NCBI RefSeq assembly: GCF_001556045.1
Contig: NZ_LSIC01000006.1
Location: 1 to 26,310 of the forward strand
Direction of reading: 5' to 3'
DNA: 26,310 nt
Source: Bradyrhizobium sp. CCH5-F6
Lineage (GTDB): Bacteria > Pseudomonadota > Alphaproteobacteria > Rhizobiales > Xanthobacteraceae
Program-made: the position numbers and the translations under genes
Notes under the pieces: model-generated
The model's database searches: none
Seen by the model: the letters and a program-made list of their open reading frames with translations, nothing else
Told to the model about the DNA's origin: nothing
Shown: positions 1 to 26,310 of the stretch, in pieces
Layout: every line of letters begins with the position of its first letter
Position numbering within the stretch: the stretch's first letter is position 1

Positions 1-42
1 GGCTATGGTGGCCCTGCACGCGGCGACTACCGTAGGTATTGA
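1..42 (+). CDS. C-terminal end of an upstream gene (partial)
   Basis: The first 42 bases read in frame 1 as a glycine- and arginine-rich tail ending GDYRRY and then TGA at 40-42. A perfect 10-bp hairpin follows 23 bases later, as expected at a gene end. The rest of the gene lies outside the window, so no function can be given. Such tails occur in small secreted or RNA-binding proteins, but this is only suggestive. The call rests on the open frame up to the window edge and the hairpin behind it. Confidence 0.4.
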   Translation, partial: GYGGPARGDYRRY

Positions 43-65
43 GCCAACCCGGCACGAGCTCGCAC

Positions 66-90
66 CGGCCCGCGCCCATCGCGCGGGCCG
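66..90 (+). terminator. Hairpin, probable terminator of the upstream gene
   Basis: CGGCCCGCGC at 66-75 pairs perfectly with GCGCGGGCCG at 81-90 across a 5-base loop. The sequence after it (CATCTATTG) is only weakly T-rich, so intrinsic termination is plausible but not certain. It separates the gene ending at 42 from the minus-strand reading frame that ends at 94. Confidence 0.5.
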
Positions 91-93
91 CAT

Positions 94-237
94 CTATTGC
101 GACAGTGCCGGACAATCGCGCTGAATGGCTTCCCGCATCCAGCCGGCCTGGATCGCGCGGAACAGGATCTGCGCCGTCCTGAGATCGTCGGCCTTCATGC
201 AGAGATCGACGATGCGGCCCACGGCGTCGTCGCGCAC
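94..237 (-). CDS. Small hypothetical protein, possible 47-aa frame downstream of the FAD oxidase
   Basis: On the minus strand a frame from GTG at 237 to TAG at 94-96 encodes 47 residues (VRDDAVGRIVDLCMKADD... ending CPALSQ). Almost all codons end in G or C, as in genuine genes here, and the peptide looks helical and well mixed. No clear Shine-Dalgarno sequence precedes the GTG, and the frame has no ATG upstream before a stop inside the preceding gene. An ATG at 269 in another frame (MEIAMKMSADL) would join it only through a one-base frameshift near 240, so it could also be a decayed or frameshifted gene. It follows the FAD oxidase on the same strand by about 60 bases. No family was recognised. 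Confidence 0.3.
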   Translation of the reverse strand: MRDDAVGRIVDLCMKADDLRTAQILFRAIQAGWMREAIQRDCPALSQ

Positions 238-296
238 AGATCGGCGGACATCTTCATCGCGATTTCCATGGCGACCCGGGCGGCTGGCGCCGCGCG

Positions 297-1721
297 CTAC
301 GCCTCCGGCACGATCTTGCCCGGATTGAAGATGTTGAGCGGATCAAGCGCCTTCTTCAGCGCCCGCATCGCATCGAGCGCCTCGGGGCCGAGCTCGGCCT
401 TGAGATATTTCTGCTTGCCCTGGCCGATGCCGTGCTCGCCGGTGCAGGTGCCGTCCATCGCCTGCGCGCGCTCGACCAGGCGATGCATGAACTCCTCGCC
501 GCGAGCCATCTCGTCGGGATCGTTGGTATCGCAGACCAGCGAGCAGTGGAAATTGCCGTCGCCGACATGGCCGACGATCGGCGACAGCAGGTTAAGGCGC
601 TTGAGATCCTCCTCGGTCTCGCTGACGCAATCGGCGAGCCGCGAGATCGGCACGCAGACGTCGGTCGCGACGACGCCGATGCTGTCACCGGGACGCAGCG
701 CCTTCACCGACCAATAGGCATCGTGCCGCGCCTGCCAGAGCTTTGTGCGATCCTCGGGCTTGGTGGTCCAGGAGAAATCGCCGCCACCGCAATCTTTTGC
801 GATCTCGCCGAACGCCTTGGACTGCTCGCCGACCTCGATCTCGCTGCCGTGGAATTCCATCAGGAGCAGCGGCGTCTCCGGGAGCGTCAATTTCGAATAG
901 GCGTTGCAGGCCTTCACCTGCGCCGCATTGAGCAGCTCGATGCGCGCCACGGGAATACCGGTCTGAATCGCCAGGATGACGGCCTGGCAGGCGCCATGCA
1001 CGGTCTCGAACGACACCGCGCCCGCCGCGATCGTCTCGGGGATGCCGCGCAGGCGGATGGTCAATTCCGAGATGATGCCGAGCGTGCCCTCGGCGCCGAC
1101 GAACAGATGCGTGAGATCGTAGCCGGCCGACGACTTCTTGGCGCGCGTGCCGGTCGTGATGATCTCGCCATCGCCGCGCACGACCTTCAGCGCCAGCACG
1201 CTGTCGCGCATGGTGCCATAGCGCACGGCATTGGTACCGGAGGCGCGCGTCGAGGCCATGCCGCCGAGCGAAGCGTCCGCGCCGGGATCGATCGGGAAGA
1301 ACAGGCCCTGGTCGCGCAGATGCTCGTTCAGCGCCTTGCGGGTGACGCCGGGCTGGATCACGCAGTCGAGGTCCTCGGCATGCACCGCCAGCACCTTGTT
1401 CATGTCGCGCAGGTCGATCGAGATGCCGCCCGCGGGCGCGTTGACCTGGCCCTCGAGCGAGGTGCCGGTGCCGAAGGGAATGACCGGCACGCGATTTTTC
1501 GCGCAGATCCGCACCACGTCCTGGATGTCGGCGGTCTCCTGCGCCATCACCACGCCATCCGGCGGCTGGTTGGGGATCCATGTGGTGGTATGGCCATGCT
1601 GCTCGCGCACGGCTTGCGAGGTGATGAGGCGGTTGCCGAAGCGCGCGGCAAGCTGCTCCAGCGCGCTCGCGAGGGCTTTCGGCTCCGGCCGCGGCGGATT
1701 ATTGGTGATGGTCGTCCCCAC
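297..1721 (-). CDS. FAD-linked oxidase, D-lactate dehydrogenase (cytochrome) / glycolate oxidase GlcD type
   Basis: The 474-aa protein matches the FAD-binding PCMH plus FAD-oxidase C-terminal family, which oxidises D-2-hydroxy acids such as D-lactate or glycolate and passes electrons to the respiratory chain. Visible motifs are the FAD phosphate-binding stretch PFGTGTSLEG (about residues 82-91), HVGDGNFHC (from about 385) and the C-terminal GTCTGEHGIGQGK (from about 424), which resembles eukaryotic and bacterial D-lactate dehydrogenases. I chose the GTG at 1721 because GGGAGGAA lies five bases upstream; the ATG at 1751 has no such site. There is no signal peptide. The gene is divergent from the thioesterase at 1803, with an inverted repeat between them. 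The exact substrate cannot be read from the sequence. Confidence 0.88.
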   Translation of the reverse strand: MGTTITNNPPRPEPKALASALEQLAARFGNRLITSQAVREQHGHTTTWIPNQPPDGVVMAQETADIQDVVRICAKNRVPVIPFGTGTSLEGQVNAPAGGISIDLRDMNKVLAVHAEDLDCVIQPGVTRKALNEHLRDQGLFFPIDPGADASLGGMASTRASGTNAVRYGTMRDSVLALKVVRGDGEIITTGTRAKKSSAGYDLTHLFVGAEGTLGIISELTIRLRGIPETIAAGAVSFETVHGACQAVILAIQTGIPVARIELLNAAQVKACNAYSKLTLPETPLLLMEFHGSEIEVGEQSKAFGEIAKDCGGGDFSWTTKPEDRTKLWQARHDAYWSVKALRPGDSIGVVATDVCVPISRLADCVSETEEDLKRLNLLSPIVGHVGDGNFHCSLVCDTNDPDEMARGEEFMHRLVERAQAMDGTCTGEHGIGQGKQKYLKAELGPEALDAMRALKKALDPLNIFNPGKIVPEA

Positions 1722-1762
1722 GGATTCCTCCCGAAAGAAGAACCGTGGCAAAGGATATAAAA

Positions 1763-1783
1763 CCGGTCAAGTCAAGCGACCGG
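1763..1783. promoter_or_regulatory. Inverted repeat between divergent genes, possible operator
   Basis: CCGGTC at 1763-1768 and GACCGG at 1778-1783 form a 6-bp inverted repeat with a 9-base spacer, inside the 81-bp gap between the FAD oxidase (-) and the thioesterase (+). The spacer holds a tandem GTCAA. On the minus strand an AT-rich TTATAT lies just downstream and could be a -10 element. This is the layout of an operator serving divergent promoters, but no regulator gene is adjacent. Confidence 0.3.
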
Positions 1784-1802
1784 ACGCATAACAGGAAGAA
1801 AC

Positions 1803-2309
1803 ATGCCGGAGACCGCCGCCTCAGCGCCCAAAGCCGAGCCGTTCCGTGCCTCGATCATGCAGATCGAGCCGCAATGGATCGACTATAACGGCCATCTCAA
1901 CATGGCCTATTACAACGTGATGTTCGACCGGGCGATCGACCAGATGTGGCTCGAGCTCGGGATCGGACCGACCTACATGAAGGAGCGCGGCGGCTCGACC
2001 TTCACCGCCGAATGCCATGTGCGGTATTTGCGCGAGATTCATCTCGGCGATCCCGTGCAGGTTTTTGTCTGGCTGCTCGAGGCCGACGACAAGCGGCTGC
2101 ACACGTTCGAGGAGATGCGGCACGCAAGCGAAGGCTGGCTATCGGCGACGTCCGAGAACATGTCACTGCACATGGACATGACGTCGCGGCGCGTTGCGCC
2201 GTTTCCGGCCGATATTCGCGAGCGCATCGCTGCGGTGACCAAGGCCCACAGCGCCGTGCCGCGACCCGAGGGCATCGGCCGAAACGTGGCGATGCCCTCG
2301 CGGAAATAA
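1803..2309 (+). CDS. Thioesterase of the hotdog (4-hydroxybenzoyl-CoA thioesterase-like) fold
   Basis: The 168-aa protein carries the hotdog-thioesterase signature IDYNGHLNMAYYNVMFDRA (about residues 24-42), in which the Asn-Gly-His-Leu-Asn segment corresponds to the catalytic helix of the 4HBT family. It resembles the thioesterases associated with carnitine 3-dehydrogenase, which hydrolyse short acyl- or betainyl-CoA esters; that substrate is inference. The ATG at 1803 follows AGGAAGAA at a suitable distance. The protein is soluble, without a signal peptide. It is divergent from the FAD oxidase and ends 24 bases before a strong hairpin at 2334-2362. Confidence 0.8.
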   Translation: MPETAASAPKAEPFRASIMQIEPQWIDYNGHLNMAYYNVMFDRAIDQMWLELGIGPTYMKERGGSTFTAECHVRYLREIHLGDPVQVFVWLLEADDKRLHTFEEMRHASEGWLSATSENMSLHMDMTSRRVAPFPADIRERIAAVTKAHSAVPRPEGIGRNVAMPSRK

Positions 2310-2333
2310 CAATTCGGATCCGCCTGCTCGTGG

Positions 2334-2362
2334 TTCACCTCTCCCCGTCGGGGAGAGGTGAA
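2334..2362. terminator. 13-bp perfect hairpin between convergent genes; solo repeat module
   Basis: TTCACCTCTCCCC at 2334-2346 pairs perfectly with GGGGAGAGGTGAA at 2350-2362 around GTC. It lies between the thioesterase stop (2309) and the DUF1328 stop (2372), which converge, so it could terminate both transcripts. No T-run follows on either strand. The same stem sequence forms the first hairpin of the element inside the helicase gene (3618-3643). Confidence 0.55.
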
Positions 2363-2371
2363 CACGCTTCG

Positions 2372-2545
2372 CTATATCCTTGTGCGGCCGCGCGCCAAAC
2401 CGACCACGGCCGAGACAAGGAACAGGACGATCGCGATGAAGAAGATGATCTTGGCGATCTCGATCGAAGCGCCGGCGATGCCGCCAAAACCCAGGATACC
2501 GGCGATCAGTGCGATAACCAGAAACGTCACAACCCAGCCAAACAT
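2372..2545 (-). CDS. DUF1328 (UPF0391) small membrane protein
   Basis: This 57-aa peptide starts MFGWVVTFLVIALIAGILGF and has a second hydrophobic segment around IIFFIAIVLFLVSAVVGLA. The two short membrane helices and the Gly/Ala-rich link match the DUF1328/YtjA family of small inner-membrane proteins. The ATG at 2545 is preceded by GAGG at 8 bases. An open frame extends upstream to 2641, but that part is basic, low-complexity and unlike the family. Function is unknown; members are often stress-induced. A GGAAC box at 2634-2630 on this strand is a possible general-stress promoter element. Confidence 0.8.
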   Translation of the reverse strand: MFGWVVTFLVIALIAGILGFGGIAGASIEIAKIIFFIAIVLFLVSAVVGLARGRTRI

Positions 2546-2608
2546 GGTCAAACCCTCGTCTTGATGTGTCTTGCGTCCGGCGCGGCGAGCCGCGCCACCT
2601 GCCGAGAC

Positions 2609-2634
2609 AATCTCGCGGCGGGAACGATTGTTCC
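2609..2634 (-). promoter_or_regulatory. Possible EcfG-type promoter upstream of the DUF1328 gene
   Basis: Read on the minus strand, GGAAC (2634-2630) is followed after 17 bases by GATT (2612-2609). The alphaproteobacterial general-stress sigma factor EcfG recognises GGAAC with a GTT-containing -10 about 16-17 bases later, so the -35 matches fully and the -10 only partly. GGAAC is also one arm of the palindrome GGAACGATTGTTCC at 2621-2634, which could instead be an operator. Confidence 0.25.
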
Positions 2635-2780
2635 GCCCCACTCAGGCGTGAAATTCGCAGCTTTCGCCGGAACAATGCGGCCTGCCGCGCACGTGGAAAA
2701 CCCTGTCCCGGCGCCCCATATGGGACCAATCCCTGTTAGAAGGCTCCCTTCCGCCACCCCGCGGTGCCATCGTGGGGCCC

Positions 2781-5348
2781 ATGATTCGCATGACCGAGCC
2801 GAGCAAGATCACGTCCCAGAATGTCCCCGACCACCAGCCCGCAGCCGGCGGCATCGCCGCGCGTGCGCGTGCCTCGGTGGGGCCGAAATACCTCTCTGGG
2901 CTCAATCCGGAGCAGCGGGAGGCCGTGGAGACGCTGGACGGCCCGGTTCTCGTGCTGGCCGGCGCCGGCACCGGCAAGACGCGCGTGCTGACCACTCGCA
3001 TCGCCCATATCCTGAGCCAGGGCCGCGCCCGTCCCGCCGAGATCCTGTCGGTGACCTTCACCAACAAGGCCGCGCGCGAGATGAAGCACCGGCTCGGCCA
3101 GATGCTCGGCCACGCCGTGGAAGGCATGCCGTGGCTCGGCACCTTCCACTCCATCGGCGGCCGCATCCTGCGTTTCCATGCCGAGCTGGCGCAGCTCAAG
3201 TCGAACTTCACCGTGCTCGACGTCGACGACCAGGTGCGGCTCTTGAAGCAACTCCTGCAGGCCGAGAACATCGACGACAAGCGCTGGCCTGCCCGCATGC
3301 TGGCCGGCCTGATCGATGGCTGGAAGAACCGCGGACTGATGCCGTCGCAGGTGCCATCGGGCGAGGCTGCCGTCTTCGCCAACGGCAAGGGCGGCAAGCT
3401 CTATGCGAGCTACCAGGAGCGGCTGAAGATCCTGAACGCGGCCGATTTCGGCGATCTCTTGCTCGAGAACATCCGGATCTTCCGCGAGCACCCGGATATC
3501 CTGCGGCAGTACCAGCTGCGCTTCAAATACATCCTGGTGGACGAGTATCAGGACACTAACGTCGCACAATATCTGTGGCTGCGACTGCTCTCGCAGGCGC
3601 CGGCGGCTTCTTCCTTCACCTCTCCCCGCCTACGGGGAGAGGTCGCATCGCAAAGCGATGCGGGTGAGGGGGACTCTCCAAGCACCGAGCTCGTGGAGAG
3701 TCCCCCTCACCCCGCAAGCGAGGCGAGGGAGCAGACGCCCCACGTCAAAAACATCTGCTGCGTCGGTGACGACGACCAGTCGATCTACGGCTGGCGCGGC
3801 GCCGAGGTCGACAACATCCTGCGCTTCGAGCACGATTTCCCCGGGGCCAAGGTCATTCGCCTGGAGCGCAACTACCGCTCGACCGGCCACATCCTCGCGG
3901 CCGCCTCGCATTTGATCGCGCACAATGAAGGCCGGCTCGGCAAGACGCTGCGCACCGAGGACCAGGACGGCGAGAAGGTCACGGTGACCGGCTCCTGGGA
4001 TTCGGAAGAGGAAGCGCGCGGCATCGGCGAGGAGATCGAGCAGCTGCAGCGCCAGGGCGAGAAGCTCAACGAGATCGCAATCCTGGTGCGCGCCTCCTAC
4101 CAGATGCGCGAGTTCGAAGACCGCTTCGTCACACTCGGCCTGCCCTATCGCGTCATCGGCGGCCCGCGCTTCTACGAGCGCGCCGAGATCCGCGACGCGC
4201 TGGCTTACTTGCGCGTCATCAATTCGCCGGCCGACGACCTCGCCTTCGAGCGCATCGTCAATACGCCCAAGCGCGGCCTCGGCGATGCCACCGTGCAGAT
4301 GCTGCACGACCACGCCCGCAAGCGCCGCATTCCCTTGTTCGAAGCCGCGCGCGCGGTGGTCGAGACCGACGAGCTGAAGCCAAAGGCGCGCGGCTCCTTG
4401 CGCGATCTCATCACCCAGTTCGATCGCTGGCGCGCCCAGCGCGAGGTCACTGCGCATACCGATCTCGCCCAGATCGTGCTCGACGAGAGCGGCTACACCG
4501 AGATGTGGCAGAAGGACCGTTCGGCGGACGCGGCCGGCCGGCTGGAGAACCTGAAAGAACTCGTGCGTTCGATGGAGGAATTCGAGAACCTGCAAGGGTT
4601 CCTGGAGCACATCTCTCTCGTGATGGACCGCGAGGGCGGCGCCGAGGAGGACGCGGTGTCGCTGATGACGCTGCATTCGGCCAAGGGCCTCGAATTCGAC
4701 AACGTGTTCCTGCCGGGTTGGGAGGAAGGCCTGTTCCCGAGCCAGCGCACGCTGGACGAACAGGGCCGCGCTGGCCTCGAGGAGGAGCGCCGGCTCGGCC
4801 ATGTCGGCCTGACCCGCGCGCGCCGCCGCGCAAAGATCTATTTCGCGACCAACCGGCGGATTCACGGCACCTGGTCGACCACGATCCCGTCGCGTTTCCT
4901 CGACGAATTGCCGGCGGCCAATGTCGAGATCACGGAATCCAAGGGCGGCTCGGCCTGGGGCGGCACCGGCGGCTACGGCGCCTCGCGCTTCGACGACATG
5001 GAAGCGTTCGGCTCCAGCTATTCGACGCCGGGCTGGCAGCGCGCGCAGGCCAACCGCAACCGCGGCGGCCAAGGCGGCCGCAATGGCGGGGCCGCCTCGT
5101 TTTCCTCCGCGTCGTCCTCACCCGATTTCGGCAGCTTCTCCTCGCGCCGCCGCGGCCCTCTGACGATCGAGGGCGAGCTGGTCGCCAAATCCACCGGCAC
5201 GACCTCGGAGTTCTCGCTGGAAGACCGCGTGTTCCACCAGAAATTCGGCTATGGCCGCGTCACCAAGATCGACGGCAACAAGCTCACCATCGCCTTCGAC
5301 AAGGCCGGCGAGAAGAAGGTCGTGGACAGTTTCGTGCAGCGGGCGTGA
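2781..5348 (+). CDS. UvrD/PcrA-type superfamily 1 DNA helicase with a 46-residue in-frame repeat insertion
   Basis: The 855-aa protein is an ATP-dependent 3'-5' helicase for DNA repair and replication-transcription conflicts. Seen: Q motif LNPEQREAV (41-49), Walker A AGAGTGKT (60-67), motif Ia VTFTNKAAREMK, motif II DEYQDTN (254-260), motif III VGDDDQSIYGWRGA (328-341), motif IV LERNYRS, motif V LMTLHSAKGLEFDNVFLPG, motif VI EEERRLGHVGLTRA. After a Gly/Ser/Arg-rich linker (about 710-790) comes a C-terminal Tudor-like segment (EDRVFHQKFGYGRVTKIDG), as in PcrA that binds RNA polymerase. Between motifs II and III about 46 residues (273-318) derive from a palindromic DNA repeat. Start choice is uncertain: GTG 2772, ATG 2781 or ATG 2790. 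All catalytic motifs are intact, so the enzyme is probably active. Confidence 0.93.
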   Translation: MIRMTEPSKITSQNVPDHQPAAGGIAARARASVGPKYLSGLNPEQREAVETLDGPVLVLAGAGTGKTRVLTTRIAHILSQGRARPAEILSVTFTNKAAREMKHRLGQMLGHAVEGMPWLGTFHSIGGRILRFHAELAQLKSNFTVLDVDDQVRLLKQLLQAENIDDKRWPARMLAGLIDGWKNRGLMPSQVPSGEAAVFANGKGGKLYASYQERLKILNAADFGDLLLENIRIFREHPDILRQYQLRFKYILVDEYQDTNVAQYLWLRLLSQAPAASSFTSPRLRGEVASQSDAGEGDSPSTELVESPPHPASEAREQTPHVKNICCVGDDDQSIYGWRGAEVDNILRFEHDFPGAKVIRLERNYRSTGHILAAASHLIAHNEGRLGKTLRTEDQDGEKVTVTGSWDSEEEARGIGEEIEQLQRQGEKLNEIAILVRASYQMREFEDRFVTLGLPYRVIGGPRFYERAEIRDALAYLRVINSPADDLAFERIVNTPKRGLGDATVQMLHDHARKRRIPLFEAARAVVETDELKPKARGSLRDLITQFDRWRAQREVTAHTDLAQIVLDESGYTEMWQKDRSADAAGRLENLKELVRSMEEFENLQGFLEHISLVMDREGGAEEDAVSLMTLHSAKGLEFDNVFLPGWEEGLFPSQRTLDEQGRAGLEEERRLGHVGLTRARRRAKIYFATNRRIHGTWSTTIPSRFLDELPAANVEITESKGGSAWGGTGGYGASRFDDMEAFGSSYSTPGWQRAQANRNRGGQGGRNGGAASFSSASSSPDFGSFSSRRRGPLTIEGELVAKSTGTTSEFSLEDRVFHQKFGYGRVTKIDGNKLTIAFDKAGEKKVVDSFVQRA
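3593..3739 (+). repeat. Composite palindromic repeat inserted in frame within the helicase gene
   Basis: Three successive perfect hairpins are visible: an 11-bp stem at 3618-3628/3633-3643, an 8-bp stem at 3644-3651/3655-3662, and a 19-bp stem at 3662-3680/3694-3712 with a 13-base loop containing GAGCTC. The whole is flanked by GCAGGCGCC (3593-3601) and GCAGACGCC (3731-3739), an 8-of-9 direct repeat 138 bases (46 codons) apart. The encoded peptide (TSPRLRGEV..., ...ESPPHPASEAREQTP) is low in complexity and unlike any helicase segment. Parts of the element recur at 2334-2362 and 23859-23932. Confidence 0.85.
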
Positions 5349-5355
5349 GGCCTGC

Positions 5356-5643
5356 ATGGCTCATTACGTCGCCATCATCGAGGACGCCGGCCCGGACGAT
5401 CCCGTCAGCCTCTGGTTTCCCGACCTGCCCGGCTGTATCTCCGGCGGCGACGACGTCGAGGAGGCCCTGGAGAATGCGCCCGAGGCGCTCGCGTTCTATG
5501 CGCAGGAGCTGAGCACGGACGGCCGCCAGCTTCCCCCGCCGCGGACCCTGGACGAGCTCAAGGCCGATCCGGAGTTTGCCGACGATCTGGGGAAACACAC
5601 CGTGGCACTGATCGAATGGCCACCCCTCGACGCCGCCGAGTGA
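5356..5643 (+). CDS. HicB-like protein, no HicA partner visible
   Basis: The 95-aa protein begins MAHYVAIIED and carries WFPDLPGCISGGDDVEEALENA, the signature of the HicB N-terminal domain (a degraded RNase H-like fold) that neutralises HicA mRNA-interferase toxins. The C-terminus (about 60-95) is short and acidic and shows no helix-turn-helix or ribbon-helix-helix, so it probably does not bind DNA by itself. It starts 7 bases after the helicase stop and may be co-transcribed with it. No HicA-sized basic frame lies on either side, so it is an orphan. It may be a stand-alone regulator or a remnant. Confidence 0.8.
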   Translation: MAHYVAIIEDAGPDDPVSLWFPDLPGCISGGDDVEEALENAPEALAFYAQELSTDGRQLPPPRTLDELKADPEFADDLGKHTVALIEWPPLDAAE

Positions 5644-5695
5644 GGACTGTACGCCGCACTGGCCGGACTCTCGACGGTTCTCCCCCGAACGGCCC

Positions 5696-5723
5696 TTGAC
5701 CATCGCGAACTTCCCCGTATCAG
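5696..5723 (+). promoter_or_regulatory. Candidate sigma-70 promoter for the cysteine-rich/OmpA-like pair
   Basis: TTGACC (5696-5701, preceded by C, so a full match to the alphaproteobacterial CTTGAC) is followed after 16 bases by TATCAG (5718-5723), four of six matches to TATAAT. Transcription would start near 5729-5733, past the first possible ATG (5724) and almost on the second (5733). This favours the second ATG and suggests a leaderless or nearly leaderless mRNA. Confidence 0.45.
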
Positions 5724-5732
5724 ATGCACCTT

Positions 5733-6149
5733 ATGGTCCGGGGCTCCGTCACACTGATCGTGCTTGCATTGGGGATGCCGTCGCTTGCGGCGGCGCAGAC
5801 CGTGAGCTTTGGCGATTCGATCGGAAAGCTGGCGGCGAGTTGCGGCGCGGAAATCGTCGCCAATTGCCGCGGCGTGAATCCGGATTCGAGCCGGCTGAAG
5901 GAGTGCCTGTCGCGCAACCGCGACGTGCTGTCCCCGCAATGCGCGAGCGACTATTTCGGCGTGTTCGACGCCATCCAGAAGCGCGTCGCCGCGCGCGTCA
6001 CGGTGGCGAACGCCTGCCAGCGCGAGATCGTGAAGGTCTGCGGCGGCTCGACCAAGGAGACCAGCAAGTCGGTCCCCTGCCTGGTCTCGACGCCCAAGGG
6101 CATCAGCAACAATTGCCTGAAGGCCGTTGACGACGCGGGGTATCGCTGA
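5733..6149 (+). CDS. Exported cysteine-rich repeat protein
   Basis: A signal peptide (about residues 1-21, MVRGSVTLIVLALGMPSLAAA) precedes a mature part with eight cysteines arranged in pairs: SCGAEIVANC, ECLSRNRDVLSPQC, ACQREIVKVC and PCLVSTPKGISNNC. The spacing resembles the cysteine-rich GLG1/FGFR-type repeat found in many small periplasmic proteins of rhizobia. Disulphide bonding in the periplasm is likely; the role is unknown. I prefer ATG 5733 over ATG 5724 because 5724 abuts a likely -10 box; neither has a ribosome binding site. Its TGA overlaps the ATG of the next gene by one base (TGATG at 6147-6151), which implies translational coupling. Confidence 0.75.
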   Translation: MVRGSVTLIVLALGMPSLAAAQTVSFGDSIGKLAASCGAEIVANCRGVNPDSSRLKECLSRNRDVLSPQCASDYFGVFDAIQKRVAARVTVANACQREIVKVCGGSTKETSKSVPCLVSTPKGISNNCLKAVDDAGYR

Positions 6150-6817
6150 TGCGCGCGCGCAGGCTCTTCATTGCCGGAACGATCGTTGCGCTGGGGCTCG
6201 CTTTGCGTACGGGCGCCGCCGGCGCGCAGACGGCAGCGCCGACCCGCGACGACATCATCGGCAAGCTGAACCATTTCCAGGAAGCCGCCGAGGTCGATCT
6301 GCCCGCGCTGAAGCAGCAGGTGATGGAGCGCGCCAAGACCAGGATCAAGAACGATCCGGGACCGGTGAACCGGCCGCTGATCGCGCCTGAGCTCGCCAAG
6401 CTGCCGGCCTTCAACGTGCAGATCCAGTTCGACGCCGACACGCCGATCATCCAGCCGGCCTCCTACCAGACCGTCGGCCGGATCGCGGATGCGCTGGTTC
6501 ATTCCTCGCTGCTGCCCTACACCTTCCTGATCGTCGGCCACGTCGAATCCAATTCGAAGACGCGCGAAGCCAATGCGATCCTGAGCCAGCGGCGGGCCGA
6601 TGCGATCCGCGACGTGCTGGTGAACACGTTCAAGATCTCGACCAAGCGGCTGCATCCGATCGGCCTCGGCGAGGAGCAGTTTCTCGACCGGGCCAAGCCG
6701 ACCTCTGCCGTCAACGGCCAGTTGCAGATCCTGACCTACGCCAAGCTGCCGGAGGAGGCGCCGCGTCCGGCTGCGGCACCTGCGCCTGCGGCGAAAAAAC
6801 CCGCCAAGAAACGCTGA
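6149..6817 (+). CDS. OmpA-family C-terminal domain protein, exported
   Basis: The 222-aa protein has an N-terminal signal sequence (about 1-26, ending AAGAQ), a helical stretch (30-85) and an OmpA-like domain (about 95-200). The latter shows IQFDADTPIIQPAS, GHVES, LSQRRADAIRDVLV and GLGEEQF, the order expected of a peptidoglycan-associating OmpA_C fold. The usual GHTD acid is replaced by Glu and the NRRVE-type end reads NGQLQI, so diaminopimelate binding may be altered. The tail is Ala/Pro/Lys-rich. It is translationally coupled to the cysteine-rich protein, suggesting the two act together in the periplasm. No beta-barrel or lipobox is seen. Confidence 0.78.
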   Translation: MRARRLFIAGTIVALGLALRTGAAGAQTAAPTRDDIIGKLNHFQEAAEVDLPALKQQVMERAKTRIKNDPGPVNRPLIAPELAKLPAFNVQIQFDADTPIIQPASYQTVGRIADALVHSSLLPYTFLIVGHVESNSKTREANAILSQRRADAIRDVLVNTFKISTKRLHPIGLGEEQFLDRAKPTSAVNGQLQILTYAKLPEEAPRPAAAPAPAAKKPAKKR

Positions 6818-6916
6818 GCGAAACCGCTCCGCGACTGACGGAACCCTTTGAAGTGCAGACGTTTTGCGGGCTGCCGCAAGCGCGCAGATGTGGTTTTGCG
6901 CGACGCAAGCACCGGT

Positions 6917-6945
6917 TTGTGCACCGTCCGGTCCAGTGCTATAGC
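6917..6945 (+). promoter_or_regulatory. Candidate promoter for the Mpo1-like operon
   Basis: TTGTGC at 6917-6922 and TATAGC at 6940-6945 are separated by 17 bases, in the 150-bp gap after the OmpA-like gene. Three of six -35 and four of six -10 positions match the sigma-70 consensus. It would give a leader of about 35 bases before ATG 6987. Confidence 0.35.
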
Positions 6946-6986
6946 CTCTGCTCGCCCTTCCCGACCCCGTGCTGCATGAGACCAAA

Positions 6987-7505
6987 ATGGGTGGCTTTTT
7001 TCAGCGCCAACTTGCCGTTTATGTCGAGTACCACCGCGATCCCCGGAACACGGCGATGCATGTGGTCGGCATTTTGTTGCTGTTCACCGGCGCCGTGCTG
7101 CCGCTGACGCTGGTGAAGCTTCCGCTGTTCGGTTTCAACGTCAGCCTGGCGGTGATCCTGGCCTTGCCGGTATTGATCTATTGGCTGCTGCTCGACGTGG
7201 CGCTCGGGGTCGGCATTCTGGCCGTTTCCATCGTGCTGTTTTCGGTTGCGTCAACCATTGCGGCGCAAGTCAGCACTGCGACGATGTGGGCGATTTTCGC
7301 CACGCTGGTGGTGCTCGGCCTTGCCGCGCAGACCATCGGCCACAAGGTTTTTGAGGGCCGCGAAGCCTCGTTGTTCACGTTTCCCTCGCATCTTTTGCTT
7401 GGACCGATGTTCGTGATGGCGAAATTATTCATTGCATTGGGCTTCCGTCGCGACCTTGCCGCGATTCTGGCGCCTCTTCCGGCCAATTCTCTGTCGACCC
7501 GATAA
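6987..7505 (+). CDS. Mpo1-like (DUF962) membrane protein
   Basis: The 172-aa protein begins MGGFFQRQLAVYVEYHRDPRN and shows the DUF962/Mpo1 pattern: YHRDPRN and MHVVG near the N-terminus, and GHKVFEGR and FPSHLLLGP near the C-terminus, contributing four histidines around four or five membrane helices. In yeast Mpo1 is an Fe(II)-dependent dioxygenase that shortens 2-hydroxy fatty acids; transfer of that activity to this bacterial protein is inference. Start is ATG 6987; GTG 6969 would add six residues, and neither has a strong ribosome binding site. It ends 28 bases before the epimerase gene, so an operon is likely. Confidence 0.8.
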   Translation: MGGFFQRQLAVYVEYHRDPRNTAMHVVGILLLFTGAVLPLTLVKLPLFGFNVSLAVILALPVLIYWLLLDVALGVGILAVSIVLFSVASTIAAQVSTATMWAIFATLVVLGLAAQTIGHKVFEGREASLFTFPSHLLLGPMFVMAKLFIALGFRRDLAAILAPLPANSLSTR

Positions 7506-7533
7506 CTTCAAAAGCGAAACAGCAACCTTCTGC

Positions 7534-8565
7534 ATGGCTCTCGTCCTGGTTACCGGTGGCAGTGGCTTCATCGGACATCACCTCGTAGATGCGCTCCGCG
7601 CCCGTGGGCAGCGGGTCCGTGTTCTCGATGTCCGTGCGCCGGCCGGGGCGAACGCGGACGTTGAGCACGTCCAGGGCTCGGTGCTGGACGGCGCCGCGGT
7701 CGATGCTGCGATGGCCGGTGTCGACCAAGTCTATCACCTCGCCGGCCTGCCCGGCATGTGGGTCGCCAACAAGCAGGACTTTCACGACGTCAATTGCCGC
7801 GGTACCGAGATCGTGCTCGCGGCCGCCATGAAGCGCGGCGTCTCGCGCTTCCTGCACTGCTCGACCGAGTCGATCCTGTTCCCGTACACGGAGCTCAACG
7901 GTGTTCCCGCCGAAGAGGCGCTGCAACCGGCCGACGCGATGCCCGGCGCCTATACGCGGTCGAAGTCGCTCGCCGAGCACCATGCCGCGAAGGCGGCCGC
8001 TGCAGGGTTCCCTCTCGTGATCGGCACACCGACCATGCCGATCGGCGCCGCCGACCACAATCTGACGCCGCCGACCGCGATGCTCTGGTACTTCCTCCAG
8101 AAGAAGGTGCAGCCGCATCTCAACTTCCTGGTCAACCTTGTCGATGTCCGCGACGTCGCGATGGGCCTCTTGCTGACCATGGAACGCGGCCGCCTCGGCC
8201 AGCGCTACATTCTCGGCGGCGATTGCCTGCCGCTCGGCAACATCCTGCGCATGATGTCGGCAATGAGCGGCCGCCGGCAATTTCCGGTCGTCGTGCCCGG
8301 CAAGATCGCCGAGCTCTCCGCCATCATGCTCGAATACATCGCCGATCACGTCACCCGCCGGCCGCCCAACGGCACAGCCGAAGGCGTACGCATCGCGCTC
8401 GCCGCGAGCGACCTCTCGATCGGCAAGGCGCGCACCGAGCTCGGCTATTCGCCGCGTCCGATCGAGCCGGTCTTGCGCGAAACCGTCACCCATCTGCTCG
8501 CCCGCAACGGTCAGCAGGCCCCCGGCGCCATCAAGCATCACGCGCTCTCCTCGCGCGCGAGCTGA
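7534..8565 (+). CDS. NAD(P)-dependent epimerase/dehydratase (extended SDR, dihydroflavonol reductase-like)
   Basis: The 343-aa protein begins MALVLVTGGSGFIGHHLVDAL, with the nucleotide-binding TGGSGFIG at 7-14. It carries the SDR active-site elements HCSTES and YTRSK (Tyr-x-x-x-Lys), then LVDVRDVAMG and GQRYILGG, typical of extended SDRs such as 3-beta-hydroxysteroid dehydrogenase, dihydroflavonol reductase and the hopanoid-associated HpnA. Substrate could be a sugar nucleotide or an isoprenoid alcohol; the sequence does not decide. It lies between the Mpo1-like and isoprenylcysteine-methyltransferase-like genes with gaps of 28 and 26 bases, which suggests a joint role in membrane lipid metabolism. 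No signal peptide is present. Confidence 0.85.
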   Translation: MALVLVTGGSGFIGHHLVDALRARGQRVRVLDVRAPAGANADVEHVQGSVLDGAAVDAAMAGVDQVYHLAGLPGMWVANKQDFHDVNCRGTEIVLAAAMKRGVSRFLHCSTESILFPYTELNGVPAEEALQPADAMPGAYTRSKSLAEHHAAKAAAAGFPLVIGTPTMPIGAADHNLTPPTAMLWYFLQKKVQPHLNFLVNLVDVRDVAMGLLLTMERGRLGQRYILGGDCLPLGNILRMMSAMSGRRQFPVVVPGKIAELSAIMLEYIADHVTRRPPNGTAEGVRIALAASDLSIGKARTELGYSPRPIEPVLRETVTHLLARNGQQAPGAIKHHALSSRAS

Positions 8566-8591
8566 GCCGCCGCCCAACGCAAAGAACCTTC

Positions 8592-9218
8592 ATGTCCTTC
8601 GATTTCAGCAAACTTCTCTCTGTCGCCTGGGGTGGCTGGACCACGACCTGGCCGACACAACTCCTCGCCCTGATCTGGCTCGCCTGGCTCGCCAGTTGGG
8701 TCGGCGCCTCGTTCTGGCAGGGGCGCACGCAAAAGCAGGTGATGACGCTGGAGTCCGGCCGCTATCGCATTCCGATCCTGGTCGGCGGCATCCTGTTCAC
8801 GCCGTGGACCGCGGAAGTGCTGAACGAGAAGCCGCTCTGGGTGTTCAGCAACCTGGCTGTCTACATCACGGCCCTGATCGTGCTCGCCGGAATCTCCTTC
8901 ACCTGGTGGGGCCGGCTCCATCTCGGGAAATTCTGGTCCAACACCATCACCCACAAGGAAGACCACCGCGTCATCGACACCGGTCCTTACGGCATCGTGC
9001 GCCATCCGATCTACACCGGCCTGATCGCCGGCATGCTCGCCACCGGCATCGCGGTCGGCACCGTCACCGCGATCCTCGGCGCGATCCTGATCTCGCTCGG
9101 CATGTGGCAGAAGGGCCGGATGGAAGAGGTGTTCTTGTCCAAGGAACTCGGCGAGGACGCCTACGGCGCCTATTGCCGCCGCGTGCCGATGATCATCCCG
9201 TTCCTCTCGCCGCGGTAA
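8592..9218 (+). CDS. Isoprenylcysteine carboxyl methyltransferase-like membrane protein
   Basis: The 208-aa protein has about five hydrophobic segments and the ICMT/PEMT family signature GPYGIVRHPIYTG (131-143), in which Arg-His-Pro contacts S-adenosylmethionine, followed by a conserved late Glu and Tyr (KELGEDAYGAYCRRVP). Bacterial members methylate small lipids or unknown substrates, as no prenylated proteins are expected. ATG 8592 is the first start after the epimerase stop. It is the third gene of a tight same-strand run. The end is followed by a long palindromic repeat at 9238-9306. Confidence 0.82.
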   Translation: MSFDFSKLLSVAWGGWTTTWPTQLLALIWLAWLASWVGASFWQGRTQKQVMTLESGRYRIPILVGGILFTPWTAEVLNEKPLWVFSNLAVYITALIVLAGISFTWWGRLHLGKFWSNTITHKEDHRVIDTGPYGIVRHPIYTGLIAGMLATGIAVGTVTAILGAILISLGMWQKGRMEEVFLSKELGEDAYGAYCRRVPMIIPFLSPR

Positions 9219-9237
9219 GCTCCCAGGCGCGAGACCC

Positions 9238-9306
9238 GTAGCCCGCATGAGCAAAGCGACATGCGGGATCAGTCGCCCCGGATGTCGCTTCGCTCATCCG
9301 GGCCAC
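9238..9306. repeat. Nested palindromic repeat after the methyltransferase gene
   Basis: Left arm 9238-9267 and right arm 9277-9306 are reverse complements with a few mismatches (shared core ATGTCGCTT/CGCTC against its complement). Each arm is also an inverted repeat itself: CCCGCAT...ATGCGGG and CCCGGAT...ATCCGGG. The element can fold as one long hairpin or as two smaller ones. It looks like a dispersed intergenic repeat and may act as transcription end or mRNA stabiliser. Confidence 0.7.
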
Positions 9307-9383
9307 GAAATCTGCGCCAAGGAACCGCCCCTACGCTCGTCCGTTACTCCTCGACACCTGCACCAGCCGCAGAGCATCGAGCC

Positions 9384-9593
9384 ATGTCGGACGCCTACGA
9401 TTATTTTCGCGCGCACGCGATTGCCGCCCTCCGAAAGGCGCGGGCATTGCCGCGTGGCCGGAGCAAGCAGAAGCAGCGCACGGTGGCGCGGGTCTATCAT
9501 CTCCTGTCCCGGGAGGCCGCGCTGGCGCCGAACATCCATCACCTCGATGATTTTCGCGCGGCACGGCGGCTGGAGCGGCAGATCGGCTGCTGA
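9384..9593 (+). CDS. Small basic hypothetical protein, 69 aa
   Basis: The frame MSDAYDYFRAHAIAALRKAR... ends RRLERQIGC. It is rich in Arg and Ala, predicted mostly helical, with no signal peptide or membrane segment. Codon use fits genuine genes here (third positions mostly G/C). No clear Shine-Dalgarno precedes ATG 9384. It follows the repeat at 9238-9306. I recognise no family; a cytosolic, possibly nucleic-acid-associated role would be a guess from charge only. Confidence 0.6.
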   Translation: MSDAYDYFRAHAIAALRKARALPRGRSKQKQRTVARVYHLLSREAALAPNIHHLDDFRAARRLERQIGC

Positions 9594-9735
9594 TCTCCGG
9601 CAAAGGCGCGCGAGCGTCATGCCTATGCAAATTCGATCGGCTGCCATTCCACGGGAATTGACCCCGGTGGTGCGCTGCACAGGTTGACGTGTGCCCCGTC
9701 AGCCAGTTGGATGCGCGCGCAAACAGGGGCTTCTC

Positions 9736-11040
9736 ATGACGTTTTCCAGCATCTTCGCGCAGTTCGTCGCGTTCATCGGCGGCATCGCGCTGCAATGGCG
9801 CAAGATGACGGGCACCGAGCCCGCGCCCGCCTGGGGCCAGTCGCCGGCGATCCCCGAAGCGAAGCCGCAAGGCGCCATCCCGACCTTGAAGATGCCCACC
9901 GCTCGCGGCTGGCGCGACGGGCAGAAGCCGACGGTTGCGCCCGGCCTCAAGGTCAATGCGTTCGCAACCGGCCTCGACCATCCGCGCTGGATCGAGGTGC
10001 TGCCCAATGGTGACGTGCTGATCGCCGAGGCGACGCAGATTGCAGGTGCCCCGCGCAGCGTGTTCCACTACGCGATGCAGGCGACGATGCGGCGTGCCGC
10101 AGCGCTCGGCGTTTCCGCCAACCGCATTACGCTTTTGCGCGACAAGGACGGCGACGGCGTCGCCGAATATCGCGGCGCGTTCATGGAGAACCTCAGCCAG
10201 CCCTTCGGCATGGCGCTGGTCGGCGACACCTTCTATGTCGGCAACACCGACGGGGTGATGGCCTTTCCTTACGTCGCCAATGCCGACCGCATCACCGCCC
10301 CGGGCAAGCGGCTCACCACGTTCAAGCCGGGCGGACACTGGACGCGGAGCCTGCTGGCGAGCCCCGACGGCAGGAAGCTCTATGCCGGCGTCGGCTCGCT
10401 CAGCAACATCGCCGAGATGGGCATGGAGGTCGAGGAAGGCCGCGCCGCGGTCTACGAGCTCGACCTCGTCGCCGGCACGCATCGGATTTTCGGCGCGGGC
10501 CTGCGCAATCCGGTTGGATTGGCGTGGGAGCCGAACACGAACGTGCTCTGGACCGTCGTCAACGAACGCGACGGGCTCGGCGACGAGACGCCGCCGGATT
10601 ATCTCACCTCGGTGCGTGACGGCGGCTTCTACGGCTGGCCCTATTGCTACTGGGGCAAGACGGTGGACGACCGCGTGCCGCAGGATCCGGCGATGGTCGC
10701 CAAGGCGCTTCAGCCGGACTATGCGCTCGGCGGCCACACCGCCTCGCTCGGCCTGTGCTGGATGCCCGCAGGTACCCTGCCCGGCTTCGGAGACGGCATG
10801 GTGATCGGCCAGCACGGCTCGTGGAACCGCAGCACGCTCTCGGGCTACAAGCTCGTGTTCATTCCGTTCGAGAACGGCAAGCCGTCCGGCCCTGGTCGCG
10901 ACATCCTGTCGGGCTTCCTGTCCCCGGACGAGAAGGAATCCTACGGCCGTCCGGTCGGCGTCGTGATCGGCCCCGACAAGACGTCGCTGCTGATGGCCGA
11001 CGACGTCGGCAACGTGATCTGGCGCGTCACGGGCGCGTGA
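9736..11040 (+). CDS. Sorbosone dehydrogenase-like beta-propeller protein, membrane-anchored
   Basis: The 434-aa protein has an N-terminal hydrophobic anchor (about 4-20) and then a six-bladed propeller of the soluble glucose/sorbosone dehydrogenase family: GLDHPRWIEVLPNGDVLIAE, LLRDKDGDGVAE (calcium-site-like), FGAGLRNPVGLAWEP, VRDGGFYGWPYCYWG, and MVIGQHGSWNRSTLSGYK near the end. Family members oxidise sugars or sorbosone using PQQ in the periplasm; whether this one binds PQQ is not certain. ATG 9736 is chosen because AGGGG lies about seven bases upstream; the open frame to 9691 lacks such a site. It appears to be a single-gene unit, facing the aspartate dehydrogenase gene convergently with a 3-bp gap. 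Confidence 0.85.
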   Translation: MTFSSIFAQFVAFIGGIALQWRKMTGTEPAPAWGQSPAIPEAKPQGAIPTLKMPTARGWRDGQKPTVAPGLKVNAFATGLDHPRWIEVLPNGDVLIAEATQIAGAPRSVFHYAMQATMRRAAALGVSANRITLLRDKDGDGVAEYRGAFMENLSQPFGMALVGDTFYVGNTDGVMAFPYVANADRITAPGKRLTTFKPGGHWTRSLLASPDGRKLYAGVGSLSNIAEMGMEVEEGRAAVYELDLVAGTHRIFGAGLRNPVGLAWEPNTNVLWTVVNERDGLGDETPPDYLTSVRDGGFYGWPYCYWGKTVDDRVPQDPAMVAKALQPDYALGGHTASLGLCWMPAGTLPGFGDGMVIGQHGSWNRSTLSGYKLVFIPFENGKPSGPGRDILSGFLSPDEKESYGRPVGVVIGPDKTSLLMADDVGNVIWRVTGA

Positions 11041-11043
11041 GGA

Positions 11044-11868
11044 TCACGTCCCCACGCACAACGTGGCGCGCTGCTTGCGCAGCAGCGCGATCACCGACAG
11101 CGCCGTGATCAGCCCGGTCTTGGGATTCTCGGACGGGACGTTCTCGATCGACATCGAGAACCGCGCCGAATCCGCCTCGACCTCGATACGGTGAACGTTG
11201 CGCGTCACGGTCGGGTCGGCCCAGATCTGCACCTCGGTCCGGTCAGGGCCGACGCCCGCGAGCGACAGCGCGACCGCGACGTTGAGATTGGCCGGAAAGC
11301 CCTTCGCGGCCTCACGCGCCGTGCCTTCGAACAGCTTCAGCGGCTCGCGCAGGTGGTCGATGTCGATATCGTTCTGCACTATGAACGGCGCGCCCTTCAG
11401 CCCGTCGATCGGCTTGCGCGTCACCATCTTGACCGAATGGATGGTGCCGATCGCGGCGGCGTTGACGGCATCGAGCCCGATCAGCGCACCGGTCGGCACG
11501 AGGATACGGCCGCCATTGGCGCGTGCGAGATCGACGAGATCGAAATTGTCGAGCAGCCCGCCGACGCTGACGACGACCGCGGCCTTGCCGCGCTTCACTG
11601 CAGGCTCGACGATTGCCCTCAACTGGCTGCTCGGAGCGCATTCGACCACGATGTCGGCGGCATCGCCGAGCTGGTCCACCGGCAGGATTTGCGGCGCACG
11701 GCGCAGGCCGTCGAGGAAGGCCTGATGCTTTGCGGAATCCCGCACCGCGACGGCGGACAGCGCCAGACCTTCGATGCCCCGGTCGAGCGCAATTGCGATC
11801 TTGGTGCCGATCGAGCCCAGCCCCGCAATGGCAACCCGCAATTCGTTCGAAGTGTTCCGCTCAGTCAT
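11044..11868 (-). CDS. nadX: L-aspartate dehydrogenase (DUF108 family)
   Basis: The 274-aa protein shows an N-terminal Rossmann motif AIAGLGSIG (about 13-21), IVVECAPS, VVVSVGGLLD and the AspDH signature PTGALIGLDAVNAA (125-138), then FPANLNVAVALSLAG. These match aspartate dehydrogenase, which oxidises L-aspartate to iminoaspartate for NAD synthesis or catabolises aspartate. Usual length is about 265 aa. ATG 11868 is preceded by AGGG at five bases; the extended frame to 11910 lacks this. No other NAD-synthesis gene is adjacent, so the physiological role (NAD precursor or amino-acid catabolism) is open. Confidence 0.85.
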   Translation of the reverse strand: MTERNTSNELRVAIAGLGSIGTKIAIALDRGIEGLALSAVAVRDSAKHQAFLDGLRRAPQILPVDQLGDAADIVVECAPSSQLRAIVEPAVKRGKAAVVVSVGGLLDNFDLVDLARANGGRILVPTGALIGLDAVNAAAIGTIHSVKMVTRKPIDGLKGAPFIVQNDIDIDHLREPLKLFEGTAREAAKGFPANLNVAVALSLAGVGPDRTEVQIWADPTVTRNVHRIEVEADSARFSMSIENVPSENPKTGLITALSVIALLRKQRATLCVGT

Positions 11869-11985
11869 CGCACCCTGCCTTCCGGTTCGACTGACGTCAT
11901 AGCGCATCATTTTCCGGATAGGCCAGCGCGAACTGGCTCGCCTTGCGCAGTCGGCGCGCCCGACGTGGGCAGAGGCGCTGTGCCC

Positions 11986-12927
11986 CTACCGCCGCCCGGT
12001 CGGGGCCGGCGGCATTGCCATGGCCGCCGCAGGCTCGGGCGGCGTCAGGCGGCGCGGGACGATGATGGTCTGGCCCGGTGTGAGCTGCGCGTTCTCGGGC
12101 AGCGAGTTGCTCTGTGCGAGCGTCCACACCGGCACGCGGTTGGCTGCGGCGATGCTCTCCATGGTGTCGCCGCGGCGCACCGGCACCCGCACGCCGGAGT
12201 CCCACAATTCGACCAGCGTATCCGCAGGCACGAGATAGCGCAGCGGCACGGCGTCGGCCTGGGTCTGCGGCGGAATGCGCGGCAGCTGCGTGACCATCTC
12301 GACGATCTGGCGGTGGATGTCGTCCGACTTCTCGATGTTGATGTGGCTGACGCGTGCGTTTTCCTTGAGGTCGTAGCTGGCATAATGGCCGCGAAACCCG
12401 GGCACGGCGACGACGTCGCCGCCGCCGAGCACGCTGTCGGACAGGAAGATGTTGATGAAGCGCTCGACGTTGAGCGGCACGTCGCCGGTCGCATGGGCGG
12501 GATCGATGGCGATGACGAGGCTGATCGGGACGTTCTCCTTGGCCGCCATCTCGGAGATGACGATCGAGCACAGGCCGCCCATGGAGTGGCCGATCAGTAC
12601 GATCGGCGCCGGCGATTCCTTGTAGCTGGAGATGGCGCGATCTCCGATCCACCGGCAGATGGTGAATTCGTAGACGTTGGCCGAGAAGCCAGCCTTGGTT
12701 AGCTTCTCTTCGAGCCGATCCATGCCGGTCGAGAAGATCGGACCCATGGCGCCGCGGAACAGGTAGATTTTTGGCGGCGGCAATGGCTCGAACGGCGGAG
12801 GCGGCGGCGCCGCGGCGGAGGCGGCCGCGGTGGTCTTGGACTTGGCTGGTGTGGCAGCGGCCGTGCCGGTGCCGAGGGCCAGCAGCGCAACCGCTGCCAG
12901 CACGACAATTCGCCTTGGATCAAGCAT
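11986..12927 (-). CDS. Exported alpha/beta-hydrolase (lipase-like) with C-terminal LysM domain
   Basis: The 313-aa protein has a signal peptide (about 1-25), a Pro/Ala-rich linker, then a lipase-like core starting at IYLFRGAMGPIFS. The nucleophile elbow is GHSMGG (Ser about 115); AIDPAH may hold the acid and VSHINIEK the histidine. A LysM module (about 250-294: RRGDTMESIAAANRVPVWTL ... TPGQTIIVPRR) points to peptidoglycan binding. I chose ATG 12927; TTG 12930 is just before it. The paralogue at 13029-13748 lies upstream on the same strand with a gap of about 100 bases, so co-transcription is possible. The substrate is unknown; a lipid or envelope ester is likely from the fold. Confidence 0.75.
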   Translation of the reverse strand: MLDPRRIVVLAAVALLALGTGTAAATPAKSKTTAAASAAAPPPPPFEPLPPPKIYLFRGAMGPIFSTGMDRLEEKLTKAGFSANVYEFTICRWIGDRAISSYKESPAPIVLIGHSMGGLCSIVISEMAAKENVPISLVIAIDPAHATGDVPLNVERFINIFLSDSVLGGGDVVAVPGFRGHYASYDLKENARVSHINIEKSDDIHRQIVEMVTQLPRIPPQTQADAVPLRYLVPADTLVELWDSGVRVPVRRGDTMESIAAANRVPVWTLAQSNSLPENAQLTPGQTIIVPRRLTPPEPAAAMAMPPAPTGRR

Positions 12928-12948
12928 CAATCCAGTAGTCCCACCACC

Positions 12949-12964
12949 GGAGGCGGTCGCCTCC
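12949..12964 (-). other. Small hairpin between the two hydrolase genes
   Basis: GGAGGC (12949-12954) and GCCTCC (12959-12964) pair around a 4-base loop in the gap between the paralogous hydrolase genes. No T-run follows on the minus strand. It may lessen read-through or stabilise the downstream mRNA; it may also be chance in GC-rich DNA. Confidence 0.25.
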
Positions 12965-13028
12965 CCTGCGGTACTTCATGACCGCGGATTTGGCGGATTT
13001 TGCGGCGCCGAAACGCTGCCGATTTGAC

Positions 13029-13748
13029 TTAGTTCCGTGCCGGAGCGCTCGCCGCCGCCGAGCGTGCCTGTCGCGGCGTTCCGGGTTCGGCGACGGTCGC
13101 TGCCGGCGCACGGGAGCGCTTGATCGCAGCATCGATCTCCGCAATCACACGGCGCTGGATCGCCTCGTTCTTGTCGATGGAGACGTGGCCGACGCCGGTG
13201 CCGCGCACGTCGACATTGTCGAGCTTGCCGCGAAAACCCGCTGCGGCCCGCACCGGCTCGCCGGGACCATCGCCGATATAGATGTTGATGTAACGCTCCG
13301 CGCCGGTCGAGAGCTTGGTCTTGAACACGGAATCGAGGCCGATCGCGAGCTTCACGGGCACGCCGAGCTGATTGAGCTTGGCGATCATGTCCGGCAGCGC
13401 GGTCGCGCCGGAGGAATGGCCGACCAGGACGATGGTCTTGAGTCGGCCGGCCCTGTAGGCGGCCGCGGCTTCATCGGCGAGCGAGGACCAGGAGACGAAG
13501 TTGGCAACGGTCACCGGGATGCCCTGCGCCTGGAGCCGGGCGCCGATTGTGTCGAGCCCGAGCGAGAAGATGTTGAGCACGCCGCGGAGCAGGTAGACAT
13601 GCGTGGTCGCCGCCGCGGCCTGGCTCGGAGCGGCCTTGGCTGTGGTCGGGCTGACGGCAACAGCTGACAGCAGGAGCAGGCCCACCGCCCACGCGCGGAG
13701 GACGGACAACTGGCTGGCGCCAGCGATGTGACGGCCGTTCGGTCTCAT
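13029..13748 (-). CDS. Exported alpha/beta-hydrolase, paralogue of the neighbouring LysM hydrolase
   Basis: The 239-aa protein has a signal peptide (about 1-40, hydrophobic core VGLLLLSAVAV) and a core aligned with its neighbour: VYLLRGVLNIFSLGLD, nucleophile elbow GHSSGA (Ser 112), GLDSVF, YINIYIGDG, GFRGKLDNVDV and VGHVSIDKNEAI. The nucleophile and histidine are conserved in both. It lacks the LysM domain and ends in an Ala/Pro/Arg-rich tail. ATG 13748 has AGGG nine bases upstream. The pair looks like an old tandem duplication. Function is probably esterase or lipase acting in the periplasm; no substrate can be named. Confidence 0.72.
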   Translation of the reverse strand: MRPNGRHIAGASQLSVLRAWAVGLLLLSAVAVSPTTAKAAPSQAAAATTHVYLLRGVLNIFSLGLDTIGARLQAQGIPVTVANFVSWSSLADEAAAAYRAGRLKTIVLVGHSSGATALPDMIAKLNQLGVPVKLAIGLDSVFKTKLSTGAERYINIYIGDGPGEPVRAAAGFRGKLDNVDVRGTGVGHVSIDKNEAIQRRVIAEIDAAIKRSRAPAATVAEPGTPRQARSAAASAPARN

Positions 13749-13982
13749 CGATTTTTTCCCTGGAGACGATACGCTTCGCGATTGGCCGGAATCGTAGCCA
13801 CGCCCTGCTCGCGGACGCAACAAAGAGCCGCGTGAGCGACCATCTTAGCAGCAAGCCGTGACCATCGCGCAACACTTGCCCGGAACAAGCCACTGAAGCG
13901 CCTGTTTTGAGACCATTTTTCTCCAGGGAATTGCGGGCGGACAACAGCCTTCCTATTTCAGGGCTCCGCCGACCTGCCCTCC

Positions 13983-14002
13983 GGGATGGGTCCGCCCATC
14001 CC
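13983..14002 (+). other. Leader hairpin upstream of the ABC exporter genes
   Basis: GGGATGGG (13983-13990) and CCCATCCC (13995-14002) form a perfect 8-bp stem with a TCCG loop, 34 bases before ATG 14037. It lies in the 288-bp gap between the divergent hydrolase and ABC genes. It may be a leader structure; the alternative start ATG at 13986 falls inside it, which argues against that start. Confidence 0.4.
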
Positions 14003-14036
14003 TTCCCCAGTTCGCCCCCTCAGCCTTGCGGCCATC

Positions 14037-14956
<920 letters not shown>

Positions 14957-14960
<4 letters not shown>

Positions 14961-15718
14961 ACCACCGCGCCATACGCGCCATCTATCTGTTCGAAATGGC
15001 GCGCACCTGGCGCACGCTGCTGCAAAGCATCGTCTCGCCTGTGGTCTCGACCTCGCTCTATTTCGTGGTGTTCGGCGCCGCGATCGGCTCGCGCATCAGC
15101 CAGGTCGAGGGCGTCAGCTACGGCACCTTCATCGTGCCGGGCCTGATCATGCTCTCGGTGCTGACGCAGAGCATCGCCAACGCCTCGTTCGGCATCTACT
15201 TCCCGAAATTCACCGGCACGATCTACGAGATCCTGTCGGCACCGATTTCCTATTTCGAGATCGTGCTCGGCTATGTCGGGGCGGCCGCGACCAAGTCGAT
15301 CATTCTGGGCCTCATCATCCTGGCAACGGCGGGCCTGTTCGTGCCGCTGCATATCCAGCATCCGATCTGGATGCTGGCCTTCCTGGTGCTGACGGCGGTG
15401 ACGTTCAGCCTGTTCGGCTTCATCATCGGCATCTGGGCCGACGGCTTCGAGAAGCTGCAGATGATCCCGATGCTGGTGGTGACGCCGCTCACCTTCCTCG
15501 GCGGCAGCTTCTATTCGATCGACATGCTGCCGCCCGCCTGGCGCACGGTGGCGCTGCTCAATCCGGTCGTCTACCTGATCTCCGGCTTCCGATGGAGCTT
15601 CTACGAGATCGCCGACGTCAGCATCGCCGTCAGCGTCGGCATGACGCTGGCATTCCTGGTGATCTGCCTGGTCGTGATCTGGTGGATTTTCCGCACCGGA
15701 TACCGGCTGAAGAACTGA
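14957..15718 (+). CDS. ABC-2 type exporter, permease subunit
   Basis: The 253-aa protein has six hydrophobic segments and the ABC-2 membrane pattern: a cytoplasmic N-terminus, [35 protein letters not shown], and late [17 protein letters not shown] followed by [16 protein letters not shown], which fits the ABC-2 family signature. With the ATPase it would form a dimeric half-type exporter. No accessory periplasmic or outer-membrane gene is near, so the substrate is open. The gene overlaps the ATPase by four bases and ends three bases before a hairpin at 15721-15755. Confidence 0.9.
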
Positions 15719-15720
15719 TC

Positions 15721-15755
15721 GTCATTCCGGGGCACGCGTGGGCCCCTGGAATGAC
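15721..15755. terminator. Hairpin between convergent genes, GTCATTCC-type repeat
   Basis: GTCATTCC with GGGGC (15721-15733) pairs with GCCCC and GGAATGAC (15742-15755) with one mismatch. It lies between the ABC permease stop (15718) and the stop of the minus-strand protein (15762), so it can end both transcripts. Its ends match those of the longer repeat at 20628-20727, suggesting a minimal member of the same family. Confidence 0.6.
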
Positions 15756-15761
15756 CCGCGA

Positions 15762-16079
15762 TCACCTGTAGCAGTGAAAGCGGTGATATCCGTCATAATA
15801 CCCGCGGCAGCGGTGACGGTAGTGACGGTGGGGAATGCCGAGCACACCCTCGACGGCGCCAACTGCGCCGCCGACACCGGCGCCGACGACCCCGCCAACT
15901 GCACCGCCGACCGGACCTGCGATCCGGTTGCCCTCGTAGGAGCCTTCCTGGGCACCGCGCACGATGCCCTGGGCGTGGCCGGCCTGCGGCAGCGTGAGCA
16001 CGATGACGGCGGCTGCGAACAGCAGTCGGACGGGCGAACCGGCCGGCAATAGGCCAGCGGCGACGCGGGCTTTGTTCAT
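15762..16079 (-). CDS. Exported glycine-zipper protein with His/Tyr/Arg-rich tail
   Basis: The 105-aa protein has a signal peptide (about 1-36, core LLFAAAVIVLTL, ending AGHAQ), then a Gly-zipper-like run (GPVGGAVGGVVGAGVGGAVGAV, about 54-75 in small steps) and a basic aromatic tail HRHYRHRCRGYYDGYHRF. Glycine zippers mediate packing of helices in membranes. ATG 16079 is preceded by AGGA seven to ten bases upstream; the open frame to 16361 has no better site. Function is unknown; similar small exported proteins are common in Bradyrhizobium-like genomes. Confidence 0.65.
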   Translation of the reverse strand: MNKARVAAGLLPAGSPVRLLFAAAVIVLTLPQAGHAQGIVRGAQEGSYEGNRIAGPVGGAVGGVVGAGVGGAVGAVEGVLGIPHRHYRHRCRGYYDGYHRFHCYR

Positions 16080-16393
16080 CTTCGGTCCTATGAGGCTGTG
16101 AGAGTGATTGGTGGCGGGGGCCGCCTTGTCGTGGATGGCCATGATCAACGCGATGAGCGGCGGAAAGGTTGCGCCTTTGTGACGAATTGTCGGTGTTGTG
16201 AACGGGCGTCCGCTCGCGAAAATGTCAGCGTTGCCACGCGTGGCACGGCACAGAGCGGCCTTGCTTACGCCCGGCATCGCGTTAACGATGGGCCGGCAGC
16301 TCGCTGGAACGAAAGCCGGATTGCAGGCATAGTGCACGCCGGGGACGGAGAGCCGCGGCACCTCGCGTGAACAGGCCGGAGCCCAAGATTCAA
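16080..16393. other. 314-bp divergent intergenic region
   Basis: This gap separates the glycine-zipper gene (-) from the L,D-transpeptidase gene (+). I see no convincing small gene in it. It holds a perfect 14-bp palindrome at 16232-16245 (separate entry) and a CGTTAACG palindrome near 16279. No well-matched sigma-70 promoter was found, although one or two promoters are expected here. Confidence 0.5.
16232..16245. promoter_or_regulatory. Perfect 14-bp palindrome, candidate operator
   Basis: TGCCACGCGTGGCA is its own reverse complement and sits near the middle of the divergent intergenic region, about 150 bases from each start. The symmetry and location suit a dimeric transcription factor. 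GC-rich genomes give some such palindromes by chance, and no regulator gene is adjacent. Confidence 0.35.
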
Positions 16394-17188
16394 ATGCGTT
16401 TCCAGATGCGTTCGTTTTTCGTTGCTTTCACCTCATTGCTGCTCTTGAGCGCGGGCGCCGCGCAGGCCAAGGTCGAGATCACCGTCGACAAGGACAATCA
16501 GCAGATGACCGTCGCCGTCGACGGCGTCGCGCGCTATCGCTGGCCGGTGTCGACCGGCGTCCCCTCGCGCGAGACGCCGAACGGCGCCTTCCGCGCCTTC
16601 CGCATGGAAGAGGATCACTACTCCAAGGAATTCGACGACGCGCCGATGCCGCACGCGATCTTCTTCACCAAGGTCGGGCACGCCATCCACGGCACGGATT
16701 CGGTCGGCCGGCTCGGCTCGCCCGCCTCCCATGGCTGCGTGCGGCTGTCGCGCCAGAATGCCTCGACGCTCTATGCGCTGGTGCAGCAGCAGGGCGTGCT
16801 CAACACCACGGTGACGCTGACAGGCTCGGCGCAGGTGGCGCTGGCCCGCAATCCGCGCGGCCGCAACGCCAATGCGGTGGCCCGCGCCCCGCAGCCGGCT
16901 GAAGAACAGTCCAGCGCCGCCGGCGATCCCGTGAACCTGGCGCCGCCGGCGCAGCCTGCCCGCCGATACATGCCGCAGGACGACAACTACATCTATCCGG
17001 CCGACGGCAGCGACACCGGCGCGCGCTATCCGGCGCCGCGCTCGGCCACCCGCCCGCTCTATGACGCGCAGGTCTATCAACAGCAGCCGCGCCCCTACTA
17101 CGATCAGGGCTACGGCCAGCAGGGCTATTACTATCAGCCGCAGCCCCGGCAGTATTATCAGCCGCGCGGCTATTACTATCAGAACTGA
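16394..17188 (+). CDS. L,D-transpeptidase (YkuD domain), exported
   Basis: The 264-aa protein has a signal peptide (about 1-25, FFVAFTSLLLLSAGAAQA) and a YkuD catalytic domain (about 26-155). The catalytic motif is complete: HGTDSVGRLGSPASHGCVRLS with His99, His113, Cys115 and Arg117. Such enzymes form 3-3 cross-links in peptidoglycan or attach proteins to it, in the periplasm. The C-terminal 110 residues are disordered: Ala/Pro-rich and then very Tyr/Gln/Pro-rich (QPRQYYQPRGYYYQN). Starts GTG 16367, ATG 16394 and ATG 16406 are in frame; I chose 16394 as it leaves a normal signal peptide and has GGAG upstream. The glycerophosphodiesterase gene follows 39 bases later. Confidence 0.9.
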   Translation: MRFQMRSFFVAFTSLLLLSAGAAQAKVEITVDKDNQQMTVAVDGVARYRWPVSTGVPSRETPNGAFRAFRMEEDHYSKEFDDAPMPHAIFFTKVGHAIHGTDSVGRLGSPASHGCVRLSRQNASTLYALVQQQGVLNTTVTLTGSAQVALARNPRGRNANAVARAPQPAEEQSSAAGDPVNLAPPAQPARRYMPQDDNYIYPADGSDTGARYPAPRSATRPLYDAQVYQQQPRPYYDQGYGQQGYYYQPQPRQYYQPRGYYYQN

Positions 17189-17227
17189 CGCGGCCGCCAT
17201 TCAACCGCCCTCGCCGGCCGAGGCACC

Positions 17228-18223
17228 ATGAAGCCACGTGCCACGACCATTCTGATTGTGCTCTGCGTTCTGATGGCGGGACGGGCCATGGGATCGGATT
17301 TGGCCTTCGACCTCGAGGCGCATCGCGGCGGGCGGGCGCTGTTGCCGGAAAATACCCTGCCCGCCTTCGCCAGTGCGCTGTCGATGGGCGTGGACACGCT
17401 GGAGCTCGACGTCGGGGTCACCGCCGACGGCGAAGTCATCCTGTCGCATGAGCGCGGGCTCAATCCCGATATCGCCCGCGGCCCCGATGGCGCCTACATC
17501 ACGCCGCCCGGCACGCCTTTCGTGAAACTGCGGCTCGACGAGGTCAGGACCTATGACGTCGGCCAGATCCGGCCGGACAGTGCCTACGCAAAGCAATTCC
17601 CCAACCAGCAGCCCGTGCCGGGGACACGCATTCCCACCTTGCGCGAGCTGTTCGCGCTGGTGCGCAAGTCCGGCAACACGCGCGTCCGCTTCAACATCGA
17701 GACGAAGATCAACCCGAACCATCCGGATGAAACGCTTGATCCGCAGGCCTTCGTCGCAAAGCTGATCGAGGTGACCGAGACCGAAGGATTCTCCGACCGC
17801 GTCATGATCCAGTCGTTCGACTGGCGGACATTGCAGCTGGTACAGCAGCAGGCCCCGAAAATTCCGACCGCGTATTTGACGCTCCAGCGCGGCTCGGCTC
17901 CGACCATTGCTCTCGACAAAGCGACGAACTGGACGGCGGGGTTCAGCCCGGCCGATCACGGCGGCTCCCTGCCACGGACGATCAAGGCTGCGGGCGGCGC
18001 GATCTGGTCGCCTCATTTCGGCGACGTCACCGCGGCGCTCGTCTCGGAGGCCCGTGGGCTTGGATTGCGCGTCGTGGTGTGGACGGTCAACAAGCCCGAG
18101 GACATGGCGCGCATGATCGAGCTCGGCGTCGACGGCATCATCTCGGACAGGCCTGACCTGCTGCGGCAGATCGCCGGCGAGAAGGGAATCGCGCTGCCGG
18201 CAGGCACGCCGGTCGCGCCATAG
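17228..18223 (+). CDS. Glycerophosphodiester phosphodiesterase, exported
   Basis: The 331-aa protein has a signal peptide (about 1-22) and the GDPD TIM-barrel motifs: AHRGG (His32, Arg33), ENTLPAF (Glu41), LELDVGVTADG (Glu59, Asp61), ILSHE (His74), FNIETKI, VMIQSFDW and VVWTVNKPEDM. These supply the catalytic His pair and metal ligands. It hydrolyses glycerophosphodiesters to glycerol-3-phosphate and an alcohol in the periplasm. It is probably co-transcribed with the L,D-transpeptidase. It converges with the spermidine-synthase-like gene with only 15 bases between the stops and no visible terminator. Confidence 0.92.
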   Translation: MKPRATTILIVLCVLMAGRAMGSDLAFDLEAHRGGRALLPENTLPAFASALSMGVDTLELDVGVTADGEVILSHERGLNPDIARGPDGAYITPPGTPFVKLRLDEVRTYDVGQIRPDSAYAKQFPNQQPVPGTRIPTLRELFALVRKSGNTRVRFNIETKINPNHPDETLDPQAFVAKLIEVTETEGFSDRVMIQSFDWRTLQLVQQQAPKIPTAYLTLQRGSAPTIALDKATNWTAGFSPADHGGSLPRTIKAAGGAIWSPHFGDVTAALVSEARGLGLRVVVWTVNKPEDMARMIELGVDGIISDRPDLLRQIAGEKGIALPAGTPVAP

Positions 18224-18238
18224 AATCCTCTCTTGGCC

Positions 18239-20512
18239 CTATTCCCCATCCCGGAAGCGCCGATACAGCGCGCCGAGGATGTTCGAATAGTCGTCGGTCC
18301 AGACCCGCACCCTGTCGTCGGCTTCGGTCTGCTCCCATTGCTTGGTTGACGCGAGCCTGCCGACGTCGGCCTCCTCGCGCGCGGAGATGACGACGGCGGT
18401 CGAGAAGATGTAGTCGGAATCGCGCCCCGAATCCTCGTTGAAGACCCAGCTCTTGAGATCGTTGGCATCCGCAATGCCGACCACGACGGTCTCGAGATCG
18501 AGGTGCCGGTTGGAGACGTGCATCACCACGGCGCCGTGCGGCGCGAGCTTGTCCTTGTAGATCTTCATCGCCTCTTCTGTCGCGAGATGGATCGGGATCG
18601 CATCTGACGAATAGGCATCGACGATGACGAGGTCATAGGCGCCGTCGGGCTCCTTGGCGAAGGTGAGGCGCGCATCGCCGATGACGGGCTTCATCTCCGG
18701 CATGCAGCTCGAGATGTAGCGGAAATTCCTGGGGTCGCGCGCCGCATCGACCATGGACTGGTCGATCTCGAAGAAAGTCCAGCTCTCGCCCGGCTCGGCG
18801 GCGCAGGCGAGCGTGCCGGACCCGACGCCGATCGCGGCGACCTTCAGCGGCGCTCCCTTGCGCTCGCGGATCGCGCTGATGGCCTGACCGATGCCGCCAT
18901 CCTTGTGGTAGTAGGTGATCGGCTCAGGCCGCCCGGTGACCGGCGTGCCGTCATCGTTGCGGAAGCGCTCGGCGCCATGAATCGTGGTGCCGTGCATCAG
19001 CACGTGAAAATAGCCGCCCGGCGTCTCCACGATCTTGTGCACGCCGAAGAAGCTGCGCACCGTCGTGACGCGCCCCTCGTCCGCGGGATAGACGCGAATC
19101 AACGCCAGCCCGAGCGCCACGGTCGCGAAGATCTTCCAGCGATCGGCATTGAGGATCAGCGCGAGCAGCGCGGCGAGCACGCCGACGGCGCCGGCGACCC
19201 AGACGCGATGATTCTCGAACCAGGTCGAGAGATCGCCGGTCGTATAGGAGGGCGCGACGAGCGCCACCGCAAGCGCGGCGAGCGCCAGCCAGTACCATTT
19301 GACGACGCCGGCGAGACGCTCGTTCGCGGACGGACGGCACAGCGCGGCAAGCGCGATCAGGATCGGATATTCGGCGATCCATGTGAAGGTGAAGGGCGCA
19401 ACGAGTCCTGCGAACAGGCCGCCGACCATGCCGCCGAATGACAGCGCGACATAGAACCCGGTGAGATATTTGGCCGCCGGCCGCGTCCGCGCCAATTCGC
19501 CGTGGCAGGCCATGGCAATGACGAAGAAGCACAGTTGATGCCCGCCGAGCGTGAGCAGCAGGTTCTGCTCGCCGCCGAACGCCAGCAGCACGACGACGCC
19601 CGCGATCGCGACCGGCTGGAGCATCAGCATCCATTTGTGCGGCAGCAGCGGCCGCGACTGGAACACGACGACCCAGGTGAGCAGGTACAGCGACAGCGGC
19701 AGCACCCACAGCAGCGGCGCCGCCGCGACGTCGGTGGAGATGTGCGCGGTGACGGCGATGAGCAGGCCCGAGGGCACCGCGGCGAGGAAGATCCAGCGCA
19801 GCCGGGTCATGAGCCCCGGCGCTGGCGCGTTCACTTCCTCGGTTCGCGCGTCCACGATCGCCAGCTTCGGCGAACGCAACAACAGCACCCCGCAGGCGCC
19901 GATGAGAAGGATCAAGAGGCCATAGCCTGCCGTCCAGAACCGGTTCTGCATGTGCAGCGTGAACATCGGCTCCAGCAGGAACGGATAGGACAGCAGCGCG
20001 AGGAAGCTGCCGATGTTGGAGGAGGCATAGAGAAAGTATGGATCGTGTGCGGCGGGATGGCCGGTGCGGACGAACCAGGCCTGCAGCAGCGGATTGTTGG
20101 CGGCCAGCGCGAAGAACGGCAGCCCGATCGAGACCGCGAACAGGCCGAGCAGCCAGAATGCATAGCCCGAAGCGGGAGGCTCGCCATAGGCGGCGGCTAT
20201 TCCGAGCGGCAGCGTGACGAAGGCGGCGATCAGCAACACCAGATGCACCGCCACCGGCACGGTGCGGTTCCTCACCTGCATCAGCAGATGCGCATAGGCG
20301 TAGCCCGCGAGCAGCAGCGACTGGAAGAACACCATGGCCACCGACCACACCGCCGGCGAGCCGCCGAGCCGGGGCAGCACCATCTTCGTGAAAAGCGGCT
20401 GCACCGAGAACAGCAGCAGCGCGCTGACGAAGATCGCGGCGGTGTAGACCGTCAGCAGCAGCCGGTTGCGCGACGACGACTGCTGCATGGCGGGTTGCAC
20501 GATCGAATCCAT
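18239..20512 (-). CDS. Fused multi-spanning membrane / spermidine synthase-like protein
   Basis: The 757-aa protein starts with many hydrophobic helices (about residues 18-500; e.g. LLLTVYTAAIFVSALLLFSV) and ends in a spermidine-synthase-like methyltransferase fold (about 520-757): VAAIGVGSGTLACAA, WTFFEIDQSMVDAA, VIGDARL and DLVIVDAYSSDAIPIHL. It belongs to the 'fused MFS/spermidine synthase' group. The nucleotide-site fold is retained, but aminopropyl transfer has not been shown for such fusions, so the reaction is unknown. ATG 20512 (MDSIVQPAMQQ) is chosen; the open frame to 20698 runs into a repeat element and is not credible. Its regulatory region is shared with the divergent oxidoreductase gene. 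Confidence 0.85.
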   Translation of the reverse strand: MDSIVQPAMQQSSSRNRLLLTVYTAAIFVSALLLFSVQPLFTKMVLPRLGGSPAVWSVAMVFFQSLLLAGYAYAHLLMQVRNRTVPVAVHLVLLIAAFVTLPLGIAAAYGEPPASGYAFWLLGLFAVSIGLPFFALAANNPLLQAWFVRTGHPAAHDPYFLYASSNIGSFLALLSYPFLLEPMFTLHMQNRFWTAGYGLLILLIGACGVLLLRSPKLAIVDARTEEVNAPAPGLMTRLRWIFLAAVPSGLLIAVTAHISTDVAAAPLLWVLPLSLYLLTWVVVFQSRPLLPHKWMLMLQPVAIAGVVVLLAFGGEQNLLLTLGGHQLCFFVIAMACHGELARTRPAAKYLTGFYVALSFGGMVGGLFAGLVAPFTFTWIAEYPILIALAALCRPSANERLAGVVKWYWLALAALAVALVAPSYTTGDLSTWFENHRVWVAGAVGVLAALLALILNADRWKIFATVALGLALIRVYPADEGRVTTVRSFFGVHKIVETPGGYFHVLMHGTTIHGAERFRNDDGTPVTGRPEPITYYHKDGGIGQAISAIRERKGAPLKVAAIGVGSGTLACAAEPGESWTFFEIDQSMVDAARDPRNFRYISSCMPEMKPVIGDARLTFAKEPDGAYDLVIVDAYSSDAIPIHLATEEAMKIYKDKLAPHGAVVMHVSNRHLDLETVVVGIADANDLKSWVFNEDSGRDSDYIFSTAVVISAREEADVGRLASTKQWEQTEADDRVRVWTDDYSNILGALYRRFRDGE

Positions 20513-20627
20513 GGATGCTCCGGCAAGACTCCGGCGGGCGCCGGACGCGCGCAATGGAGCACAAGGCGCCTGATCGGGCAATAAAGGGGCGCGTGATGTT
20601 GCGGCGGGAATTGCCTGATATAGAGAT

Positions 20628-20727
20628 GTCATTCCGGGGGCGCCTCGAAGAGGCGAACCCGGAACCTCGAGATTCTCGGGTGCGCAGTTGCGCACCATAG
20701 GTCGCGCGTCGCGCGCCCCGGAATGAC
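20628..20727. repeat. 100-bp palindromic repeat with GTCATTCC ends
   Basis: The element opens GTCATTCCGGGGG and closes CCCCGGAATGAC, terminal inverted repeats that are nearly perfect over about 16 bases. Inside are further short palindromes, such as CGCCTCGAAGAGGCG, CTCGAGATTCTCGGG, GTGCGCAGTTGCGCAC and GCGCGTCGCGCG. It looks like a dispersed intergenic repeat of Bradyrhizobium-like genomes. It fills most of the 227-bp divergent gap and ends 12 bases before ATG 20740, directly beside its ribosome binding site. Confidence 0.75.
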
Positions 20728-20739
20728 ACCAGGGAAGTC

Positions 20740-22350
20740 ATGAACGAAACCGACGTCATCATCATCGGCGCTGGCCATAACGGCCTCACCTGCGCGGCCT
20801 ATCTCGCGATGGCAGGCCTGCGGGTGCGCGTGGTCGAGCGACGCAAGGTGGTCGGCGGCGCCGCCGTCACGGAGGAGTTTCACCCCGGCTTCCGCAATTC
20901 GGTCGCGGCCTACACCGTGAGCCTGCTCAATCCGCAGGTGATCCGCGACCTCGAGCTCGCCGAGCAGGGCCTGCGCGTGGTCGAGCGGCGCGCGCAGAAT
21001 TTTCTGCCGGCGCCCGACGGCAGCCATCTCCTCACCGGCGAGGGGCGGACGAAAGCGTCAGTCGCGCGGCTCAGCGCGCATGATGCGGAGGCGCTCGACG
21101 GCTTCGCGCGCGAGCTGGAAGACATCGCCGACGTGCTCAGGCAGTTCGTGCTGCGCGCGCCCCCGAACCTGCTGGACGGATTTGGCACGAACGCGATCCG
21201 CGAAGCCGTGAACGCGCTCCAGAGCGCCAACATCCTGCGCGGCCTCACGCTGGAACAGAGCCGCAGCCTGCTCGATCTCTTCACCCGTTCGGCCGGCGAA
21301 ATGCTGGACGAGCGTTTCGAGCACGATCTGGTCAAGGCGCTGTTCGGCTTCGACGCCATCGTCGGCAACTATGCCAGCCCCTACGCCGCCGGCTCGGCCT
21401 ATGTGATGCTGCATCATGCCTTCGGCGAGGTGAACGGCAAGAAAGGTGTCTGGGGCCATGCCATCGGCGGCATGGGCGCGATCACGCAGGCGATGGCGCG
21501 CGCGGCACGCGACCGCGGTGTTGTCATCGAAACGGATGCCGGCGTCCGTGAGATCATCGTCGAGCGCGACCGCGCCGTCGGGGTCGTGCTGGAAAACGGC
21601 TCGGCCATCCGCGCCAGATATGTCGCGGCCAACGTCAATCCGAAGCTGCTCTATACGCGGCTGGTCGCGTCCGATGCCCTGCCCCAGGACTTTCTTGCGC
21701 GCATCCGGCACTGGAAGAACGGCTCCGGGACCTTCCGCATGAACGTGGCGCTGGACCGCTTGCCCTCCTTCACGGCGCTGCCGGGCGAGGGGGACCATCT
21801 CAGCTCCGGCATCATCCTCGCGCCGAGCCTCGACTACATGGACCGCGCGTATCTCGATGCCCGCGCGCGGGGCTGGAGCCGCGAGCCCGTCGTCGAGATG
21901 CTGATTCCCTCGACGCTCGACGACACGCTGGCGCCCACCGGCAAGCATGTCGCGAGCCTGTTCTGCCAGCATGTCGCGCCGGAACTTCCAGATGGAAGGT
22001 CGTGGGACGACCATCGCGAAGAGGTCGCAGATCTCATGATCGCGACGGTGGATAAGTACGCGCCCGGCTTTGCGGCGAGCGTGCTCGGCCGTCAGATCCT
22101 GTCCCCGCTCGATCTCGAACGGCAGTTCGGCCTTCTGGGCGGAGACATCTTCCACGGCGCGCTGACGCTGAACCAGCTGTTCTCGGCGCGACCGATGCTG
22201 GGCCATGCCGATTACCGCGGGCCGTTGAAAGGCCTCTACCATTGCGGCTCGGGCGCCCATCCCGGCGGCGGCGTCACCGGCGCCCCCGGCCACAACGCGG
22301 CGCAGGCGATCCTGCGGGATCACCGGTCGCTGTTCAGAAGCCGTGGATAG
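20740..22350 (+). CDS. FAD-dependent oxidoreductase, phytoene desaturase/PYROXD2-like
   Basis: The 536-aa protein begins with a dinucleotide-binding motif VIIIGAGHNGLTCAAYLA (about 6-23), an ERRKVVGGAA element (about 34-43) and ends with GLYHCGSGAHPGGGVTGAPG, typical of the amine-oxidase/phytoene-desaturase superfamily and closest in layout to PYROXD2. Members dehydrogenate hydrophobic substrates, but PYROXD2-like proteins have no settled substrate. ATG 20740 is preceded by AGGGA six bases upstream, just outside the palindromic repeat. No carotenoid gene is adjacent, so a carotenoid role is not supported. The last codons overlap the start of a CTGTGG-repeat region. Confidence 0.88.
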   Translation: MNETDVIIIGAGHNGLTCAAYLAMAGLRVRVVERRKVVGGAAVTEEFHPGFRNSVAAYTVSLLNPQVIRDLELAEQGLRVVERRAQNFLPAPDGSHLLTGEGRTKASVARLSAHDAEALDGFARELEDIADVLRQFVLRAPPNLLDGFGTNAIREAVNALQSANILRGLTLEQSRSLLDLFTRSAGEMLDERFEHDLVKALFGFDAIVGNYASPYAAGSAYVMLHHAFGEVNGKKGVWGHAIGGMGAITQAMARAARDRGVVIETDAGVREIIVERDRAVGVVLENGSAIRARYVAANVNPKLLYTRLVASDALPQDFLARIRHWKNGSGTFRMNVALDRLPSFTALPGEGDHLSSGIILAPSLDYMDRAYLDARARGWSREPVVEMLIPSTLDDTLAPTGKHVASLFCQHVAPELPDGRSWDDHREEVADLMIATVDKYAPGFAASVLGRQILSPLDLERQFGLLGGDIFHGALTLNQLFSARPMLGHADYRGPLKGLYHCGSGAHPGGGVTGAPGHNAAQAILRDHRSLFRSRG

Positions 22351-22508
22351 GTCTGTGGAAAGGCTGTGGGTAGAGCTGTGCAAACGCGGTGGACGCCCGG
22401 CGCAGCCGGCGGTGGCTAAGCGGTATACATGCTCTGGAGAAGCTGGGGATGAGTGGTGGATAAGACTGGGGACAGCAGCGGGAAAACGGCCGGAAAGCCT
22501 GTGGAAAG
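22341..22508 (+). repeat. Cluster of CTGTGG / DnaA-box-like motifs
   Basis: CCGTGG or CTGTGG starts at 22341, 22353, 22364 and, as CTGTGC, at 22376, with a period of 11-12 bases. CTGTGGAAAG occurs at 22353-22362 and again at 22499-22508. GGTGGATAA at 22455-22463 differs in one base from the reversed DnaA box TGTGGATAA. The strand is rich in G and lies between convergent genes. A coding reading of the region is not convincing. Confidence 0.4.
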
Positions 22509-22526
22509 CGAGCCCCGGAACGATCT

Positions 22527-22554
22527 CGCCCGCCAGGGCAATCCCCAGCGGGCG
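22527..22554. terminator. Weak hairpin downstream of the oxidoreductase gene
   Basis: CGCCCGC (22527-22533) pairs with GCGGGCG (22548-22554), with an inner GGG/CCC pairing, in the gap between the oxidoreductase (+) and Flp pilin (-). No T-run follows on either strand, so it may work as a terminator only with help. The pilin transcript would meet a better T-rich stretch (TTATTTTTC) first, just beyond its stop. Confidence 0.3.
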
Positions 22555-22610
22555 GTGATCAGGAGCAGCCTCTGAAGAAAAATAACCCCGCTGGGAAATG
22601 CAGGCGGAAA

Positions 22611-22775
22611 TTACTTCAGGGAGGTGCTAATCGAAGTGAACTTCTCGTTCATGGTGGTGCCCAGGCTGTTCACCACGGTGATGATCGCCAGGGCGATACC
22701 CGCGGCAATCAGGCCATACTCGATCGCCGTCGCACCGGACTCATCCGACCAGAACTTCTGAATCATGCTTTTCAA
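22611..22775 (-). CDS. Flp/Fap-type pilin, TTG start
   Basis: The 54-aa protein (MKSMIQKFWSDESGATAIEYGLI...) is a Flp-type IVb pilin. The prepilin peptidase would cut after Gly in DESG, leaving ATAIEYGLIAAG with the conserved Glu-Tyr pair, and a hydrophobic helix follows (LIAAGIALAIITVVNSLG). It forms tight-adherence pili together with a Tad/Cpa machine, which is not in this window. TTG 22775 is chosen because GGAGG (22786-22782) lies six bases upstream; ATG 22766 would be 15 bases away. A short hairpin sits just upstream of the ribosome binding site. Confidence 0.9.
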   Translation of the reverse strand: MKSMIQKFWSDESGATAIEYGLIAAGIALAIITVVNSLGTTMNEKFTSISTSLK

Positions 22776-22794
22776 GACCCGCCTCCGTTTCAAT

Positions 22795-22810
22795 TCCAAC
22801 GTGTGTTGGA
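22795..22810 (-). promoter_or_regulatory. Inverted repeat in the pilin leader
   Basis: TCCAAC (22795-22800) and GTTGGA (22805-22810) are separated by GTGT. The repeat lies eight bases upstream of the GGAGG of the Flp pilin gene, so it could be a leader hairpin that shapes translation or mRNA life, or a small operator. Confidence 0.4.
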
Positions 22811-22851
22811 TTTCCTCAACATCCGAAAGTGTACGGGAGACTCGCTGCAAG

Positions 22852-22863
22852 CGGGTTAACCCG
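22852..22863. promoter_or_regulatory. 12-bp palindrome with a TTAACC half-site between flp and prmA
   Basis: CGGGTTAACCCG is a perfect palindrome in the 153-bp gap between the divergent pilin and PrmA genes, about 80 bases from each start. TTAACC is the half-site of the CtrA consensus in alphaproteobacteria, but the second half-site at the proper spacing is not seen. An operator role is a possibility only. Confidence 0.3.
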
Positions 22864-22928
22864 GGAACCGCAACTTGTGCGGAAATCGCCGCCAAAAGTT
22901 CCAAAAATTGAACGCAATGGAACCCTGA

Positions 22929-23816
22929 ATGCAGCCCTCTCCCACCCATCGCGCCAGCTTTTCGATTGGCAGCGAGGCCGACGCCAGACGCGTCGTCGAC
23001 GTGCTCACCGAGGTGTTTTTCGAGGGCGATGCCGCGGTCGCCGCCTTCGAACGGCCGGACGGAGAATGGGACGTCACGCTCCATTTCGCCGCGGCGCCGG
23101 ATCAGGCATGGCTGCGCGAACTCGTTGCAATTTCAGCAGGAAATGAGATCGCCACGAGCCTCGCCTTCGATACCGTCGAGGCCAAGGACTGGGTCAAGGC
23201 CAGCCTGGAGGATCTCGTTCCAGTCCCGGCCGGGCGCTTCGTCGTGCACGGCAGTCATGACCGCGACCGTGTGGCGCCCAACAAGCTCGCCATCGAGATC
23301 GAGGCGGCGCTCGCGTTCGGCACCGGCCACCACGGCACGACGCGGGGCTGTTTACTCCTGCTTGACCATGTCCTGAAGAGTTCCCGACCGCGGAACGTGC
23401 TCGACCTCGGCTCCGGGACCGGCGTGCTGGCGATCGCCGCGGCGAAGGCGCTGCACCGCGCGGTGCTCGCCTCGGACATCGATCCACCCTCGGTGCGCGT
23501 GGCGGCCGAGAACGCCGCGCTGAATGAAGTCGGCAGCCTTGTGCGGGTGATCCGCGCGACCGGCTTTGCCGCGCCGGATTTTGCGCGCGCCGGTCCGTTC
23601 GACCTGGTGCTCGCGAACATCCTTGCCAATCCCTTGCGGCAATTGGCGAGCCCGATGGCGCGGCACCTGGCTCCTCGGGCCTACGTCATCCTCTCCGGCC
23701 TGCTGACACCCCAGGCCCCGGCCGTGATCGCCGCCTACCGCGCACGCGGGCTGGTGCCGCTGCGACATCTGCGGATCGAGGGGTGGAGCAGTCTGCTGCT
23801 GCGGAAGGTGGGGTGA
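22929..23816 (+). CDS. prmA: Ribosomal protein L11 methyltransferase
   Basis: The 295-aa protein has a divergent N-terminal substrate-recognition domain (about 1-95), then the PrmA methyltransferase core: AFGTGHHGTTRGCL, VLDLGSGTGVLAIAAA (S-adenosylmethionine binding), SDIDPPSVRVAAENA and LANILANPL. The NILANPL element and the GTGHH stretch are diagnostic for PrmA. It trimethylates lysines and the N-terminus of ribosomal protein L11 in the cytosol. ATG 22929 gives the normal family length. It precedes a palindromic repeat at 23859-23932 and is divergent from the pilin gene. Confidence 0.95.
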   Translation: MQPSPTHRASFSIGSEADARRVVDVLTEVFFEGDAAVAAFERPDGEWDVTLHFAAAPDQAWLRELVAISAGNEIATSLAFDTVEAKDWVKASLEDLVPVPAGRFVVHGSHDRDRVAPNKLAIEIEAALAFGTGHHGTTRGCLLLLDHVLKSSRPRNVLDLGSGTGVLAIAAAKALHRAVLASDIDPPSVRVAAENAALNEVGSLVRVIRATGFAAPDFARAGPFDLVLANILANPLRQLASPMARHLAPRAYVILSGLLTPQAPAVIAAYRARGLVPLRHLRIEGWSSLLLRKVG

Positions 23817-23858
23817 ACTGTCGAGACGCGTCCGCGACGACGGTGAGAGCTGGCACGC

Positions 23859-23932
23859 GGAGAGTCGCCCTCACCCGGATTGCATCTTCGATGCACTCCG
23901 ACGCCCGCTGCAAGCGGCGACGGGCGAGGTGA
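23859..23932 (-). repeat. Palindromic repeat, intergenic relative of the helicase element
   Basis: GGAGAGTCGCCCTCACCC (23859-23876) differs by one base from the stem arm of the helicase element (3695-3712). It is followed by a TGCATC-TTC-GATGCA hairpin (23881-23895) flanked by GGA/TCC, and by CGCCCG (23902-23907) paired with CGGGCG (23921-23926), ending GAGGTGAC. Read on the minus strand, the order of modules is the same as at 3615-3680. It lies between prmA (+) and the 59-aa gene (-), which converge. Confidence 0.7.
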
Positions 23933-23951
23933 CGCTGCAATTTGCTTGAGG

Positions 23952-24131
23952 CTACTCTGCCGGCTTCTCGTCGCGGCTCATCGCGCGCTTGCCCCGCAAG
24001 GTGCGCCTCGCGCGGCGCTCTGCGAAACGGTCGATCATTTGGCTGATGAGGCCGCGCGGCTTCTTCGGTGTTGCCGCAGTCGGGGCGCGGCGCACCGGCG
24101 GCGAAATCTTCTCAAACGTGAACGCTGGCAT
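23952..24131 (-). CDS. Small basic protein, 59 aa
   Basis: ATG 24131 is preceded by GAGGGG at seven bases and the frame ends at TAG 23952-23954. The peptide (MPAFTFEKISPPVRRAP... then RGLISQMIDRFAERRARRTL... ending KPAE) is strongly basic, with a predicted amphipathic helix around ISQMIDRFAERRARR. It has no signal peptide or membrane segment. Codon use is typical for the region. I believe similar short proteins are common in Bradyrhizobium, but I know no function. A 31-aa frame overlaps its start (see findings). Confidence 0.7.
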   Translation of the reverse strand: MPAFTFEKISPPVRRAPTAATPKKPRGLISQMIDRFAERRARRTLRGKRAMSRDEKPAE

Positions 24132-24307
24132 CGTGTGTCCCCTCGCCGTTGAGATGAACCACCTGCTCGAATTTCCCTGTCATCCGGACGAAGCGCAACT
24201 GCCGCATCCTTTACTCCACTCAATTCGAATGGAACTTTTTCAAGCACAGTCCATGCCAAATGCGTCGAGATTGCGGACCGATCCCCATGATCCTAAAGTG
24301 ATCCACC

Positions 24308-26137
24308 ATGTTCGAAGCGCATTTCCAGACATTCGAGGAGCCCGAGGCCGGCGTCGCGTTGACGGCGCGCCTCGCTGCGCTCCGTGAAGAGCTCGCCCGC
24401 CGCAAGCTGACCGGCTTCGTGATTCCACGCTCCGATCAGCAGCAGAACGAATATGTGCCGCCGTCGGAAGAGCGGCTCGCCTGGCTGACCGGCTTCACCG
24501 GATCGGCGGGATTGGCGGTGGTGCTGCCCCAGGACGCCGCGATTTTCGTCGACGGCCGCTACACGCTTCAGGCCGCCAAGCAGGTCGATGCCAAGGCCTG
24601 GACCGTGGAATCGCTGATCGATCCGCCGCCGGAGAGCTGGGTATCGACGCATCTGAAAGCTGGTGACCGCCTCGGATTCGATCCATGGCTGCACACTTTT
24701 GCGGCAGCCGAGCGCCTGGCCGCCGCCTGCGCCAAGGCCGGCGCCGAGCTGGTCGCCGTCGACGGCAATCCGGTCGATGCGATCTGGCAGGACCGTCCGC
24801 AGCCGCCGCTCGCCCCCGTCGCCGTGCATGGCCTCGAGCATGCCGGCGTCACGGAAGCCGACAAGCTGACGCAGATCAGAGGCGAGATCGCCAAGCTCGG
24901 CGTCGATGCGCTGGTCGTGTCGGACAGCCATGCCGTGGCCTGGACGTTCAACATCCGGGGCGCCGACGTCGCGCACACGCCGCTGCCGCTGTCCTACGCG
25001 CTGGTGCCGAAGGAGGGACGGCCGACCATCTTCATCGACCACCGCAAGCTCTCCAATCTCACGCGCGATCATCTCGAACAGTCCGCCGACGTGCGCGAAC
25101 CGGACGCCTTGGCGCCGACGCTGATGGCGCTGGCCAAGAGCGGCGGATCGATCGCGCTCGACAATGCCACCGCGGCCGACGCGCTGAGCCGGCTGATCGC
25201 GGGCGCCGGCGGCAAGCCGGTGCGCGGCAGCGATCCGGTAGCGCTGCTCAAGGCGGTCAAGAACGCCACCGAGATCAAGGGGACCAAGACGGCCCATGTG
25301 CGCGACGCCGTGGCGCTGGCGCGGTTTCTCGCGTGGATCGACCGCGAGGCGGCAAGCGGCAAGCTCACCGAGATCGACGCGGTCGAGGCGCTGGAGACCT
25401 TCCGCCGCGACACCGGCGCACTCAAGGACGTGTCGTTCCCGACCATCTCCGGCACCGGCCCGAACGGCGCCATCGTGCACTACCGCGTCACCCGCAAGAG
25501 CAACCGTCGGATCGCGCCCGGCGATCTCCTGCTGATCGATTCCGGCGCGCAATATGAAGACGGCACCACGGACGTCACGCGCACCATGGCGGTGGGCGAG
25601 CCGACGGACGAGATGCGCGACCGCTTCACCCGCGTGCTGCGCGGCCATATCGCGATCGCGCGCGCGGTCTTCCCCGACGGCGCGACGGGCGCACAGCTCG
25701 ACACGCTGGCACGGCAATATCTCTGGGCCGTCGGCCTCGATTTCGAGCACGGCACCGGCCACGGCGTCGGCAGCTATCTCTCGGTCCACGAAGGGCCGGC
25801 GCGGATCTCGAAGCTCGGCACCACGCCGCTGAAGCGCGGCATGATCCTCTCCAACGAGCCCGGCTACTACAAGACCGACGGTTTCGGCATCCGCATCGAG
25901 AACCTCGAGCTGGTCGTCGCCGCCGAGATCCAGGGCGCCGAGAAGCCGATGAACGCGTTCGAGACGCTGACCCTGGCGCCGATCGACCGCCGGCTGATCG
26001 ATGTCGCGATGCTGAGCCGCGACGAGCTCGACTGGCTCAATGCCTACCACGCACGCGTCCGGGCCGAGGTGCGGCCGGCATTGGACGAGGCGACGAAGAG
26101 CTGGCTCGATCAGGCGACCGCGGAGCTGAAGCCTTAA
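24308..26137 (+). CDS. pepP: Xaa-Pro aminopeptidase (M24B, long aminopeptidase P type)
   Basis: The 609-aa protein has two creatinase-like N-terminal domains (about 1-330; GFVIPRSDQQQNEYVPPSEE, WLTGFTGSAG, DGRYTLQAAKQ) and a pita-bread catalytic domain (about 335-550). Metal ligands are visible: Asp411 in LLIDSGAQYEDG, Asp422 in TTDVTRT, His485 in GTGHGVGSYLSVHEGP, Glu517 in LSNEPGYY and Glu531 in GIRIENLEL. The length and C-terminal extension match the long form (human XPNPEP1 type), not the 440-aa E. coli PepP. It removes N-terminal residues before proline in cytosolic peptides. It stands alone, with a repeat hairpin behind it. The symbol is by family only. Confidence 0.93.
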   Translation: MFEAHFQTFEEPEAGVALTARLAALREELARRKLTGFVIPRSDQQQNEYVPPSEERLAWLTGFTGSAGLAVVLPQDAAIFVDGRYTLQAAKQVDAKAWTVESLIDPPPESWVSTHLKAGDRLGFDPWLHTFAAAERLAAACAKAGAELVAVDGNPVDAIWQDRPQPPLAPVAVHGLEHAGVTEADKLTQIRGEIAKLGVDALVVSDSHAVAWTFNIRGADVAHTPLPLSYALVPKEGRPTIFIDHRKLSNLTRDHLEQSADVREPDALAPTLMALAKSGGSIALDNATAADALSRLIAGAGGKPVRGSDPVALLKAVKNATEIKGTKTAHVRDAVALARFLAWIDREAASGKLTEIDAVEALETFRRDTGALKDVSFPTISGTGPNGAIVHYRVTRKSNRRIAPGDLLLIDSGAQYEDGTTDVTRTMAVGEPTDEMRDRFTRVLRGHIAIARAVFPDGATGAQLDTLARQYLWAVGLDFEHGTGHGVGSYLSVHEGPARISKLGTTPLKRGMILSNEPGYYKTDGFGIRIENLELVVAAEIQGAEKPMNAFETLTLAPIDRRLIDVAMLSRDELDWLNAYHARVRAEVRPALDEATKSWLDQATAELKP

Positions 26138-26203
26138 CCCCTCATTCCGAGCCGCATGGCACTACGCGATCAGCGCAAGGCTCTCTCCTCACGATCGCTG
26201 TAA

Positions 26204-26272
26204 TTCCCCGCGAAAGCGGGGAAACCAGTATTCCAGAGACAGAAGACGTATCCAGAGGCCGCGGCGTACTGG
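26204..26272. repeat. Palindromic repeat downstream of aminopeptidase P
   Basis: TTCCCCGC (26204-26211) and GCGGGGAA (26216-26223) form an 8-bp stem capped by a GAAA tetraloop. CCAGTA (26225-26230) and TACTGG (26267-26272) form a second inverted repeat around CCGCGG. This arrangement is a common dispersed repeat in Bradyrhizobium and Rhodopseudomonas genomes (from general knowledge). It may also terminate the aminopeptidase transcript. I see no gene in 26138-26310. Confidence 0.65.
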
Positions 26273-26310
26273 GCGGATTCAACCGTTCGTCGCAACACCC
26301 TGTTTATCGC

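What the first reader, a model, noticed from the sequence alone, without database searches (positions are those of the whole stretch)
3593..3739. Palindromic DNA element domesticated inside a PcrA/UvrD helicase
The helicase gene carries 138 bases (46 codons) with three nested perfect hairpins, including a 19-bp stem, between motif II (DEYQDTN) and motif III (VGDDDQSIYG). In known helicases this stretch is short. The frame is kept and all later motifs are intact. GCAGGCGCC and GCAGACGCC flank the element like a target-site duplication, so the ancestral protein probably read LSQxPHVKN. It resembles the Rickettsia palindromic elements that insert into genes, but in a rhizobial background and in a housekeeping motor. 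The loop would project from domain 1A near the ATP site, and the hairpins could stall transcription of a helicase gene.
Basis: partly seen in the sequence, partly recalled or inferred. Interest (0 to 1): 0.82.

Follow-up and report, generated by a model that had tools for sequence, protein, structure and literature searches.

The report
Revolving-door hairpin insert in UvrD helicase
A DNA-repair helicase of soil bacteria related to Bradyrhizobium carries, in one flexible loop, a stretch of repetitive hairpin DNA that is read as protein; related species carry different hairpin repeats at the same spot, so the loop looks like a long-standing landing place for repeats rather than a single accident.

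Summary
In detail: the helicase frame (2772-5348) contains an in-frame, strongly folding palindromic insert (fold z -9.5) between motifs II and III. It is not peculiar to this strain. The loop reads through at 54-109 residues in 129 of 130 fetched Bradyrhizobium-group loci (the other has a frame break), against 32 or fewer in 48 of 80 named Hyphomicrobiales loci. Occupants differ: at least four palindromic families (A in the window), found elsewhere in genomes too. The best flank tree needs 67 class changes, some between genes 2% apart. The peptide is weakly constrained (dN/dS 0.57-0.68 in close pairs, flanks 0.04-0.06), yet A, B and C are each read in one frame (141 of 142). The loop is predicted disordered. 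A double ABC ATPase linker behaves alike, while 0 of 32 elements in an 800-kb control were in-frame in genes. The target-site duplication is not supported. REPs in UvrD-type genes were reported in 2013 (PMC3733652); new here is one site with continual turnover. Whether the hairpins have a role is open.

The parts
2772..5348 (+). UvrD/PcrA-type helicase gene, 858 codons (GTG start as listed; an in-frame ATG lies at 2781)
   Evidence: Pfam UvrD-helicase and UvrD_C; best NCBIfam model TIGR01073 pcrA, below its cut-off; PDB UvrD/PcrA
3540..3560 (+). motif II DEYQDTN (residues 257-263), left anchor
3603..3734 (+). palindromic insert (about residues 278-321), family A repeat plus short junction codons; exact ends uncertain by a few codons
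   Evidence: loop compared with relatives; most length-variable place of the protein; pLDDT below 50 for 280-322
3618..3643 (+). hairpin 1, 11-bp stem
3644..3662 (+). hairpin 2, 7-8-bp stem
3662..3712 (+). hairpin 3, 19-bp perfect stem, 13-nt loop
3765..3791 (+). motif III GDDDQSIYG (residues 332-340), right anchor

Best explanation
The insert is one copy of a dispersed palindromic repeat (family A) lodged in-frame in a disordered surface loop of the helicase between motifs II and III. The loop is an old, permissive docking site: in the Bradyrhizobium, Rhodopseudomonas and Nitrobacter groups it holds one of several palindromic families (A, B, C, D) or a remnant, and longer loops, at least one of them a dispersed repeat, also occur in some other Hyphomicrobiales. 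Shown: the occupants, copies of them elsewhere in genomes, the difference of class between close relatives, the kept frame, the weak constraint on the peptide, and the single reading frame used by each of A, B and C. Inferred: occupants have been lost and replaced many times; new copies arrive by the repeats' usual (unknown) mobility; copies elsewhere in genes are removed by selection; here a copy survives if it is stop-free and read in a frame poor in aromatic residues and cysteine, because the loop hangs off the fold without touching the motor. The protein is presumably made with the extra residues, as a tolerated passenger.
For: Occupants: the 120 best homologues listed have 54-94 residues between the motifs. 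129 of 130 fetched Bradyrhizobium-group loci (one search found the gene in 144 of 146 genomes) read 54-109: B 61, A 46, C 15, decayed or unclassed 7. Rhodopseudomonas group, 12 read of 15 matched of 16 searched: C 6, A 4, D 2; Nitrobacter group, 8 read of 9: A 1, C 1, other 6. Of 80 named loci (the best 80 kept of 587), 48 have 32 residues or fewer, 41 of these exactly 20 or 24. The Ancylobacter genome (loop of 20) has none of A, B, C. Class differences: 67 changes on the best flank tree of 167 rows; well-supported branches alone force 31 for A, 25 for B, 17 for C; A/C at 2.0%, A/B at 2.5-2.6% flank difference. Tolerance: insert dN/dS 0.57-0.68 (flanks 0.038-0.062) for pairs with flank identity 0.90 or more. 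Frame: A 52 of 53, B 65 of 65, C 24 of 24 in one frame although on average 3.9, 2.5 and 3.0 of six frames are open; the used frame has the lowest share of W, F, Y and C in each class. Specificity: 0 of 32 elements in 800 kb of a related genome are in-frame in coding DNA, while the same caller accepts 110 of 110 detected helicase elements (119 loci). Loop predicted disordered.
Against: Stem columns of class C are conserved more than neutrality predicts (about 97% identity whatever the host distance), and class B stems keep pairing through paired changes: some nucleic-acid-level constraint or re-seeding from dispersed copies, not pure passenger decay. Near-total occupancy in the Bradyrhizobium group is surprising for mere tolerance. 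One genome has a frame break inside the insert (L255), so read-through is not universal, or that record is in error. The used frame is not the most hydrophilic open one in any class. No mobilising mechanism and no target-site duplication was found. The Nitrobacter insert classed A by motif (L017/L281) gave no match to the window's element (G008, 0 matches), so class A is broad there. For distant pairs (flank identity 0.80-0.90) insert dN/dS is 0.73-1.00 and alignment is unsure.
Confidence: 0.8

Rival explanations
1. The hairpins, not the peptide, are kept: a hairpin cassette inside uvrD acts on DNA or mRNA (pausing, mRNA stability, or feedback on helicase synthesis), and any palindromic repeat family can supply it.
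For: Class C (20 rows): stems stay 0.967-0.977 identical while host third positions range from 0.68 to 0.90, and unpaired columns follow the host; REP tag and stems 0.98-1.00, spacer 0.58-0.77. Class B (22 of 65 rows, chosen by length): 96.9% of cells paired, 65 cells with both sides changed against 27.5 in shuffles, slid controls 0-14. Occupancy is near total in the Bradyrhizobium group.
Against: In class A and one class B subset the stems do track host distance (Mantel 0.27 and 0.64), and class B stems are only 0.82-0.90 identical. In one search two measures hardly exceed shuffles (pairs with both sides changed 10 against 7.6; further pair types 22 against 22.3). Conserved stems and tags are also what repeated seeding from a uniform dispersed family gives; loop variants are similar inside and outside the helicase. 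Loops without recognisable repeat motifs exist (for example L163, L285-L287). The structures were taken from the same alignments, which favours them.
Confidence: 0.12
2. Hot spot: the repeats' mobilising enzyme prefers this DNA site, so occupancy reflects targeting rather than tolerance.
For: Same codon region used by several families; left host sequence GCAGGCGCC stands in many loci of classes A, B and C.
Against: Several families share the site; a second, unrelated protein linker shows similar recurrent occupancy; no conserved target duplication; none of 32 elements in the control stretch is in-frame in a gene.
Confidence: 0.12
3. Old allele classes A, B and C are shuffled between species by homologous recombination; fresh insertions are few.
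For: In the cases compared, helicase-borne copies match some other species' helicase copy better than the best other copy listed in their own genome: L001 A 91% against 86%, L004 B 92% against 82%. One frame per class. A class C unit-2 motif has its only exact match in the helicase in G030, G137, G103 and G049. In class A, core and host divergence rise together (r 0.65; B 0.26, C 0.29).
Against: Insert class is hardly linked to the nearest flanks (nearest neighbour shares class in 0.42-0.46 within 150 nt, chance 0.40, 120 rows; little variation there, so low power), so exchanged tracts would have to be very short. One clade keeps its own left stub with both A and B occupants.
Confidence: 0.25
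4. The peptide has a protein-level function (for example a disordered binding tail).
For: Frames with few aromatic residues and cysteines are kept; dN/dS is below 1 and third codon positions have a slight excess in close pairs.
Against: Different peptides occupy the same loop; dN/dS 0.57-0.68 is more than ten times that of the flanks.
Confidence: 0.06
5. Assembly or sequencing artefact.
For: Some draft assemblies split the gene at the insert (G159, G161, G167; G106); one frame break.
Against: Read through in 129 genomes, one per species, including a chromosome-length contig of 9.34 Mb in G102.
Confidence: 0.01

Closest known systems
GTAG- and CGTC-tagged REPs inside genes (Di Nocera et al. 2013, PMC3733652; outline, passages, sections 6, 7, 15 and part 1 of section 17 read)
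   Same: Short palindromic repeats, CGTC types mostly in alphaproteobacteria including Bradyrhizobium; copies inside DNA-repair genes, 'UvrD/REP helicase' named; different REPs at about one site in recB of two Xanthomonas species. Families B and C here have CGTC ends, AT-started stems and a head-to-head arrangement.
   Different: The paper says that REPs in other genes of one category sit at different sites. Here one helicase loop is occupied in nearly every sampled member of a genus group by several families. Family A has no CGTC or GTAG tag that I could see.
Rickettsia palindromic elements (RPE) in protein-coding genes (known here through PMC3733652 and passages of the review PMC10969869; one original paper, PMC186582, was looked up and is not held)
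   Same: Palindrome read in-frame as an extra peptide in a housekeeping protein; in PMC3733652 RPE-4 and RPE-6 are themselves CGTC repeats.
   Different: RPEs decorate many unrelated genes of one genus; here the striking case is one gene site, several families and several genera of free-living bacteria.
UvrD/PcrA helicases of known structure (2is6, 1pjr, 3lfu)
   Same: Motifs and domain order.
   Different: E. coli UvrD has 5 residues where the window has 53.

Membership tests
UvrD/PcrA (SF1A) helicase | UvrD N- and C-terminal domains with motifs | tested here: met
   Pfam PF00580 5.5e-83, PF13361 1.3e-68; PDB sequence and fold matches. NCBIfam equivalog cut-offs for pcrA, uvrD and rep are not reached, so the exact subfamily is open.
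Dispersed palindromic repeat family (MITE/REP-like) | copies elsewhere in related genomes | tested here: met
   family A 14-43 matches in each of six Bradyrhizobium-group and Rhodopseudomonas genomes, 0-2 in four others (capped, some places counted on both strands). The window's own genome was not held.
CGTC-tagged REP | CGTC tag, 8-9-bp stem starting AT, 4-5-nt loop, CCA tail: class C unit 1 | tested here: met
   CGTC, ATTGCCGGG/CCCGGCAAT, 5-nt loop, CCA in the consensus of 21 aligned rows of 24 class C cores (definition from PMC3733652)
CGTC-tagged REP | same features in class B | tested here: inconclusive
   CGTC end and an 8-bp AT-started stem, but a long loop and another tail; the paper allows odd loops in Bradyrhizobium CGTC-1
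CGTC-tagged REP | same features in the window's own element (family A) | tested here: not met
   no CGTC or GTAG tag at its ends, by reading the sequence; only the works-like claim is kept
Rickettsia palindromic element | sequence homology to an RPE family | not tested
   no RPE sequence was fetched
Transposed element | target-site duplication | tested here: not met
   5 of 53 family-A loci reach 8 of 9; mean equals shuffles; classes B, C and D were not tested for it
Described RNA family (Rfam) | gathering score | tested here: not met
   0 matches in the window

The most novel reading that the evidence does not exclude
The uvrD gene of this bacterial family has kept a hairpin cassette in its coding sequence since before its genera parted, with the nucleic-acid structure rather than the peptide under selection, and selfish repeat families serving as interchangeable suppliers; it might be a built-in sensor or brake that couples helicase synthesis to hairpin handling.
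Probability: 0.12. Interest if true: 0.85.

Novelty: new variant of a known kind. Interest (0 to 1): 0.6.

Why it matters
In-frame repeats in bacterial proteins are usually treated as scattered accidents. Here a single loop of a repair motor gives a natural experiment repeated over more than a hundred species: the same protein with many different inserts, partial losses, and a clear test of whether the peptide, the hairpin or neither matters. It also points to linkers as a steady route by which selfish repeats become protein, and a second such linker was found in passing.

Tried and rejected
Target-site duplication: rejected for family A. A lone recent insertion: rejected by the 120 listed homologues and 129 of 130 fetched loci. 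Artefact: rejected. Linkage of insert class to the nearest flanks: nearly absent (short flanks have little variation, so power is low). Literature: among the papers listed by searches I saw none on this helicase loop in Bradyrhizobium, which required five words together including Bradyrhizobium and uvrD, returned only PMC3733652. Most subscription papers are not in the library.

Weak points: classes come from short motifs with mismatches, B and C motifs partly cross-match, and some rows are unclassed. Core boundaries are approximate. The flank tree is a quick one with 55 of 164 inner branches unsupported; changes cannot tell gain from loss. All 223 loops are multiples of three by the way they were read. 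Match counts are capped at 40 scored candidates per genome, include the helicase copy and count some palindromic places on both strands. Of 50 dispersed-copy loci (L081-L130) 48 were examined, two of them (L086, L129) with approximate positions because the loci are short. Six are the helicase itself; 10 frames were sent to Pfam, of which one (L108) has domains on both sides and one (L086) on one side; others with spanning frames (for example L087, L090, L093, L099, L120, L126) were not sent. The gene caller uses base composition by codon position, not annotation. For some searches I gave 21 of 24 class C and 22 of 65 class B cores, dropping rows of other lengths; one search used 20 class C rows and class B in four length groups. 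The AF2 model has pTM 0.42 and its best PDB match superposes poorly overall (TM 0.31-0.40), so only local order was used.
Full report
OBSERVATION. The helicase frame 2772-5348 is intact and carries a palindromic insert of about 44-46 codons between motif II (3540-3560) and motif III (3765-3791). Stems of 19 and 11 bp are exact and the stretch folds far better than 200 shuffles (z -9.45; other strand z -7.41). No Rfam family reaches its gathering score in the window.

THE SITE IN RELATIVES. The 120 best homologues listed, of 7999 scored, have 54-94 residues between the motifs. Of 80 named loci (the best 80 kept of 587), 48 have 32 or fewer, 41 of them exactly 20 or 24, and 32 have more. In the genus group of B. 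frederickii, 144 of 146 genomes gave a match. I took 130 of these as loci (30 returned, 100); the loop could be read in 129, at 54-109 residues. The one failure (L255) has a frame break inside the insert. Of the 14 other matched genomes at least 3 were read through named loci (L004, L006, L014) and 11 were not fetched. The residues are not conserved: by DNA motifs the 129 split into B 61, A 46, C 15 and 7 decayed or unclassed. Rhodopseudomonas group: 12 read of 15 matched of 16 searched, C 6, A 4, D 2; in the three others the gene is split between contigs at the insert. Nitrobacter group: 8 read of 9, A 1, C 1, other 6. One Nitrobacter-group pair (L281, L283) shows a full and a half element.

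COPIES ELSEWHERE. In ten genomes searched, family A has 43, 28, 29, 14, 39, 36, 2, 0, 0 and 1 matches, B 47, 7, 9, 67, 49, 72, 6, 4, 0 and 0, C 1, 0, 4, 13, 0, 25, 0, 2, 0 and 0. At most 40 candidates per genome were scored, some palindromic places count on both strands, and the helicase copy is included, so these are rough. The genome with a 20-residue loop (Ancylobacter, G009) has none of the three. Against a tidy picture, the Nitrobacter genome G008, whose insert I class as A by motif, has no match to the window's element. Family D was seen outside the helicase by motif. Outside these genera, the insert of Tianweitania (L048) has 14 matches in its own genome, itself included, and 28 in that of L073, while the Mesorhizobium insert L079 matched, besides itself, only the helicase of L036's genome among six searched. 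B and C have similar tagged ends, so the families are distinguishable rather than all unrelated.

TURNOVER. On a tree of 167 rows built from the flanks, insert class changes 67 times at the least (least possible 6, shuffled mean 83.1, none of 200 shuffles as low); class A needs 48 changes against 48.2 in shuffles, C 23 against 23.7, B 38 against 51.8; well-supported branches alone force 31, 17 and 25. Class differs between genes 1.7-2.6% apart, for example L141 (A) and L167 (C), and L205 (A) and L227 (B), the latter two sharing a left stub. The nearest neighbour by flank sequence shares the class in 0.41-0.53 of cases by window (chance 0.40), with no peak beside the insert (120 rows).

SELECTION. 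For pairs with flank identity of 0.90 or more, insert dN/dS is 0.57-0.68 (flanks 0.038-0.062), and differences spread over codon positions 0.27-0.32 / 0.28-0.33 / 0.39-0.41 (flanks about 0.12 / 0.03 / 0.85 in the closest pairs). For pairs at 0.80-0.90 the insert ratio is 0.73-1.00. The loop is the most length-variable place in the protein (sd 13.2; next 4.9; 164 rows). A is read in one frame in 52 of 53 rows, B in 65 of 65, C in 24 of 24, although on average 3.9, 2.5 and 3.0 of six frames are open in them. In each class the used frame has the lowest share of W, F, Y and C; it is not the most hydrophilic open frame. Since related rows inherit their frame, these counts are not independent events.

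CONTROLS. In 800 kb of a related genome (G102) 32 elements were found and none is in-frame in coding DNA. The same caller accepts 110 of 110 detected elements in 119 helicase loci and 17 of 22 in 30 ABC loci. In passing, one dispersed copy (L108) lies between two ABC ATPase domains. Of 60 genomes searched with that protein 30 matched; in all 30 loci the linker keeps one frame, and by my count of the listing 18 hold family A, 9 family C in another frame than in the helicase, 3 neither. One search lists in-frame stops in some of these matches, which I did not locate; none lies in the linkers printed, one of which (L329) is partly masked. So the helicase loop is not the only such site.

HAIRPINS. 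In class C (20 rows) stem columns stay 0.967-0.977 identical whatever the host third-position identity (0.68-0.90), while unpaired columns follow it (Mantel 0.44, P 0.004; stems 0.02). Split by REP architecture, tag and unit stems are 0.98-1.00, the inter-unit spacer 0.58-0.77 and host-tracking, the unit-1 loop about 0.81 and not host-tracking; dispersed copies show similar loop variety (13 of 20 with the commonest loop, helicase 12 of 25). A unit-2 motif has its only exact match in the helicase in G030, G137, G103 and G049; the listing was cut off for other genomes. Class A and one class B subset differ: their stems do follow the host (Mantel 0.27 and 0.64), and class B stems are 0.82-0.90 identical. 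In class B (22 rows) 96.9% of cells pair and 65 cells have both sides changed (shuffles 27.5; slid controls 0-14), but the number of pairs with such changes (10 against 7.6) and of pair types (22 against 22.3) hardly exceeds shuffles. This fits selection on the hairpin in class C, but also repeated seeding from dispersed families whose stems are uniform or differ by paired changes. I could not separate the two.

STRUCTURE. AF2 on 39 sequences puts residues 280-322 below pLDDT 50, between helix 264-274 and strand 327-333 (pTM 0.42). Foldseek's best match is UvrD (2is6, E 1e-57), with poor overall superposition (TM 0.31-0.40). From the general topology of RecA-like domains (recalled) this loop is on the face away from the ATP cleft.

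PRIOR WORK. PMC3733652 (outline, passages, sections 6, 7, 15 and part 1 of 17 read) describes CGTC REPs in Bradyrhizobium, notes REPs inside genes including UvrD/REP helicase, and speculates on mutator effects. PMC10969869 (passages) summarises Rickettsia elements. The kind is known; the fixed site with serial occupants is the new part as far as the held literature and the searches named above show.

VERDICT. A real, in-frame repeat in a permissive helicase loop, part of a recurrent docking site. Confidence 0.8 in that; the role of the hairpins is open.

Noticed in passing
L108:590-2569 (-) and L313-L342: A double ABC ATPase (dipeptide-transporter type by Pfam) has a similar recurrent repeat linker: 18 family A, 9 family C, 3 neither of 30 loci, all in one frame.
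   Followed up: partly
window 20628-20727: An intergenic family B element just upstream of an FAD-dependent oxidoreductase-like gene (20740-22350).
   Followed up: no
window 5356-5643 (+): A HicB-like antitoxin gene (PF15919) starts 7 bases after the helicase stop codon, so the two may be co-transcribed.
   Followed up: no
L255 (G036): The reading frame is broken inside the helicase insert: a real lesion or a sequence error.
   Followed up: no
G159, G161, G167; G106: Draft assemblies split the helicase gene between contigs at the insert, as strong inverted repeats may cause.
   Followed up: no
L036 and L079 (Mesorhizobium): Their helicase loops share a repeat-like sequence that, among six genomes searched, matched only the helicase of these two, so its origin is unclear.
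   Followed up: partly
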